Positions 1 to 64,000 of a stretch of 64,000 bases of DNA are shown piece by piece (the stretch's first letter is position 1; every line of letters begins with the position of its first letter). The stretch is taken from positions 4,402,001-4,466,000 of the forward strand of contig NZ_CP043046.1 of NCBI RefSeq assembly GCF_008119665.1. The letters run 5' to 3'. The stretch is from Pigmentiphaga aceris. Its GTDB lineage: Bacteria; Pseudomonadota; Gammaproteobacteria; Burkholderiales; Burkholderiaceae_B. Made by a program: the position numbers and the translations under genes. Under the pieces are notes generated by a model that did no database searches, was not told the origin of the DNA, and worked only from the letters and a program-made list of their open reading frames with translations.

Positions 1-83
1 GTTCAAGCCGGTGGCACGCTAAACTAGACGGTTTTCCGCCCCGGCTTCGATTCCGGCTGCGGTCGCCACCCCCGGATATCCTG

Positions 84-2933
84 ATGACACAAGTTTCCCC
101 CGCCACTCCCTCGCCTGAGCAAGACGAACTGCCCAAGAGCTTCGATCCGGCACCGATCGAGTCGTGCTGGTACCCCGAGTGGGAAAGCCGTGGTTATTTC
201 GCCGCTGGCACCCACACCAAGACGGCCGACGCCGACAAGACTTTCGCCACCCAGTTGCCGCCGCCGAACGTGACCGGCACGCTGCACATGGGCCACGCCT
301 TCAACCAGACCATCATGGATGGCCTGACGCGCTACCACCGCATGCGCGGCTTCGACACCGTGTGGGTGCCGGGCACCGACCACGCCGGTATCGCCACGCA
401 GATCGTGGTTGAACGCCAGCTGGACGCACAGAAGGTGTCGCGCCACGACCTGGGCCGCCCCGCTTTCCTGGAAAAAGTCTGGGAATGGAAGAAGTTCTCG
501 GGCGGCACCATCACCGGCCAGATGCGTCGCCTGGGCGCATCCACCGACTGGAAGCGCGAATACTTCACGATGGACGACACGATGTCGCGTGGCGTTGTCG
601 AAACCTTCGTGCGCCTGTTCGAACAAGGCCTGATCTATCGCGGCAAGCGCCTGGTCAACTGGGACCCGAAGCTGGGTACGGCAGTGTCCGATCTGGAAGT
701 GGTCAGCGAGGAAGAAGACGGCCACCTGTGGTTCATCCGCTATCCGGTGGATGGCAGCGACGAATCGATCACGGTTGCCACCACCCGCCCGGAAACCATG
801 CTGGGCGACTCGGCCGTCATGGTCCACCCGGAAGACGAGCGTTATCAGCACCTGGTTGGCAAGAACGTGCGCCTGCCGCTGTCTGATCGCCTGATCCCGA
901 TCATTGCCGACGACTACGTCGAGCGTGAATTCGGTACCGGTGCCGTGAAGGTCACGCCTGCGCATGACTTCAACGACTATGCCGTGGGCCAACGCCACAA
1001 GCTGCCGCTGATTTCCGTGCTGACGCTGGAAGCCAACATCAACGACAACGCGCCGGCCAAGTACCAGGGCATGGAGCGCTTTGCCGCCCGCAAGGCCGTG
1101 GTTGCCGATCTGGAAGAACAAGGTCTGCTGGTCGAAACCCGCAAGCACAAGCTGATGGTGCCGCGCGGCGACCGCACGCAGTCGGTGATCGAGCCGATGC
1201 TGACCGACCAGTGGTTCGTCGCCATGAGCAAGCCGGCCCCCGAAGGCACGCTGAACCCGGGCAAGTCGATCGCCGAAGTGTCGCTGGACGTGGTGGCCAA
1301 GGGCGAGATCAAGTTCTACCCGGAAAACTGGACCAACACCTACAACCAGTGGCTGAACAACATCCAGGACTGGTGCATCTCGCGCCAACTGTGGTGGGGC
1401 CATCAGATCCCGGCCTGGTATGCGGAAGACGGCCAGATCTTCGTGGGCCGTAGCGAGGCGGAAGCGACCGAGAAAGCCCGCGCCGCTGGCGTGACCGGCG
1501 TGCTTACCCGCGATCCCGACGTGCTGGACACTTGGTTCTCGTCGGCACTGGTGCCCTTCACCACCATGGGCTGGCCCGACAAGACGCCTGACCTGGACCG
1601 CTACCTGCCGTCGTCCGTGCTGGTCACGGGCTTCGACATCATCTTCTTCTGGGTAGCGCGCATGGTCATGATGACCACGCACTTCACCGGCCAGGTGCCG
1701 TTCAAGGACGTGTACGTGCACGGCCTGATCCGCGACGCGGAAGGCCAGAAGATGAGCAAGTCCAAGGGCAACACGCTTGACCCGGTGGACCTGATCGACG
1801 GTATCGACCTGGAAACCCTGGTGGGCAAGCGCACGACCGGCTTGATGAACCCGAAGCAGGCAGAATCGATCACCAAGAAGACCCGCAAGGAATACCCGGA
1901 CGGCATTCCGTCCTTCGGTGCCGATGCACTGCGCTTCACCATGGCTGCCTACGCCACGCTGGGCCGCAACATCAACTTCGATCTGAAGCGCTGCGAGGGT
2001 TACCGCAACTTCTGCAACAAGCTGTGGAACGCCACGCGCTTTGTGCTGATGAACGTGGAAGGCAAGGATTGCGGCCTGGAAGACACGGCAGAGGTGAAGC
2101 TGTCGGTGGCTGACCGCTGGATCATCAGCCAGTTGCAACGCACTGAAGCGGACGTGGCCAAGGGCTTCTCTGACTACCGCTTCGACAACATCGCCACCTC
2201 GCTGTATCGCTTCGTCTGGGACGAGTATTGCGACTGGTACCTGGAACTGGCCAAGGTCCAGTTGCAGCGCGGCGACGAGGCCGAACAACGCGGCACCCGC
2301 CGCACGCTGATCCGCGTGCTGGAAACCGTGCTGCGCCTGGCCCACCCGATCATTCCGTTCATCACGGAAGAGCTGTGGCAGAAGGTGTCGGTCGTGGCCG
2401 GCAAGCGTGTTGCCAGCGACGTGACCAGCATCAGCGTGCAACCCTTCCCGCTGTCGCAAGCCGAAAAAATCGACGAAGAAGCCGAAGCCGCCATCACTGA
2501 ACTGAAAGCGCAGATCGATGCGATTCGTGCACTGCGTGGCGAGATGAGCGTACCGCCATCGCAAAAAGCACCGCTGATCGCTATTGGTGATCAGGCCATG
2601 CTGGCACGCAACGCCCCGTATCTGGAATCGATGGCCCGTCTGTCGGAAGTCAAGATCGTGGACGCGCTGCCTGACGTGGGCGCACCAGTGCAAGTGGTGG
2701 GCACCGTTCGTCTGATGCTGCAGATCGAGATCGACGTGGCGGCTGAGAAGATCCGTCTGGACAAGGAAATCGCGCGTCTGGAAGGCGAGATCGGCAAGGC
2801 CAATGCCAAGCTGTCGAACGCCAGCTTCGTCGAGCGCGCCAAGCCCGCTGTTGTCGAACAGGAAAAGGCGCGTCTGGCGCAGTTCGTCGAGACCCTGGAC
2901 AAGGTGCGCGAACAGCGCGTGCGCCTGGGTTGA
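84..2933 (+). CDS. valS: Valyl-tRNA synthetase
   Basis: Attaches valine to tRNA-Val in the cytoplasm and edits mischarged threonine. The 949-residue length fits bacterial ValRS. The class Ia HIGH-type signature reads HMGH near residues 67-70 after PPPNVTGTL, and KMSKSKGNT lies near residue 555. The editing (CP1) domain lies between them, including the [13 protein letters not shown] stretch. The C-terminal 70 residues are charged and heptad-like, matching the tRNA-binding coiled coil of ValRS. The ATG was chosen because the ValRS-like sequence begins directly after a short polar leader; no strong ribosome binding site is visible. It stands alone and is followed by a strong hairpin. Confidence 0.98.
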
Positions 2934-2977
2934 AAGGCCTGCCCCCGCGCCAAGCCAGCGCTGGGGCAAGGCTGCTA

Positions 2978-3016
2978 CATTGTGTTGGCGGCGCACGCTG
3001 CGCCGCCAACACAATG
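2978..3016 (+). terminator. Perfect 18-bp hairpin after valS
   Basis: Arms 2978-2995 and 2999-3016 are perfectly complementary around a 3-base loop (CGC). The structure starts 45 bases after the valS stop. There is no T-tract on either strand, so it may be a factor-assisted terminator or an RNA 3'-end stabiliser rather than a canonical intrinsic terminator. Confidence 0.55.
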
Positions 3017-3149
3017 CGCGACATCTGGGCAGTGCGACCGGAACAGGCCTTGGCCCCCGAGCTGCGCATCCACTTTTGCCCGCATGCAACCGCGCTATTG
3101 TCCCCCCTCGTGAAAGAGGCTTTTTCCGCTCTTCGTGGACTGTTTCCCG

Positions 3150-4586
3150 ATGAAGACACGCCTGCACGAACTGCACCGCATATCGCTGGTCCGCCATCCG
3201 GACTATGCCTCGCTTTACCGAGACCATCTGGACACCGGCAAACGCCTGCTGGGCATGCCCACGGGTGTGATCGCCCGCATCGAAGGCGTCACCTATCGGA
3301 TACTTGCGGTGTCCAGCCCGCTGGAAAATCTGCAGCCCGATCAGATCTACCCGCTGGCCAATGTGTTCTGTGAACAGGTCATTCGGGAACGTCGCACGGT
3401 CGCCCACCACAATATCGGAGGCGACCCGACGACCAACCAGTACCAGGTCTACAAAGACACCGGGCTGGAGCGCTACCTGGGTGCTCCGCTGTGGGTCAAC
3501 GACCAGATCTACGGCACGCTGAGCTTTTCCGACACCGTGCCGCAGGCCGAACCGTTTTCGGCCGACGACCTCGAGTTCCTGGAACTTCAGGCCCTCGCCT
3601 TGGGCCGCGCCATTGAACGCGACCTGCAAGACCAGCAACGCGCCCTGATTGAGCAGCGCCTGAACGAGCAGATTGCCCTGTTCGAAAGCGCCTTCCACAG
3701 CGCCGCCATCGGCATGGCGCTGGTGGCGCGCGAGGGCCGCTGGTTGAAGGTCAATCGGGCCATGTGCGACATGCTGGGATACACCGAAGACGAGTTGCTG
3801 GAAATCGATTTCCAGCGCGTCACCCACCCCGACGATCTGGGCAAAGACCTGGCGCAATTCAACGAACTGGTGGAAGGACGGCGCAACGCCTACCAGCTGG
3901 AAAAACGCTATCTGCATAAAAGCGGCAGTGTCGTATGGGCATTGCTGTATGTCTCGATGATTCGCGACCGCACCGGCAACCTGAACTATTTCGTGTCGCA
4001 GGTGCAAGACATCACCGAGCGCAAACAGACTGAAGCTGAACTGCTGGCGCATCGCAGTCAGCTGCAAATCGCCAACATCAGCCTGCGTGCCCTCGCGAGC
4101 GTGGATCAGCTTACCGGTCTGGGCAATCGCCGCGCCTTCAACCGCCAGCTGGAAGATGCCATTGCCGACGCACAGCGCAGCCGCCATCCGCTGTCTTTGC
4201 TGATGGTCGATGTGGATCGCTTCAAGCAATACAACGACGACTTCGGTCACCCTGCCGGGGATTCCGCACTGCGTGCGGTTGCTCGCTGCCTGTCGCGTTC
4301 GTCACGGGCCGGCGATTTCGTGGCCCGCTACGGTGGCGAAGAGTTTGTGGTGCTGCTGCCCGACACCAATCGCGAGGAAGCGATGGAAGTGGCCGAACGC
4401 CTGCGCAGCTCAGTGGCCCAGATCACCACCGAGAAACGCGCGATCACGGCAAGCGTGGGGGTGTCCACTCGCCTGCCGACGGACCCCGGCATTGATGCCG
4501 ACCTGGTGCGGTTGATTTCATCTGCCGACGTGGCGCTGTATCGGGCCAAGTCGAATGGACGCAATCAGGTGGTGGCCGACGAGTGA
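3150..4586 (+). CDS. GAF-PAS-GGDEF diguanylate cyclase
   Basis: Predicted soluble cyclic-di-GMP synthase. An N-terminal GAF domain (about residues 10-160) is followed by a short helical linker. A PAS domain (about 175-295) starts at FHSAAIGMALV and ends with the usual QDITERK signature, and the GGDEF domain (about 315-475) contains DQLTGLGNRRAF. The active-site motif is RYGGEEF, so catalysis is expected. An RxxD motif (RAGD) lies exactly five residues before it, which is the product-inhibition I-site. No membrane segment is visible. The start is ambiguous: an in-frame GTG at 3135 adds five residues, and neither start has a clear Shine-Dalgarno. The signal sensed is unknown. Confidence 0.9.
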   Translation: MKTRLHELHRISLVRHPDYASLYRDHLDTGKRLLGMPTGVIARIEGVTYRILAVSSPLENLQPDQIYPLANVFCEQVIRERRTVAHHNIGGDPTTNQYQVYKDTGLERYLGAPLWVNDQIYGTLSFSDTVPQAEPFSADDLEFLELQALALGRAIERDLQDQQRALIEQRLNEQIALFESAFHSAAIGMALVAREGRWLKVNRAMCDMLGYTEDELLEIDFQRVTHPDDLGKDLAQFNELVEGRRNAYQLEKRYLHKSGSVVWALLYVSMIRDRTGNLNYFVSQVQDITERKQTEAELLAHRSQLQIANISLRALASVDQLTGLGNRRAFNRQLEDAIADAQRSRHPLSLLMVDVDRFKQYNDDFGHPAGDSALRAVARCLSRSSRAGDFVARYGGEEFVVLLPDTNREEAMEVAERLRSSVAQITTEKRAITASVGVSTRLPTDPGIDADLVRLISSADVALYRAKSNGRNQVVADE

Positions 4587-4673
4587 GGAATGCCGGGGTT
4601 GGATACCCGGCATCCGGTCAGACGGGTTTGTGCTTATCTACCCGTGCTGACCCACTCGTACTGACCGACTGGC

Positions 4674-5795
4674 TCAGACCAGCTCGGCCAAGGCGGCGGC
4701 GCTGAAGTCTTTCAGGTTCGCCGTGTCGTGACCACGCACCTTCGTCACCCATGCCGGGTCGCCCAACAAGGCGCGGCCGACGGCAATCAGGTCGAACTCT
4801 TCACGCTCCAGACGCTTCACCAGGCTGTCCAGGCCAACCGGGCTGGACGCTTCGCCTGAGAACGAGCCCATGAAGTCACCCGACAAGCCGACCGAGCCCA
4901 CGCTGATGGTGGCCGCGCCGGTAAGCTTCTTGGCCCAGCCGGCGAAGTTCAGGCCTTCCGCACCGTCGATCTCGGGGAATTCGGGCTCCCAGAAACGTCG
5001 CTGCGAGCAGTGCAGCACATCGGCACCAGCTTCCACCAAGGGCACCAGCCAGGCTGCCATCGCATCCGGCGTGTCGGCCAGGCGGGCGCTGTAGTCCTGC
5101 TGCTTCCATTGGCTCAGGCGCAGGATGATCGGGTAATCGGCCCCTACCTCCGCACGCATGGCTTTCAACACTTCGGCTGCGAAACGCGAACGTTCTTTCA
5201 GGCTTGCGCCGCCGAACTTGTCCGTGCGCAAGTTGGTGCCCGACCAGAAGAACTGGTCGATCAGATAACCGTGTGCACCGTGAATCTCGAAGGTATCGAA
5301 GCCCAGACGCTTTGAATCAGACGCCGCGCGTGCGTAGGCGGAAATAGTGTCGGCAATGTCTTCGTCGCTCATGGTGGCACCACGCGGCACACCGGGAGCC
5401 GCCAAGCCAGACGGGCCTTCGATGCCGGTCTCTGGCACCCAGGTGGTCATCGGGCTGGCGACCGAACCCACGTGCCAGATCTGCGGACCCATCTTGCCGC
5501 CAGCAGCGTGTACCTCGTCGATCACGTGCTGCCAGCCGGCCAGCGCAGCCTGACCGTGGAAGAAGGGAATCTGCGGATCGTTGCGGGCAGCCGGCCGATC
5601 GATCACCGTACCTTCGGACAGAATCAGTCCAACGTCGGCTTCTGCACGACGGCGGTAGTACGCGGCGACGTTGTCACCGGGCACGCCTTCGGGCGAAAAA
5701 GAACGGGTCATGGGAGCCATGACAATCCGGTTCTTGAGTGTCAGCGACTTGATGGAGAAAGGCTGGAACAGCGCGTCTACGTTCGGTGTGGTCAT
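4674..5795 (-). CDS. Old yellow enzyme family ene-reductase
   Basis: FMN-dependent NAD(P)H:alkene oxidoreductase of the OYE/12-oxophytodienoate reductase family, 373 residues. The TIM-barrel signature HGAHGYLIDQFF lies at about residues 172-183; its two histidines are the expected substrate-carbonyl ligands. It is followed by TDKFGG, typical of the family. The start at 5795 (MTTPNVDALF) matches family N-termini; an upstream in-frame start would add seven unconserved residues. It is divergent from an HxlR-type regulator with a GTATAC repeat between them, which suggests induction by electrophiles or quinones. The physiological substrate cannot be read from the sequence. Confidence 0.9.
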   Translation of the reverse strand: MTTPNVDALFQPFSIKSLTLKNRIVMAPMTRSFSPEGVPGDNVAAYYRRRAEADVGLILSEGTVIDRPAARNDPQIPFFHGQAALAGWQHVIDEVHAAGGKMGPQIWHVGSVASPMTTWVPETGIEGPSGLAAPGVPRGATMSDEDIADTISAYARAASDSKRLGFDTFEIHGAHGYLIDQFFWSGTNLRTDKFGGASLKERSRFAAEVLKAMRAEVGADYPIILRLSQWKQQDYSARLADTPDAMAAWLVPLVEAGADVLHCSQRRFWEPEFPEIDGAEGLNFAGWAKKLTGAATISVGSVGLSGDFMGSFSGEASSPVGLDSLVKRLEREEFDLIAVGRALLGDPAWVTKVRGHDTANLKDFSAAALAELV

Positions 5796-5825
5796 GATGA
5801 GTGGTCCAAGAAGCAAGCCATCATG

Positions 5826-5840
5826 GTATACAACGTATAC
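5826..5840. promoter_or_regulatory. GTATAC-N3-GTATAC candidate operator
   Basis: Two GTATAC hexamers, each itself palindromic, lie at 5826-5831 and 5835-5840 separated by AAC, in the 97-bp gap between the divergent OYE and HxlR genes. Dyad sites between a redox-type HxlR repressor and its target enzyme are the usual arrangement, so this is the likely repressor site. The assignment is inferred from position and symmetry. Confidence 0.55.
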
Positions 5841-5892
5841 TTAGCGTCAATCAGGCACCGAAACGCTACCAGGTATATCGAAGGAAACCGCC

Positions 5893-6333
5893 ATGTCAGA
5901 TACCCAGCCTTGCAACCATGCCGCCTGCAGCAGCCGTTTGTTGTTGGACCAGATTGCAGACAAGTGGTCGATCTTGATCCTGGGTGCGCTGTGTCAAGAG
6001 CCGCAGCGTTTCAACGCGTTGAAGCGCCGACTCGACGGCATTACGCAGAAGGCGTTGACGCAGTCCCTGCGCCGACTGGAGCGCAGCGGAATCGTGGCAC
6101 GCCGCGTATTGCAGACTTCACCGGTGGCAGTCGAATACCGTGTCACGCCCTTGGGCGAGAGCCTGAAAAAGCCATTCGGTGCGCTGTATGCCTGGACTGT
6201 CGAATACGCGGCGGAAGTCGAGCAGGCGCAACAGGCCTACGACCGGCAGCTGGCAGAACACGCGTCGGCAGAAGCGCACACAATCCCGACTGCGCCCTTC
6301 CAGCCGCACATGATATTTGCCGAGCATCGCTGA
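5893..6333 (+). CDS. HxlR-family winged-helix regulator
   Basis: DNA-binding regulator of 146 residues with the HxlR domain at about residues 12-105 (DKWSILILGALCQEPQRFNAL, then the recognition helix around ITQKALTQSLRRLE). Cysteines at positions 7 and 12 sit just before the first helix, where HxlR members of the YodB/HypR type carry their redox-sensing cysteine. With the divergent ene-reductase this suggests a thiol-based switch responding to quinones or other electrophiles, probably repressing both genes through the GTATAC repeat. The sensing role is inferred. A strong hairpin terminator follows the gene. Confidence 0.85.
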   Translation: MSDTQPCNHAACSSRLLLDQIADKWSILILGALCQEPQRFNALKRRLDGITQKALTQSLRRLERSGIVARRVLQTSPVAVEYRVTPLGESLKKPFGALYAWTVEYAAEVEQAQQAYDRQLAEHASAEAHTIPTAPFQPHMIFAEHR

Positions 6334-6357
6334 AAAGGCACGCCCGCCCTGCCCTGG

Positions 6358-6398
6358 AAAAACAAACGCCGCATGTTTCGCATGCGGCGTTTGTTTTT
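6358..6398. terminator. Bidirectional intrinsic terminator
   Basis: A perfect 18-bp stem (6358-6375 with 6381-6398) closes a TTTCG loop. It has an A-run on the left and a T-run on the right, so it can terminate both the HxlR gene (plus strand) and tusA (minus strand), which converge here. Confidence 0.9.
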
Positions 6399-6431
6399 AT
6401 GACGTGGGACGTTTTGTGTCCGCTGGATAGC

Positions 6432-6734
6432 TCAACGCCGCTTCAGATAGTGCGTGAACTCGCCGCCATCGGCATGCTGCGCCAGCAGGGCATTGCCGGT
6501 CTGCCGAGCAAAGGCCTCGAAGTCGCGCATGGACGCCTTGTCGGTGGACACCACCTTCAGCACCGCTCCGCTTTCCAAGGTGGCCAGGGCTTTCTTGGCA
6601 CGCAGGATGGGCAAGGGGCAAGTCAGACCGCGTGTATCGATTTCCAGGTTGAAGTCTGCCGAGGTAGGCAGCGCGTCAGTGCCGAGGTTTGCTGCGTCAG
6701 TCGTTGCAGCATCGTTCTTCAAAACATCAGTCAT
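6432..6734 (-). CDS. tusA: TusA-family sulfurtransferase
   Basis: Small cytoplasmic sulfur carrier of 100 residues. The family signature GLTCPLPIL is present with the persulfide cysteine at about residue 39, followed by the alpha/beta sandwich up to SMRDFEAFARQTG. The first 28 residues are a variable extension compared with the roughly 75-80-residue core. The start codon overlaps the stop of the upstream Nudix gene (ATGA), so the two are probably translationally coupled. TusA proteins feed sulfur to tRNA thiolation, molybdenum cofactor or other pathways; which applies here cannot be told from the sequence. Confidence 0.87.
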   Translation of the reverse strand: MTDVLKNDAATTDAANLGTDALPTSADFNLEIDTRGLTCPLPILRAKKALATLESGAVLKVVSTDKASMRDFEAFARQTGNALLAQHADGGEFTHYLKRR

Positions 6735-7315
6735 GGCAAAGGCACCGCGTCAGGCACAACCAAGCCTTGGCTGCGCATCCAATCTCCAACGGCCGGGCCG
6801 GTGCCTTGCGGCCAGGGCACCAGGTCCGCCGGGTCCACCAGCTTGTATTCGGCAAGCTCGGGCGACAAGTGCACGTCACCTTCGGCACGCACGTGATAGA
6901 CCAGCAGCAGTTCATTGCGCAGCAGGAAGGGGTAGACACCAATCATGTTGTGTTCAACAACAGTCAGCCCAGTTTCTTCCATCACTTCGCGTGCAATGCC
7001 TGCTTCCGGCGTTTCGCCACGTTCCATGAAGCCCGCGATCAACGCAAACTTGCCTGGCGTCCAGGCTGCATTGCGCGCCAGCAGAATCTTGTCGCCAAGC
7101 TGCACCAAGGCAGCAACCACCGGCAGTGGATTGTCCCAATGCACCCAGCCGCAATTGCCGCACAAGGTGCGCTCGCGCGGGTCATCGGCACCAAGCGGCA
7201 CGCCACGGCTCAAGGCGGTGGCGCAACGCGGACAGAAGCGATAACCGCCCGGCAACGCGGGCGCGGCGTCGGTGGCCGTGGGAAGAACAGCAGAACTTGC
7301 GACAGCAGTATTCAT
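6731..7315 (-). CDS. Nudix hydrolase with zinc-ribbon N-terminus
   Basis: Predicted pyrophosphohydrolase of 194 residues. A four-cysteine zinc ribbon (CPRC near residue 28 and CGNCG near residue 52) precedes a complete Nudix box, GFMERGETPEAG followed by REVMEETGL, near residues 95-117. The layout is like NADH pyrophosphatase NudC, but the NudC-type SQPWPFP motif after the Nudix box is not seen, so the substrate is left open. The ATG at 7315 is preceded by an AGGAGA ribosome binding site; a TTG one codon earlier is less likely. It overlaps tusA by four bases. Confidence 0.88.
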   Translation of the reverse strand: MNTAVASSAVLPTATDAAPALPGGYRFCPRCATALSRGVPLGADDPRERTLCGNCGWVHWDNPLPVVAALVQLGDKILLARNAAWTPGKFALIAGFMERGETPEAGIAREVMEETGLTVVEHNMIGVYPFLLRNELLLVYHVRAEGDVHLSPELAEYKLVDPADLVPWPQGTGPAVGDWMRSQGLVVPDAVPLP

Positions 7316-7340
7316 CAAGCTATCTCCTGCATGAAAGACA

Positions 7341-7372
7341 ACGGGGCACCGACAGTGACGTCGGTGCCCCGT
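7341..7372 (-). terminator. Hairpin downstream of alaS
   Basis: A perfect 13-bp stem (7341-7353 with 7360-7372) with a six-base loop lies 65 bases beyond the alaS stop and before the Nudix gene on the same strand. Only a weak T-rich run follows on the minus strand, so termination may be partial. Confidence 0.6.
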
Positions 7373-7437
7373 GAATCAGATGTCGTGCAGCACCGACGCC
7401 CTGGCGGGCAATCGGCCTTGCTGCACATCCGAGACGA

Positions 7438-10053
7438 TCACAGACGAGCCTGCACCCATTCCTGAACACCGGCAAGCGCCTGGGCCAAGTTGGTGGCATC
7501 AGTACCGCCAGCCATCGCCATGTCGGGACGGCCACCGCCCTTGCCGCCCACTTGCTGAGCCACAAAGTTGACCAGTTCGCCCGCCTTGACCTTGCCCGAC
7601 GCATCCGCCGTCACGCCGGCCACCAGCGACACCTTGCCGCCATCGACCGCTGCCAGCACGATGGCTGCCGATTGCAGCTTGTTCTTCAGCTGGTCCACGG
7701 TTTCGCGCAGCGACTTCGGGTCAATGCCTTCCATCTTCACGGCCAAGACCTTCACGCCGTTCACGTCAACCGCTTGCGACGCCAGGTCGTTACCAGCGCT
7801 GCTGGCCAGCTTGCTCTTGAGCGCAGCCAGTTCCTTTTCCAGTGCGCGGACCTGGTCCTGCACTTGCGCCAAGCGCGCCGGCAAGTCGGCCGGCTGCACC
7901 TTCAAGGCACCTGCCGCAGCCGACAAGGTGGAGTTCAGGCTTTGCACCAGGGCAACCGCGTTGTCACCGGTCACGGCTTCCACGCGACGCACGCCAGCGG
8001 CCACGCCGCCCTCAGTCGTCACCTTGAACAGGCCGATGTCGCCAGTGCGCTGCACGTGCGTACCGCCGCACAGTTCACGCGTCGAACCGACGTCCACCAC
8101 ACGCACTTCGTCGCCGTATTTCTCGCCGAACAGCGCCATCGCACCGGTCTTCACGGCTTCGTCGTAGCTCATCACGTTGGTCGCGGTGGCTTCGTTGTTC
8201 AGCACTTCGGCATTCACGATCGACTCGATGCGCGCAATGTCTTCGGCCGAGATCGGCGCATTGTGCGAGAAGTCGAAACGGGTCTTGTCCGGGTCAACCA
8301 ACGAGCCCTTCTGCTGCACGTGCGTGCCCAGCACTTCGCGCAAAGCCTTGTGCAGCAAGTGGGTCACCGAATGATTGCGCGAGGTACGCAGGCGGCGGGT
8401 GGCATCCACATTGGCTTGCAGCTTGTCGCCAAGCTTCAGCGAGCCGCTGGCCAGTTCGCCGTGGTGGCCGAACACGTTTGGCACGATCTTGGTGGTGTCT
8501 TCCACGTTGAAGGTGGCACCGTTGGCGCTGAGCACACCTGCATCACCCACCTGGCCGCCCGATTCTGCGTAGAAGGGCGTGCGGTCCAGCACGATGATGG
8601 CCTGCTGGCCCGCGCTGACTTCCTGTACCGAAGCGCCATCCACGTACAGCGCCGTGATGGTGCCCTCGCCTTCCACGGCGTTGTAGCCGTCGAAAGTGGT
8701 CTTCACGCCGTCGTAGCTCAGGCCAGCGGCGGCCTTGAACTTGCCAGCAGCACGTGCCGTGTCGCGCTGGCGCTTCATGGCGGCTTCGAAGCCGTCCATG
8801 TCCACTTCCAGCTTGCGTTCACGGGCGATGTCGGCCGTCAGGTCAACCGGGAAACCGTAGGTGTCATACAGCGTGAACAAGGTCTCGCCGTCGATGGGCG
8901 CGCCATCTTTCAAACCGGCGATGGCGTTGTTCAGGATTTCCATGCCGCGTTCCAGCGTTTCGCCGAAACGTTCTTCTTCCTGCTTCAGCACCTGGGCCAC
9001 GCGTTCTGCCTGGGTAGCCAGGTCGGGATAGGCATCGCCCATCTGGCCAACCAGGTCTGCTACCAGCTTGTAGAAGAACGGCTTGGTCTGGCCCAGTTGG
9101 TGACCATGACGCAGCGCGCGGCGCACAATGCGGCGCAGCACATAACCACGGCCTTCGCTGCCCGGAATGATGCCGTCTACGATCATGAACGAGCACGCAC
9201 GAATGTGGTCAGCAATGACCTTCAGCGAGTTGTTGTCCAGATCGGAAGTGTTCGTTTCGCGCGCAGCCGCCTTGATCAGCGCCTGGAACAAATCGATTTC
9301 GTAGTTCGAGTGCACGTGCTGCAACACAGCCGAAATACGCTCCAGCCCCATGCCGGTGTCGACCGACTGCTTGGGCAACTTGGTCAGCGTACCGGCAGCG
9401 TCACGCTCGAACTGCATGAACACCAGGTTCCAGATTTCGATGTAGCGGTCGCCGTCTTCTTCCGGCGATCCCGGGGGGCCGCCCCAGATTTCCGGGCCGT
9501 GGTCGTAGAAGATTTCCGAGCACGGGCCGCACGGGCCGGTGTCGCCCATGGTCCAGAAATTGTCCGACGCGTAGCGTGCGCCCTTGTTGTCGCCGATACG
9601 GATGATGCGTTCGACCGGCACGCCGATCTCGTTCTGCCAGATGCCGTAAGCCTCGTCGTCTTCCGCGTACACGGTGACCCAGAGCTTTTCCTTCGGCAGT
9701 TGGTAGACGCCAGTCAGCAGTTCCCACGCAAACTTGATCGCGTCTTGCTTGAAGTAGTCACCGAAGCTGAAGTTGCCCAGCATTTCGAAGAAGGTGTGGT
9801 GACGCGCGGTGTAACCCACGTTTTCCAGGTCGTTGTGCTTGCCACCGGCGCGCAGGCTGCGCTGCGAAGACGTCGCACGCACATAAGGGCGCGGGTCTTT
9901 GCCGGTGAACACGTCCTTGAACTGCACCATGCCCGAATTCGTGAACAGCAGCGTCGGGTCGTTGCCCGGCACCAGTGAAGACGACGGAACAATGGTGTGT
10001 CCCTTGGATTCAAAGAACTGCAGGAACTTCTGGCGGATCTCAGCGGATTTCAT
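7438..10053 (-). CDS. alaS: Alanyl-tRNA synthetase
   Basis: Class II synthetase that charges and proofreads tRNA-Ala in the cytoplasm, 871 residues. The N-terminus [19 protein letters not shown] is typical of AlaRS and fixes the start at 10053; the reading frame stays open upstream but that part is not conserved. The catalytic core occupies about residues 1-440. The editing domain carries the HSVTHLLH zinc-site motif and the CGGTH motif. The C-terminal DHHA1 domain ends with the [14 protein letters not shown] glycine-rich signature. All expected domains are intact. Confidence 0.98.
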
Positions 10054-10274
10054 CGTGACACTTAGGGCCAAAAGCGGCCAGTTGGCAATTCGGAAGGACG
10101 CGGCAGGCACTTGGCGGCAACGATGATGATCGAAGGTCCGGCGGGCGGACGGCCAAGGGTGCCTGCGCAGCAAAGCAGACGATTATATCGTCGGGGCGGC
10201 TTGGCGTTCGGATTGGTGCACGGGTTGCCGTTCGGTGTGGCGCTTGCAACGTGCATTAAGGCTTGGCGCGGGCG

Positions 10275-10871
10275 TCAACGCTGTGCCGAATAGCGATATT
10301 GGCCAGTGATCCGGTGTTCAAACAAGATGTCTTCTTCCCGCGTGCCCTGCCCGATGTTGTGCAGAATCAACGGGGTGCCCGCAGCCGTGCGGCGGTCGCT
10401 GACGACACCAATGTGCGTCAGGCCCCGGCCCAGGTCCCACGTAACGATGTCGCCCGCACGAAAGTCGCTGGCCTGGCTGCCCGTCTGCACCTGCTTGCCC
10501 TGGCGCTTGAACCAGGTCATCAAGTTGGGCACACGGCGATGATCGATGTTGCGATCGGGCCGGCTCAGCCCCCAATTTTTGGGATACACGGAGAAGTTTG
10601 CACGCATGTCTTCGTGCACTGACTGCTGAAGATCCAGCCCCTGCGCGCGCAGCGCACGAATGACCACATCGGTGCATACGCCGGTATGCAGCGGCACGTC
10701 GCCCCCGGGATAAGACAGGCGGCGGTAGACCGGATCGTAGCTGAGCGTGACGCCCACCTGTTTGCGGGCTTCAGTGACCAGTTTTGCGGGTTCGATGGCG
10801 CGGGCCAAAGACGCGGTGGAGCACAGCGTTGTGAAGACGAACCCTGCGCAGAGCAAGGCAGATCGGGTCAT
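10275..10871 (-). CDS. DUF1287 exported protein
   Basis: Protein of 198 residues with a cleavable signal peptide (residues 1 to about 22, hydrophobic core LLCAGFVFTTLC, ending ASLARA). The remainder matches the DUF1287 family: a GVCTDVVIRALRAQG motif, a central DMRANFSVYP segment, and a GDIVTWDLGRGLTHIGVVSD motif followed by HNIG. The Cys in GVCTDV and the later His are arranged as in NlpC/P60-like cysteine hydrolases, suggesting a periplasmic peptidase or amidase; this is inference, as the family is uncharacterised. The start at 10871 was chosen for the signal peptide. Confidence 0.82.
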   Translation of the reverse strand: MTRSALLCAGFVFTTLCSTASLARAIEPAKLVTEARKQVGVTLSYDPVYRRLSYPGGDVPLHTGVCTDVVIRALRAQGLDLQQSVHEDMRANFSVYPKNWGLSRPDRNIDHRRVPNLMTWFKRQGKQVQTGSQASDFRAGDIVTWDLGRGLTHIGVVSDRRTAAGTPLILHNIGQGTREEDILFEHRITGQYRYSAQR

Positions 10872-11044
10872 TTGCAGCACTTGTCTTGCGTCGTTTCCTG
10901 AGATCACTGAGTCGGATTTCCTGGGCTTTGACCCGGGGAATAGTAATGTCCGACAGGGTATCAAGAGGCAGGCCGCAACATCTTCATACCAAGCCAGTGA
11001 CGAAGGTTCCAAGGCGATAACTCTGACCTGCTCTTTTTAATAAA

Positions 11045-11083
11045 GTGTACATAGTTGACATGAATATTCAGCAAGTACACAAT
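11045..11083 (+). promoter_or_regulatory. Toxin-antitoxin promoter with embedded palindrome
   Basis: A perfect -35 box TTGACA (11055-11060) is followed by a 17-base spacer and CACAAT (11078-11083) as -10. The spacer opens with the perfect 10-bp palindrome TGAATATTCA (11061-11070). A second inverted repeat, GTGTAC (11045-11050) and GTACAC (11075-11080), brackets the -35 region. A protein bound to the palindrome would block RNA polymerase, as expected for antitoxin autorepression. Confidence 0.65.
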
Positions 11084-11109
11084 CAAAGCGTCACATGCAG
11101 GAGAACGCC

Positions 11110-11796
11110 ATGAGCCATCTCGCTCCCCCCGCCCGTTCAACCAAAGCAGCACGCGCGAGCGCCACGTCTGCTGATCGGGCAGAAACACGTCCAGAGATCG
11201 ACGTGATGGCCAAGGCGCTTGCCGCCGCCGTGCGTTCCGTGCCCCGCGCCGACCAGCGTTTGGTGCTGGACAAGTTGCGCGCGGAACTGAAGCTGGACGG
11301 CGATAGCACCATCAAGCTGCCTGCCACGCGCCACGCCGACGACGAAGCTGATGACATCGCTGCCGAAAGCGCTCCATTGAGCGAACAAACCTACGCCCGC
11401 CGACGCGCGCTGGTGGACAAGGGCGAACTGCTGACATCCGCCGATCTGATCGCACGTGTTGATATCACCCGCCAGGCCCTGTCGAACCGACTGGCGGCCG
11501 GCAGCATCTTTTATGTGGATGGTGGCCGCAACGAACGCTACTACCCCGCTTTCTTTGCCGACGCCACGCTGGATACCAAAGCGGTGCGCAAAGTAACCAA
11601 GGCCCTTGGCAACTTGCCCGGCGCAAGCAAATGGCTGTTCTTCACCAGTCCGCGTGAATCGCTGGGTGATTTGACGCCGCTGGACGTGCTGGCGGGCAAA
11701 CGGCCTGCGGCCAAGCCAGGCTACGCGGCAGGCGAGCTTGAACGCATCGGTCTGGACACAGTACTCAGAGCTGCCGCCGCTGCGGCCGAAGCCTGA
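11110..11796 (+). CDS. Xre/MbcA/ParS-type antitoxin
   Basis: Predicted antitoxin, 228 residues, for the RES toxin two bases downstream. The N-terminal 60 residues are low-complexity and Ala/Arg-rich. A central helical region around LLTSADLIARVDITRQALSNRL, followed by YYPAFF, resembles a helix-turn-helix. The C-terminal part LPGASKWLFFTSP...LTPLDVLAGKR matches the toxin-binding domain of Xre/MbcA/ParS antitoxins. The ATG at 11110 is preceded by AGGAG at 11099-11103; an earlier ATG at 11095 has no ribosome binding site. It is longer than the typical 130-160-residue antitoxins because of the N-terminal extension. Autoregulation through the upstream palindrome is likely. Confidence 0.78.
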   Translation: MSHLAPPARSTKAARASATSADRAETRPEIDVMAKALAAAVRSVPRADQRLVLDKLRAELKLDGDSTIKLPATRHADDEADDIAAESAPLSEQTYARRRALVDKGELLTSADLIARVDITRQALSNRLAAGSIFYVDGGRNERYYPAFFADATLDTKAVRKVTKALGNLPGASKWLFFTSPRESLGDLTPLDVLAGKRPAAKPGYAAGELERIGLDTVLRAAAAAAEA

Positions 11797-11798
11797 GC

Positions 11799-12398
11799 AT
11801 GGTGGCACGTCGACTGGGCTTGCCTGATCCGGCATTGCAAGACGTGGACTTGGACATTGCGTTGATCGATCCCGCCACCTTGTTCAGAGTTTCCGGGCAT
11901 GCCACAGGTGAGCCTTATTTCGGGCGCAGCGGAGGAAACCGCTTTGACGATGCGGAAAAACAATACGGCACGTGTTATGTCGCGCTGTCGCTGGTTACCG
12001 CGCTTGCTGAATCCCTATTGCACGACCTGACACCGCGTGCGGGGCAATATCGTATTTCCGCTGAAGACATCGAACGCCGATTTGTTCATTCATTTGAAGG
12101 ACCTGCTCTGCGATTGGCCAACCTGACAGGCGCATCCCTGAATCGATTGGGCGGACACGGAGAACTAAGCGGCACGCCGAGTTATGAGATTCCCCAAGCG
12201 TGGTCAAAAGCGATATTCGATCACGCTGCAGGCGTCGACGGCTTCATCTACATGTCCCGGTTGATGAACACAGAGAAAGCCATGGTGCTCTTCCAGCGGG
12301 GAAACAGCCTTGCACTGCGCGCCAAGCCGCCTTCGGCGCTCACACGACATCCGGATTATCAGGATGCCGAACTGACACTTGCCATCACACTCACTTGA
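11799..12398 (+). CDS. RES-domain toxin
   Basis: Toxin of 199 residues of the RES family, which depletes NAD+ in characterised members. The namesake residues can be placed: Arg in LFRVSGH (about residue 30), Glu in ALAESLL (about residue 69), and Ser in FIYMSRL near residue 151. The fold-typical YFGRSGGNRF and EIPQAWSKAIFDHA segments lie between. It starts two bases after the antitoxin stop, so the genes are co-translated. The C-terminus is intact, giving no sign of decay. The toxic NAD+-degrading activity is inferred from the family. Confidence 0.85.
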   Translation: MVARRLGLPDPALQDVDLDIALIDPATLFRVSGHATGEPYFGRSGGNRFDDAEKQYGTCYVALSLVTALAESLLHDLTPRAGQYRISAEDIERRFVHSFEGPALRLANLTGASLNRLGGHGELSGTPSYEIPQAWSKAIFDHAAGVDGFIYMSRLMNTEKAMVLFQRGNSLALRAKPPSALTRHPDYQDAELTLAITLT

Positions 12399-12479
12399 GA
12401 CAATCAAGTCCGGCAAACTCATCCCATCGAATAAGTAGTACCCACAAGCAGACCACCACAGCATCGGGCGATAGGATAA

Positions 12480-12584
12480 ATTCTCATCGCCTGCTTTAAT
12501 GTGCATACCAATTTCTTCGAGCGGATTGCCAAGAAAATAGGCGACCGCTTCGAGAATGGTTATGAATTCAGCGATATTCCTGCA
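12480..12584 (+). pseudogene. Possible remnant reading frame
   Basis: The 246-bp gap between the RES toxin and the transglycosylase gene holds an open stretch that translates to protein-like sequence containing HTNFFERIAKKIGDRF and ends at TAA 12585. A GTG at 12501 could start a 28-residue peptide. After the stop the same frame continues as KLFSLRDFWHQNAH into the transglycosylase frame. I do not recognise the family. It may be the tail of a decayed gene or chance. Confidence 0.25.
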
Positions 12585-12644
12585 TAAAAGTTATTCAGCC
12601 TGCGTGATTTCTGGCATCAGAATGCCCATAACGGCGATGACAGC

Positions 12645-13175
12645 TTGAGAAAAGTCCACATCAGTCGACTGCCTTGCCATCGAGCCAAGACAGTCTTGCC
12701 ATTGCTTCTACTTGCCACACTCTGCCCGCTGGCTGCCCAAGCATACTGCTGGAATGAAGCCGCAGACCGCTACCGGATCAACCCCGTGGTTCTGCAGTCC
12801 ATCGGACAGCATGAATCGGGGCTGAAAGCCACCGCGATCAACAGAAACCAGAACGGGTCAGTCGATATCGGCGTGATGCAGATCAACTCGGTCCACTTCC
12901 CCGAGCTGCAATCCTACGGCATCACGCCCACTGCCCTGTGGGAGCCTTGCACCAACATCATGGTCGGTGCCTTCCTGCTGGCAAAGAGCATCAGGAAATA
13001 CGGGAACACCTGGGAAGCCGTAGGTGCCTACCATTCCCGCACCCCGAATTTGAAAGAACGTTATGCCTTGCAGGTATATCGCGTCTTCTCCAGACAAGAA
13101 CAGCGACCCCGAACCATCTCGCGTCCGCCAGCCAACCCGTCTGCGCGCAGCCAGTCCGCTTCGAATAATAGGTAA
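12645..13175 (+). CDS. Lytic transglycosylase, PilT/VirB1/IagB type
   Basis: Periplasmic peptidoglycan-cleaving enzyme, 176 residues. The signal peptide is MRKVH..., hydrophobic core VLPLLLLATLCPL, ending AAQA before YCW. The SLT domain has the catalytic Glu in IGQHESGLKATAINRNQNGS, then DIGVMQINSVHF and the AVGAYHS region. This group serves type IVb pili, conjugation and type III systems by opening the wall (R64 PilT, VirB1, IagB). The start is TTG at 12645, because the frame is closed by TAA at 12585 and the signal peptide begins here. The DUF4214 gene follows after three bases. It may supply the missing pilT function of the opposite-strand pilus operon; that is inference. Confidence 0.87.
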   Translation: MRKVHISRLPCHRAKTVLPLLLLATLCPLAAQAYCWNEAADRYRINPVVLQSIGQHESGLKATAINRNQNGSVDIGVMQINSVHFPELQSYGITPTALWEPCTNIMVGAFLLAKSIRKYGNTWEAVGAYHSRTPNLKERYALQVYRVFSRQEQRPRTISRPPANPSARSQSASNNR

Positions 13176-13178
13176 TAC

Positions 13179-14264
13179 ATGTCGACCGCCACTACCATCC
13201 AGCAGTACTACAACGCCTTCTACGGACGCCCTGCAGATCCTTCGGGACTGTCGTTCTGGGTCAACGGCGTGAACAACTCGGGAGATCTGCTTGGTTCCGC
13301 CACGCGAGTATTCGGAAGCGCCACCACTCCGGAATTCGCACTGCGATTCCCGGCAGGCACCTCGATCTCGACGTTCCTGGATACCGCATACAACAACATG
13401 TTCAACCGGGTACCAGATGCGGACGGCAAGGCGTTCTGGAGTGCCGCGTTCACCAACTGGGTTGATAGCGGCAGATCAGAAGGGGAAGCCCGCGCGATGA
13501 TTCTGCAGAATTTCGTGGATGCTGCAAATGGTCAGTCTGGGACGAATGACAAGCTGACGATCACGAATAAGTTGACGGTGGCCGACATGATGACGGCGAG
13601 CGTGAAGGCTTATGGGACGGAGTCGGTTTATCTGACTCAGTTGAACAAGGCTCAAGGGCTGCTGGCGGGTGTTGATCACACGCAGGCGTCGGTTGATGCG
13701 GCGTTGGCGAAGATTAAGGTTGGTGGTATCTACGAGGCAGGGGAAGCTGTTCCTAATGTTCCAGCTTTCACGATAATTGAAACGTTTCCTTTAAATGGAG
13801 TTTCCCTGAGCAGCGAAAAGCGAGAGATTTTGAAATTTGACGCGGCTAGTGATGCCCCGTTTGGCTTTCGCGAGGTATTCGAGGGCGGAGGGCACGCATA
13901 TGTACCATCACGAGTTTCGGTAGGAAATTTCTCTACCTCTACTGACCGAATCGATTTCACCGCCTTTAAGCTAAACATTCCAGTCGGTGGAGCCATTACG
14001 GTAAAAAATGCTTTGGAATGGACAGAACCTCAGCTCATTAATTTCGTTGGCATTCAACCCGGCGCATATAAAACATATCACAACTTCTTCGAGGGCAGAC
14101 CCATTGCCATTGCTGTCGGAAGTGGCGCAGGCGGCCCAAACGTGACGACAAATGTCTTCGTTGATATAAATGAAAACGGGAATCTCGACGTTGGGCAAGA
14201 CCTGTGGTTCCAGCTGACACAGTTCGATTTAAACCGATTTAATGACTCCTTCCTCATAATTTGA
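13179..14264 (+). CDS. DUF4214-domain secreted/surface protein
   Basis: Protein of 361 residues without an N-terminal signal peptide. Two DUF4214-type repeats are visible: YNAFYGRPADPSGLSFWV near residue 11 and YNNMFNRVPDADGKAFW near residue 70. The C-terminal half is unlike known families to my eye, but it has a calcium-loop-like FVDINENGNLDVG near residue 327. It ends in a short hydrophobic tail (DSFLII) after acidic residues, as in type I secretion substrates. No type I transporter genes lie in the window. From about 13.73 kb the gene is markedly more AT-rich than its neighbours, hinting at a recently acquired C-terminal part. It is probably co-transcribed with the transglycosylase. Confidence 0.75.
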   Translation: MSTATTIQQYYNAFYGRPADPSGLSFWVNGVNNSGDLLGSATRVFGSATTPEFALRFPAGTSISTFLDTAYNNMFNRVPDADGKAFWSAAFTNWVDSGRSEGEARAMILQNFVDAANGQSGTNDKLTITNKLTVADMMTASVKAYGTESVYLTQLNKAQGLLAGVDHTQASVDAALAKIKVGGIYEAGEAVPNVPAFTIIETFPLNGVSLSSEKREILKFDAASDAPFGFREVFEGGGHAYVPSRVSVGNFSTSTDRIDFTAFKLNIPVGGAITVKNALEWTEPQLINFVGIQPGAYKTYHNFFEGRPIAIAVGSGAGGPNVTTNVFVDINENGNLDVGQDLWFQLTQFDLNRFNDSFLII

Positions 14265-14292
14265 AAAAAACCCGCATATATGCGGGTTTTTT
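14265..14292. terminator. Bidirectional intrinsic terminator
   Basis: A perfect palindrome with the 16-base core CCCGCATATATGCGGG (14271-14286), flanked by six A on the left and six T on the right. It serves the DUF4214 gene on the plus strand and the pilus-operon tail on the minus strand, which converge here. Confidence 0.92.
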
Positions 14293-14330
14293 GACGAGCT
14301 GGCTAGGTTACGAATCTGGCTAGTGGATTA

Positions 14331-14972
14331 TTACGACAAATTGCAAACTGCGCTCGAGGGCCCGCGGACGTATGTGTATATCCCTGGAATCACATTCGAC
14401 CGAGTTCGCGCATCGGATGTACACATTTCGTTCATACTTACCGTGTCGGCAGATGTGTTGATGTTTGCGGCAATACCACTATTAATGCCGCACTCCCAGG
14501 TTTTTTGGGCGAAGAACCATGTTGGCAGACTACGCATTGTCGCATCATCATTACCCTGATCCTGAACGCATACATAGAGTCGAGTTGCCCAGCCCTGAAG
14601 CCCGTCTCTGTCGGCGCAGCGACCCCCAATACTCTGGTAGAGCGGTGCTACAGCCGCTCGCGTTGCATCTGGCCCCACAGATGCAGGAGGGCTACAGTCA
14701 AACCGTTCGCTGCTGAAAGACCTTGCCATCGACGGACCTGAAGGCACGGGTGCAGGTGCCGGCTGAACGACAATAATCTCTCTCGGTGGGATATACACGT
14801 TCCCAGTCGACGCTGTGGTGGTAAAAGGCGGCGACGGTGTCGTCCCCGTCGAGTCATATATAGCACCAGTGCGAGGCATACAACCAAGGCATGCAGTCCC
14901 CACCTGCGCCTGCCCTGCTATTGGCGACAAGCAGAACAGCAGCGCAGCAAGAACAAAATTCACGTGCTTCAT
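14331..14972 (-). CDS. Exported Cys-containing protein with DUF4214-like motif
   Basis: I do not recognise this 213-residue protein as a named family. It has a clear signal peptide (MKHVNFVLAALLFCLSPIAGQAQ), a Thr/Pro-rich region, and several cysteines that could form disulfides in the periplasm or outside. The segment LYQSIGGRCADRDGLQGWAT near residue 111 follows the DUF4214 pattern (Y-x-x-hydrophobic-x-GR-x-x-D-x-x-GL-x-x-W), echoing the protein encoded just across the terminator. It follows pilV by 57 bases on the same strand and is probably the last gene of the pilus operon, so a pilus-associated or adhesive role is possible. Confidence 0.6.
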   Translation of the reverse strand: MKHVNFVLAALLFCLSPIAGQAQVGTACLGCMPRTGAIYDSTGTTPSPPFTTTASTGNVYIPPREIIVVQPAPAPVPSGPSMARSFSSERFDCSPPASVGPDATRAAVAPLYQSIGGRCADRDGLQGWATRLYVCVQDQGNDDATMRSLPTWFFAQKTWECGINSGIAANINTSADTVSMNEMCTSDARTRSNVIPGIYTYVRGPSSAVCNLS

Positions 14973-15029
14973 TCACGTTCCAAGTAAAAAGACCGCAAGC
15001 CGTCAATCCAACCGCCCGCAGTCAGAAAA

Positions 15030-16430
15030 TCAAGAATACGAACAGTAAGTAACCACAACCCCCTGACTATTCGCCGGCACAGCAACCTGCCATCCGTTAC
15101 CAGCGTTCGTCGCCTGAAAGTTCGTGGGATTCAAAGTCATCGTCCCAGACACGCTGATGTTGTCGCCATTACGCGAACCGGTCAGCGCAAACGAGCCCGT
15201 GTTGTGGATCGATTGCGGAATCACGTAGACATGCGGCGTCCCTGCCACGCCGCCTGACACGCCACAAACGGGCTTGTTGATCGTCGTGGCGGTTGGCGAC
15301 GCGCTGAGCGTGGCTGGGGCCAGATGCGTGGTCATGATGGTGTAGCGCGACAGCCACTGGCTTACCGGCGACCATGTTGCGTCTCGGCAGAGCAGGCCCG
15401 CTCCGCTGACGTCTGCACCAAGAGTTCCTTCTGGATAGGCGGCGTCTCCACATGCTGTGCCTACCGTGGCCACCACGGCAATCGAACGCCAGGTGTTGTT
15501 GACGCACGCAACCAAGCCGCCGGTGCTCGTCTTTGCGTACTCGGTGTTCTCGGCAAGGTTGATGGTGGCCAGCGCGGGGTTGGCTGCGTTGGCAAAGTCG
15601 GTTGCGGTGCAGGCGCTGTTGGGAACGGCGGTTTCGCGTACGCCAACGCGCGCGGTGCTCATTGCGCCGTTGACTGACAGATTGCCCTGCAAGGCCGGGT
15701 CGCGATCATCTCCCACCCGCACGAACTGATTCCACATGCTCGTATCGAGCATGGCGATTGCCGCAACTATCCCACCCGCCGACGACGACACCGGGTTATC
15801 TACGTTGAATGCCGAACCTCGGATCTTGCCGGGCTCGTCAAACCACGCCGCGCCTCCCCAGCCTTGCATGCTGCTGACGGCCAGGGCGGCGGCTTGGTAA
15901 TCGATGTCGTCCTGTGACTTACGGAAAGGCGTCCTCGTATGAATCAATGCATCGATACGGCAACCAATGCCCGGGCACTTGGCGGCGTCGCGACGAATCT
16001 GGATTTGCACGGCCTGCCCTGCTGGTGTGATGTCGGGAAAGGTGGTCGGTAAATGGCCCAGGGTTCGCAGCTCGGCAAGCGTAGGCGTCATGGGATCGGC
16101 GAAGCGCGTGCTGCCATCGGCATTTGTCAGTGGCAGTCCACGCGCATAAGCCTGGAAGTTGCCGGCGATGGCACTGTCCATGGCCCCTTTTACGGCCAGC
16201 AGGTAAGTGCCAGTGCCTTCGGCCTGGCCATCACGAACGGCTTGCATCAAATGTGCACCAGCCCAGGTCGCGCCGATCAACGCGAGCATCAGCGCCAACC
16301 CAAGTTCCAGCAGGAACACACCGCCTTGTTGCTGCGCAGACGGTATCGCACCGCGTCCGCCCAAGCGGCGCGCTCCCTTGATCGACAGCGGACCGATACG
16401 GCCGCGATCTCTGTGGATGGGTTGGCACAT
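15030..16430 (-). CDS. pilV: PilV-like type IVb minor pilin/tip adhesin
   Basis: Large prepilin-like protein, 466 residues, resembling the constant region of R64 PilV, the pilus-tip adhesin. After a 37-residue leader the sequence QQQGG-VFLLELGLALMLAL shows a prepilin peptidase site (cleavage after Gly, Glu at +5) and the hydrophobic pilin helix. The long extracellular part has paired cysteines and ends in a glycine/serine-rich segment. No 19-bp shufflon crossover repeats or recombinase gene are seen, so only one tip variant is encoded. It is 17 bases downstream of pilS and is inferred to sit at the pilus tip. Confidence 0.78.
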   Translation of the reverse strand: MCQPIHRDRGRIGPLSIKGARRLGGRGAIPSAQQQGGVFLLELGLALMLALIGATWAGAHLMQAVRDGQAEGTGTYLLAVKGAMDSAIAGNFQAYARGLPLTNADGSTRFADPMTPTLAELRTLGHLPTTFPDITPAGQAVQIQIRRDAAKCPGIGCRIDALIHTRTPFRKSQDDIDYQAAALAVSSMQGWGGAAWFDEPGKIRGSAFNVDNPVSSSAGGIVAAIAMLDTSMWNQFVRVGDDRDPALQGNLSVNGAMSTARVGVRETAVPNSACTATDFANAANPALATINLAENTEYAKTSTGGLVACVNNTWRSIAVVATVGTACGDAAYPEGTLGADVSGAGLLCRDATWSPVSQWLSRYTIMTTHLAPATLSASPTATTINKPVCGVSGGVAGTPHVYVIPQSIHNTGSFALTGSRNGDNISVSGTMTLNPTNFQATNAGNGWQVAVPANSQGVVVTYCSYS

Positions 16431-16447
16431 GAACAGCCCCTTCAGCC

Positions 16448-17017
16448 TTAACGCGCGACGAACTGGAACTGGTTGGTATCGCCTTCCGTGCAGGCGTTCT
16501 CGGCGACGGTGGGCTGGTAATTACCGCCAGCCGCCTTGACCTCGGTCCCGTTGACACGAATCACCTCAGTCACCTTCTGCATGACCACGGCCAGGCCCGG
16601 GCATGCGGCGCGATTGACGCTGGCGAACTGAATCTGCATGGCGTCGCCGGTGCTGGTCAGCGTGGCGGGGGTCAGCGTGACGGCTGCGCCGCTTGCACCG
16701 ATGTCGTGGGTGACGGTGGCCGTTGCGCCGCTGCCGGCAACCTGAAACACACTGCTGCCACGCACCGCATTGGCGATCTGTGCGGTCGTCACCGAGCCGT
16801 AGGGTGCGCTGCCCAGCCCCTGCACGCTGACCTTGGCGCGGGCAACGAATCGCTGGATTTCTTCACCGATGCGCGGCACCTTGTTTTCGACCAGATACCC
16901 GTTGATGTTCGGGACCACGACGATGGACAGGATCATGATGATCGCGCCGACCACCGTCAGTTCGATCAGCGTGAAACCGCGTTGCCGATCAAGGCGTTTG
17001 TAGTTCGAGTGCTGCAT
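16448..17017 (-). CDS. pilS: PilS-like type IVb major pilin
   Basis: Prepilin of 189 residues. A short basic leader (MQHSNYKRLDRQRG) precedes the cleavage motif G-FTLIEL, with Glu at +5 and a long hydrophobic N-terminal helix. Two cysteines in the C-terminal half (in RAACPGL and ENACTEG) form the disulfide loop expected of type IV pilins. Position between the inner-membrane gene pilR and pilV matches the R64 thin-pilus operon. A 149-bp gap separates it from pilR, the largest gap in the operon, where an extra promoter for the abundant subunit would be expected. No prepilin peptidase gene (pilU) is present nearby. Confidence 0.85.
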   Translation of the reverse strand: MQHSNYKRLDRQRGFTLIELTVVGAIIMILSIVVVPNINGYLVENKVPRIGEEIQRFVARAKVSVQGLGSAPYGSVTTAQIANAVRGSSVFQVAGSGATATVTHDIGASGAAVTLTPATLTSTGDAMQIQFASVNRAACPGLAVVMQKVTEVIRVNGTEVKAAGGNYQPTVAENACTEGDTNQFQFVAR

Positions 17018-17166
17018 GGAATAAGGCTCCTGGACGAAGAACCGGGGCGATCACACGTCCCGGCAATAAAATGGTTTAGGTGCAGCGATTTACTGCTTGA
17101 ATGAGGACGTAGACAGGTCTGTAAGGCTCGTTCGACGCCAATTTGGTCGACACAAAAACAGCGCAC

Positions 17167-18276
17167 TCAACGACCGGCATAAAAGCTCGTCAGTGCAGAT
17201 TTCATTTCCTGAATCACCGCGACATGCCAAAGCGCCAGGCCCATCAACAGGCACATGGCTCCCAGCAATAACACCCAACGCAAGACCGCCGCGCGTCGCG
17301 CCACGCGGCCTAACGTGCGTCGTTCGATACGGTCGCTGGCCCGCTGAAGACCATCGTCAAGACCACGGGTATCGATCATGTCGCGCAGGTAAAAGAAGGT
17401 TTCGGGATCGACGATGCCGGTATCGAACGTGGATGCGCCTACCTGGCCCGCATCGACGCGCGCCAACATGGCATCGACATGCCAGCGCAACCACGGCCCG
17501 GCTCCTGCGCCTTGCAGGGCAAGCGCTTCGCGTAGCTGCGTGCTGACGTTGCCGCGACGACGCAGCAAGGTGGCAAGCGAGGACAGGAAACGCACGCCTT
17601 GCAGATCGCGGTACAGCCGCCAGATGGCCCACTGGTCCAGGCGTTGCCGCAGCGGCCCCACCAGGCTGCGCAGAGACCAGATGCCCAGATACCCGATGGC
17701 AATCAGCACCACGCCCACCGACAGCGCATAGGCATCGATGGCATCGGCTATGGCATACAGGCGGCGCGTCAGCGGGTACAGATACTCAGCCGGCAAGGTG
17801 AAGGTCTGCTTCAGCTTAGGTACGGTGAACATCGGTACGGCGGCAATTGCCACCAGTGCTATCAAAACGGCCAGCAGGCCGACCGCCGTGGTCGCGACGA
17901 AACTTCGTCTAGCCTCGTCAACCAGACGGGTGAGTTTGGCCAGGTCGTAGAGGGCTTGTTCGAATGCGCCGGCACCCGCGCGCTGACCAACGCGGATCAG
18001 CAGCACATCTTCGTCGGGAAGCGTGTTCTCGAAGGTTGCGCCCAGGTCGCCGCCGGACTCCTGATATCGCGTCAACCAGTGCGCGGTCAATTGACCGCGT
18101 GCGGTGCTTGCGCCATGACGTACTGCATCGTCGGCAAACAAATCACGCAGGGTCTTGCGACCGCCCGTCTGCGCCATCAGGTCAGCCAGATACTCGTAGT
18201 AATCCGCACGGTCGGGACGGAAACGCCATGCGGCCATGCGCAATGACAGGGAGGTCGACCAAGGCCCCATGCTCAT
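17167..18276 (-). CDS. pilR: PilR-like type IVb pilus inner-membrane platform protein
   Basis: GspF/PilC-type membrane protein, 369 residues. Two cytoplasmic helical repeats alternate with hydrophobic segments around residues 125-150 (VGLLAVLIALVAIAAVPMF), 180-200 (VGVVLIAIGYLGIW) and 335-355 (WVLLLGAMCLLMGLALW). This protein anchors the assembly ATPase and pilus rod at the inner membrane. The start codon overlaps the stop of pilQ (ATGA), so translation is coupled. The predicted partner is the PilQ ATPase encoded immediately upstream. Confidence 0.85.
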   Translation of the reverse strand: MSMGPWSTSLSLRMAAWRFRPDRADYYEYLADLMAQTGGRKTLRDLFADDAVRHGASTARGQLTAHWLTRYQESGGDLGATFENTLPDEDVLLIRVGQRAGAGAFEQALYDLAKLTRLVDEARRSFVATTAVGLLAVLIALVAIAAVPMFTVPKLKQTFTLPAEYLYPLTRRLYAIADAIDAYALSVGVVLIAIGYLGIWSLRSLVGPLRQRLDQWAIWRLYRDLQGVRFLSSLATLLRRRGNVSTQLREALALQGAGAGPWLRWHVDAMLARVDAGQVGASTFDTGIVDPETFFYLRDMIDTRGLDDGLQRASDRIERRTLGRVARRAAVLRWVLLLGAMCLLMGLALWHVAVIQEMKSALTSFYAGR

Positions 18277-20090
18277 CGGCGCCCACCTGCCGCCACCGCT
18301 GCGAGGTCCGACACCACCGGCTTGCGGCGTTGGCGGCGTTCCAGCGCCACGGTTTCGAATGCCCGGAACCGGGGTTCGATGTCACGCGGATCGACGATAC
18401 CGATAGCTGCCTTGTAGACCGCACATTCCATGGCGCTCTTGCCCGACATGTCAGGATCACCGTAGCCGGCCTCGCGCTGTTGTGCCGCGTGGGCACGCAA
18501 GGTGATGTTATCGGCACGCCGGATGCACCCCAACACCACGTCATCGAGCGCGGGTTCCATCATTTCCGCCACCACGGTGCGACCTGCCAGCCCCAACAGT
18601 TCCGGCACAGCCGCCGCTGCACAATGTGGGCAGCCGTTGGGATTACGAATGCGCAAGCCCGCCGAGTCGATGTCATACAGTTGCTCGATGCGCGCCCCAT
18701 ATGCCTGCCAATACGACCCATCGCGCGGGCGTCCATCGGTATCTGCACCGCCAGCAAACAGGGCAGAGAACGGCAAGGCGCAGTGCGGGCACAACTTCGG
18801 CAACAGGGCCTGGAAAATCAGCAGCTTCAGAATGCCTGGCGTGGCAAGCAGTTCGCGCGGCACACCAATGAAGTCGGACGCCAAGCGGTCAGCGATCTGC
18901 AATACCCCACCTGCGTGCGTGGTCGTGTACAGATTCGCGCCCGAACCGGCCAGGTCGGTAAACGCCCTGCCCGTCTCGTCGTCACGAATTTCACCGATCA
19001 GCAGATCCGTCATCGCGGAACGTTTGACGGTTTTCAGCTTGGCATCGAAGGCCCCGGCTGCGCTGCCATCGAGCGGGCGAGCCACGGTGTTCTGCAAGGC
19101 CTCCGGGATCAGGTATTCGACCGGATCTTCCAGCGTGATCACCTTGCGATGTCCGGGAATGGTCCGCAACATCGACGCAATCGTAGTGGACTTGCCCGAG
19201 CCGACCACACCCGCCAGCACCACGGCACCGCCTTCTGCCATGCGGGCGCGCGACATCATCGCCAGTTGCGACGGCAGGTATCCCAGCGCATCGATACTGG
19301 CACCGTGGGTCGGTGCATCGAGCTGCAAAATGCGCAGGCATACCGAGGGGCCTGCGTCGGTCGCCAGCGATGCCCAGCGCAGCATCAGTGCCTGCCCGTC
19401 CACCTCGCGGTACAAGCGTCCCTGCTGCTCGGTGACCGGATCGAACACTGCGCCGTTGCCACCTTGAATATCCATCCACGCCACCGCCAGCACCTCCATG
19501 ATGGTGGCCGTTGGCATGCGGCGAAAGCGCTCAGGGGCCACGTATCGCCCACCAACCGTGTAGCGCACGTCGGATTCCGCCCCCAGCAAGCGCACGTTGA
19601 CATGCAGATCGGACGCCCCATTGCGCACGCCCCACTCGACCATGTCCTGGAATGCCTGCGCCATCGATGACCGATCAGGGTCGAGCAATACGCGACGGCG
19701 ATTGCGCAAAGTGTCGCCGGATATCTGCTCACGCACGATCGCCAGCAAGAGCGTGGGCGGCACGACGATTCGTGCCGGCTCGGACAACAGCCGCTGACGA
19801 CGGCGGATCAGGCGCTCAAGTTCATCGGTCTGATCACTGTCGTGATATTCCTCGACCGTGAAAATGGTGACGCTGCCGTCATCAAGCTCAACCGGGCATA
19901 GCTTGTTCGACGCGCTGGCCAGATCGAACTCGGCGCGCAGGCTGCGGCGAAACGGGGTCGCAAGCTTGGCCAGTTCGTCCTGGTTGGCAATGCGGACGCG
20001 CTGCCGTGCGAAGTGCACGGTGCTGGCCTCGCTGATGCCGTGATCCAGGCGAGTGACGGGGCTGCCAAGGCCAAAACGGGGCACTCTCAT
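18273..20090 (-). CDS. pilQ: PilQ-like type IVb pilus assembly ATPase
   Basis: GspE/VirB11-family hexameric ATPase of the R64 PilQ type, 605 residues, powering pilus extension from the cytoplasmic side. Walker A is GVVGSGKSTT near residue 300, the Walker B region is around DLLIGEIRDDETG, and a His-box-like TTTHAGG follows. Two CPHC pairs (KLCPHCALPF and NGCPHCAA) form the tetracysteine zinc site of GspE-like ATPases. The start at 20090 overlaps the pilP stop by four bases (ATGA); upstream in-frame sequence is pilP shadow. It overlaps pilR at its 3' end. Confidence 0.9.
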   Translation of the reverse strand: MRVPRFGLGSPVTRLDHGISEASTVHFARQRVRIANQDELAKLATPFRRSLRAEFDLASASNKLCPVELDDGSVTIFTVEEYHDSDQTDELERLIRRRQRLLSEPARIVVPPTLLLAIVREQISGDTLRNRRRVLLDPDRSSMAQAFQDMVEWGVRNGASDLHVNVRLLGAESDVRYTVGGRYVAPERFRRMPTATIMEVLAVAWMDIQGGNGAVFDPVTEQQGRLYREVDGQALMLRWASLATDAGPSVCLRILQLDAPTHGASIDALGYLPSQLAMMSRARMAEGGAVVLAGVVGSGKSTTIASMLRTIPGHRKVITLEDPVEYLIPEALQNTVARPLDGSAAGAFDAKLKTVKRSAMTDLLIGEIRDDETGRAFTDLAGSGANLYTTTHAGGVLQIADRLASDFIGVPRELLATPGILKLLIFQALLPKLCPHCALPFSALFAGGADTDGRPRDGSYWQAYGARIEQLYDIDSAGLRIRNPNGCPHCAAAAVPELLGLAGRTVVAEMMEPALDDVVLGCIRRADNITLRAHAAQQREAGYGDPDMSGKSAMECAVYKAAIGIVDPRDIEPRFRAFETVALERRQRRKPVVSDLAAVAAGGRR

Positions 20091-20575
20091 TGCATGCCTC
20101 CGCTGCGCTGCGCCAAGCCAAAGCTGGATGCGACACAAAGCGTGGTCGGTGCCTGCCGCGCGGCCAGCACAACACGTGCGCACGATCCGCCTACGCCAGC
20201 CAGTCGCATCGGCAGTGCCGCATCTGCTGGCTTGCCCGTGCGTTGATCGAGCACCACACGTTGCCCGTCCATCTGCAACACCACGGAAAGCTGGCCCGGG
20301 GTGCCGTAGATGGCTGTCACCACGGGTGCTGCCGCAGGTGCCAAAGGCGGCGGCGCCATCAGCATGGGGGGAATCTCTGGCGGGAGGCGTGGCGGCACGG
20401 GAGGCAATGGAGCGCTGCCCGCAATCGCTTCCTGCGCATCCCGATGCAGCAGCTGTCCAACGGTTTCATTCAGGCCATTGGCTCCGGCAACGCCCGCCAG
20501 GCTTGCACTCAAGATCAACACGATTGCCCGCAGGCAAGCTTCAGTGGCCATACGCATTTCAGTCGCCATACGCAT
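20087..20575 (-). CDS. pilP: PilP-like type IVb pilus biogenesis protein
   Basis: Small exported protein, 162 residues, in the pilP position of the R64-type operon. A hydrophobic signal segment (AIVLILSASLAGVAGA) is followed by a proline-rich stretch, PPVPPRLPPEIPP. The C-terminal domain contains ATAIYGTPG-like and GGSCARV segments. PilP links the inner-membrane complex to the secretin. The N-terminus is duplicated (MRMATE twice) by an 18-bp tandem repeat, giving start candidates at 20575 and 20557. The upstream one overlaps pilO by 17 bases; the downstream one would not overlap. The call rests on position and general features more than on sequence signatures. Confidence 0.7.
   Translation of the reverse strand: MRMATEMRMATEACLRAIVLILSASLAGVAGANGLNETVGQLLHRDAQEAIAGSAPLPPVPPRLPPEIPPMLMAPPPLAPAAAPVVTAIYGTPGQLSVVLQMDGQRVVLDQRTGKPADAALPMRLAGVGGSCARVVLAARQAPTTLCVASSFGLAQRSGGMQ
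20540..20575 (-). repeat. 18-bp tandem duplication at the pilP start
   Basis: Positions 20540-20557 and 20558-20575 are 18-base units differing at one base. They span the pilO stop region and the pilP start and encode MRMATE twice, so each unit carries its own ATG. Confidence 0.85.
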
Positions 20576-21989
20576 ACAAGACTCCTTCCAGGGTTGCCAT
20601 CAACGCGCTGAGCTTCAAGGTGGGACGGGACGAGGGCTGCACGGCCAAGGTCAGCCGGGACCAGCGATAAGGGCCCTCAGCAGCGGCAAGCGCATATAAC
20701 GAGCGCATGGGACCAGACAGCCGGATGCGTCGCCTGCTCAACACGGGCGCATCGCCCGGGCGGGTGATGCCGGTGCCATCAAGCTCTTGTGGCTGCCCCA
20801 CTTCAACGATTTCGGCGGGACCGATTTCGGCGTTGCCAAACGCAGCGCGCAGCACTTGCAGCCGCGACACCACATTCAGGTTCTGTTGGGACAGCGGCAC
20901 CAGCGCTGACAAGGTCAGTGGCCGAGGCGGCAGGTTGCTGGTGAAGGTGGGCATGACCTGATCAAACGGGGCCCACAACATGCGCCATCCCGACGAGGCC
21001 GAACTGGCGAACCCGGCGTTGCTGGCGGATTGCATGCCGCGTTGATAGATGGCCTCGCAGCTCCACCCAGTCTGCAGCGCAGGTTCGCAGCGCGCACCGT
21101 CGAAGCGCCAGCCCGCCACGTTCAGCGGAACCTGGGCAAGCGTCTCCAAGGCCTGCGGCAAGTCCTCGTGCGCCAGTAGAGTCACGCCAGCCAAGTGCTG
21201 CGTATACCGCTCACGCCAGGCCGTTGCGGGGTCGAGGCGCGTGGCGGCGCGCTGCGCCTCCAGCACCTGACGCTGCTTGGCCTGATAGGTCTGCCACCCG
21301 CGCTGCCCCAAGGGCACGGCCACGCACAACACCAGCAGAAAAATCAAGGAGCGCGGTACCGCCGTCCAGGCACGCGGACGCAATTGCAGAAGGGCTTGCG
21401 CGGGCAGGTCTCCGGCAAGCATGTCCAGGTCCAGCGGCTGGACCCGGCGCGCCAGGATCTGTCCGTAGCAGATGCTGTCAGGCTCTTGTGCAAGAAGGCT
21501 ATCGACGGCCGCTTCGGCTTCGGAAACCGAGGCGTAAACCACATCGGTACGTGCCAGCACCGTGCCATCACGCACTGCCCCCACCCAGGTGGCTCCACCG
21601 GGCAGCGTCAGGCAGGCAATGGCCACGCCTCGTGGGTGCAGGCGGGCAAACAGCTGCGCCGCCGAGTACAGACGCCCAGCGTGCCCGCTGCGGTGCGCGC
21701 GCGAAAGCCGGATCGTACCGACCGATTCGGCCTGCATATCGGCATGCACCAGGTGCGTTGCCCCTGCGGCCGCCGCACGATGCCTTGCCTCCTGGACAAG
21801 CTGGCTACCCAGGATCGTGTGCCAGCTCATGCCGAAGACCAGCGTGACGTCACGTTGCGGCAGACTGACCAAGACGTGAGCGGCTGCCGCGCCACCCAGT
21901 GCGGCAGTGGTTCCGCGACGGCTACGTCGGAAGCCGCCCAGGAAGGGCTTTTTCACTGGCTTGTCGATGGAGCGCACCGGCAGCTTCAT
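20559..21989 (-). CDS. pilO: PilO-like pilin accessory protein
   Basis: Protein of 476 residues in the pilO position. The N-terminal ~200 residues form a cytoplasmic domain with an ATP-binding-protein-like arrangement typical of R64 PilO. A single membrane segment follows near residue 215 (SLIFLLVLCVAVPLG), then a coiled-coil-like stretch (YQAKQRQVLEAQRAATRL) and a periplasmic domain. It probably forms the inner-membrane alignment complex with PilP and PilN. Its start overlaps the pilN stop (ATGA) and its 3' end overlaps the upstream pilP start candidate, consistent with tight coupling. Identification relies on order and topology. Confidence 0.78.
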   Translation of the reverse strand: MKLPVRSIDKPVKKPFLGGFRRSRRGTTAALGGAAAAHVLVSLPQRDVTLVFGMSWHTILGSQLVQEARHRAAAAGATHLVHADMQAESVGTIRLSRAHRSGHAGRLYSAAQLFARLHPRGVAIACLTLPGGATWVGAVRDGTVLARTDVVYASVSEAEAAVDSLLAQEPDSICYGQILARRVQPLDLDMLAGDLPAQALLQLRPRAWTAVPRSLIFLLVLCVAVPLGQRGWQTYQAKQRQVLEAQRAATRLDPATAWRERYTQHLAGVTLLAHEDLPQALETLAQVPLNVAGWRFDGARCEPALQTGWSCEAIYQRGMQSASNAGFASSASSGWRMLWAPFDQVMPTFTSNLPPRPLTLSALVPLSQQNLNVVSRLQVLRAAFGNAEIGPAEIVEVGQPQELDGTGITRPGDAPVLSRRRIRLSGPMRSLYALAAAEGPYRWSRLTLAVQPSSRPTLKLSALMATLEGVLYAYGD

Positions 21990-23563
21990 AACCCTTCCTC
22001 GGGCTGGGCCGTCAGGATCAGCAAAGTGAAGAATCGTTCACGCGTGGATGTGCCAGAGCCGCCCAACAGAATTGGCGCGCCGCGATCCAGGGTGCGCCGG
22101 TCGTATTGCGTCTGATCACGCTCGAAGCCTGACACCACCACCGGCTGCCCCGGACGCACCTGCAGTTGCTGCACCGTGCCGATGCCGTCTACGGTTTTCT
22201 GCTGCAACTTGATCTCGCTGGCACCGCTGCCGAAACTCAAGGTCTTCAGCGGTTGCGCCACGGTGTTGTCGTAGGACACGGACAACAGAATCTGCCCGTC
22301 GTCCTGGGCATCCGGCACGATGGTCAGGAAGGAGCCCACCGTCTCTTCCTTCTGACTCACCGTAGGAGCCGTCGTAGTACCCGACGCCGATGCCACGGTG
22401 GTGGATTGCACCTGATCCACATACGAGAACGTGGTGCGCACTGCGTGGGTCATTGGCCGGCGATTCAAGCCCTGCAGCGGCACGGCCGAGTGATGCACGA
22501 CCGTTCCCAATTCACTGAGCGCCCGCACAGCAGCCGACGAACCGTTCTCTGCGCGATACCCCACGCTGGCGGCCGCTGCCCCGACCGATGAACCAGGGGC
22601 CAGCAGCGCGAACCGCCCTGCCAGCACGTTCCAGTCAATGCCCTGCTCGGTGTTGTCGCGCACCATGACTTCAACCCGTTCGAACAGCAGCCGCACCCTG
22701 CGTGTCAGCGCACGATTCTCGCGTTCAAGGAAGGCAGCCACCCGGTCCAGCGCCTCGCGCGTGTCGGTGACCACAATCAGGTTGGATGCATCGGTGTTAG
22801 CCACCACGTTGCCCGCGCGGGTCAACATCGGATCAAGCTTGGCGCGCACCGCCGCCAGGGAATCCTGCCCTTGGGTGTCCAGGCGCGTTGCGGCGCTGCT
22901 TTCGAACGCGCCCTGGTCGCCGCCCGATCGACGACCCAGCGCCACGCTGGCCGTCGACTTCAGGTTGAGCGCACGCACATCGAAGGTACGCGTCTCGACG
23001 CGATAGAACTCGATGCTGCCGTCGACATGTCGCCAATACACGCCAAGCCGGTTGGCGATCAGGTCCAGCAGACGCGGCAAGGGATGCGCGCCGCTTGGCA
23101 AGGACACGGTATCCGTGGCGGCCAGCGTCGTCGACTGGGCCGAGTCGTTGCCGGCCAGCCGTGGCAGGAAGCCACTGAGCGGCAACAGCGCGTCCGGTCG
23201 CACCCGCACCGGAATGCCGGTGGCCAACATGATGCGTTCGGCCATCTGCAACAGATCGACGCCACCGCCTTCGAACATCAAGGCCGTATCGACCTCGGCA
23301 CGCAGCGCCGATGGCAAGGTGACCTCACGCGCCAAGGGAACGATGACACCGGCCACCCAGGGCTGATCGACCTCTTGCGCGGCCTCGCGGGCCTTTGGGT
23401 CGGACAGGGCTTTGACGAAGCGTTCGCGTTGCTCGGCCATGTGATCGGTGCGCTGTTTGGCCGACCCATCGACACGATCCATGTACTCGGAAAACGGCGC
23501 GCACGCCGACACGGAAAACGCCAGGGCGAGCAAGGTGCCGCGCTGCATGATGCGGTAGTGCAT
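21986..23563 (-). CDS. pilN: PilN-like lipoprotein secretin
   Basis: Outer-membrane secretin channel of the R64 PilN/BfpB type, 525 residues. The N-terminus has a signal peptide and lipobox (AFSVSAC, Cys near residue 20), which fixes the start at 23563. N-terminal N0/STN-like and N1 domains occupy roughly residues 90-270. The secretin core follows, with GTVVHHSAVPLQ, an IVPDAQDDGQILLSVS strand region and the terminal QQLQVRPGQPVVVSGF motif. It lies 11 bases after pilL and overlaps pilO by four bases. It would form the exit pore for the pilus. Confidence 0.88.
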   Translation of the reverse strand: MHYRIMQRGTLLALAFSVSACAPFSEYMDRVDGSAKQRTDHMAEQRERFVKALSDPKAREAAQEVDQPWVAGVIVPLAREVTLPSALRAEVDTALMFEGGGVDLLQMAERIMLATGIPVRVRPDALLPLSGFLPRLAGNDSAQSTTLAATDTVSLPSGAHPLPRLLDLIANRLGVYWRHVDGSIEFYRVETRTFDVRALNLKSTASVALGRRSGGDQGAFESSAATRLDTQGQDSLAAVRAKLDPMLTRAGNVVANTDASNLIVVTDTREALDRVAAFLERENRALTRRVRLLFERVEVMVRDNTEQGIDWNVLAGRFALLAPGSSVGAAAASVGYRAENGSSAAVRALSELGTVVHHSAVPLQGLNRRPMTHAVRTTFSYVDQVQSTTVASASGTTTAPTVSQKEETVGSFLTIVPDAQDDGQILLSVSYDNTVAQPLKTLSFGSGASEIKLQQKTVDGIGTVQQLQVRPGQPVVVSGFERDQTQYDRRTLDRGAPILLGGSGTSTRERFFTLLILTAQPEEGL

Positions 23564-23574
23564 AAGTCCGATCC

Positions 23575-24627
23575 TCAATGTGCGACGCGACGGTCGCAAC
23601 GCTCGGCCTGAGCCACCACACGAAGCACCTGGTTGGCGTAGAAGCACGGCTGCAAGGGTTTGGCGGAAAGCTCGGTGCCGGCGAGCAAAGCACGCACGGC
23701 ACGCTTGAAATCGCCACCGAAAACAGCCGGTGCCGATACGGCAATGTCGACATCCGGTGTCCAGTGCTCGGCACGGAATGTCCATCCGGCCTGCTCGGCC
23801 CAGCGCCCCAAGGCGCGACGAAGATTCTGGTCTGCCAGCGTGGCTTCAAAGGGTTTGGCAGGTGGTGTGGATGCCGCCAGCGGCCAGTTGTCGGACACGA
23901 CATTGGCATCGGTGGATGCGTTCACGGGCTTGATATCACGTGACGATTCAACGGCCGGGGCGGTCGATACCGGTACGACAGAAGCACTGGAAGATGCAGG
24001 TGTGGGCGCAGCTGTGGGCAATGCGGCGGTAAGCGGTGAATGATTCACCACCAACGGAGCCACAGCAGTTGCCGTGGGCGCAGCATTCCACGATGGCGTG
24101 GCCGCCAACATGCTGGGCGCAGGTGATGCCACCGGGGCAGCCGTAGCCACCACCGCTGACGGCGCGATAGATGAAGGTGCGATGGATGAAGGTGCAATAG
24201 ATGAAGGCGCTGGCAGCATCGCCGCAGGCAAGCCACCGTCGTTCTCACCCGCCACGCGCGGTGCTTTGCCGCTGTAATCGATTGTTGAGCGCACGGTGCC
24301 GAGTTGTGCGACCAAACCGACATAGGTGCCCGAGACCGTGACATACGGACCAAGCTGCACATGCTTCAGCAACAGCTGCTTGCCATCGCTGCCGATCGCG
24401 ATCAGCGCCGGCAGCACCTGCCCGGGATAGAACTGCAGATAGGTGCTGACGCCGTCATCGAACACCTGCTGCGGTGCAACCCGGCGATCCCCCGACACGC
24501 GATAGGAAAAATCGTAGTTCGGCGCGGCATATGTCGTGCCGATGGGTGCGGCTGCCAGCGCAGACATCAAGATACACACGCTGGTGCGCACATGACGCAG
24601 GCGTGGGAATACGAACGTGGCAAGCAT
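23575..24627 (-). CDS. pilL: PilL-like protein with TcpQ C-terminal domain
   Basis: First gene of the pilus operon, 350 residues. A signal peptide (hydrophobic SVCILMSALAAAPIG, ending YAAPN) is followed by a domain found in PilL N-termini (YDFSYRVSGDRRVAPQQVF). A long low-complexity Ala/Pro/Ser/Val/Thr linker comes next, and the last ~90 residues match the TcpQ domain (NLRRALGRWAEQAGWTFRAE, then FKRAVRALLAG). TcpQ-domain proteins assist secretin assembly, consistent with pilN next door. The start at 24627 has GGAG about nine bases upstream; in-frame codons further upstream lack support. The linker includes a triplicated SSIAP encoded by a 15-bp repeat. Confidence 0.83.
   Translation of the reverse strand: MLATFVFPRLRHVRTSVCILMSALAAAPIGTTYAAPNYDFSYRVSGDRRVAPQQVFDDGVSTYLQFYPGQVLPALIAIGSDGKQLLLKHVQLGPYVTVSGTYVGLVAQLGTVRSTIDYSGKAPRVAGENDGGLPAAMLPAPSSIAPSSIAPSSIAPSAVVATAAPVASPAPSMLAATPSWNAAPTATAVAPLVVNHSPLTAALPTAAPTPASSSASVVPVSTAPAVESSRDIKPVNASTDANVVSDNWPLAASTPPAKPFEATLADQNLRRALGRWAEQAGWTFRAEHWTPDVDIAVSAPAVFGGDFKRAVRALLAGTELSAKPLQPCFYANQVLRVVAQAERCDRRVAH
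24164..24208 (-). repeat. Three 15-bp tandem repeats within pilL
   Basis: Units at 24164-24178, 24179-24193 and 24194-24208 differ at one to three bases and encode repeats of SSIAP in the low-complexity linker of PilL. In-frame copy-number change would alter linker length without a frameshift. Confidence 0.85.
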
Positions 24628-24851
24628 GCCGCGGCTCCGAAAAACCCTGCCGCAACAACGCAGCAGAAGAGCCGCCATCCTGACGGAACGGGGTGGCGCG
24701 ACAAGCGTGTGTAGTACGTACAAGCGTGACCAAAAACGCGCGCTTCTTCACGGTCGGAAATTGCGCAATGTCCCCGGAAAAAACCCATGCAAGCTATGCG
24801 AGAATCCTTGCTTGCGTCGCGCAGCCACGCCATCGAAAAAGGGGATAAGCA

Positions 24852-25364
24852 GTGCAGTGGAGCACCACCGAAATCACGTCCGAACGTCTGTCGATTCGCC
24901 CTTTCTCTGCGGCCGATGCCAATGATGCATTTGGCTGCATCACCCCAACATTGACGCGCTACTTGTCCTTCGATCCCGCGCCGTCAACGGCCGTGTTCGA
25001 AACGATCTGGCGTGGATGGCTGCCGAAGATCGAAGCCGGCGTGGACTTCGCATTCACGATCCGTGATCGCGCCACAGGCAGCCTCATCGGCCTGGCTGGC
25101 TTGCATCGAACTGGTGATACCGAACCCGAATTGGGCATCTGGGTGCGTGAAGACCAGCATGGAAACGGCTATGGGCGCGAAGCAGTGCAAGCTGTGGCGA
25201 CATGGGCGGCGAGCAGCTTCGGATCTGCCGCCTTCATCTACCCCGTTGCCAAACAAAACGCCTCCAGCCGGAAATTGGCGGAGGCGTTGGGCGGCGTTGT
25301 GTTCAGCGAACGCACGGCACCGAAATACGATTCCGTGGTCTACCGCATTCCCGCCACAAACTGA
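24852..25364 (+). CDS. GNAT-family N-acetyltransferase
   Basis: Acetyltransferase of 170 residues of the RimJ/RimL type (Acetyltransf_3). ERLSIRPFSAADANDAF at the N-terminus and the acetyl-CoA site LGIWVREDQHGNGYGREAVQA near residues 95-116 are typical. NASSRKLAEALGG near residue 137 is the late GNAT motif. The GTG start at 24852 has a purine-rich AAGGGG sequence eight bases upstream. The substrate (protein N-terminus or small amine) cannot be told. It is divergent from the pilus operon and followed after 15 bases by a small ORF. Confidence 0.85.
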   Translation: MQWSTTEITSERLSIRPFSAADANDAFGCITPTLTRYLSFDPAPSTAVFETIWRGWLPKIEAGVDFAFTIRDRATGSLIGLAGLHRTGDTEPELGIWVREDQHGNGYGREAVQAVATWAASSFGSAAFIYPVAKQNASSRKLAEALGGVVFSERTAPKYDSVVYRIPATN

Positions 25365-25379
25365 TCGACAGAGACGCTG

Positions 25380-25595
25380 ATGCCGAAAAGAACGACGAAG
25401 CCGAATCCCGAAAAGGAAGCGTTCAAGCGAGACTTGCTGCGCAGCATCCAGGAAATGAAGTCAGGGCAGTTTGCGCGAGTTACTACGTTTGCGTGGAAGA
25501 CTACGGCAGAAGAAACTGCAAGCTGGAACCGGCAACCCGTCAATGGCACCATGCCCAGCAAGCCGACCAAAGGCGGTGAACGGCCCGGTTCTTAA
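25380..25595 (+). CDS. Small protein, antitoxin-like N-terminus
   Basis: A 71-residue ORF 15 bases after the GNAT gene. The segment EAFKRDLLRSIQEMKSGQFARV resembles the N-terminal helix found before the helix-turn-helix of HigA/NadS-type antitoxins (LLxSIxxMKxGxxARV). The following residues show no helix-turn-helix and the protein ends in a Pro/Gly/Lys-rich tail, so it may be a truncated antitoxin or an unrelated small protein. No partner toxin gene is seen. Coding status is moderately supported by the conserved-looking N-terminus only. Confidence 0.42.
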   Translation: MPKRTTKPNPEKEAFKRDLLRSIQEMKSGQFARVTTFAWKTTAEETASWNRQPVNGTMPSKPTKGGERPGS

Positions 25596-25629
25596 TCGGC
25601 GAACCGAGCCGCCAACCGCGCGGCCTTTC

Positions 25630-26424
25630 TCAGCTGAAATCCCGCGCAAACAGATCGATTCGATCCGTACAGAACGAATCCACCCCCCACGACAGAATCT
25701 CCCGGGCACGTGCCGGGTCATTCACCGTGTAGCAAAACAAGCCATAGCCTGCCTTCTTCACCTGCGCCGCAATCTCGGGCGTCAGGTTGGCATGGCTGGT
25801 GTGCAGCGCAATGCAATCCAGGCGTTCCAGCAATTCTGCCCAGTCTGGCGTGACCTTGTTCAGCAGCAGCCCACGCGGCAAGCCGGGTGCGGTGCGCTGT
25901 GCGGCAGCCAGTGCGTCAATCGAGAACGAAGAAATTACCGGCAAGGCCAGCGGCCGGGTCTCGTCTGCGTACAGCTCGGCTGCCATGCGCCCTACTACTT
26001 CGCCCGTTTCGATCTCTTTGCCCGGATAGGGCTTGATCTCGATGTTGGCCCACATGTCGTTGGCGCGCAGCCAACGCACCACGTCTACAAATAAAGGCAC
26101 AGGTTCGCCCTTGTAGTGATGCGGGTCGCGCCATGAACCGGCGTCCATGGTCTGCAATACAGACGAAGAAATATCGGCGATGTTGCCGGTGCCGGGCAAG
26201 GTGCGGCCCAGCTTGGGATCGTGCATCAGGATGGGCACGCCATCGGATGCAAGCATGACGTCGAATTCGACCGCTCGCAGGCCATGCGCGTGTGCCACGC
26301 GCATGCCGGCCAGGGTGTTCTCGGGGGCGATGATTCCACCCCCGCGATGCGCGACGACACGTTCGTAGTGCCAGCCGCGCGGGGGCAACCCGGCGGTGGG
26401 GTTGCTTTCGCGGGGGGTAGTCAT
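25630..26424 (-). CDS. ugpQ: Glycerophosphodiester phosphodiesterase
   Basis: Hydrolyses glycerophosphodiesters to sn-glycerol-3-phosphate and an alcohol; 264 residues. The GDPD signature AHRGGGIIAPENTLAG lies near residue 26 and is followed by EFDVMLASDGVPILMHDP, giving the catalytic His pair and the metal-binding Glu/Asp. Later motifs NIEIKPYPGKE and the C-terminal WGVDSFCTDRID match UgpQ. No signal peptide is present, so it acts in the cytoplasm on imported diesters. It is 41 bases downstream of ugpB on the same strand. Confidence 0.93.
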   Translation of the reverse strand: MTTPRESNPTAGLPPRGWHYERVVAHRGGGIIAPENTLAGMRVAHAHGLRAVEFDVMLASDGVPILMHDPKLGRTLPGTGNIADISSSVLQTMDAGSWRDPHHYKGEPVPLFVDVVRWLRANDMWANIEIKPYPGKEIETGEVVGRMAAELYADETRPLALPVISSFSIDALAAAQRTAPGLPRGLLLNKVTPDWAELLERLDCIALHTSHANLTPEIAAQVKKAGYGLFCYTVNDPARAREILSWGVDSFCTDRIDLFARDFS

Positions 26425-26465
26425 TGCGTTTCCCGTATCAGTGCAGCTTCAGGTCAGTAAGGTCT

Positions 26466-28040
26466 TCAGGGCTTGGCAGGGGCAGGCTTGGCCGGCGCAG
26501 CAGCCGGCTTTGCTGCGGGCTTGGCCGGGGCGGCTGCCGGTTTGGCGGCCGCTGGCTTGGCTGGTGCAGCAGGCTTGGCGGCAGCGGGCTTGGCAGGCGC
26601 GGCGGGCTTCACACCCGGACGCGGTGCTGCAGCGGGCTTGCTGCCGACACCTGCACCACCGGCGGGCGCACCCGGGGCGCGCATCACGGCATTGCCACGT
26701 GCAACGGCATCATCCAGACCCAGCTTCGGCGGCTTGCGGCCGCTGAAGATGTTGTCCAGTTCCTGGTCCATGATGTCCGACACGGCGTTGTAGTTGTGCA
26801 GACGGAAGCCACGGGTGTACTGCGCCGGGGTTTGCGACAAGGCGCGGATCACTGCTTGCGAACCATGCAGGCTCGGGTAGTAGGACACGCTCGATGCACG
26901 GAAGGCAGCGTCGCTCAGGGGCAGGAAGCCGGTTTTCTGATGCCATTCAGCAGCCGTTACCGGGGTAGCCAGGAAGGCGATGAAGGTGGCCAGCGCTTTC
27001 TGTTCGGCTGCCGGGTGACCCGACATGGCCCAGAACGCCGGACCGCCCACGAAGGGGTTGCTGCCATTCTTGGCTTCTTCGTCGTAGTACGGCAGCGGTG
27101 CCACGCCATACGAGAACTTGGCCTGCTGCTGAATCGCACCCAGCGAACCGGTGCCGGTGGTCAGGACCGCGCATTCGCCGCTGATGAATTTGGCGTCGGC
27201 TTCGTAGCCGTGGCTTTGGAAGGTGAACAGGCGGCTGCGCACCCAGCTCATCATCAGTGCCAGGTGGCGCACGTGCAGCAGCTGGTTGATCTGCAGTTCA
27301 GCGCCTACGCCGTTGGTTTCCAGGCCGTTGTTCTTGGACGCGAAAGGCACGTTGTGCAGTGCCGACGTGTTTTCCAGGTGGATCCAGCTTTCGCGGCTGG
27401 TGGCGTAGGGGCAATCCGATTCCGCGACGTTGGCCAGCGCAACCAGGTGGTTCTGCATTTCACGCCAGGTCTTGGGCGTGACATCGGGGTCCAGGCCGGC
27501 CTTCTTGTACAGGTCGCGGTTGTAGATGTAAACGGGCGCTTCGGCCATCCACGGCAGTGCCAGCAGGTTGCCACGTGCATCACGCAGGTAGTTGGTGGTC
27601 TGCGGCAGGAAGAAGTTCAGGTCTTTGACCGGGTAGGTCTTCAACAGATCCGACATCGGCATGATCGCGTTGTGACGTGCCACGAACTCCGGCACGGCGG
27701 TGTCGGACAGTTCGATCAGATTCGGCTGCTTCTTGGCGAGCACGGCAGTTTCACCGGCACCAGCCAGCTGAGTCACGCTGGCGTAGGCGGTAGCCGTGAC
27801 ATGTACGTCTTGCTGCTGGCTGTTGAAACGCTGCACCAGCTCGTCGAAGGTGGCGCGGTGGGCCGGGTCCATGGCGTGCCAGACCGAAATTTCGGTGGGC
27901 GCGGCAAAGGCGGCGGCAGGCATGCCGCCCGCAAACGCAAAGGCGGTGGCTAGGGCCGCCGCCAGCCAGCCACGACGGGCGGGACGGGTCGGCGAAGAAG
28001 AGAAATTCTGGGTAGTCGGGGTCAGGCTGTCCGCGCGCAT
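26466..28040 (-). CDS. ugpB: Glycerol-3-phosphate ABC transporter binding protein with Ala/Pro/Lys tail
   Basis: Periplasmic solute-binding protein, 524 residues, family 1. A Tat/Sec-like signal is present (RPARRGWLAAALATAFAFAGG, cleavage near AFA-APTE). EISVWHAMDP, NGVGAELQIN, VGGPAFWAMSGH and YTRGFRLHNYNAVSDIMDQE correspond to UgpB landmarks, so sn-glycerol-3-phosphate or a glycerophosphodiester is the likely ligand. The last ~70 residues are a low-complexity Ala/Pro/Lys tail (repeats of PAKPAAAK), unusual for this family; the core without it has normal length. AAGGAG precedes the start. The permease and ATPase genes (ugpA, ugpE, ugpC) are not in this window. Confidence 0.88.
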   Translation of the reverse strand: MRADSLTPTTQNFSSSPTRPARRGWLAAALATAFAFAGGMPAAAFAAPTEISVWHAMDPAHRATFDELVQRFNSQQQDVHVTATAYASVTQLAGAGETAVLAKKQPNLIELSDTAVPEFVARHNAIMPMSDLLKTYPVKDLNFFLPQTTNYLRDARGNLLALPWMAEAPVYIYNRDLYKKAGLDPDVTPKTWREMQNHLVALANVAESDCPYATSRESWIHLENTSALHNVPFASKNNGLETNGVGAELQINQLLHVRHLALMMSWVRSRLFTFQSHGYEADAKFISGECAVLTTGTGSLGAIQQQAKFSYGVAPLPYYDEEAKNGSNPFVGGPAFWAMSGHPAAEQKALATFIAFLATPVTAAEWHQKTGFLPLSDAAFRASSVSYYPSLHGSQAVIRALSQTPAQYTRGFRLHNYNAVSDIMDQELDNIFSGRKPPKLGLDDAVARGNAVMRAPGAPAGGAGVGSKPAAAPRPGVKPAAPAKPAAAKPAAPAKPAAAKPAAAPAKPAAKPAAAPAKPAPAKP

Positions 28041-28154
28041 CGATGCTGTCTCCTTGAGGCCGCACGATTATGCCACTGCATGGCGATGCATCCATCCGCC
28101 CATCGGCACCCCATGCAACTTGTCACAAAGGCGCTGAAAATCGCGCCCGAAACC

Positions 28155-29411
28155 TTACAAACCGATGAACGGAAAATCGGGTTCGGGCCGCTTGCCAGAC
28201 ACAATATCGGCAATCGCCCGGCCAGAACCCGCCCCCATGGTCCAGCCCAGTGTGCCGTGGCCGGTGTTCAGGAACAGGTTGGCAATCCGGCTGCGCCCCA
28301 CCAAGGGTACGTTGGACGGCGTGGCAGGACGCAGGCCAGACCAATAGGCAGGCGCAGTGGTGTCGAGCGCATCCCCGAACAGTTCACGCGCCACCCGGGT
28401 GATGGCTTCGCAGCGGATCGGGTCCAGCTCGCGCGAGTAACCGCCGAATTCGGCAGTGCCGGCAATGCGCAGGCGGTCGCCAAAGCGCGACATCACCAGT
28501 TTGTGGGCGGCATCGGTCAGGCTGACCTGCGGCACACGGTCGGGATCGAGCACCGGGTAGGTCGCGGAATAGCCTTTTGCCGGGTACACCAGGCAGGGCA
28601 CGCCCAACGGGCGCAGCAACGCGGGGCTGTGGCTGCCCAGGGCCACCACAAAGGCGTCGGCCCGTAGCTGTTGGTAGCTGCCGTCCGGGTCGATCACTTC
28701 GACCGAGGTGATGCGTGACCCGTCTGACACCAGCCGCGTGGCCTGGGTGCTGTATCGGAATTCGACACCGGCAGCGGCTGCGCGGGTGGCCAGTCCTTCG
28801 GTGAAGGCGTGCACGTCGCCGCTTTCGTCGTCGGGCGTGAAGTCGCCGCCTACAATCAGGGAACGGCTGGCGGCCAAGGCGGGTTCGATGTTGATGACTT
28901 CATCGGCAGAAATCGTGCGGCGGTCGACGCCCGCGTCGCGCATTACATCGGCGGCGCGTTGGGACGCTTCGAAATCCGCTTCGTCACGGTAGAACTGCAG
29001 AATACCGCGCGACAGGTGGTGATAATCGATGCCCAGCGTGCTGCGCATGTCCTGTAATGTGTGGCGGCTGTAGCTGGCCATGGCGACCATGGCGCGCACA
29101 TTCGGAGCCAGCCGGGAGGGCATGCACTCGCGCAGGAAGGCAAGCGCCCACTGCCATTGACGCCAGTCGGCCGTGGGCCGGAACAGCAAGGGCGAATCCG
29201 GCCGAAAGGCCCAGTTGAAGATCTTGCGTGGTGCGGCCGGGTTGGCCCAGGGCACCGAATACGACACCGATATCTGGCCACCGTTGGCGAAACTGGTTTC
29301 GCGCCCCGCCCCGGGCTGGCGGTCGACCACCGTGACTTCGTGTCCCGCCTCGCGCAACCACCAGGCGCTGGACGTACCGAGAATGCCACTGCCGAGGACG
29401 ACAACTTTCAT
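28155..29411 (-). CDS. dadA: D-amino-acid dehydrogenase small subunit
   Basis: FAD-dependent oxidative deaminase of D-amino acids, 418 residues, membrane-associated and feeding electrons to the quinone pool in characterised DadA proteins. The N-terminus MKVVVLGSGILGTSSAWWL is the FAD Rossmann motif and fixes the start at 29411. ANGGQISVSYSVPWANP near residue 45 and the C-terminal RPATPSNVPLVGRS and NTGHGTLGWTMG motifs are characteristic of DadA. No alanine racemase or Lrp gene is adjacent. It is divergent from the liv operon across a 275-bp gap. Confidence 0.92.
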   Translation of the reverse strand: MKVVVLGSGILGTSSAWWLREAGHEVTVVDRQPGAGRETSFANGGQISVSYSVPWANPAAPRKIFNWAFRPDSPLLFRPTADWRQWQWALAFLRECMPSRLAPNVRAMVAMASYSRHTLQDMRSTLGIDYHHLSRGILQFYRDEADFEASQRAADVMRDAGVDRRTISADEVINIEPALAASRSLIVGGDFTPDDESGDVHAFTEGLATRAAAAGVEFRYSTQATRLVSDGSRITSVEVIDPDGSYQQLRADAFVVALGSHSPALLRPLGVPCLVYPAKGYSATYPVLDPDRVPQVSLTDAAHKLVMSRFGDRLRIAGTAEFGGYSRELDPIRCEAITRVARELFGDALDTTAPAYWSGLRPATPSNVPLVGRSRIANLFLNTGHGTLGWTMGAGSGRAIADIVSGKRPEPDFPFIGL

Positions 29412-29686
29412 ATTGCGGGGCTCCGTAGAAGTAACGCGACCAGACTGTACCTGCCTGCGCCCAATCGAACAGACACGACCCTGTCGGATCGGCCCATAGT
29501 GTATGCGCGACGCCCGTCGCAGATGACCTTGTAGGGATTGCAGAAGGGGGCTATAGGGCGATGCTGACAGCCCGTTATGCAAAAAATTCCGCACATCAGA
29601 AAATTGCGTGCTGAAATCGTTTTGTCGCGTTACGCTCGCGCCTTTCGTGTCGACGGCAGCGACCAAAAGTCGCATTCGAGGGAACC

Positions 29687-30616
29687 ATGGACATTCTTTG
29701 GCAACAGATCCTGAACGGACTGGTGCTCGGCAGCGTGTATGCGCTGGTAGCGCTCGGCTACACGATGGTGTACGGGATTTTGCAGCTGATCAACTTCGCA
29801 CACGGTGAAGTATTGATGGTTGGCGCAATGGTCGCGATGGTCACCGTCAAGTGGGTAATAGCCACCTTCCCGGGCCTGCCCGGACCGGCGGTACTGGCCA
29901 TTGGCCTGCTGGCAGCGATTCCCGTCTGTGTGGCGATCAACGTGTTCATCGAACGCGTGGCCTATCGCCCGCTGCGCAATGCGCCCAAGCTGGCTCCCTT
30001 GATCACCGCCATCGGCATCTCGATCATGATGCAGACCATGGCCATGATCATCTTCGGCCGCAATTACAACCAGTTCCCTGCCCTGCTGCCCACCGCCCCG
30101 ATCGAAGTCGGCGGCGCGCTGATCACGCAGACACAAATCCTGATTCTGGTGTTCGCTGCCTTGTCGATGGGTGCCCTGACCCTGCTGGTGGAACGCACCC
30201 GCCTGGGCCGCGCCATGCGCGCCACTGCGGAAAATCCGCGTGTGGCCAGCCTGATGGGTGTGAATGCCAACCACGTGATCGTGATGACCTTCGCGCTGGG
30301 TGCCGCACTGGCCGCCATCGCTGGCGTGATGCTGGCCGCCAACTACGCGGTGACCCACTTCTACATGGGCTTCATGCCCGGGCTGAAGGCGTTCACGGCT
30401 GCGGTGCTGGGCGGTATCGGCAATCTGTACGGTGCCATGCTGGGCGGGCTGCTGCTGGGCCTGGTCGAGTCGCTGGGCGCGGGTTACATCGGCGATCTGA
30501 CCGGTGGATTCCTGGGTAGCCACTACCAGGACATCTTCGCCTTTGTCGTACTCATCATCGTGCTGACCCTGCGGCCTTCCGGCCTGATGGGTGAACGCGT
30601 CGCCGACCGCGCCTGA
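29687..30616 (+). CDS. livH: Branched-chain amino acid ABC transporter permease LivH
   Basis: Inner-membrane permease, 309 residues, of the HAAT family. It starts with MDILWQQILNGLVLGSVYALVALGYTMVYG, cut here as the standard LivH first helix, and about eight hydrophobic segments follow. The cytoplasmic loop RAMRATAENPRVASLMGVN is the ATPase-coupling (EAA-like) region. It heads a four-gene operon livH-livM-livG-livF with small spacings. No binding protein gene (livJ/livK) is present, so the ligand-binding partner must be encoded elsewhere. Substrate is leucine/isoleucine/valine or a related amino acid or amide. Confidence 0.92.
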   Translation: MDILWQQILNGLVLGSVYALVALGYTMVYGILQLINFAHGEVLMVGAMVAMVTVKWVIATFPGLPGPAVLAIGLLAAIPVCVAINVFIERVAYRPLRNAPKLAPLITAIGISIMMQTMAMIIFGRNYNQFPALLPTAPIEVGGALITQTQILILVFAALSMGALTLLVERTRLGRAMRATAENPRVASLMGVNANHVIVMTFALGAALAAIAGVMLAANYAVTHFYMGFMPGLKAFTAAVLGGIGNLYGAMLGGLLLGLVESLGAGYIGDLTGGFLGSHYQDIFAFVVLIIVLTLRPSGLMGERVADRA

Positions 30617-30627
30617 GGATCCTCGTC

Positions 30628-31812
30628 ATGCATCACGGATTCAAATTCAATTTCCTGCCCGCGCAGGGCAATGCCATGCGTGCCTACCTGGGCATGGTGA
30701 TGGTGGCAGTGGCGCTCGCCGTCCTGCCGCTGGTACTGGGCCAATACGGCAACAGCTGGGTTCGCATCATCGACCTGGCGCTGCTGTATGTATTGCTCGC
30801 ACTGGGCCTGAACATCGTGGTGGGCTTTGCCGGCCTGCTCGACCTGGGATACATCGCGTTCTACGCGGTGGGTGCCTACATGTATGCGTTGCTGTCCTCG
30901 CCGCACCTGGCGAACAACTTCGCGTGGATTGCTGCGACCTTCCCCAATGGCATGCACAACTCGATCTGGCTGGTAATCCCGCTGGGTGCAGGCGTTGCGG
31001 CCTTGTTCGGCGTCCTGCTGGGGGCACCCACGCTCAAGCTGCGCGGCGATTACCTTGCGATTGTCACGCTGGGCTTCGGCGAGATCGTGCGTATCTTCAT
31101 GAACAACCTGAACGCGCCGGTGAACATCACCAACGGCCCGCAAGGTATTACGCGCATCGATCCGATCAGCCTGTTCGGTACGTCCTTGGCGGGTACGCGC
31201 GGCAGTCGCGGCATGGTCGACATATTCGGGTGGAAGATACCCAGCGTGACGGCCTACTACTACCTGTTCCTGCTGTTGGTGATCCTGGCGATTTTCCTGT
31301 GTATTCGTTTGCAGGACTCCCGCATCGGGCGCGCCTGGATGGCCATCCGCGAAGACGAAATCGCCGCCAAGGCCATGGGCATCAACACCCGCAACGTGAA
31401 ACTGCTGGCCTTTGCCATGGGCGCGTCCTTCGGTGGCGTGTCGGGTGCCATGTTCTCGGCCTTCCAAGGCTTCGTCAGCCCGGAATCCTTCACGCTGATG
31501 GAATCCATTGTGGTGCTGGCCATGGTGGTGCTGGGCGGCATGGGCCACGTGCCGGGTGTGGTGCTGGGTGCGTTGTTGCTGGCCGGCTTGCCGGAACTGC
31601 TGCGTCACTTCGTGGTGCCGGCGCAAGAGCTGCTGTTTGGCGCAGGCAATGTGATTGTCGATGCCGAAATCGGCCGTACCCTGCTGTTCGGTCTGGCCAT
31701 GGTGCTGGTGATGCTGTTCCGTCCCAAGGGACTGTGGCCATCGTCACCGCATGGGGTCAAGAAAACGCCGGCTCCGGTGCCGGACGCCCCGCAACCGACC
31801 AAGGTGGCCTGA
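30628..31812 (+). CDS. livM: Branched-chain amino acid ABC transporter permease LivM
   Basis: Second permease subunit, 394 residues, 11 bases after livH. Hydrophobic helices are spread through the protein. DYLAIVTLGFGEIVRIF near residue 140 and the coupling loop GRAWMAIREDEIAAKAMGIN near residue 235 are LivM hallmarks. A polar C-terminal tail of about 25 residues (proline-rich) extends into the cytoplasm. An alternative start at the internal Met17 would also leave the first helix intact. Confidence 0.92.
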   Translation: MHHGFKFNFLPAQGNAMRAYLGMVMVAVALAVLPLVLGQYGNSWVRIIDLALLYVLLALGLNIVVGFAGLLDLGYIAFYAVGAYMYALLSSPHLANNFAWIAATFPNGMHNSIWLVIPLGAGVAALFGVLLGAPTLKLRGDYLAIVTLGFGEIVRIFMNNLNAPVNITNGPQGITRIDPISLFGTSLAGTRGSRGMVDIFGWKIPSVTAYYYLFLLLVILAIFLCIRLQDSRIGRAWMAIREDEIAAKAMGINTRNVKLLAFAMGASFGGVSGAMFSAFQGFVSPESFTLMESIVVLAMVVLGGMGHVPGVVLGALLLAGLPELLRHFVVPAQELLFGAGNVIVDAEIGRTLLFGLAMVLVMLFRPKGLWPSSPHGVKKTPAPVPDAPQPTKVA

Positions 31813-31813
31813 G

Positions 31814-32629
31814 ATGACAACGACCGTTTCTCCGCTGGGCGTGGCCGACATGCCGGGCACTAATGAAGCACCGCTGCTGCGCGTGGCGGGCATCAGCAAG
31901 CGCTTCGGCGGCTTGCAGGCCTTGTCTGATGTCGGGCTGGAAATCCAGCGCGGCCAGATCTACGGGCTGATCGGCCCCAATGGTGCCGGCAAGACCACCT
32001 TCTTCAACGTGATCACTGGCCTGTACACGCCTGACGCCGGCACCTTCGAGCTGGGCGGCAAACCCTACAAGCCGACGGCGGTGCACGATGTGGCGCGCGC
32101 AGGCATTGCCCGCACCTTCCAGAACATCCGCCTATTCGGCGAGATGACTGCGCTGGAAAACGTGATGGTCGGCCGTCACGTGCGCACCAAGACCGGCATC
32201 TGGGGTGCCATGCTGCGCACGCCGGGCGTCAAGCGCGAAGAAGCCGAGATCCGCCAGCGTGCATTCGAGCTGCTGGAATACGTGAACATCTCACGCTACG
32301 CCCACTTCCAGGCCCGCACGCTGTCTTACGGCGACCAGCGCCGTCTGGAAATTGCACGCGCCCTGGCCACCGACCCGCTGCTGCTGGCGCTGGATGAACC
32401 GGCAGCTGGCATGAATGCCACCGAGAAGGTCGCCCTGCGCGGTCTGCTGGACAACATTCGCCGCGATGGCAAGACCATTCTGCTGATCGAGCACGACGTG
32501 AAGCTGGTAATGGGCTTGTGCAATCGCATCACCGTGCTGGACTACGGCAAGCGCATCGCGGAAGGCGTCCCGGCGGATGTGCAGAAGAATCCTGCCGTGA
32601 TCGAGGCTTATCTTGGCGGCGGGCACTAG
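31814..32629 (+). CDS. livG: Branched-chain amino acid ABC transporter ATPase LivG
   Basis: Cytoplasmic ATPase, 271 residues. Walker A GPNGAGKTTF lies near residue 55, the ABC signature is LSYGDQRRLEIARAL, and Walker B is LLLALDEPAAGMN with the LivG-specific AGMN. The ATG at 31814 follows the livM stop by one base with a purine-rich region inside livM; the upstream in-frame extension is livM shadow. It pairs with LivF to drive the LivHM permease. Confidence 0.94.
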   Translation: MTTTVSPLGVADMPGTNEAPLLRVAGISKRFGGLQALSDVGLEIQRGQIYGLIGPNGAGKTTFFNVITGLYTPDAGTFELGGKPYKPTAVHDVARAGIARTFQNIRLFGEMTALENVMVGRHVRTKTGIWGAMLRTPGVKREEAEIRQRAFELLEYVNISRYAHFQARTLSYGDQRRLEIARALATDPLLLALDEPAAGMNATEKVALRGLLDNIRRDGKTILLIEHDVKLVMGLCNRITVLDYGKRIAEGVPADVQKNPAVIEAYLGGGH

Positions 32630-32637
32630 GAAAATCG

Positions 32638-33387
32638 ATGGCTGACACTGAAATCGTATTGCGCGTCACGGACCTGCAAGTCGCCTACGGCGGCATCCAG
32701 GCAGTCAAAGGCGCGTCGCTGGAAGTCCGCAAGGGCGAATTGGTCACGCTGATCGGTGCCAACGGCGCGGGCAAGACCACCACACTGAAGGCCATTACCG
32801 GCCTGCTGAACCCGGCATCGGGCGACATCGCCTACATGGACGCACCGATGGACGGCATCCGCGCCGACCAGCGCGTGGCACGTGGCCTGGTCATGATCCC
32901 GGAAGGTCGGGGCGTGTTTGCACGCATGACCATCGTTGAAAACCTGCAGATGGGCGCGTATCTGCGACGCGATTCCGCCGGTATCAAGCAGGACATCGAA
33001 CGCATGTTCGAGACCTTCCCGCGCCTGAAGGAACGGGCGGATCAGCTGGCCGGCACCATGTCGGGCGGCGAACAGCAAATGCTGGCGATGGCGCGTGCGC
33101 TGATGGCGCAACCGAAATTGCTGCTGCTGGACGAGCCGTCGATGGGCTTGTCGCCGATCATGGTCGACAAGATCTTTGAAGTGATCCGTGCGGTCTCGGC
33201 GCAAGGTGTGACCATGCTGCTGGTCGAGCAGAATGCCAACCTGGCATTGCAGGCCGCGCATCGGGGCTATGTGATGGAATCGGGCGTGATCACCATGGCA
33301 GGCGATGCGCAGGCCATGTTGGTCGACCCCCGCGTGCGCGAAGCGTATCTGGGTGAAGAGACGGGTGCGGAAGAAACCGGGGTCTGA
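32638..33387 (+). CDS. livF: Branched-chain amino acid ABC transporter ATPase LivF
   Basis: Second ATPase of the transporter, 249 residues. Walker A is GANGAGKTTT near residue 38, the signature is MSGGEQQMLAMARALM, and Walker B is LLLLDEPSMGLSP. Its YGGIQAVKGASLEV N-terminus is typical of LivF. It begins eight bases after livG and is followed by a strong terminator, closing the operon. Confidence 0.94.
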   Translation: MADTEIVLRVTDLQVAYGGIQAVKGASLEVRKGELVTLIGANGAGKTTTLKAITGLLNPASGDIAYMDAPMDGIRADQRVARGLVMIPEGRGVFARMTIVENLQMGAYLRRDSAGIKQDIERMFETFPRLKERADQLAGTMSGGEQQMLAMARALMAQPKLLLLDEPSMGLSPIMVDKIFEVIRAVSAQGVTMLLVEQNANLALQAAHRGYVMESGVITMAGDAQAMLVDPRVREAYLGEETGAEETGV

Positions 33388-33454
33388 AGTGTCTGAAGGT
33401 TGAAGCCCTGAGTTTCAAGCTTCCCAAGCCTGGATCTTCGAACAGTGCACGAAT

Positions 33455-33486
33455 AAACGGCCCGACTTGCAAAAGTCGGGCCGTTT
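33455..33486. terminator. Bidirectional hairpin between livF and mntR
   Basis: A perfect 14-bp stem (33455-33468 with 33473-33486) with a GCAA tetraloop sits between the convergent livF and mntR genes. It begins with AAA and ends with TTT followed by a T-rich stretch, so it can serve both strands. Confidence 0.85.
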
Positions 33487-33511
33487 GTCTTGTAGCCGAT
33501 GGTCTTGCCGA

Positions 33512-33988
33512 TCAACAGGACTCGGCAGGCGGCACACCCCGTTCTGCAATGAAGCGCGCAAACGCTTCCAGCGTGGCGCTGCTGACGTGGTGCTCGATCC
33601 CTTCCGCATCACGGCGGGCCGAATCTTCGTCCACCCCCAGGGCCAGCAAAAAGTCGTGCACGGTCTGATGGCGGCGACGCGTGGCGTCGGCCAAGGCTTC
33701 GCCAGCTTCGGTCAGGAACACACCCCGGTAGGGTCGGCGCACCGCATATCCGGTGTCGGCCAAGCGACCCAACATTTTCGCCACCGTCGGTTGTGCAACA
33801 CCCAGGCGCGCAGCGATATCGACCTGTCTGGCCTCACCACCGTCACGGATCAGGTCGGAAATCAATTCCACGTAGTCTTCCACGCGTTCCAGGCGGCGCG
33901 CCTCACGCACCTGCCGGAAGCTTTCCACGTGTACGGCGGCGTCCATCAACTTCGGCAACGCCTCCGCCGTGGCCTTCATCTTGTTCAT
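33512..33988 (-). CDS. mntR: Manganese-responsive regulator MntR
   Basis: DtxR-family metalloregulator, 158 residues, close to the E. coli MntR length. [28 protein letters not shown] and [23 protein letters not shown] carry the metal-site residues and the winged helix; GIEHHVSS supplies later ligands. A GGAGAAG ribosome binding site precedes the start. It is divergent from the Mn transporter operon, with an ATAGC-N4-GCTAT dyad in between. It probably represses mntABCD when Mn(II) is bound. No FeoA-type SH3 domain is present, as in MntR proper. Confidence 0.93.
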
Positions 33989-34102
33989 ATCTTCTCCAAT
34001 GGTCGAGAGGACTTCCCTCGCAACCAGCCGCCATTTTGACCGATCTGGGAAAACCGCGAATTCTCTTTCTTACATCTTGCTGTCATTTCCTTGGCTATTG
34101 GT

Positions 34103-34118
34103 TATAGCCTAAGCTATA
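34103..34118. promoter_or_regulatory. MntR-box-like operator
   Basis: TATAGC (34103-34108) and GCTATA (34113-34118) form a perfect dyad around CTAA in the 205-bp gap between mntR and the transporter genes. The core ATAGC-N4-GCTAT is the same as in the known enterobacterial MntR box, whose flanks are A/T-rich. It lies 76 bases before the transporter start. Confidence 0.75.
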
Positions 34119-34193
34119 GTTACCTGACCCAAGCGCTGCGTGCCGGGTAGATCCGGCATGTCGGCCTCACGAATACGCTGACAAGGTATTGCC

Positions 34194-35144
34194 ATGCTTC
34201 GACGACGTTTCCACCAACTGCTCGGCCGTGGCGCGCTCGCCGCATTTGCGATGTGTGCGGGCTTGGCCTTGCCGACGGCAGTTCAGGCGGAAGACGCGAA
34301 GAAGTTGTCGGTGATTGCCACCACGGGCATGCTCGCCGACACCATGCGGGAAGTCGGTGGGGACCGCATTGAAGTCACTGCGCTGATGGGTGTGGGTGTC
34401 GATCCGCACACCTATCGTCAGACGCGCTCTGACGTCGCCAAGCTCACACGCGCCAATCTGGTTGTCTGGCACGGGCTGAATCTGGAAGCGCAGCTGGAAG
34501 ACCTGTTCAAAGACCTGGCGCGCCGCAAGCCGGTGGTGGCCTTGGCCGACACCATTCCCAAGTCGCGCCTGCTGGCGGATGAGCAGAATCCGCAAATTTT
34601 TGACCCGCACGTGTGGATGGACCCGCAACTGTGGCTGCCGATCGTCACCGCCGCGCGTGATGCCTTGATCCAGGTCGACCCAGCCGGCAAGGCCAGCTAC
34701 GACAGCAATGCCGCGCGCTACGCCGAACAGATCGCCGCCTTGGACAAACGCGTGAAGGCGCGCCTGGGAGCAGTGCCTGCCGCCCGCCGCATGCTGGTGA
34801 CCGCACATGACGCTTTCCGCTACTTCGGCCGAGCCAACAGCTACGAGGTCTTGGGCATCCAGGGCATCTCGACCGAAAGCGAAGCCAGCCTGCATCAGGT
34901 CGAGAAGATCGTCGGCATTTTGGTCGAGCGCAAGATCGGCGCGATTTTCGTGGAATCGTCGGTGTCCGATCAGAACATTCGCGCTCTGGTTGAAGGCGCG
35001 GCGGCGCGCGGACACAAGGTCACCATCGGCGGCGAGCTGTTCTCAGACGCCATGGGCCAGCCCGGCACGCCCGAAGGCACCTACCTGGGCATGATCGAGC
35101 ACAACGCCAACACGATTGCCAAAGCCTTGGGAGCCGCGCCATGA
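34194..35144 (+). CDS. mntA: Manganese ABC transporter binding protein
   Basis: Periplasmic metal-binding protein of the cluster A-I (PsaA/TroA) type, 316 residues. The signal peptide runs to about residue 32 ([15 protein letters not shown]). Metal ligands can be placed: His in GVDPHTY (near 71), His in DPHVWMDP (near 139), Glu in ISTESEAS (near 224) and Asp in LFSDAMG (near 284). This His-His-Glu-Asp set and the absence of a His-rich loop favour Mn over Zn. It is coupled to the ATPase gene by an ATGA overlap and is divergent from mntR. Confidence 0.92.
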
Positions 35145-36022
35145 GCCAGTCGACAAATCAGTCCTCGGGTAATGCTGGTAGCCACCCCGCCTCCCGCCAC
35201 GCTGACCTCCACGTGGCCCCGCCCGCCAGCGCCAGCCAAGTCCCGCCCGCGCTCGACATCCGTGGCGTGACCGCCAGTTATGGGGCGACCTCGGTGCTGT
35301 TCTCGGTGGACTTTGCCTTGCCCACGGGGGCCATGGGCGTGATCGTCGGCCCCAACGGGGCGGGCAAATCCACCCTGCTGAAAGCCGCGCTCGACATCGT
35401 GCCGAAGGTATCGGGTGAGGTCAGCGTATTTGGCCTGCCCTTCGAGGCCAACCGCCACCGCGTGGCCTACGTGCCGCAACGGGCCAGCGTGGATTGGGAA
35501 TTCCCGGCCACCACCTTCGATGTGGTCGCCATGGGCCTGTACCGCGAACTGGGCCTGCTGCGCTGGCGCCGCGCCAGCCACCGCACGCGCATCCTGGATT
35601 GTCTGGACCGCGTGGGCATGCGCGACTTTGCAGATCGCCAGATCGGCCAATTGTCGGGCGGGCAACAACAACGGGTATTCGTGGCGCGTGCATTGGCACA
35701 GAACGCGGACTTGTATGTGCTGGATGAGCCGTTTGCCGGCGTCGATGCAGCTACCGAACGCACGTTGGTTTCCGTGCTGCGGGCATTGACGCAGGCCGGC
35801 AAGACCGTGCTGTGCGTGCATCACGACCTGAGCACTGTCGCCGATTACTTCACCGACGCCTTGCTGCTGAACGTGCGCCGCATTGCGGCCGGGCCTGTTC
35901 GGGATGTGTTTACCGAAGCGAACTTGCAGCAGGCCTACGGCGGCCGCCTGTCGCTGGCGCAGATCGACCGCACCCGCGACACCTTCGACACACAGGCAGA
36001 TGCCCGGAGCGCAGCGGCATGA
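35141..36022 (+). CDS. mntB: Manganese ABC transporter ATPase
   Basis: Cytoplasmic ABC ATPase, 293 residues. About 40 residues of polar leader precede the domain. Walker A is [11 protein letters not shown] near residue 72, [16 protein letters not shown] is a metal-importer Q-loop signature, the ABC signature is [15 protein letters not shown], and Walker B is [12 protein letters not shown]. The start overlaps the binding-protein stop and the end overlaps the next permease start, both as ATGA. The letter assignment follows gene order and is arbitrary between naming schemes. Confidence 0.92.
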
Positions 36023-37263
36023 ACCCACTGCTCGACGCCTTGTTATTGCGTACGGGCTACAACACCACGCTGGTGACCATTGGGGCTGCGCTGCTGGGCG
36101 CGGCAGCCGGCGCCATCGGCACCTTTGTGCTGCTGCGTCGCCGTTCACTTGCCAGTGATGCCGCAGGCCACGCCGCCCTGCCCGGCCTGGCGGCGGCGTT
36201 CATCTTGATGGCAATGACCAGTGGCAACGGCCGTTGGTTGCCCGGTCTGATGATCGGCGCGGCCATCTCGGCAGCGCTGGGTCTGGTGGTGGTGCATGCC
36301 ATCACCGCACGCACGCGTCTGAAGGAAGACGCCGCCATCGGTGTCGTGCTGTCGGTGTTCTTCGGTTTGGGCGTGGTGTTGCTGACGGTCGTGCAAGCCC
36401 TGCCCAGCGGCAACCAGGCCGGCATTGCCAGCTACTTGCTGGGGTCCGCCGCGGGCATGCTGCGCAGTGAAGCCGAACTGATCGCCATCATGGCCGCGCT
36501 GACAGCGCTGTCGGTTTTCATCCTGCGCCGCCCGCTGAGCATGCTGTGCTTCGACCCCGACTACGCCGCAATCAGCGGTGTGCGGGTGCGGCTGACCGAC
36601 GCAGCGCTATCGGTAATTTTGCTGGCCGTCGTCATCACCAGCCTGAAAGTAGTGGGCCTGGTCTTGAGCGTGGCGCTGAGCATCATGCCTGCTGTGGCCG
36701 CCCGTTTCTGGACCGACCGGGTACAGCACATGGTGCCGGTGTCCGCCGCCCTGGGCGCGGCTGGCGCGTATGCGGGTGCCGCCATTTCCTCGTCAGCCCC
36801 CAGCCTGCCCACGGGTGCGGTAATCGTGTTGATCATGTTCGGAATGTTTGTGGTGTCCTTGCTGTTTGCGCCCGCACGTGGCGTGTTGGCCACTGCGATC
36901 CGCCACCAGGCATTCCGCCGTCGGGTACACCGCCGCCAGGGGCTGCTGGCCCTGGACCGCCAGGAAAGCATCCACGACGGCATGACCTTGCGCCTGCTGC
37001 GTCAGTCCGGGTGGATTCGGCGCGACGGCGTGCCGACCCCGGCAGGCGTGCTGGCGGCCCGCGACGCCGCGCATGATGAAGCGCTGTGGCGCTTGCATGG
37101 CGACCGCTACCCAGGCGACTCAGCCGCCCTGCACTACCACCGCATTGTGCCGATCAAACAGGTGCTGCCAGCCGACGCACTGGCAGACCTGGAAGCCTTG
37201 TTGGCGGCACAGCCAGCGCGCAAGTCGCACGCCACCACCCGGCTTGCGCCGGCAGGATACTGA
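36019..37263 (+). CDS. mntC: Manganese ABC transporter permease with C-terminal cytoplasmic domain
   Basis: ABC-3 family permease, 414 residues. Residues 1 to about 285 contain eight or so hydrophobic helices and the family motif [17 protein letters not shown] near residue 37. The last ~120 residues are soluble and look like a winged-helix/DtxR-like domain ([22 protein letters not shown], then [21 protein letters not shown]). Such extensions occur in TroC/MntC-type permeases, so this is a known architecture rather than an artefact of fusion. It could sense metal or contact the ATPase; that is inference. The second permease follows one base after its stop. Confidence 0.9.
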
Positions 37264-37264
37264 G

Positions 37265-38173
37265 ATGCTCATCGACTTCCTGCAGTTGAGCCTGGTGCCC
37301 ATGCTGATCGCGGTCCTGGCCAGCATGGCCTGCGCCTTGCCCGGCAATTTCCTGGTGTTGCGCCAGCAAAGCCTGATTGGCGATGCGGTCAGCCACGTGG
37401 TCTTGCCCGGCGTGGTCGGTGCGTTTGTCGTCACCGGCACCATCGCCACCGCCCCGATGCTGATCGGCGCAGCGGTGGCAGCGCTGTTCGCAGTCGGCCT
37501 GATCGAGATCATCCGCAGACTGGGCAAGGTCGAACCGGGCGCAGCCATGGGCGTGGTCTTCACCGCCCTGTTCGCGGCCGGCGTGGTGTGGCTGGAACAG
37601 TCGAACAGTGCATCGGTCCACCTGGACGTCGAACACGTGCTGTACGGCAACCTGGAAAGCCTGATCTGGCTGGATGCCGAAAGCTGGGCATCGCTGGTCA
37701 ACCCGGCAGCCCTGGCCACCGTGCCCGAACAACTGGGCCGACTGGCATGGGTGATGGCTGTGGTTGCCATCGTGATCTGGGTGCTGTGGCGTCCGCTGGT
37801 GATCGGCACCTTCGATCCCGCCTTTGCAGCCAGCGCGGGGGCACGCCCCGGGCTGACCAGCTTGGCCTTGCTGGTGGTGGTCGCACTGTCTGCGGTTGCC
37901 GCGTTTGAGGCAGTCGGCGCGATCATCGTGGTGGCGATGTTCATCTGCCCGGCTGCGGCCGCGCGCCTGATGACCAACAAGCTGCACACGCAAGTCGCAT
38001 GGAGCCTGGGATTTGCCGCCACGGCCGCGATCGGCGGTTATACCTTGGCCGCCTGGGGGCCGATCTGGCTGGGTTTCGAGAACAGCGTCAGTGCAGCCGG
38101 CATGATTGCCACTACCGGTGGTCTGATCCTGCTGCTGGCATGTTGCTTCGGGCCTTGCCGACGCAGTCGCTGA
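37265..38173 (+). CDS. mntD: Manganese ABC transporter permease, second subunit
   Basis: ABC-3 permease of 302 residues without the soluble extension of its partner. LRQQSLIGDAVSHVVLPGVVGAF near residue 35 is the family signature, and about eight hydrophobic helices follow, including the late AFEAVGAIIVVAMFICPAAAARL segment. The ATG at 37265 lies one base beyond the preceding stop. It ends in a CRRSR tail inside a 7-bp triplicate repeat (TGACACC, 38171-38191), with the stop codon in the first unit. Confidence 0.91.
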   Translation: MLIDFLQLSLVPMLIAVLASMACALPGNFLVLRQQSLIGDAVSHVVLPGVVGAFVVTGTIATAPMLIGAAVAALFAVGLIEIIRRLGKVEPGAAMGVVFTALFAAGVVWLEQSNSASVHLDVEHVLYGNLESLIWLDAESWASLVNPAALATVPEQLGRLAWVMAVVAIVIWVLWRPLVIGTFDPAFAASAGARPGLTSLALLVVVALSAVAAFEAVGAIIVVAMFICPAAAARLMTNKLHTQVAWSLGFAATAAIGGYTLAAWGPIWLGFENSVSAAGMIATTGGLILLLACCFGPCRRSR

Positions 38174-38214
38174 CACCTGACACCTGACACCGAACGCACC
38201 AAGCGCGGAAAAAC

Positions 38215-38250
38215 AAAGGGGGACACTGCATAGCGCGGTGCCCCCCCTTT
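38215..38250 (+). terminator. Imperfect G/C-tract hairpin
   Basis: AAAGGGGG with following ACAC (from 38215) can pair with GTGCCCCCCCTTT (38238-38250) around an 11-base loop, between the convergent mnt operon and the aminotransferase gene. The A-rich left and T-rich right flanks suggest a terminator in both directions. Confidence 0.5.
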
Positions 38251-38289
38251 CACTTCAGAACCCTTGTTCAGCGTCCCGCAGCGTCTTTC

Positions 38290-39486
38290 TTAAGCCGTCG
38301 CACGCACCTGGATGATGATCTCTTCCAGCTGCGCCAGCATCAGATCCATCTCCGCTTCGGTGATGTTCAGTGCCGGCATGAAGCGCAGCAGGTTCGGACG
38401 CGGGCAGTTCAGCAGCAGGCCTTCCGGCTCGCGGTCACGAGCAGCCAGCACGATGTCGGCACCGTCCGGGCGATCCAGCACCAGCGCACGCAGCAGACCC
38501 AGGCCACGCTCGCCCGGCATGCCGTGGCGGTCGGCGATGGCGCTCAGGCCGTTGGACAACTGGCGCGAGCGCGCCTGCACCTGGTCCAGGAAGCCCGGTG
38601 CGTTCAGCGCATCGAACACCGCCACGCCAACTGCGGTCATCAGCGGGTTGCCGTTGTAGGTACCGCCCTGGTCACCCGGCACGAACACCGACACCGATTC
38701 GCGCGCCAGCAAGGCCCCCAGCGGCACGCCACCGCCAATGCCCTTGGCCAGCGTCATGATGTCCGGCACGATGCCCGACTGCTGGAACGCGAACATGGTA
38801 CCGGTGCGGCCCATGCCGGTCTGGACTTCGTCGCAGATCAGCAAGATGCCGTGTTCGTCGGCCAGCATACGCAGCGCAGCCATGAATTCGTGGGTGGCGG
38901 GCACCACGCCTGCTTCGCCCTGCACCGGTTCCAGCATGATGCCGACCGTGTTCGGGCCGATCAGGGCTCGCACCGAGTCGATGTCGTTGATGATCGCCTT
39001 CGGGAAACCATCGACCTGCGGGGCGAACAAAGTGTCCCAGCCCGGCTTGCCCGATGCCGACATGGTCGCCAAGGTACGACCGTGGAAGCTGTCGCGGAAG
39101 GTGATGATCTCGAACGCGCCCGAACGATTCAGCTGGCCCCACTTGCGTGCCAGCTTGATTGCGCCTTCATTGGCTTCGGCACCGCTGTTGGTGAAGAACA
39201 CGCGGTCCAGACCCGAGGAACGCGTCAGGCGTTGGGCCAGTTCGATGGACGGCAGGTTGTAGAACGCCGGCGACGGGTTCAGCAGCAGCTTGCTCTGCAC
39301 GTCCAGGGCGTGCGAGATTTCCGGCGGGCAGTGCCCGAGGCAGTTGACCGCCCAGCCCTGGACGATGTCCAGGTAACGCTTGCCACGATGATCTTCCAGC
39401 CAGGAACCTTCACCGCGCACGAAGGCGATATCGGGACGCTGGGTGATGTACATCAGTGCTTCGGTGGCGGAAGGGGTAAACGCCAT
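38290..39486 (-). CDS. Class III aminotransferase, ArgD-like
   Basis: PLP-dependent aminotransferase of the acetylornithine/succinyldiaminopimelate type, 398 residues. FFTNSGAEANEGAIKLARKWG near residue 103, LICDEVQTGMGRTG near residue 205 and the PLP lysine in TLAKGIGGGVPLGA near residue 241 are intact. The start MAFTPSATEALMYITQRP at 39486 was chosen because family similarity begins there. The exact substrate (N-acetylornithine or another omega-amino acid) is not settled, and no arginine genes are adjacent. It is transcribed toward the mnt operon. Confidence 0.88.
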   Translation of the reverse strand: MAFTPSATEALMYITQRPDIAFVRGEGSWLEDHRGKRYLDIVQGWAVNCLGHCPPEISHALDVQSKLLLNPSPAFYNLPSIELAQRLTRSSGLDRVFFTNSGAEANEGAIKLARKWGQLNRSGAFEIITFRDSFHGRTLATMSASGKPGWDTLFAPQVDGFPKAIINDIDSVRALIGPNTVGIMLEPVQGEAGVVPATHEFMAALRMLADEHGILLICDEVQTGMGRTGTMFAFQQSGIVPDIMTLAKGIGGGVPLGALLARESVSVFVPGDQGGTYNGNPLMTAVGVAVFDALNAPGFLDQVQARSRQLSNGLSAIADRHGMPGERGLGLLRALVLDRPDGADIVLAARDREPEGLLLNCPRPNLLRFMPALNITEAEMDLMLAQLEEIIIQVRATA

Positions 39487-39646
39487 GGATACGGCTCCTG
39501 GAGAATTCGGTGAAGCGCCAGTACGCCACGGGGCTGGGCGACTGGACAGGAAAGATCGGAAAACGGTCGAACAAGATCGGGATGACCAGGCCGAACCCAC
39601 ACGGCTCAAGTCATGATTGTGCAGCCAGCAAGCTGCGAACCGGACA

Positions 39647-40696
39647 TCAGACCACGACTGGATTGGCGACGTCTGCCTCGGACGTGAACGAATCGGCGTA
39701 GAACGCCTCAACGGGCAATCCGCATTGTGCCGAGAAGTCGTGACGCGCGGCGTCGATCATGGCAGGCGCGCCACAGGCGTAGACCTCCCAGTCGGCCAGT
39801 TCCGGCAAATCCTGCATCACTGCCTGATGCACAAAGCCGCTACGACCTGTCCATTGGTCTTCAGGCAAGGCATGCGAGATCACCGGAATGTATTGGAAGT
39901 CGGGGCGGCTGGCAGCCCAGGCACGCGCGGCGGCGTCCATGTACAGGTCTTGCGGACGACGCCCCCCCCAGTACAGGCGCACCGGGCGACGGATGTCCTT
40001 GAAAGCCATGTGTTCAATGATGGCGCGCACCGGCGCAAAGCCGGTTCCGCTGGCCACCATGACAATAGGTTTATTGCTGTCTTCGCGCAGGAAGAAGGAA
40101 CCGAACGGGCCTTCGAAACGCAGGATTTCACGTTCTTTCATCTGCGTGGCACCCACGCCAAACACGTGGTCGGTGAACAGCCCGCCCACCAGGTGGCGAA
40201 TATGCAGTTGCATCGGCCCTTCTTCGTGCGGCGCACTGGCCATCGAATAGCTGCGACGGCGGCCATCTTTCAAGATGAATTCGATGTACTGGCCCGCCAG
40301 AAACTGAAAGCGCTCATTGGCCGGCAGTTGCAGTGACAACAGCATGACATCGGGCGCGGCCCGTTCCATGCTCTGTACACGGCACGGCAGCTTGCGGATC
40401 TGGATGTCACCCTGCGCACGGACTTCACGGGCTTCGACCGTGACATCGCTCAGCGGCGACGCACAGCAGAACAAGGTCATGCCTTGCTTGATCTCGTCGG
40501 CCGACAAGGCGCGCGACTGATGCGGCGCAAGCGAGACGTCACCGGACACGACCTTGCCCTTGCACGACCCGCACGCACCGTTCTTACAGCCGTACGGCAA
40601 GCCGATGCCCGCCTTGAGCGCGGCATCGAGTACGGTCTGTCCGGCATTCACGGTGAACTGGTGGCCGCTTGGCAACACGGTGACCTGATGACTCAT
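39647..40696 (-). CDS. 2Fe-2S/FAD reductase, CDP-6-deoxy-glucoseen reductase-like
   Basis: Electron-transfer flavoprotein, 349 residues. The plant-type 2Fe-2S domain (residues 1-90) has YGCKNGACGSCKGKV and a fourth cysteine in LFCCASP. The FAD domain has RRSYSMASAP near residue 145. The NAD(P) domain has VASGTGFAPVRAIIEH near residue 210 and VYACGAPAMIDAARHD near 310. This order is that of the AscD/E3-like CDP-6-deoxy-delta-3,4-glucoseen reductases annotated in many Burkholderiales, where no sugar substrate genes surround them. Its physiological acceptor is therefore unknown. It is divergent from the SDR gene with 32 bases between starts. Confidence 0.88.
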   Translation of the reverse strand: MSHQVTVLPSGHQFTVNAGQTVLDAALKAGIGLPYGCKNGACGSCKGKVVSGDVSLAPHQSRALSADEIKQGMTLFCCASPLSDVTVEAREVRAQGDIQIRKLPCRVQSMERAAPDVMLLSLQLPANERFQFLAGQYIEFILKDGRRRSYSMASAPHEEGPMQLHIRHLVGGLFTDHVFGVGATQMKEREILRFEGPFGSFFLREDSNKPIVMVASGTGFAPVRAIIEHMAFKDIRRPVRLYWGGRRPQDLYMDAAARAWAASRPDFQYIPVISHALPEDQWTGRSGFVHQAVMQDLPELADWEVYACGAPAMIDAARHDFSAQCGLPVEAFYADSFTSEADVANPVVV

Positions 40697-40728
40697 CGAG
40701 CCCTATCCTGTGAAAAAATGAAAACACC

Positions 40729-41697
40729 ATGAAAACTGCCCGCTTCCGCCGCCCCCGTATCCTGATCGCTGGATGCGGAGACACCGGCATGCTGCTGCTT
40801 GCGCAGCTTGCGACCCGCGCCCGCGTGTTCGCCCTCACGTCCCAGGCTACGCGCCAGGACGAACTTCGCAAGGCCGGGGCCATCCCGCTGGTCGGCAACC
40901 TGGACTCGCCTGCCAGCCTGCGCCGCCTGCGCGGCCTGGCCAGCCGTGTCGTCATGCTCGCCCCGCCGCCTACGCAGGGTGCGCGTGACACCCGCAGCGC
41001 CCACCTGGCGGCCGCACTGCGTCGGCCTGGGTCAACACGACAATACGCACGAAGGCAGACTGTCTCGAAGGCAGGCTCGATTGTAGCTAAGCCCACCTTG
41101 CATATCGTCTACGGAAGCACCACCGGGGTGTATGGCAATGCGCACGGGCGTTGGATTTCAGAAACCGAGCCGGTTCGTCCTGCCACTGACCGGGCAAAAC
41201 GCCGTGTCGATGCGGAATCGCAATGGCGTTCGCCGACCGTAGCCCAAGCGCGAAGCCACCTGCCTGCTTGGCAATCGACGATCCTGCGCATCCCCGGCAT
41301 CTACGGCCGTGACCGGCTGCCGCTGGATCGCCTGCGTCGCGGTTTGCCGCGATTGGCTGATTCTGAAGACGTCTACACCAACCATATCGAGATCAGCGAC
41401 CTGGCCCGCATTGCGGCCACGGCCCTATGGCGCGGTCGTGCACAGCGTGTGATTCACGCCAACGACGGCGAAGAACTGAAGATGCGGGACTATCTGGACG
41501 CGGTGGCCGACGCAGCCGGCCTGCCCCGTGCACCGGCACGATCCGCGGCGGAAGTCGAAGCCGCGGTCAGTCCGATGATGTGGACCTTCATGCGCGAGTC
41601 TCGCCGCCTGCGCAACACCCGCCTTCAACAGGAGTTGCGGGTCAAGCTGCGCTACCCCAATGTCGATAGCGCACTTTCGCACTGGTTTGGTGCATAA
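40729..41697 (+). CDS. NAD-dependent epimerase/dehydratase-like SDR
   Basis: Extended short-chain dehydrogenase fold protein, 322 residues, similar to the YeeZ group. The nucleotide site ILIAGCGDTG lies near residue 11 (GxGxxG). STTGVYGNAHGRWISETEP near residue 129 and LRIPGIYGRDRLPLDRLRRG near residue 185 are typical of the family. The canonical YxxxK catalytic pair is not obvious, so enzymatic activity is uncertain. Residues 95-122 look variable. A hairpin directly follows the stop. Confidence 0.75.
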   Translation: MKTARFRRPRILIAGCGDTGMLLLAQLATRARVFALTSQATRQDELRKAGAIPLVGNLDSPASLRRLRGLASRVVMLAPPPTQGARDTRSAHLAAALRRPGSTRQYARRQTVSKAGSIVAKPTLHIVYGSTTGVYGNAHGRWISETEPVRPATDRAKRRVDAESQWRSPTVAQARSHLPAWQSTILRIPGIYGRDRLPLDRLRRGLPRLADSEDVYTNHIEISDLARIAATALWRGRAQRVIHANDGEELKMRDYLDAVADAAGLPRAPARSAAEVEAAVSPMMWTFMRESRRLRNTRLQQELRVKLRYPNVDSALSHWFGA

Positions 41698-41701
41698 GAA
41701 A

Positions 41702-41730
41702 TGACACCTGTGATGGTCATCACGGTGTCA
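41702..41730 (+). terminator. Hairpin after the SDR gene
   Basis: TGACACC-T-GTGATG pairs with CATCACGGTGTCA with one bulged base around a two-base centre, beginning four bases after the stop. It lacks a T-run, so termination strength is doubtful. Confidence 0.45.
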
Positions 41731-41915
41731 TGCACCATCATAGTTATTCACAAAAGGTGTGGATAAGCCTGTTGGCTGAACCTATCGGCTACCCGGAGAC
41801 CCGCGCCAACAGGGCATGTCAAGATGGTTGCTCACGACTTGGGCGATGTGAGCAAAGTTTTTTTATTAGGCAAAAAAGAGACGAAAAAGAGACAGACAGG
41901 AAATGGGCAAGAAAA

Positions 41916-41945
41916 AAGCCCCACCCGCTTGCGCGGATGGGGCTT
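41916..41945 (-). terminator. Intrinsic terminator of cspA
   Basis: Arms 41916-41928 and 41933-41945 pair over 13 positions with one mismatch. On the minus strand the hairpin is followed by a T-run (A-run at 41912-41917 on the plus strand). It lies about 40 bases beyond the cspA stop. Confidence 0.85.
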
Positions 41946-41985
41946 GTCGCATGCCTCCTAGGAGGCAGCTACAGCTCGAAGCTGA

Positions 41986-42189
41986 TCAGACCGGGCGAAT
42001 CTTCGATGCCTGGGGGCCCTTGGCACCCTGGGTCACTTCGAAGGTCACCTTCTGGTTTTCTGCCAGCGTCTTGTGGCCGTCAACTTGGACTTCGGAGAAG
42101 TGGGCAAACAGATCTTTGCCGCCATCATCGGGAGCGATGAAACCATAACCCTTGTCGTCGTTGAACCACTTAACAGTACCGGTTGCCAT
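41986..42189 (-). CDS. Cold-shock protein (CspA family)
   Basis: Single-stranded nucleic acid chaperone of 67 residues, the usual length for CspA-type proteins. The RNA-binding motifs KGYGFI and DLFAHF are present, with the [14 protein letters not shown] start. The upstream in-frame extension is leader sequence. The transcript likely has a long 5' leader, as is common for cold-shock genes. Confidence 0.95.
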
Positions 42190-42690
42190 GCTGTGCATTT
42201 CCTTGGATATAGGGGAGTGAGCGGATGCCCGAAAGTGCGAGAAGATCAAGGAAGGGAACAGGGCCGACCGAAGTACCGGTGAGGGACGCAGAACTAACAC
42301 CGCCTCACTTGAACGTCTTGCAGAACTAACTATCTCTTTACCCAGACGAATGGTCAATTCGTTTTTCGCATTCGAGGTAACAAAAAAACAATCATTTGCA
42401 ATCGCGACCGAGCACCCTTACGAGCACGCTCAACACTACATACTGATCATACCCTAGGAAATCGCCGCGCCAGATGTAAACGTTCACGGTCGAGTTGAGT
42501 GTTTGCATCATCGATTACCCGAGGGCAAACCACGCCTCACACTGGTGCCACAAGGGTGTGCGCACTGGCACGAGCGCCTGCTGCAGCAGGGTTTGCACAT
42601 AAGAGGCCGACGAACGGTAAGGCACGTCCCGGCCGGTATACATCATGCTGCACCAGCGCCGCCCTGCCCCTTCAATGACCGGAAGACACC
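42190..42690. other. Non-coding gap: cspA leader and upstream region of the sorbosone dehydrogenase
   Basis: A 501-bp stretch without a convincing gene. The left half is probably the cspA 5' leader on the minus strand. It includes A/T-rich blocks and a TATGAT -10-like hexamer (plus-strand 42446-42451), which would give a leader of about 250 bases; no good -35 pairs with it. Small ORFs around 42503-42724 on both strands have no recognisable family. A promoter for the downstream gene must lie here but I cannot place it. Confidence 0.5.
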
Positions 42691-44037
42691 ATGCCTTTGC
42701 TGTGCTTGAGCACCTCGGGATCAACGGCCTTGCAAAGCGTGTTGTTGGCTGGCTGCGTTATTGCGTTTTCTCTGGGACTGTCGGCATGCAGCGACACTGC
42801 CAAGCATCCTGAAGCCGCTGGCTTCGGACCAAACCCGGTTTTGCCCGACCCGCAGCCCCGCCTGCTCCCTACCGTGAACATCGCGCCGGCAAGCCCGTGG
42901 CCACCCGGGACGCGCCCAAGTGTTGCAGCAGGCATGAAAGTACAGGCCTTTGCCGACGGGCTGGACCATCCCCGCTGGCTGTTCAAGTTGCCCAATGGGG
43001 ACGTGCTGGTAGCAGAAAGCAACAAACCCGCGCAGCAAGGATCAGCAGGAATCCGTGGCTGGATCATGGGCAAAGTGATGGCCCGTGCCGGTGCCGGCGT
43101 ACCCAGTGCGGATCGCATCACCTTGCTGCGCGATACCGATGGCGACGGAGTTGCCGATCAACGTTCGGTTTTTCTGAAAGATCTGCACTCGCCTTTTGGC
43201 ATGGCCCTGATCGGCAACACCTTCTACGTGGCCAACGCCAACGGGGTGGTGGCCTTTCCTTACCGCAGCGGCGACACCGAAATCACCGCAGCCGGCAAAC
43301 CTATTGTCGATCTGCCCGCCGGCCGCAATCACCACTGGACCAAGAACCTGATCGCCAGCCGTGATGGCAAGCGCCTGTACGCCACGGTCGGCTCGAACAG
43401 CAACGTGGGCGAAAACGGCATGGACGAAGAGGTAGGCCGCGCGGCAATCTGGGAAATCGACCCGGCCGCGAAACAGAAGCGCCTGTTTGCGTCAGGATTG
43501 CGAAATCCCAATGGCCTGGCCTGGGAGCCGAAGACCGGCGCACTGTGGACATCGGTCAATGAGCGCGACGAAATCGGCAGCGATCTGGTGCCCGACTATG
43601 TCACCTCGGTCAGGGACGGCGGATTCTATGGCTGGCCTTACAGTTACTATGGCGACCGGGTAGATACCCGTATCAAGCCACCCAGACCTGATCTGGTGGC
43701 AACTGCCATCAAACCTGACTACGCCGTAGGCGCACATACCGCGTCGCTGGGTATCGCGTTTTCCACCGGAAGCACCCTGCCCGAACATTTCCGACACGGC
43801 ATGTTCATCGCGCAGCACGGCTCCTGGAATCGCGATCCGCACAGCGGCTACAAAGTAATTTATGTTCCCTTCCAGAATGGCATGCCCACAGGCATGCCGG
43901 TTGACCTGTTGACGGGCTTCCTGGGTCCTGACGGCAAGGCGTTTGGCCGGCCGGTTGGTGTCATCCAGGATGCCAAAGGCGCACTGCTGGTGGCCGATGA
44001 TGTAGGCAATGTCATCTGGCGCGTCAGTGCGAAATAG
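42691..44037 (+). CDS. PQQ-type sorbosone dehydrogenase lipoprotein
   Basis: Six-bladed propeller of the glucose/sorbosone dehydrogenase family, 448 residues. The N-terminus has a lipobox (LGLSAC, Cys near residue 31), so it is a periplasm-facing lipoprotein. Family landmarks are [20 protein letters not shown] near residue 90, NRHHWTK-like [16 protein letters not shown] near 211, [13 protein letters not shown] near 268 and [18 protein letters not shown] near 370. The family uses PQQ to oxidise sugar aldehydes or aldoses; the substrate here is unknown. The downstream TonB receptor resembles the PQQ importer PqqU, so cofactor supply and enzyme may be linked. Confidence 0.85.
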
Positions 44038-44118
44038 GGGCGGGCTTTCCGGTCTGTCTACCGTTGACTGTTCATCGGCCGCGTTACGTCGCGCGCTTCG
44101 ATCCACGCTTTTTTTGTA

Positions 44119-46263
44119 TTGATTCCTGTGTCCCTTATCTCTTTCTTTGCATCCCAGCACGCCTTGCGCCTGGCACTTGCCGGCGTCGGCCTGAGCACGG
44201 TCGGTCTTGCACATGCCCAGACGCAGCCAACGTCTACCGCACCAGAACAGCCTGCGGTGCTTGAACCGATCGTGGTTACCGGCACGCGCTCACCTTCGTC
44301 GGCCCGCTCCGTGCCTGCGTCGGTGGACTCGGTGGACCTCGGACTGATCGCCCCGGGCCAGCCCGGCATCAACGCGTCCGAGGTGCTGATACGGGTGCCT
44401 GGTCTGGTGGTGCAGAACCGCCAGAACTACGCGCAAGACTTGCAGATATCTTCACGCGGTTTTGGATCGCGTTCGGCTTTTGGTGTGCGCGGCATCAAGC
44501 TCATCACCGATGGCATTCCGGCCAGCACGCCCGACGGTCAGGGCCAGGCTGCCACGTTCAATCTCGACACCGCTGACCGCATCGATGTATTGCGCGGCCC
44601 GCTGTCTACCGTCTATGGCAGCAACGCTGGCGGCGTGATCGAAATGTTCTCGCGTGACGGTCAGGGTGCACCGCGCGTGATCACCGAGGTGTCAGGGGGC
44701 AGCGACGGACTGCGCAAGTACCGCATCGGTGCAGAAGGCGAATACAACGGGGTTGGCTTCCTGTTCGACGCATCGCGCATGTCCACCGACGGTTATCGTG
44801 ACCACAGTGCGGCCACCCGCCAACAGCAATTCGGCAAGATCAACCTGAAGCCTGACGCAGACAGCCGACTGGCCATCACGGTCAGCGGGCTGCACCAGCG
44901 CGACACACAAGACCCGCTGGGCTTGACCTGGGACCAGGCGGTCAGCAACCCGCGCGGTGTGGCTCCGGTGGCCTTGCAATACAACACCCGCAAAAGCATC
45001 GACCAACAGCAACTGGGCGTGAATTACGAACGCCAGCTGGTCAATGGCAGCGCGGTTCAGTTGAACGTATACGGTGGAAACCGCAAGGTGGGTCAATACC
45101 TGGCCATTCCGCCCACCGCCCAGGCAAGCCCGCGTCATGCAGGCGGTGTGGTTGATTTCGACCGTGACTTCCAGGGTGTGGGACTGCGCTGGCTGCAAAC
45201 CGTGTCGCAGGCACCGGGCAAGCTGAATCTGGTTGCCGGCATCGACTATGACCGCACGCAGGACGATCGCACCGGCTACGAGAATTTCATCGGCAGCACG
45301 CTGGGCGTGCGTGGTCGCCAACGTCGCAATGAAATCGATACGGTCACCAGTCTCGACCCTTATGCACAAGCCAACTGGGTGCTGGGTGCATGGACCTTGC
45401 AGGCCGGCTTGCGTCACAACACGGTGCGTGTCGATGTGGATGACAAGTACCTGGCCAATGGCGATGACAGCGGCCAGCGACGCTTCAGCAAGACCACGCC
45501 TTCTGCGGGTCTGATGTATGCGATCAATCCCGACATCAATGTGTACGTCAGCGCCGGCAAGGGCTTCGAAACACCGACCCAGGCCGAACTCGCGTATTCG
45601 GCAGATGGCAGCGGCTTCAATGGCGCACTGTCACCGTCGACCAGCACGCAATACGAGGCGGGCATCAAGGCGCGCATCAACGAGCGGACACGCTTGAATG
45701 CAGCGGTGTTCGACATCGACACCAAGAACGAGTTGGTGGTGGCAACGGCAGCAGGCGGTCGCACCAGCTACCGCAATGCTGCGCAGACCAAACGCCGTGG
45801 CGTGGAACTGTCGCTGGACAGCGCCTTTGCACGTGACTGGACCGCATTGGTAGCCCTGACTTACCTGGACGCCACCTACGACGGCAGCGTGGGTACCGGT
45901 ACCAGCCGCATTGCGTCGGGCAACAAGTTGCCGGGCGTGCCCCAGACCACCCTCTACAGCGAAGTGGCATGGCAACCGCGCCCTTGGGTCAGCACCGCAA
46001 TCGAAGGCGTGGTGCGCAGCAAGGTCTACGTGGAAGACACCAATTCAGCCAAGGCAGCGCCTGGTTATGGCGTGATCAACTGGCGCACGCGGTTCGAACA
46101 GACGGCAGGCGCATGGACCTTCCGCCAGACCTTGCGCCTGGACAATCTGTTCGGCAAACGGTACATCGGTTCGGTCATCGTTGGCGACGGCAATGGGCGC
46201 TATTACGAGCCCGCTTCAGGCCTGACCTGGTTCGCTGGCGCAAGTGCACAATACGCTTTCTGA
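44119..46263 (+). CDS. TonB-dependent receptor, PqqU/YncD-like
   Basis: Outer-membrane gated channel, 714 residues. The signal peptide ends near GLAHAQ and the TonB box region is EPIVVTGTR near residue 50. The plug motif VQNRQNYAQDLQISSRGFGS is followed by GQGQAATFNLD and DRIDVLRGPLSTVYGSNAGG. The barrel has NVYVSAGKGFETPTQAELAY and ends DNLFGKRYIGSVIVGDGNGR...YAF. These stretches closely follow E. coli YncD (PqqU), the PQQ receptor, as I recall it. The start is TTG at 44119, or GTG at 44128. It follows the PQQ-type dehydrogenase by 81 bases. Confidence 0.86.
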   Translation: MIPVSLISFFASQHALRLALAGVGLSTVGLAHAQTQPTSTAPEQPAVLEPIVVTGTRSPSSARSVPASVDSVDLGLIAPGQPGINASEVLIRVPGLVVQNRQNYAQDLQISSRGFGSRSAFGVRGIKLITDGIPASTPDGQGQAATFNLDTADRIDVLRGPLSTVYGSNAGGVIEMFSRDGQGAPRVITEVSGGSDGLRKYRIGAEGEYNGVGFLFDASRMSTDGYRDHSAATRQQQFGKINLKPDADSRLAITVSGLHQRDTQDPLGLTWDQAVSNPRGVAPVALQYNTRKSIDQQQLGVNYERQLVNGSAVQLNVYGGNRKVGQYLAIPPTAQASPRHAGGVVDFDRDFQGVGLRWLQTVSQAPGKLNLVAGIDYDRTQDDRTGYENFIGSTLGVRGRQRRNEIDTVTSLDPYAQANWVLGAWTLQAGLRHNTVRVDVDDKYLANGDDSGQRRFSKTTPSAGLMYAINPDINVYVSAGKGFETPTQAELAYSADGSGFNGALSPSTSTQYEAGIKARINERTRLNAAVFDIDTKNELVVATAAGGRTSYRNAAQTKRRGVELSLDSAFARDWTALVALTYLDATYDGSVGTGTSRIASGNKLPGVPQTTLYSEVAWQPRPWVSTAIEGVVRSKVYVEDTNSAKAAPGYGVINWRTRFEQTAGAWTFRQTLRLDNLFGKRYIGSVIVGDGNGRYYEPASGLTWFAGASAQYAF

Positions 46264-46337
46264 CAATGGCCTGAACGCCTGCTGTATCAACGTTTTCGGG
46301 CGTTGAGAAAAAAATTTTTGTTGTGAAAAACAAACCG

Positions 46338-46370
46338 CGCGGCGGTCGTTCCCTGGGAACGACCGCCGCG
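46338..46370 (+). terminator. Long hairpin after the TonB receptor
   Basis: A perfect 16-bp arm pair, 46338-46353 with 46355-46370 around a single T, lies 75 bases after the receptor stop. The T-run is weak (TTGCATTTGT). It separates the PQQ genes from the uronate operon. Confidence 0.7.
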
Positions 46371-46447
46371 TTGCATTTGTACCGAGGGAATGTCCGTAGC
46401 GTGCCGAGATTGCTTCCATCGAGTCGCTTGGATATCGTTTAAATCAT

Positions 46448-46467
46448 CTTGTATGACGACATACAAG
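46448..46467 (+). promoter_or_regulatory. Perfect FadR/GntR-style operator before udh
   Basis: CTTGTATG (46448-46455) and CATACAAG (46460-46467) form a perfect 8-bp inverted repeat around ACGA, 30 bases before the udh start. TTGT-N8-ACAA-like dyads with central ACGA are typical of FadR-subfamily GntR repressors, which often control sugar-acid operons. The regulator gene is not in the window. Confidence 0.7.
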
Positions 46468-46497
46468 ACACCTATATCGCCGGAAAGGATCGCCATC

Positions 46498-47322
46498 ATG
46501 GGCGTTGCTGCAGTCCCGCTTTCTAGTCAGTCCCGCTTGGGAAAAATTCTGTTGACCGGCGCTGCCGGCGGCCTTGGCAAAGTGCTTCGCAAGAACCTTC
46601 AGCCTTTCGCCGACACCATTCGCTTGTCGGACATCTCAGCACTCGATGAGCCGGCCCCACACGAAGAAATCATGCTTTGCGATCTGGCCGATGCCGATGC
46701 GGTGTCGCGCATCGTGGCGGGTGTGGACGCCATCGTGCACCTGGGCGGTGTGTCGGTGGAACGGCCCTTCGACGAGATCCTGCCTGCCAACATTCAGGGC
46801 GTCTACAACCTGTACGAAGCGGCCCGCATTCATGGGGTGCGCCGCGTGGTGTTTGCCAGCTCGAACCACGTGATCGGCTTTCATCGGCAAGGTGAAGTGC
46901 TGGATGCCGAATCACCTGTGCGCCCCGATGGCTACTACGGTATCAGCAAGGCGTTTGGCGAGAACCTGTCGCGTTTTTACTTCGACCGTTACGGCATCGA
47001 AACTGTCTGTCTGCGCATCGGTTCGTCCTTCCCGGAACCCAAAGACCGCCGCATGCTCGTCACCTGGCTGAGCTATGAAGACCTGACGCATCTGGTGGTG
47101 CGCTCGCTGTTTGCACCAGACGTCGGACACAGCATTGTCTACGGCGCATCGGCCAATCGCGATTCATGGTGGGACAACCATCTGGCTGAACATCTGGGCT
47201 ATGCGCCCAAGGATTCGTCCGAGCCTTTCCGGGCACAGATCGAATCCCAACCTGCGCTGCCCGCAGACGACCCCGCAGCCCAGTTCCAAGGCGGTGCTTT
47301 TGTGAAGGCGGGGCCGTTCTGA
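46498..47322 (+). CDS. udh: Uronate dehydrogenase
   Basis: NAD-dependent oxidation of galacturonate/glucuronate to the aldarolactone; 274 residues, SDR superfamily. ILLTGAAGGLGKVLRKNL near residue 17 binds NAD. VFASSNHVIGFH near residue 120 and the catalytic YYGISKAFGENLSRFYFDRYG near residue 147 (YxxxK) match bacterial Udh. SFPEPKDRRMLVTWLS near residue 178 is Udh-characteristic. The ATG at 46498 has GGAAAGGA upstream; the longer frame runs into the operator. It heads an operon with an SMP-30 lactonase and a TRAP transporter. Confidence 0.88.
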   Translation: MGVAAVPLSSQSRLGKILLTGAAGGLGKVLRKNLQPFADTIRLSDISALDEPAPHEEIMLCDLADADAVSRIVAGVDAIVHLGGVSVERPFDEILPANIQGVYNLYEAARIHGVRRVVFASSNHVIGFHRQGEVLDAESPVRPDGYYGISKAFGENLSRFYFDRYGIETVCLRIGSSFPEPKDRRMLVTWLSYEDLTHLVVRSLFAPDVGHSIVYGASANRDSWWDNHLAEHLGYAPKDSSEPFRAQIESQPALPADDPAAQFQGGAFVKAGPF

Positions 47323-47374
47323 TGTTCACGACCTTGATGTTCACCACGTATTGTTTTTGCGACGGATTCCGATC

Positions 47375-48253
47375 ATGAGCAGCACGGTTGAACGGATAGG
47401 CACCATGCGCTGCGGTGTGGGCGAAAGCCCGGTGTGGCGTGCAGCCGATCAGTCATTCTGGTGGACCGACATTCCGGGCCGCACGCTGTGGCGCTGGACG
47501 CCGGCGTCCAATGCATTTGCCAGCTGGCCGCTGCCCGAGATGGCTGGTTCGATTGCGCCGCTTGCGCAAGGCGGATGGTTGCTGGCCATGGAAACCGGCA
47601 TGTTCACGCTGAGCGAACCGGTGGAAGACACGCCTGTTCCACATCTGTTGGCATCGGTCAATCACGTCGCCCCGGCCATGCGTTTCAACGATGGTCGCTG
47701 CGATCGCCAGGGACGCTTCTGGGTCGGCTCCATGTTGCTGGACATGAGCGCCGCACATGGTCGTCTGTACCGCCTGGACAAGCAAGGCCTGTCGGCACCA
47801 GTGCTGGACGAGCTGTACGTACCCAACGGGCTGGCCTTCAGCCCCGACGGCAAGATCATGTACTTCGCCGATTCCCACCCCAGCCAGCAGATGGTCTGGG
47901 CATTCGATTACGACACCGAGTCCGGCACCCCCAGCAATCGTCGGGTGTTCGTTGACATGAACACGCTGCCAGGCCGCCCCGACGGTGCCGCCGTCGATGT
48001 GGACGGGTGCTACTGGGTGTGCGGCAACGACGCGGGCCTGGTGCACCGTTTCACGCCCGATGGAAAACTCGATCGCAGCATCGAAGTGCCGGTAGCCAAG
48101 CCGACCATGTGCGCATTCGGTGGCGACAAGCTCGACACCTTGTTCATCGCATCGATCCGTCCGGCCAACAGCGACCCGGATTCGCTGGCAGGGGCCGTCT
48201 TCGTCACCCGCCCCGGCGTGCAAGGACTTGAAGAGCCCGCGTACAGCGGATAA
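47375..48253 (+). CDS. SMP-30/gluconolactonase family lactonase
   Basis: Metal-dependent six-bladed propeller lactonase, 292 residues. [23 protein letters not shown] near residue 13 has the metal-binding Glu. [19 protein letters not shown] near residue 98, [20 protein letters not shown] near residue 148 and [18 protein letters not shown] near residue 200 supply the Asn and Asp ligands. In this operon it probably opens the aldarolactone made by Udh. It starts 52 bases after udh. Confidence 0.88.
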
Positions 48254-48332
48254 CGACCGCGCACGTCCCGCATCGTTTTATTGCAGAACCGCTGTTGTGC
48301 AGCCCGCACGACAGCAAAGCGCCCCTACCCAT

Positions 48333-48450
48333 TGCGAGCCTCTTGAAAATGAGGCGAGCGAGGCGCGACCTTCTTGCTGCCGGGCCGCCCCAAGGCAAGA
48401 AGCGCCCCCTGGGGGGGCAGCGACCCACGTAGTGGAGAAGCGTGGGGGCC
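48333..48450. repeat. G/C-rich intergenic repeat element (REP-like)
   Basis: The 247-bp gap between the lactonase and dctP holds a block of nested inverted repeats: CTTCTTGC (48370-48377) with GCAAGAAG (48395-48402), GCCCCC with GGGGGC around a T (about 48404-48418), and CCCACG (48423-48428) with CGTGGG (48441-48446). Similar blocks, with gaagcgtgggggc near the end, recur between genes in Burkholderiales genomes in my experience. It could fold in the mRNA and tune expression between udh/lactonase and the transporter. Confidence 0.5.
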
Positions 48451-48500
48451 ACGATCCACGAGCATTTCCTAGAAAAAGCCGTTTGACCCAGGAGACTTGC

Positions 48501-49487
48501 ATGACCCCGTTCTCACTTACCCGGGTGGCGCTTGCCGCCTGCACGACCCTGTCCGCCCTTGCCTTGGTGCCCGCAGCCCAAGCGGCCGAACTGCGATCGG
48601 CAGAAATTCATCCCGACAACTATCCGACCACCCAGGCCGTGCGCCACATGGGTGAACTGATCAAGGAACGCACGCAAGGCCGGATCACCATCAAGGTGTA
48701 TTCGGGTGGTTCGCTCGGCAGCGAGAACGATTCGATCGAGCAGGTAAAGCTCGGCGCGCTTGCCATGACACGCGTCAACAGTGCCGCCATGCACAACATC
48801 TGCGAACTCACACGGGTGCCGTCGTTGCCCTTCCTGTTCCGCTCGACAGAACATTTGCACAAGGCACTGGACAGCGAGGTTGGTGAACAGCTGTTGCGCG
48901 GCTGCGAGAAGGCAGGGTTTGTGGGCCTGGCCTGGTATGACAGCGGGTCGCGTTCAATCTATTCGCGCAGCAAGCTGGTGAAGACCCCGGCCGATGTGAA
49001 GGGCATGAAGATTCGCGTGCAGCAATCCGACCTGGCCGTGGCCATGGTCGAAGCCATGGGTGCCAACGCCACGCCCATGCCGCTGGGTGAGGTCTACACG
49101 GGCCTGAAGACCGGCCTGATCGATGCCGCCGAAAACAATCTGCCCAGCTACGACAGCACGCGTCACTTCGAAGCGGCCAAGTACATGTCGATGACCGAGC
49201 ACACCATGACGCCGGAAATCCTGGTGTTCTCGAAGCGCCAGTGGGACAAGCTGCCCGAGGCCGATCAGAAGATCATCCGCGACGCGGCGAAGGAATCGGT
49301 GCCCTACATGCGCAAACTGTGGGCCGAACGCGAACAGGTGTCCAAGGCAGCGGTCGAGAAAGGCGGCGCGCAACTGGGCGAGGTCGACAAGGCTTCATTC
49401 CAGGCAGCAATGAAGCCGGTGTATGACCGTTTCGTCAACACGCCCGAGACGAAAGAACTGGTCTCGCGCATCCAGGCTGTGAAGTGA
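48501..49487 (+). CDS. dctP: TRAP transporter substrate-binding protein DctP
   Basis: Periplasmic binding protein of the DctP family, 328 residues, with signal peptide to about residue 28 ([13 protein letters not shown]). [29 protein letters not shown] near residue 45, cut short here, is the family N-lobe. [23 protein letters not shown] near residue 173 includes the ligand Arg region (KIRVQQ), and [16 protein letters not shown] near residue 202 is the standard TRAP signature. GGAG lies seven bases upstream of the start. Context with udh suggests a hexuronate ligand. Confidence 0.92.
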
Positions 49488-49494
49488 GCCCGTC

Positions 49495-50133
49495 ATGCTT
49501 GCCAGCGCCCCGCAGTCTTCCCCTTCCAAACCCGGCGCAGCAAGCATGCCGCCCTCCACCGCACCCTCGGCGGGCGATGCCGCCGACATGGTGCTGCCCG
49601 CAGGCGAAGGCCCTGAGGCAGCGTTAGCCCAGCGCCCGCCCGACGGCTTCACCAAGTTCTGCGCTCTGCTTGCCCGCACGTGCATGTGGATCAGCATTTT
49701 TGGGCTGGTCTGCCTGATTGCTGCCGTGTCCTTCCAGATCTTCGGCCGCCACGTGTTGAATCGAACCCCTACCTGGGCCGAAAGCCTGTCGCTGCTGCTG
49801 GTGCTGTACGTGACCATGCTGGGCGCAGCCGTGGGTGTGCGCGACGCCGGGCACATCGGCTTCGAGGTACTGATCGAAGCCTTGCCACCGAATGGTCAGC
49901 GCGCCTTGCTGATCTTCATCCACCTGCTGGTGATGGCCTTCGGCGCAATGATGGCGTGGTTCTGCGGGGTGCTGGCTGAATCGGTATCGACCTACCGGAT
50001 TCCCACGCTGGGCATCTCGGACGCATGGAAGTACGTGCCGGCCATCATCTCGGGCGTCTTGATCACGCTGTTTTCCATCGAACACATCATCGCAATCGTG
50101 CGCAAGCAAAAGGTGGTTCCAGCATGGCGCTGA
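49495..50133 (+). CDS. dctQ: TRAP transporter small permease DctQ
   Basis: Small membrane subunit, 212 residues, of the tripartite transporter. A polar N-terminal extension of about 55 residues precedes four hydrophobic helices (WISIFGLVCLIAAVSFQIF, LSLLLVLYVTMLGAAVGV, ALLIFIHLLVMAFGAMM and VPAIISGVLITLFSI). RHVLNRTPTWAESLS near residue 84 and RDAGHIGFEVL are DctQ hallmarks. The extension is longer than usual for the family. It overlaps dctM by ten bases. Confidence 0.92.
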   Translation: MLASAPQSSPSKPGAASMPPSTAPSAGDAADMVLPAGEGPEAALAQRPPDGFTKFCALLARTCMWISIFGLVCLIAAVSFQIFGRHVLNRTPTWAESLSLLLVLYVTMLGAAVGVRDAGHIGFEVLIEALPPNGQRALLIFIHLLVMAFGAMMAWFCGVLAESVSTYRIPTLGISDAWKYVPAIISGVLITLFSIEHIIAIVRKQKVVPAWR

Positions 50134-51407
50134 CTCTGCTTTCCGTGTCCTTCTTCGGCTTCCTGGTGATCGGCGTGCCAGTGGCCTTCGCCATCGGGCT
50201 GGCGTCGATCTCGGCCATCATCTACGAAGACCTGCCGATTGCGGTGGCCTTCCAGCAGATGACCTCGGGCATGAACGTGTTCTCCTTCCTGGCGATCCCG
50301 TTCTTCATCTTCACCGGTGAACTGATGCTGTACGGCGGCATTGCCGATCGTATCGTCGGTTTCGCCAAGTCGCTGGTCGGCCATGTGCGCGGTGGCCTGG
50401 GCATGTCGAACGTGGTGGCCTGCACCTTGTTCGGCGGCGTGTCCGGTTCGCCGGTGGCCGACGTGTCGGCCATGGGATCGGTGATGATCCCGATGATGAA
50501 ACGCGAGGGCTATCACGCCGACTATGCGGTCAACGTGACGACCCACGCGGCACTGGTGGGCGCGTTGATGCCCACCAGCCACAACATCATCATTTACACG
50601 CTGGCAGCAGGCGGCAAGGTGTCGATTGCGGCGCTGATTGCGGCCGGCATCGTGCCCGCGATTCTGCTTACGCTGTGCAACCTGGCGGCTGCCTATCTGG
50701 TGGCGCGGCATCGCGGCTACCCGGCCGGCCAGTTCCCGGGCTGGGCAATCGTTGGCCGTTCACTGGCAGCGGCAACACCGGGCTTGTTTGTGGTGGTGTT
50801 GATCATCGCGGGCATTCTCAGCGGGGTGTTCACGGCGACCGAATCGGCCGCGGTGGCAGTGATTTATTCACTGATACTGACCTTGTTCGTGTACCGCTCG
50901 CTGAGCTGGGACCAGTTCGTTCGGGCAGCAGCCAAGGCGGTGAAGACGACGGGTGTGGTGCTGCTGCTGATCGGCATTTCGGCCACCTTCGGGTATCTGA
51001 TCAGCTTCTACAGCGTGGCGGAAAAGACCGGCGAACTGATGGCATCGATCTCCACCAGTCCGTGGGCCATTTTCCTGATGGTCAACATCATCCTGTTCGT
51101 GCTGGGCACCTTCCTGGACATGGCCGCGACGATTCTGATCTGCACGCCGATCTTCCTGCCGATCTGCATGCAGTACGGCATGGGGCCAGTGCAATTCGGC
51201 ATCGTGATGCTGCTGAACTGCGCATTGGGATTGAACACACCACCGGTGGGCACCACGCAGTTCGTGGGGTGTGCGATTGGCGGGGTGTCGGTAGGCACGG
51301 TGATGAAAACGATCTGGCCGTTCTATGGTGCCTTGATCGCAGCGCTTGCCCTGGTTACCTATGTGCCGGCGTTCTCGTTGTGGTTGCCGAAATTGTTGTT
51401 GGAGTGA
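50124..51407 (+). CDS. dctM: TRAP transporter large permease DctM
   Basis: Large membrane subunit, 427 residues, with about 12 hydrophobic segments. FLAIPFFIFTGELM near residue 52, GGVSGSPVADVSAMGSVMIP near residue 103, GVFTATESAAVAVIYSLIL near residue 233 and LNTPPVGTTQFVG near residue 371 are DctM signatures. The ATG at 50124 lies inside dctQ. It completes the uronate operon, which ends at a hairpin beyond the stop. Confidence 0.94.
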   Translation: MALTLLSVSFFGFLVIGVPVAFAIGLASISAIIYEDLPIAVAFQQMTSGMNVFSFLAIPFFIFTGELMLYGGIADRIVGFAKSLVGHVRGGLGMSNVVACTLFGGVSGSPVADVSAMGSVMIPMMKREGYHADYAVNVTTHAALVGALMPTSHNIIIYTLAAGGKVSIAALIAAGIVPAILLTLCNLAAAYLVARHRGYPAGQFPGWAIVGRSLAAATPGLFVVVLIIAGILSGVFTATESAAVAVIYSLILTLFVYRSLSWDQFVRAAAKAVKTTGVVLLLIGISATFGYLISFYSVAEKTGELMASISTSPWAIFLMVNIILFVLGTFLDMAATILICTPIFLPICMQYGMGPVQFGIVMLLNCALGLNTPPVGTTQFVGCAIGGVSVGTVMKTIWPFYGALIAALALVTYVPAFSLWLPKLLLE

Positions 51408-51497
51408 TGGTGGGTCGATGGGTTTTACATGAGCAGGTTGATGACCTGATTGGCTTGTTGGAAATGAACTGATCAGTGTCTTTGTCCACGATGGACC

Positions 51498-51541
51498 ACA
51501 CCCGGAAATTGAACATCCGTTCAAATTTTCGGGGTGTTTTT
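51498..51541 (+). terminator. Terminator of the TRAP operon
   Basis: ACACCCGGAAATTGAAC can pair, with a few mismatches and one bulge, with GTTCAAATTTTCGGGGTGT around ATCC, followed by a T-run ending at 51541. The structure overlaps the last codons of the convergent LysR gene. Confidence 0.65.
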
Positions 51542-52450
51542 CTTGGTCAGCGGAAGATGGTTGTTGGCCTGCTGCGCCACTTCTGCATCGAGCCATGCCG
51601 TGAACGCCTGCACCTCTGACACAGCGTCTGCGGCCACGCCGTAGTAATAGCGCGCCAAGGGCATGCGCCGTTCGGGAAACGGGCAGCGCAACTGGCCCGA
51701 GGCCAAGGCGCTGGACACCAGGGATACGGGCACCACAGCGAATCCCAGACCGTCCATGACGGCTTGCAGCACGAAGTGTTCGTGATCGAACTGCATTTGG
51801 CCCACCGGTTTCAGCTTGCCGATGCCGGTGTAGGCAAGCCAGGCGTCCCAGTCGGCTTTGCGTGTTCTGGCCCACAGCAATACCAGAGCACTGAGCGCGC
51901 TGGGCGTATCCACCGGATACCTGTCGAGCAAGGCAGGTGAGGCCACCAGGCAGGCCTCGTCTTCCAGAAATGGGGTCAACCGCGCCGACGGCGGCCAGCC
52001 ATCCCGGCCCCGGCGGATGGCGATATCAAAACGGTCCCCCGCCTTGTCGGGTGCCAGCGTGCTGGTGAGTACCTGCGGTTCGATGCCCGGATACTGCGCA
52101 ACGAAGTCAGGCAGCCGGGGGATCAGCCATCGCACGGCAAACGACGGCCGGACGTTGATACGCAGCACGCGCGCAGGCGCGTCCGACATGACGGACTGCG
52201 CAGCGGCGGCAAGTTGTTTGAGCGCGGAATCGGCCTGTGCAAAGAACTTCACCCCTGCCGCCGTCAGGCTCACTTGACGCGTGCGGCGCTCGAACAGCAA
52301 CACGCCCAATTGACTTTCCAGGGCTTTGATCTGCCGACTGACTGCGCCATGCGTGACATGCAATTCCTGCGCGGCCAGCGTGAAGCTTTGATGCCGGGCA
52401 GCCGCGACAAAGGCGCGAACAGCGTTGAGCGGTGGCAGAGAATTGAGCAT
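51521..52450 (-). CDS. LysR-family regulator (GcvA-like)
   Basis: DNA-binding regulator, 309 residues. The winged helix lies at residues 5-65 (LPPLNAVRAFVAAARHQSFTLAAQEL then HVTHGAVSRQIKALE, abbreviated), and the effector domain begins near residue 90. SLPPLNAVRAF is the N-terminus of GcvA-like members. The start at 52450 was preferred over one ten codons upstream because conservation begins at LNSLPPL. It is divergent from an MFS gene and convergent with the TRAP operon, so its target is more likely the MFS gene. Confidence 0.88.
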   Translation of the reverse strand: MLNSLPPLNAVRAFVAAARHQSFTLAAQELHVTHGAVSRQIKALESQLGVLLFERRTRQVSLTAAGVKFFAQADSALKQLAAAAQSVMSDAPARVLRINVRPSFAVRWLIPRLPDFVAQYPGIEPQVLTSTLAPDKAGDRFDIAIRRGRDGWPPSARLTPFLEDEACLVASPALLDRYPVDTPSALSALVLLWARTRKADWDAWLAYTGIGKLKPVGQMQFDHEHFVLQAVMDGLGFAVVPVSLVSSALASGQLRCPFPERRMPLARYYYGVAADAVSEVQAFTAWLDAEVAQQANNHLPLTKKNTPKI

Positions 52451-52473
52451 GCGTGCAATTTTCTCACACGTAT

Positions 52474-52489
52474 ACGGCATTAATGTCGT
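52474..52489. promoter_or_regulatory. Candidate LysR operator
   Basis: ACG-G-CATTAATG-T-CGT is a 16-bp dyad with one mismatched pair, centred 31 bases before the LysR start and between LysR and the MFS coding region. An A/T-centred palindrome in a divergent LysR gap is the standard binding arrangement. Confidence 0.45.
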
Positions 52490-52602
52490 TTGTCACGTGC
52501 CTGGTGGCGGCGCAGCATTGGGGGCTGCTCAGGTCTCTGCGGCTCAGACGGCTTCGCAAACTGTGCAGCTCACGCAACCCGCCAGCCCCCCACACGACCG
52601 AC

Positions 52603-53763
52603 ATGCCCCGCGCCGCCCAGCCTCCTCAAAACACCCATCTCGTCAATCGCGATTCCAAATTTGCGGCACTGGCCTTGGCCCTGGCGCTGCCGGCCGACAC
52701 CGTGCTGTATCTGTTGCTGCCGATGTACGCAGAACAATTTGGCGTGACGCTGGCACAAGCAGGCTTGCTGCTGGCAGCCAATCGGCTGATACGCATCGTT
52801 GGCTATGGCTTTGTGGCGCGCTTCTATGCCAGGCATGGTGACCGCCTGACCTGTACCTTGGCCGTGGTGGCCGCCGCGATCTGCGCGCTGGGGTACGCCA
52901 CCTTGTCGGGCCTGTGGGCGCTGCTGCCGCTGCGATTGCTGTGGGGCTTGTCGTTCGCTGCGCTGAACCTGTCCACGCAGATGCTGGCCACGGCAGACCC
53001 GGTTGGCGCTGCGCAGCGTTCCGGTCGATCACGTGCATTCACGGCACTTGGGCCGGTCATTGCGCTGCCAGTCGCGGGCCTGCTTGCCTACGGATACGGG
53101 CCACGCCCGGTCTTCTGGTTGCTCGCTGCCACCGCGCTGCTGGGCTTGCTGGTTACTCGCCAACTGTCACGACATCACCAGCCCACGCCAGCAAAACGGC
53201 GCGGCCTCACCCGCCCGAACAGCCTGGACGTGTGGTCCTTCCTGGAAGGCTTCACGCTGGATGGCCTGTTCATCATCGGCTTGTCGTATCTGGGCAGCGA
53301 GCTGTTGCCTGGCGGCGCAGTGGTGATGGCGGGCACGCTGTTGGCGGCGCGTTATCTGGGTGAAATCGTCTTGAGTCCACTGGGTGGCCGACTGGCCGAA
53401 CGCTTCGGCGCAGAGAACGCGTTGGTGGGTCTGTCCTTGCTGACCTCGGCTACCTTGATCGGTTTCGGCCTGGGCTGGTTCTGGAGCGGTGCGGCGGCCA
53501 TCGTGGTGCTCAGGGCATTGCAGTTGCCGTTGCTGGCCCCTATCGTCGCGCAGCGGACGCCCGGACCGGAACGGGTACACGCACTTGCGGCGCGGTCCGT
53601 GTGGCGGGATATCGGTGCCGGCACCGGTCCGTTGCTGGCCGGGGTCTTGCTGCCCTTCATGTCCCCGGCCTGGCTTTACAGCGTACCCGCGCTGTTGCTG
53701 GCAGGCGCGGCGATAGCCTGCGTACAGCGTCCCGCCCCCGGTGCACTACCGCAGGAACGTTGA
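52603..53763 (+). CDS. MFS transporter
   Basis: Major facilitator superfamily permease, 386 residues, about 12 hydrophobic segments. The first helix is LALALALPADTVLYLLLPMY and the motif-A-like loop follows as ARFYARHGDRLTC. GGRLAERFGAENALVG near residue 260 is the second-half counterpart. The start is uncertain: ATG 52603 gives a normal cytoplasmic N-terminus, whereas the frame is open back to 52453 with an unconserved Arg/Leu-rich extension that would run over the LysR operator. The substrate is unknown. Its stop is five bases from that of the convergent next gene. Confidence 0.82.
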   Translation: MPRAAQPPQNTHLVNRDSKFAALALALALPADTVLYLLLPMYAEQFGVTLAQAGLLLAANRLIRIVGYGFVARFYARHGDRLTCTLAVVAAAICALGYATLSGLWALLPLRLLWGLSFAALNLSTQMLATADPVGAAQRSGRSRAFTALGPVIALPVAGLLAYGYGPRPVFWLLAATALLGLLVTRQLSRHHQPTPAKRRGLTRPNSLDVWSFLEGFTLDGLFIIGLSYLGSELLPGGAVVMAGTLLAARYLGEIVLSPLGGRLAERFGAENALVGLSLLTSATLIGFGLGWFWSGAAAIVVLRALQLPLLAPIVAQRTPGPERVHALAARSVWRDIGAGTGPLLAGVLLPFMSPAWLYSVPALLLAGAAIACVQRPAPGALPQER

Positions 53764-53768
53764 ACGCC

Positions 53769-56408
53769 CTATCGCTTCGATACCCCTGCCCCGCCCTCGC
53801 CTGGCTGACGTGACGCAACCAGCACGAACAACATCGTGGCGACCAGATAGACCATGCCGGTCATGGCCAGGCCCGGACCAATGCCGACCAGCGTGAACAA
53901 GGTGCCCACGAACAGCGGGCCGATCATCTGGCCCAGCTTGTCGGCGGCGCGCATGACACTGGTGGCCGCCCCTGCGCCGTATTGCTGCACATTCGGCAAG
54001 GCCAGGGTCCAGGTGGTCTGGGCTGCACCCGACCAGCAACTGCCCAGCGCCAGCAGGAACACGGCCATCGACACCGCAAACAGGCTGCTGTCGACATATA
54101 GGTAGGCCATGCCCGTACCGCCCAGCAGGCCGCCCAGCGCGATGAAATATTTCTTGGTGCGGGTGCGATCCACCACGCGCCCGATCATCGGGCCAAGGTA
54201 GATCATGCACAGGCCATACAGCATCAACACACGGCCAATGCTGGAAGCTGCCACCCCTTGCGCTTCCAGGTACAGGGGCAGCGCAAAGTACAGCAGCCCC
54301 ACCTGGGCGATGGAAAACGGCACCACGCTGCCCGCCAGCAAGGCACCAAAATCACGGCTGCCGATCAATGCACCAAGGCGCTTTGCGCGTGCGGAAAGAC
54401 CCAGTTTTGGCGTGATACCTGCAGCGGAACCCGAAGCAGATCCTGCGCGAGTAACCGTACCGGAAACCGGGCTGACGACGGCAGCAGCACGAACAGAACC
54501 TTCGGCAGCACCACCCACAGCGCCAGCAGACATCGCCGCGGCAGCCGATTCCTTTTTCCACCGACGCGCCATCACAAACGCGCCGATCAGGGGCAGCATC
54601 AGCACCACGGCGCTGGCAATGAAGACCGGCCGATAACCCGCCTGATCTGCCAGCATGGCACCCACCGCCGTACCCGACAAATGCCCGGCGAACAGCCCGG
54701 CAACCAGCCAGGCCATGTTGCGGCCACGGAATGCCGGCTTGCTGCCGGCGATCACGAAACCTTGCAAGCCCATCCAGGCCAGCCCGTAACCCAGGCCAAC
54801 CACACCGCGCGCCAGTGCAAACCATTCCAGATTCACCGCACTGGACGCCAGCAGGGAACCGCAGGCTGCCACCACCAGACCACCCAGCACCGGCACAGGC
54901 CAGCCCCGACGATCGGTCAGACGGCCCGCCAGCAACGCGCCACCCAGACCGCACAACATTTCCACCGACAGCGGCAAGGCCAGCAAGATGTCGGGCGGCA
55001 AGGACAACAATTGCACCGGCAAGGTACGCGCATACAAAGGCATGAAGCTCAGCGGCAAGGCCCAGGCAAACAGGAACCCGAACATCAGCGGCCGGGCCAC
55101 GCGGGCCACGTTTTCGGCGCGATTGGACTCGGTTTCCAGCAGCGCGGTCGTGCCATTGGCCCGGGCCTGCGCACGCACCGTGCGTGCCATCACCAGGGTC
55201 AAGAGCAGGAACATCTCGAAAGCGGTAATGGCAGAGATCAGCGCCACGGTACCGGCGTCCAGCACCCGCGACCGCACGCCCGCGGCAATGACGGCGGCAT
55301 CCAAGCGAACATCGAGCGTGCCCGCCCCGATGCGATAACCGCCCGCGCTCGCCATGCTGACCGGCAGCGATATCTGCAGTTCGTCCTGGATTTCACCCGG
55401 CATCGGGGCCGCTGTGGGGGCAACCTGTCGGGGGCCACGCGCATCTGCACCGACCAATACCCGGCCGTGACTATCGCGCAGCGACACATGCTCGATGGCG
55501 GGCAAGGTGGATGCCAAGCGGGTGAACAAGGTGTCCACCCCGCGCAGGCGATCGATGGAAATGCCCATGTCCAGCACACGACCGATGTCCGCCTGCATGC
55601 GACCGACCAGCATGGTGACGTTGGCGCGCGTGTTTTCCAGCCAGGCGCTGCGGAACGATGCAATGGTGTCGGCCGAATACACACCTTGCGCCAGAATCAG
55701 GGCGATCAACGGCACCGCAAGACGGGCGCGGCCACCTGGGCGCGTCAAGGTGTCGAACGGCACGACCCAACCCAGCGCCACGATCAGGAAGATCGCAGCC
55801 GCAAGCGTGGTCAATCCCAACACCATCACGGTGCGATGCAGGAAAGCCTGTTCTCGCGCGGCCTGATCGGTGTTGTCGACGGCAAGCACCAGCACACCGT
55901 CCAACTGTGACTGTCGGCCATGCAAAGGCACGGCCAGCGCAAAGGTATTGGTGCTGGTCATCATGACCGCGCCGCTGCGCAGGCGGCTCATGTCGCTGTC
56001 CGTCTGCAAGGCCGAGGCTGGGGCCGCAAATGTCTTGGCAAGCGCAGGTGCGCCTGGCAGTGCGGTCGAGGTCTGCGCCAGCACATAACCGTCGGGCAAC
56101 AGCACCGTGGCACCGACCAGATCCGGTAAATGGCTGAAGTTGCGATCCAGCAACGCCGCCAGCCCGAAATACTGGGCAATCGGCTTGCCCAGACGCAAAC
56201 CGCCCTCGATCTTGGCGGCGGTGTCGCGTGCCAGCAGCTCGACGCGTTCAGCGGTAGTGGCGGTGGAAAGTCGATTGAACGCGGCCAAGCCTAGTGCGGC
56301 GGTCAATGCTTGCGCCAGCACCAGAATCAGCAGGCAAGCGCCGATCACTTCGGCGACAACCACACGGCGGCGACGTGCCGCGACGGCGGTAACTGCCCGC
56401 GTATTCAT
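53769..56408 (-). CDS. Sensor-MFS fusion protein
   Basis: An unusual 879-residue membrane protein. Residues 20-42 form a first helix, followed by an extracytoplasmic domain to about 190 (with LPDGYVLAQTSTALPG, resembling Cache-type sensors). Two helices follow near 195-250, then a second extracytoplasmic segment to about 375 (with HVSLRDSHGRVLVG), and a helix near 380-405. From about 440 to the end there is a complete 12-helix MFS transporter with motif A as GRLTDRRGWPVP and its repeat IGRVVDRTRTKKYF. An Ala/Gly/Ser-rich linker separates the MFS halves. It is divergent from the SpoIIE-phosphatase gene (90-bp gap). The sensor domains may gate transport or the MFS may act as a receptor; both are inference. 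Confidence 0.78.
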   Translation of the reverse strand: MNTRAVTAVAARRRRVVVAEVIGACLLILVLAQALTAALGLAAFNRLSTATTAERVELLARDTAAKIEGGLRLGKPIAQYFGLAALLDRNFSHLPDLVGATVLLPDGYVLAQTSTALPGAPALAKTFAAPASALQTDSDMSRLRSGAVMMTSTNTFALAVPLHGRQSQLDGVLVLAVDNTDQAAREQAFLHRTVMVLGLTTLAAAIFLIVALGWVVPFDTLTRPGGRARLAVPLIALILAQGVYSADTIASFRSAWLENTRANVTMLVGRMQADIGRVLDMGISIDRLRGVDTLFTRLASTLPAIEHVSLRDSHGRVLVGADARGPRQVAPTAAPMPGEIQDELQISLPVSMASAGGYRIGAGTLDVRLDAAVIAAGVRSRVLDAGTVALISAITAFEMFLLLTLVMARTVRAQARANGTTALLETESNRAENVARVARPLMFGFLFAWALPLSFMPLYARTLPVQLLSLPPDILLALPLSVEMLCGLGGALLAGRLTDRRGWPVPVLGGLVVAACGSLLASSAVNLEWFALARGVVGLGYGLAWMGLQGFVIAGSKPAFRGRNMAWLVAGLFAGHLSGTAVGAMLADQAGYRPVFIASAVVLMLPLIGAFVMARRWKKESAAAAMSAGAVGGAAEGSVRAAAVVSPVSGTVTRAGSASGSAAGITPKLGLSARAKRLGALIGSRDFGALLAGSVVPFSIAQVGLLYFALPLYLEAQGVAASSIGRVLMLYGLCMIYLGPMIGRVVDRTRTKKYFIALGGLLGGTGMAYLYVDSSLFAVSMAVFLLALGSCWSGAAQTTWTLALPNVQQYGAGAATSVMRAADKLGQMIGPLFVGTLFTLVGIGPGLAMTGMVYLVATMLFVLVASRQPGEGGAGVSKR

Positions 56409-56422
56409 ACGAAACTTTTCCT

Positions 56423-56452
56423 TTGTGAGAATTCGCTACGGCCAAATATAAT
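56423..56452 (+). promoter_or_regulatory. Sigma-70-like promoter of the SpoIIE-phosphatase operon
   Basis: TTGTGA (56423-56428) and a perfect TATAAT (56447-56452) are spaced by 18 bases, ending 46 bases before the ATG at 56499. It lies in the short gap shared with the divergent sensor-MFS gene. Confidence 0.65.
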
Positions 56453-56498
56453 CCAGCTCCTTACAAGGCGGGCGAAATATAGGGCAAGTCAAAAAAAG

Positions 56499-58526
56499 AT
56501 GGTCACTTCCCTAAGAACGCGAATCTTCATGCTGATCGCCGCCATGCTGGTATTGGTGGCGGCTTTTGTCATGCTGATCACGCAGCGCGCTGTTACAGAC
56601 ACCGTCTATGGTTCTGAAGAACGCGCCGCAATCAATGCGCTGCGCCTGGTGTCGCTGGACATCGAGGCCCGTTATGGCCAGCTGCTGCGCGAAAAAATCG
56701 CCACCGTGCGCAGCTCACGCGCGCAACTGGAAAGCCACGGCAATACGGTCGAGTCCACGCTGAACAGTTTCGCCGCCTTGGCCAAGACCGGCGTGATCGA
56801 TCGCGCCGCCGCCCAGCGCCTTGCGCTGGACTGGATCAACGAGTTGCATGGCAGCGACAACATCCAGGTCATGGTCTACGACCGCTCGCTGCGCGTGCTT
56901 GCCCACCCCCAGGCGGGCTTTCGCGGCATCAGTCTGAATCTGCTGCGCGACATGAAAGGCCGCGCGATTGCCGAAGACATGTACAGGGGCAGCGGCGTTC
57001 CGCTGTTCGGCGTGTACCCCTGGCCCAGTGCCACCAATGGCGAGATCGATACGCACTTCGGCTACTTCCGCCGCTTTGCCGCCTGGGATTGGGTATTCGT
57101 GGTGGGCAGCGAGGCCGGTACGGTCGAGCGCACGGTCGCGGCAAAACGCAAGGAAATCGTCACCGCGTTGGGTGAAACGCTGAATCGTCTGACCCTGGCG
57201 CGTTCGGGCTTCTCGTTCGTTTTTGCCGACAACGGCGATATGGTGGTGTCGCCACCCGACCGTGCAAGCGCCCTGTTGAATGGGCGCGATGCGGCTACCG
57301 GACAGCCACTGCGCGAATTGCTCAAACAGGCGGCCGAAGACACGACTGGCGTCACACATGTATCGTTCCGGCCGGAAGGTACTGGCGGTGAAGACTGGGA
57401 GCTGTACGCCACCTACGTCAAACCCTTGAAATGGTATGTGGCCGGTGCGGTTCCGCGCAGTGACCTGATGAGCCCCGGACGCGCCTTGCTGCGCCAGCAA
57501 GGGCTGGTGTTCCTGGCCATGCTGGGCGTGGCCATGTTGCTGGCCTGGCTGTATGCCTCGCGCCTGATCCGCCCCTTGAAACTGCTGACGCGTTATGCGC
57601 GTGAACTGCCCGACCGAGATCTGACAGTGGCCCATCAGGTGCCAAAAGCGGTTGCTGAATTGCCCACGCGTTATCGCGACGAAGTGGGTCGCCTGGCCAC
57701 CACGCTGCTGTACATGGAACAGCAACTGCGAGGCAACGTGGCGCGGCTGATGTCGGAAACCTCTGCCCGCGAACGCATCGAGAGCGAACTGTCGATTGCC
57801 CGCGACATTCAGCTTGGTCTGCTGCCCATTCGCCTGGTGCCGGAAGTCACCGAACGTGTGGACCTGTTCGCCACCATGACGGCTGCCAAGGAAGTGGGCG
57901 GCGATCTGTACGACTACTTCATGCTGGGCGACGGGCGGATGTGCTTTGTGATCGGTGACGTGTCCGGCAAGGGCGTGCCGGCAGCCATGTTCATGGCGAT
58001 CACCCGCACCCTGGTGCGCGCTGCCGCACGCGACGAATCCAGCGCGGGCGACCTGATGTCTGCCATCAACGACCGTCTGGCCGAACACAATCCGAACATG
58101 ATGTTCGTGACGCTGTTCATCGGCATTCTGGATCTGGACAGCGGCGCGCTGCAATACGCCAACGCAGGGCATCCGCCCCTGTGGCTGCTGCACGAAGGCA
58201 AAGTCACCCTGCTGACTGGCCGCAGCGGCCCCGCTTGCGGGGTGGTCGAAGACATTCCTTATGCCGAATTCGACTGCCATCTGGCACCGGGTACGCTATT
58301 GGTCGGCTATACCGACGGTGTAACCGAAGCCGATTCCACCGACGGCAGCTTCTATGGCGACGACCGCGCGCTGCGCCTGCTGGAAAGCCTGCCGCACGAC
58401 AGCAGCAGCCAGACCGCCGCCGAAGCCTTGCATGCCGATGTGGTGCACTTTGCCAACGGTGCCGAGCAGGCCGACGACATCACGCTGATCGTGGTGCGCA
58501 GGCATCCCTCCGAGACATTGTCATGA
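56499..58526 (+). CDS. Membrane sensor with HAMP and SpoIIE-type PP2C phosphatase
   Basis: Signal-transducing phosphatase, 675 residues. An N-terminal helix (residues 8-28) and a helix near 330-352 bracket a large periplasmic Cache-like sensor. A HAMP region follows (ASRLIRPLKLLTRYARELP, then VGRLATTLLYME). The PPM/SpoIIE domain spans about 425-670 with all metal-binding motifs: IARDIQLGLLP, KEVGGDLYDYF, VIGDVSGKGVPAAMFM, GYTDGVTEA and ADDITLIVV. It should be an active Ser/Thr phosphatase. No anti-sigma or anti-anti-sigma gene is in the window. It overlaps the next gene by four bases. Confidence 0.88.
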   Translation: MVTSLRTRIFMLIAAMLVLVAAFVMLITQRAVTDTVYGSEERAAINALRLVSLDIEARYGQLLREKIATVRSSRAQLESHGNTVESTLNSFAALAKTGVIDRAAAQRLALDWINELHGSDNIQVMVYDRSLRVLAHPQAGFRGISLNLLRDMKGRAIAEDMYRGSGVPLFGVYPWPSATNGEIDTHFGYFRRFAAWDWVFVVGSEAGTVERTVAAKRKEIVTALGETLNRLTLARSGFSFVFADNGDMVVSPPDRASALLNGRDAATGQPLRELLKQAAEDTTGVTHVSFRPEGTGGEDWELYATYVKPLKWYVAGAVPRSDLMSPGRALLRQQGLVFLAMLGVAMLLAWLYASRLIRPLKLLTRYARELPDRDLTVAHQVPKAVAELPTRYRDEVGRLATTLLYMEQQLRGNVARLMSETSARERIESELSIARDIQLGLLPIRLVPEVTERVDLFATMTAAKEVGGDLYDYFMLGDGRMCFVIGDVSGKGVPAAMFMAITRTLVRAAARDESSAGDLMSAINDRLAEHNPNMMFVTLFIGILDLDSGALQYANAGHPPLWLLHEGKVTLLTGRSGPACGVVEDIPYAEFDCHLAPGTLLVGYTDGVTEADSTDGSFYGDDRALRLLESLPHDSSSQTAAEALHADVVHFANGAEQADDITLIVVRRHPSETLS

Positions 58527-59761
58527 CCTTCCGTTCGATTCCTATGTCCTTGGCGCAGTTGCCGCGTCTGCTGTCCTGCACGGCCTTGGCCCTGGCCTGC
58601 GGGTGGAGTGCCAGCGCAGTTGCGGCCGACCCGGCACCGACCACCCCGGCAAACGTCGCCACCACGGACGCCTCCCCGCGCGTATTTCCGGTCACGCCAA
58701 CCCGCAAGCCTGATGGCACGCGCTGGCGGCTGGGCTACCTGCAAGGCGGCGACTACGGCGACTACCCGATCATTCTGTCGGCCATTGTGCGCGGCATGAT
58801 TACCCTGGGCTGGTTGGAAGACCTGGAGATTCCTGATGCGCGGATCACCAGCTCACAAGACATCTGGGCATTCCTGGCCACCAAGGCCAAAAGCCAATAT
58901 GTGGAATTCGTGCCTGACGGCTACTACAGCCCTGGCAACTTCAACGCCAAGCTGCGGCCCGAGGTACGCGACGCACTGACGGCGCGCCTGAACGACAAGC
59001 GCGACCTGGACATGATGATCGCCATGGGCACCTGGGCAGGCCAGGACCTGGCGCGTGCGCAGATAACGGTGCCGACCATCGTGGCATCGACCAGCGACCC
59101 GGTAGCTGCCGGCATCATTGCCAGCACCGACGACAGCGGCCGCGATCATGTGCACGCCAAGGTCGAACCCGAACGTTATCAACGCCAGGTGCAGCTGTTC
59201 CATGACATCGTGCCCTTCAAGCGCCTTGGCATCGTCTATGAAAACAGCGCCGAAGGCCGCACCTTCGGCGGCGTCGATGCGGTCGAACAGATGGCAACCC
59301 GCCTGGGCTTTGCCATCGAAGCCTGCCACGCCCCTTTCAACAACGTCACACCGGCCGAGGCCATGCAAGGTGCAGAAGCCTGCTACGCCAAGGTGGCCGC
59401 CAAGGCCGATGCCGTGTATCTGACCGTGCACCGTGGTGTCACCAGCCAGTCGCTGGGGCCGATCGTGGACACCTTGCTGAAGGCGCGCCTGCCCAGCTTT
59501 TCGATGCTGGGATCGGACGAAGTACGGCGCGGCGTGTTGATGAGCATGGCCCAGGCCGATTACTCACACGTCGGCCTGTTCCACGCGGAAGTCATGGCGC
59601 GCATTTTTCACGGCGCAAAACCGCGCGAGCTGAGCCAGATCTGGCTGTCGCCTGCCGAGATCGCCATCAACCTGAAAGCGGCCGAGATCATCGGCTTTGA
59701 TCCGCCCATCGATATTCTGTTGGCATCGGACGAGGTTTACGACAGCGTCGGCGACAAATAG
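58523..59761 (+). CDS. ABC_sub_bind-family exported protein
   Basis: Exported binding protein, 412 residues. The signal peptide ends near ASAVAADP (residue 33). The two-lobed domain shows WRLGYLQGGDYGDYPIIL near residue 70, MMIAMGTWAGQDLARA near residue 168, IVASTSDPVAAGII and FKRLGIVYENSAEGRTFGG near residue 232; this is the type I periplasmic-binding fold of the ABC_sub_bind group. No ABC permease or ATPase follows, and the ATGA overlap with the phosphatase gene suggests it acts as a ligand-presenting partner of the sensor. The stop codon lies in the first copy of a 15-bp direct repeat (59759-59788). Confidence 0.82.
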   Translation: MTFRSIPMSLAQLPRLLSCTALALACGWSASAVAADPAPTTPANVATTDASPRVFPVTPTRKPDGTRWRLGYLQGGDYGDYPIILSAIVRGMITLGWLEDLEIPDARITSSQDIWAFLATKAKSQYVEFVPDGYYSPGNFNAKLRPEVRDALTARLNDKRDLDMMIAMGTWAGQDLARAQITVPTIVASTSDPVAAGIIASTDDSGRDHVHAKVEPERYQRQVQLFHDIVPFKRLGIVYENSAEGRTFGGVDAVEQMATRLGFAIEACHAPFNNVTPAEAMQGAEACYAKVAAKADAVYLTVHRGVTSQSLGPIVDTLLKARLPSFSMLGSDEVRRGVLMSMAQADYSHVGLFHAEVMARIFHGAKPRELSQIWLSPAEIAINLKAAEIIGFDPPIDILLASDEVYDSVGDK

Positions 59762-59788
59762 AAAACGCCAACATAGAAAACGCCAACA
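59759..59788. repeat. 15-bp direct repeat at a gene end
   Basis: TAGAAAACGCCAACA occurs twice without a gap (59759-59773 and 59774-59788). The first TAG is the stop codon of the exported binding protein. Confidence 0.9.
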
Positions 59789-59802
59789 GAGACGGCCTGC
59801 CT

Positions 59803-61299
59803 TCAGATCACGGCAGCCGTCGCCCACTGACTGGGATGCAACACGGTTTGTTGCGCGGCCAGCCCCGCCAGGCGCTGATCGCGGTCACCGCCCAGGCTGT
59901 GCCAGGTTTCCAGCATGCGATCCGCCCCGGTGCGCTTGTTTTGCCAGACCCAATCGGCATAGCCCAGCCAATGGCGATCCCCGGCGTCCAGCCCGGCACG
60001 TGCCACGGCCAGCACCTCGCCCGCAAACGCATGTACGGCGGCATCATCCAGCGCGGCAGCCACTGCCGGCTGGCGCAACGCCAGCAAGCGCTGCCAACCC
60101 CAGTCAGCCACCAATTTTTCGGCTTCTTCCAAGTTGGCAAGCAGGCCCGCCTGCACGGCCGACGCCGACATCACCACCGTGGCGGCCACGTCAGCCCCGG
60201 CTTCTGCCAGCAGCCCGGCATCGGGGAAATTGGCACCTGGGCAACGGCCTTCGATGTAGCCCTCGGCACCATATTCCGCCATCAGTGTTTCCAGGTTGCG
60301 GCGGCCGTGCAAGGCTTCCAACAGTTCAGGCACCGGTGGCAGGCTGCCAAAACGGAAGCGAAAGCGCGCGTCCAGGAAGGGCATGAATTGCAGGTATTCG
60401 AAGTGCATGGCAGACGGGGCCAACATGACGGACTCGCCGCTGTCGCATGCAATCCCCGGCCAGGCAGATTCCGCCAGGAAACGCATCAGGGATGGGTCCC
60501 CTTCCGGCCGCGCGGTGTGCGATGCGCCCTTGTAATCTCGACTGCTGGCAAGCGGCACCGTGTGCATGACGGTGCCCACGCCATAGGCGCGGCGAAAGTA
60601 GTCGGCCAGATCGCTGAAACGCCTGCCTGGCGTCTGTGACAAACGCGCGTCGCAAGGAAATTTGGCGGCCGCGAACATGCGCGGCCAGATCGACAAGCGG
60701 TTTTCCTTGAGCCCGGTGGGCATGCCGCCTTCCAAGGGGCTATTGGCAAACAGCGCAATGGACGCCGGAGCCGCAGCCAACACCACATTGACTGCCCGCG
60801 CCGCCAAGGCCAGCGGTATCGAGGTCGTGGGGCCGTTCTGGGCTTTTGCGTCGATGCCGACGCGGTGCTGCCAACCCCGATAGTCCACCCAATGGTCGTA
60901 CAAAGGCTTGGGCGCACGCACGGCGCGATATGCGGCTTCGTCAGTGGGACAGTCCGGGTGCTCGGAGGTATTCAGCAGTACGGCCCCTTCCTCTGCCAGT
61001 GCGTCGATCACGTCACCAAGCTCGGTCGTCACCATCGCGTCAAGGCGAGCCAGGCCGCCTGCACCGCCCTGCACTGGCCCCAGCGCGCTTTCAAGATGGT
61101 TGAAGGCATTGTCCAGGCCGCTATCGACCCCGTCGCTCAAGACCGCCACGGTTTTGCCTGACAACTGCTTTTGCTGCGGCACCTGACCACGCGCCCGCTT
61201 GCGGCGCGACATGCTGTCGAAATAGCCAGACACAGCATGGCTGCGCCCAGTCTTCTGGTTCGCAACGACCATCTCCATTTCCAAACCGATCTTCTTCAC
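59803..61299 (-). CDS. Glutamate-cysteine ligase family protein (GCS2-like)
   Basis: ATP-dependent carboxylate-amine ligase of the GCS2 group, 498 residues. GLEMEMVVANQKTGRSHAV at the N-terminus provides the metal/ATP acidic residues. TTSIPLALAARAVNVVLAAA and ALFANSPLEGGMPTGLKENR (residues 172-215) are landmarks shared with plant/proteobacterial GCS. HFEYLQFMPFLDARFRFR near residue 320 corresponds to the late catalytic region. Gamma-glutamylcysteine synthesis is possible but other amine substrates are not excluded; gshB is not adjacent. GTG start with a strong AGGGGGGAG ribosome binding site. Confidence 0.68.
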   Translation of the reverse strand: MKKIGLEMEMVVANQKTGRSHAVSGYFDSMSRRKRARGQVPQQKQLSGKTVAVLSDGVDSGLDNAFNHLESALGPVQGGAGGLARLDAMVTTELGDVIDALAEEGAVLLNTSEHPDCPTDEAAYRAVRAPKPLYDHWVDYRGWQHRVGIDAKAQNGPTTSIPLALAARAVNVVLAAAPASIALFANSPLEGGMPTGLKENRLSIWPRMFAAAKFPCDARLSQTPGRRFSDLADYFRRAYGVGTVMHTVPLASSRDYKGASHTARPEGDPSLMRFLAESAWPGIACDSGESVMLAPSAMHFEYLQFMPFLDARFRFRFGSLPPVPELLEALHGRRNLETLMAEYGAEGYIEGRCPGANFPDAGLLAEAGADVAATVVMSASAVQAGLLANLEEAEKLVADWGWQRLLALRQPAVAAALDDAAVHAFAGEVLAVARAGLDAGDRHWLGYADWVWQNKRTGADRMLETWHSLGGDRDQRLAGLAAQQTVLHPSQWATAAVI

Positions 61300-61498
61300 A
61301 CTCCCCCCTGCGAACAGCCAGCCGCCAATGCGGACAAGCCCAGGTCGGCCGCAATGTTGTCGTTGCGACGAGCTGAACGGAGGCTTAGTACAGAAACGGG
61401 GATTCTCTATCCATGCTGTTACAACAAAACTGGCGTAGAGGGTTTTTTGGCAGTGAAAGTAGCCAAAGGTTTTGCGGAAGCAACCGACCTGTCAGCAA

Positions 61499-62065
61499 CT
61501 AGCCTGCAGGAAACGCACGGCTCACCCAGTCGTCGATCAAGGCTTTTTCGTAGCGCAGCGGATCATCGGAATAGTGGTTCATCCGCATCATGAAGGTGGT
61601 GTCACGCAAGCGAGTCTGGCCAGCGCGCAGGATGGTGCCGTCCGCAGACAGCAGCGTAAAACTCAGCGTGATCGATGGCGGGTAGATGTCTCGAACAATG
61701 CGCACATCGGCAGATTGCCCGCCGTGCCAAGGCTCGTAATCGCCTGCGCGGTCTACATCGGTGACAACAATGGTCATGTGCTGCCCGGCAGGCAGCACGC
61801 CCCCCACACGTTGGGCAATGTGGCGGGCCAGCGAATTCAGCCAGCCGCGTTCATTGCGATCGACGCCGACACCGGCATGGCGAAACTCGGTGAAGTTGTC
61901 GGGATCGACGTACTGCACGTCGACCTGGTCCGCAGTGCCTGCGTGCGCGGCCGTTGTCCCCAGCAGCATGGCAGTCAGCGAGGCAAGCGCAAAACGGCGT
62001 AAGGGGTGAGTCCAACGCACTCGTACTGCACGACTAGATGAAAAAAGCGTGTCGATGGGCGTCAT
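61499..62065 (-). CDS. DUF3016 exported protein
   Basis: Periplasmic protein of unknown function, 188 residues. The signal peptide includes RFALASLTAMLLGTTAAHAG. The rest matches DUF3016: VDVQYVDPDNFTEFR near residue 48, GQHMTIVVTDVDRAGDYEPWHG near residue 93 and VRIVRDIYPPSITLSF near residue 122. The N-terminus before the signal core is long and a later start is possible. No neighbour gives a functional clue. Confidence 0.82.
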   Translation of the reverse strand: MTPIDTLFSSSRAVRVRWTHPLRRFALASLTAMLLGTTAAHAGTADQVDVQYVDPDNFTEFRHAGVGVDRNERGWLNSLARHIAQRVGGVLPAGQHMTIVVTDVDRAGDYEPWHGGQSADVRIVRDIYPPSITLSFTLLSADGTILRAGQTRLRDTTFMMRMNHYSDDPLRYEKALIDDWVSRAFPAG

Positions 62066-62213
62066 GGATAAGCTCCAGAGCGAGTAACAAGCAGATCACC
62101 TACCGTAGCACTGAACGTCGGACGAGACGTTTCAACATGCGGAACACCCCCACTAACCCCGGGCATGCTTCGCGCCATAATGAATCTTCATTCAAGCACC
62201 TTCAGGACACGCC

Positions 62214-62687
62214 ATGCCCGCGCCCGATTCCGCACTTGCCACCCGATTGCACCTGGAAGATTTGGCGGTCGGTCAGACGTACCGGGGCGGCAGCATTCTG
62301 GTGGAAACCGATGCCATCAAGCGCTTTGCGCAAGAATTCGACCCGCAGCCCTTCCACTTGGATGAAACCGAAGCAGTAGACAGCCTGTTCGGTGCCCTGG
62401 CCGCCAGCGGCTGGCACACCGCGGCAATGACCATGCGCATGCTGGTCGATGGGGAACTGAAATTGGCGCGCGGCGTGATCGGGGCTGGGGGCGAAATCAG
62501 CTGGCCCCGGCCGACCCGGCCGGGTGACACGCTGCGGGTGGAAAGCGAAATCCTGGAGATCACGCCGTCGCGCTCCAAACCCGATCGCGGCATGGTGAGA
62601 GTGCGCACCCGCACGCTGAATCAGAACGATGAGGTGGCGCAAGATTTCACAGCCACCTTGATTGCCTGGCGTCGGCCTGCGGCGTAA
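62214..62687 (+). CDS. MaoC-family (R)-hydratase/dehydratase
   Basis: Hot-dog fold protein, 157 residues, MaoC type. FDPQPFHLDETEA near residue 43 is the hydratase motif with catalytic Asp and His, and LAASGWHTAAMTMRML follows at the expected distance. It could hydrate an enoyl-CoA, but MaoC proteins of this length act on varied acyl-CoA substrates. It stands alone between DUF3016 and a repeat array. Confidence 0.85.
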   Translation: MPAPDSALATRLHLEDLAVGQTYRGGSILVETDAIKRFAQEFDPQPFHLDETEAVDSLFGALAASGWHTAAMTMRMLVDGELKLARGVIGAGGEISWPRPTRPGDTLRVESEILEITPSRSKPDRGMVRVRTRTLNQNDEVAQDFTATLIAWRRPAA

Positions 62688-62718
62688 GGGCTGTGAGGTC
62701 GATGTACTCGCAAAGCCC

Positions 62719-62843
62719 TTAGCTGGTAGGGCCATGAGCTGAAGGCCGTTAGCTGGTAAGACCGTTGCTGGTAAGACCGTTGCTGGTAAGGCCGTGAGCT
62801 GGTAAGACCGTCAGCTGGTAAGCCCATTAACTGGTAGAGCCTC
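62719..62843. repeat. Short tandem-repeat array (about 15-17 bp units)
   Basis: About eight degenerate copies of AGCTGGTAAGACCGTT follow one another in the 187-bp gap between the MaoC and SDR genes. Units of 15-17 bases vary mainly at the ends, while GCTGGTA is nearly constant. The unit length change rules out a translated repeat in one frame. Confidence 0.85.
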
Positions 62844-62874
62844 AAGCAAGCAAAGCCCCCTACCAGCGCGTCCC

Positions 62875-63624
62875 TCAGCGCCCGCCCGACACATCCAGAA
62901 TCGCACCCGTCGAATAGCTCGCGTCGTCCGAGGCCAGCCACAACACGGCGCGCGCTACCTCGTCGGGCGTGCCACCGCGCTTGAGCGGAATGCCATCTTT
63001 CACCCGATCCACCCGCCCGGGCTCTCCGCCGCTGGCGTGCATCTCGGTCAGAATCGGGCCGGGGCGCACGGCATTCACACGAATGCCTTCTTCTGCGACT
63101 TCTCGCGCCAACCCGATGGTCATGGTGTCAATCGCGCCTTTCGACGCCGCATAGTCGATGTACTCAAACGCCGAGCCCAGACGTGCAGCTGCCGACGACA
63201 CATTGACGATCGCACCGCCCACCCCGCCGTGCCGGGTCGACATGCGCAACACGGCTTCCCGCGCGCACAGGAAGGTGCCGATCACGTTGGTGTTCATCAC
63301 ACGCGCCAAGCGGGCCGCGCTCATGGTTTCAAGGCGCATTTGCTGTTCAAGAATGGCGGCGTTGTTCACCAGCACGTCCAGACGCCCCAATTGCTGGTCC
63401 ACCGTCTGGAACATCTTCAGCACGTCAGCCTCCACGCCGATGTCACCCGCCACCGAGATTGCCGTGCCGCCTGCCTTGCGGATATCTGCCACCACATGCT
63501 CGGCCGCACCCGCGTCACGTCGGTAATTGATGCATACCGCGTAACCGTCGGCAGCGGCCAAACGGGCGATGGCAGCACCGATACCGCGGCTGCCGCCGGT
63601 GATCAGGATGGTTTTCTGGGTCAT
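62875..63624 (-). CDS. SDR-family oxidoreductase
   Basis: Classical short-chain dehydrogenase/reductase, 249 residues. The cofactor site ILITGGSRGIGAAIAR lies near residue 5, followed by NNAAI near 87. The catalytic triad is Ser in VNVSSAA near 143, and Tyr and Lys in YIDYAASKGA near 156. NYRR after the second strand suggests NADP preference. Close to FabG/glucose 1-dehydrogenase-like proteins; substrate undetermined. Confidence 0.9.
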   Translation of the reverse strand: MTQKTILITGGSRGIGAAIARLAAADGYAVCINYRRDAGAAEHVVADIRKAGGTAISVAGDIGVEADVLKMFQTVDQQLGRLDVLVNNAAILEQQMRLETMSAARLARVMNTNVIGTFLCAREAVLRMSTRHGGVGGAIVNVSSAAARLGSAFEYIDYAASKGAIDTMTIGLAREVAEEGIRVNAVRPGPILTEMHASGGEPGRVDRVKDGIPLKRGGTPDEVARAVLWLASDDASYSTGAILDVSGGR

Positions 63625-63745
63625 GCGAACTCTCCAAAAGTGGGGTTAGTGGCGTGCATGATGCAAAATACACCGCTGGACGCTCCGGCGCATCGCCGGG
63701 TCCACGACCGTTCCCTCTCATTTGATACTGAATAAGGAATACCCA

Positions 63746-64000
63746 ATGTCCATCGAACGCTTCCAGGTCGGTCCCCGCATGAGCGCAGCCGTCAGCGCCG
63801 GAGGCCTGCTGTTCCTGGCAGGACAAGTCGCCGACGACACCAGCGCCGACGTCCCGGGCCAGACCAAACAGATCCTGGCCAAGATCGATGCAATCCTGGC
63901 TGAAGCCGGTATCGACAAGACCCACATCGTGAACACCACGATCTGGCTTGCCGACATCAGCAACTTCTCCAAGATGAATGAAGTCTGGGACGCATGGGTG
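63746..64000 (+). CDS. RidA-family protein (partial)
   Basis: First 85 codons of a RidA/YjgF/UK114 family protein, cut by the window edge. SAGGLLFLAGQVADDT near residue 17 and TKQILAKIDAILAEAGID near residue 40 are typical. Family members hydrolyse reactive enamine/imine intermediates. The catalytic Arg/Glu region would lie beyond the end. Confidence 0.9.
   Translation, partial: MSIERFQVGPRMSAAVSAGGLLFLAGQVADDTSADVPGQTKQILAKIDAILAEAGIDKTHIVNTTIWLADISNFSKMNEVWDAWV

Follow-up and report, generated by a model that had tools for sequence, protein, structure and literature searches.

Four genes and their products

The window analysed here, a 64,000-bp stretch of the Pigmentiphaga aceris genome (G000:C1:4402001-4466000), carries a block of four intact reading frames, which we name after their probable counterparts in the Bordetella btr locus:

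53769-56408, minus strand: btrO, 879 aa; two Cache-type extracytoplasmic segments, then an MFS transporter (PF07690)
55836-56282, minus strand: btrO sensor segment 1, residues 43-191; Cache/PDC-like
55281-55676, minus strand: btrO sensor segment 2, about residues 245-376; diverged repeat of segment 1
53817-55139, minus strand: btrO MFS transporter part, residues 424-864; PF07690 and Foldseek matches to MFS transporters
56409-56498, no strand: 90-bp divergent gap between btrO and btrU, read from coordinates
56499-58526, plus strand: btrU, 675 aa; Cache-HAMP-SpoIIE serine phosphatase
58523-59761, plus strand: btrN, 412 aa; exported PF04392 (ABC_sub_bind) binding protein; 4-bp overlap with btrU
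59803-61299, minus strand: btrM; glutamate-cysteine-ligase-like (PF04107); convergent with btrN

A recheck of the sequence returned every coordinate given by the first-pass annotation of this DNA, including the divergent gap and the btrU/btrN overlap (ATGA); btrM, also part of the block, lies outside those coordinates. Two further claims of that annotation held up, namely that sensor segments and an MFS transporter are joined in one 879-residue protein, for which there is a PF07690 match and sensor-type folds in the N-terminal half, and that a Cache/HAMP/SpoIIE phosphatase gene diverges from the sensor-MFS gene, as Pfam and the coordinates agree. Within the gap, a promoter-like match at 56423-56452 points to btrU; this is a consensus match only, and shuffled sequence gave on average 0.1 matches where 56300-56620 gave two, which overlap.

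The best stretch of the PF07690 match to BtrO spans residues 443-818. Since Foldseek returned MFS-type transporters only, among the 50 matches listed, when queried with the full BtrO model, we folded the N-terminal half alone. The resulting matches were modest (five with E up to 0.001), Cache sensors appearing among Roadblock-like and profilin-like folds, and segment 1 resembled domains of amino-acid receptors among others (VIA rows; mainly residues 22-203). An extracytoplasmic Cache/PDC fold is found between membrane helices, and the AlphaFold model supports sensor domains, with segment 1 predicted to be Cache-type by structure; we therefore rejected the proposal that BtrO has no sensor fold. 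Segment 2 matches segment 1 with a probability of 95.4 (E 1.7e-8), and its assignment draws on this profile-profile comparison and the secondary structure of the model rather than on a structure search of its own.

Pfam places sCache_2/dCache_2, HAMP and SpoIIE domains in BtrU, and the PP2C aspartates at positions 469, 472, 487, 606, 659 and 660 are invariant in all 45 aligned sequences. SiaA of Pseudomonas aeruginosa is an envelope-sensing PP2C phosphatase of similar build, whose partners are SiaB, SiaC and SiaD, not an RsbW-type kinase. BtrU aligns with the SiaA model (NF038263) over residues 266-667 but scores 60.1 bits where the equivalog cut-off is 700, and we rejected it as a SiaA. By eye, the start of BtrN looks like a signal peptide; a cysteine common to the family is absent there. 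Both Pfam and sequence matches to solved chains (PDB 3lft and 3lkv) put BtrN in the same family as the TrpX-type PF04392 proteins; it differs from them in that no ABC permease occurs among the btrN neighbours that were identified, and its 63.8 bits against the TrpX model (NF041285; equivalog cut-off 390) led us to reject it as a TrpX. BtrM matches PF04107 with 35.7 bits (cut-off 21). Its orthologs occur in 40 of 151 genomes of the family, with a single match each; because the other 111 have no match, we rejected a housekeeping ligase. We found 232 BtrM relatives, and the organisms named among the 120 listed belong to genera of the Alcaligenaceae.

Relation to the Bordetella btr locus

The btr locus of Bordetella (BP2226-BP2234) encodes BtrV, BtrW, alr, BtrO, BtrU, BtrN, BtrM, BtrA/BspR and BtrS, in the order btrV-btrW-alr-btrO-btrU-btrN-btrM-btrA-btrS given in table 3 of PMC7498569. 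In the portion of that source that covers the locus, alr, btrO, btrN and btrM are listed as of unknown function and no signal for BtrU is named. The window has the order btrO-btrU-btrN-btrM with divergent btrO and btrU and overlapping btrU and btrN, which matches the order and orientation pattern of relatives carrying the whole locus; in Bordetella sp. LUAb4 (locus L079) all seven genes stand in the published order. The window block is most likely a displaced part of a Btr partner-switching locus. This identification draws on co-occurrence, on two named loci (L079 and L080) and on gene order, by which the published Bordetella locus was compared. The first-pass annotation knew of no characterised system with this combination of genes; the match to the Bordetella locus in gene order and co-occurrence contradicts that statement, and we rejected the idea. 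In the literature searched, no paper turned up that links a Cache domain with both a major facilitator and SpoIIE.

Several lines of evidence from the 151 family genomes indicate that these genes travel together. btrU is present in 39 genomes of 20 genera and btrN adjoins it in all 39, so that chance adjacency can be rejected; btrO, likewise with orthologs in 39 genomes, adjoins btrU in 36 of the 37 that have both, and in the survey no gene stays beside btrU more constantly than these two. btrM lies within 5 kb of btrU in 34 of 38 genomes with both. btrW accompanies btrU in 38 of its 39 genomes (42 genomes have btrW overall) and is within 12 kb in 33 of those 38; the two are unlinked in the remaining five, P. 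aceris itself (G000), G011, G050, G139 and G114. With the cut-offs given below, the sample's five other genomes of the genus yielded no ortholog of btrO, btrU or btrN. Of 42 places in relatives, 40 have overlapping btrU and btrN reading frames, and this conservation, together with co-occurrence, supports btrO, btrU and btrN as a real module. The first-pass annotation had named rare co-occurrence of the three genes, or an N-terminal half of the MFS protein with no sensor fold, as the results that would speak against it; as the genes co-occur and the fold is present in the predicted structure, neither was found.

Ortholog cut-offs were set at visible gaps (E 1e-100 for btrU, 1e-60 for btrO, 1e-90 for btrN and 1e-12 for btrW and btrM), and co-occurrence sets and positions for these five genes and SctJ were compiled by hand from search results. 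Gene calls in relatives came from a simple heuristic, which overlooked some genes or put them on the wrong strand, btrN in the row for the window among them; by these calls all seven genes are present in 13 of 55 stretches, and block counts were taken from the ortholog-position tally because of the missed genes. The accompanying tree was built quickly, has a distant outgroup and leaves 12 forks open.

Partner genes elsewhere in the genome

The remark of the first-pass annotation that no anti-sigma or STAS gene lies here is right for the window, which has no match to PF01740 (STAS; 7 genome-wide) or PF13581 (HATPase_c_2; 23 genome-wide). It fails for the genome, where BtrW and BtrV are encoded elsewhere, and in relatives btrW is usually near btrU, as counted above. 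A single genome match identifies the HATPase_c_2 protein BtrW at 1.235 Mb, and the STAS protein BtrV lies at 1.2445 Mb; by contig coordinates the pair is 3.2 Mb from the window block. Both serines, Ser54 and Ser55, are present in BtrV here and in 32 of 32 sequences, and both are reported, in the published accounts of Bordetella BtrV that cover this point, to be phosphorylated. The relevant passages of two reviews conflict on the consequence, BtrV either binding or leaving BtrW upon phosphorylation. The set thus resembles RsbU/RsbV/RsbW switches in having a phosphatase, a STAS protein with a conserved serine and a HATPase_c_2 kinase; it differs in that, according to the part of PMC7498569 on these proteins, Bordetella BtrU, BtrV and BtrW are all required for type III secretion (T3SS) and none is a negative regulator.

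A T3SS island 0.7 Mb from the window block, unlinked to the window, carries BspR/BtrA (NF052467; 236 bits, cut-off 160) beside an ECF sigma gene for which no BtrS-specific model matched; SctJ, SctC, SctN and SctV are above cut-off in this genome. About 33 kb beyond the island is a second module, with a SpoIIE protein, its own sensor-MFS protein and a PF04392 protein. A binding-protein-like reading frame was also seen at locus L123.

This genome therefore encodes BtrW, BtrV and BspR orthologs as Bordetella does, but unlike the Bordetella locus the set is split into three distant places, with btrV and btrW not adjacent to btrO, btrU and btrN, and an extra SpoIIE module is present. It also has no btr-type alanine racemase (alr), its sole racemase match adjoining a RadA-like gene. 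At least two racemase-matching stretches occur in 33 of the 39 btrU genomes (those of G011 may be pieces of one), on which ground we rejected the btr racemase as the housekeeping enzyme.

Possible role and origin of the Btr set

Building on what is established (identity from gene order and co-occurrence, domain folds, the presence of the partners, and conserved catalytic and phosphorylation residues), we explain the genes best as a partner switch that senses the envelope and has a branch for sensing or transporting small molecules. An envelope signal would act on the Cache domain of BtrU, which would remove phosphate from Ser54/Ser55 of the distantly encoded BtrV, the kinase BtrW adding it; the likely output would be the T3SS, with BspR/BtrA and the ECF sigma gene. 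BtrO and BtrN would form the input or transport branch, with BtrN capturing a small periplasmic ligand and perhaps contacting BtrO or BtrU, and BtrO sensing a small molecule and moving it in one direction or the other. The substrate of BtrO is perhaps amino-acid-like, because the block in relatives has a second alanine racemase and BtrM resembles an amine ligase. For this explanation speak the presence of BtrW in nearly all btrU genomes, including the five unlinked ones, and of a T3SS with BspR above cut-off in this genome; against it, the second SpoIIE protein, with its sensor-MFS and PF04392 neighbours, could be the BtrV phosphatase, the btr-type racemase is missing, and the five other sampled genomes of the genus lack btrO, btrU and btrN orthologs.

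It is possible, if on balance doubtful, that the Btr set originally joined nutrient sensing and transport (of an amino acid or gamma-glutamyl compound) to a partner switch, that the T3SS was linked later in a few lineages, and that the window block keeps the older role. The T3SS marker SctJ is missing from 26 of the 39 btrU genomes, 20 of them at least 98% complete, BspR occurs in 11 genomes where BtrW occurs in 42, and segment 1 of BtrO is like amino-acid receptor domains among others. G009 and G049 have btrO and btrN in a run of ligase, MFS, racemase and binding protein with no btrU or btrW match, which also implies that presenting a ligand to the membrane sensors, as the first-pass annotation proposed, is not the only role of btrN. 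Nevertheless, the T3SS, counted by the one marker SctJ (TIGR02544; score gap between 188 and 81 bits), is commoner with btrU (13 of 39 genomes) than without it (13 of 112; Fisher p 0.005), the P. aceris genome itself carries one together with BspR, and T3SS loss in many lineages is conceivable.

We consider it unlikely that the phosphatase serving BtrW/BtrV and the T3SS in this genome comes from the second SpoIIE module, with the window block left delinked and drifting or serving another STAS protein. That module is near the T3SS while the window block is apart from btrV and btrW and without a racemase, G029 and G088 have BspR and BtrW but, of the two SpoIIE types, the second alone, and the genome offers seven STAS matches to choose from; yet the four frames are unbroken, the 4-bp overlap is in place and the catalytic aspartates are preserved, and BtrW is also present in G011 and G050, where it is unlinked. 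That the block is an uncharacterised system with no relation to a known locus, which the lack of a partner-switch gene in the window would suit, is very improbable given that its gene order and co-occurrence are those of the btr locus.

We tentatively suggest, while leaning against it, that the Btr cassette is by origin not a T3SS regulator but an Alcaligenaceae-type system in which a partner switch is coupled to the sensing of periplasmic amino acids (possibly D-amino acids), their transport and their racemisation, with its parts (SpoIIE phosphatase, sensor-MFS, ABC_sub_bind protein and alanine racemase) assembled in two sequence-distant architectures and injectisomes plugged in more than once. 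In the literature searched we found no earlier report of the missing T3SS marker in btrU genomes, of the conserved btrU/btrN overlap, or of a second module repeating phosphatase, sensor-MFS and ABC_sub_bind protein.

In Bordetella the set is known for helping to control a protein-injection machine, the T3SS. As many relatives keep it without the T3SS marker, its sensing and transport genes probably serve something more general, and what the Btr switch senses could be studied in T3SS-free relatives. Its signal and purpose would be relevant to how Bordetella perceives its environment.

The block in the window and the Btr locus

The window carries the following block of four genes (domains of the first three from Pfam).

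53769-56408, minus strand: btrO, sensor-MFS protein, 879 aa
56499-58526, plus strand: btrU, Cache/HAMP/SpoIIE phosphatase, 675 aa
58523-59761, plus strand: btrN, PF04392 binding protein, 412 aa
59803-61299, minus strand: btrM, glutamate-cysteine-ligase-like protein, closing the block

The divergent btrO and btrU are separated by 90 bp and btrU overlaps btrN by 4 bp, confirming the coordinates, gap and overlap reported for these three genes by the first-pass annotation. An ordinary-looking second MFS transporter gene (52453-53763) is convergent with btrO and ends 5 bases from its end.

We counted orthologs in a sample of 151 genomes of the family at set cut-offs (E 1e-100 for btrU, 1e-60 for btrO, 1e-90 for btrN, and 1e-12 for btrM and btrW). 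Orthologs of btrU were found in 39 genomes from 20 genera, those of btrO in 39, btrN in 41 and btrM in 40; at these cut-offs, the five other genomes of the same genus in the sample had no btrO, btrU or btrN ortholog. The neighbourhood survey proposed by the first-pass annotation shows that the trio co-occurs: btrN lies within 500 bp of btrU in all 39 btrU genomes, as does btrO in 36 of the 37 genomes with both, and btrM is within 5 kb of btrU in 34/38. Fisher p was below 1e-29 for btrU against each of btrO, btrN, btrM and btrW, values that are not true probabilities as the genomes are related. At 40 of 42 places in relatives (33/33 and 7/9), the last 4 bases of btrU, stop codon included, are also the first 4 of the btrN frame, the overlap being absent from stretches L105 and L132.

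Many relatives have a longer block encoding a STAS protein, an RsbW-like kinase, an alanine racemase, the sensor-MFS, the phosphatase, the binding protein and the ligase; all seven genes were called in 13 of 55 stretches, the simple gene caller having missed some. This order matches the first seven genes of btrV-btrW-alr-btrO-btrU-btrN-btrM, then btrA and btrS, tabulated in PMC7498569 (table 3), which assigns no function to alr, BtrO, BtrN and BtrM. The same seven-gene order is found in a named record, Bordetella sp. LUAb4. Gene order and co-occurrence, with the LUAb4 record as the Bordetella comparison, thus identify the block as a putative piece of the known Btr system in a dispersed variant, and the earlier view that no characterised system has this combination does not stand. 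In the parts of the Btr literature consulted, the cassette is nowhere described as common in genomes lacking a T3SS, which is weak evidence that such a statement is absent from print.

Distant partner-switch genes and a proposed mechanism

STAS and HATPase_c_2 models had no match inside the window (7 and 23 matches, respectively, genome-wide). The first-pass remark that no anti-sigma or STAS gene lies here consequently holds for the window and fails for the genome, where btrW, the single match at E 1e-12 or better, is at 1.235 Mb and btrV at 1.2445 Mb. The interval holds a nucleobase permease gene, paired with btrW, and the genes of an iron-uptake system (L127:10514-16714; ECF sigma, FecR and a TonB-dependent siderophore receptor) that separates this pair from btrV. 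The permease lies within two genes of btrW in 17 of 55 stretches, including that of P. aceris, which supports common descent of the btrW piece, and the locus therefore appears to have split beside btrW. The only racemase match in the genome adjoins a RadA-like gene. Another STAS and HATPase_c_2 cluster (L126:7859-11298; G000:C1:1029859-1033298) is probably a further partner switch.

BtrW is present in 38 of the 39 btrU genomes, its gene being unlinked to btrU or on a separate contig in P. aceris and four others (G011, G050, G139 and G114). Ser54 and Ser55, described as phosphorylated in Bordetella BtrV in PMC8076611, are present in 32/32 BtrV sequences, that of P. aceris included. Two sources disagree on the consequence: phosphorylation releases BtrV from BtrW (PMC8076611) or promotes its binding (PMC8256260).

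In the best-supported mechanism, BtrU would be an envelope-sensing phosphatase acting on BtrV~P, BtrW would oppose it, and BtrO, BtrN and BtrM would form a small-molecule branch. The window block probably serves as a part of the Btr switch that uses the distant BtrW and BtrV. An amino-acid-like ligand is a tentative suggestion, and contact of BtrN with BtrU or BtrO a slightly weaker one.

Separable parts and a second module

Neither btrO nor btrN is tied to btrU in every genome. In G009 and G049 the ligase, MFS, racemase and binding-protein genes form one run and btrU and btrW had no match, so that btrO and btrN are there independent of btrU; these loci (L119 and L120) offer a natural case for study of the transport branch alone. 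G139 has racemase, phosphatase and binding-protein genes without an adjacent MFS gene, as do second copies in G077, G100 and G120.

P. aceris carries a second run at 5.2165-5.2234 Mb, about 33 kb beyond its T3SS island, with genes joined by 4-bp overlaps or abutting ends.

L121:7464-14448 (G000:C1:5216464-5223448): 264-aa protein (no Pfam match), 961-aa SpoIIE protein, 773-aa sensor-MFS, 329-aa PF04392 protein

The matched stretches of the two sensor-MFS proteins are 26-30% identical. In a congener (L122), a single run contains MFS, PF04392, racemase and SpoIIE genes, and BtrW and BtrV are encoded within the same 20 kb; L123 looks similar, its binding-protein-like frame being a candidate only. 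Recurrence of the same parts in a sequence-distant arrangement supports a functional link among them. What chiefly complicates the mechanism proposed for BtrU is this second SpoIIE protein.

Relation to the T3SS

The P. aceris T3SS island (~5.158-5.184 Mb) encodes SctC, SctJ, SctN and SctV above cut-offs, BspR/BtrA (236 bits against a cut-off of 160) and an ECF sigma factor. Three tandem similar frames in the island (L140:5974-8150), without an NCBIfam match, probably represent repeated copies of a gene for a secreted protein or a tip protein. In B. pertussis, according to PMC7828420, alr of the btr locus is raised along with T3SS genes after blood exposure.

The marker SctJ is present in 13 of the 39 btrU genomes, within 20 kb of the block in seven of them, and absent from 26, of which 20 are at least 98% complete. 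A quick BtrU tree placed T3SS-linked rows in two parts and included one clade of 18 rows without SctJ. SctJ was found in 13/39 btrU genomes versus 13/112 others (Fisher p 0.005), which counts against full independence of btrU and the T3SS. BspR was found in 11 of the 151 genomes, all 11 with SctJ and BtrW and nine with btrU orthologs, the other two (G029 and G088) having the second module type. BspR in this sample thus accompanies the switch, yet the switch often occurs without BspR.
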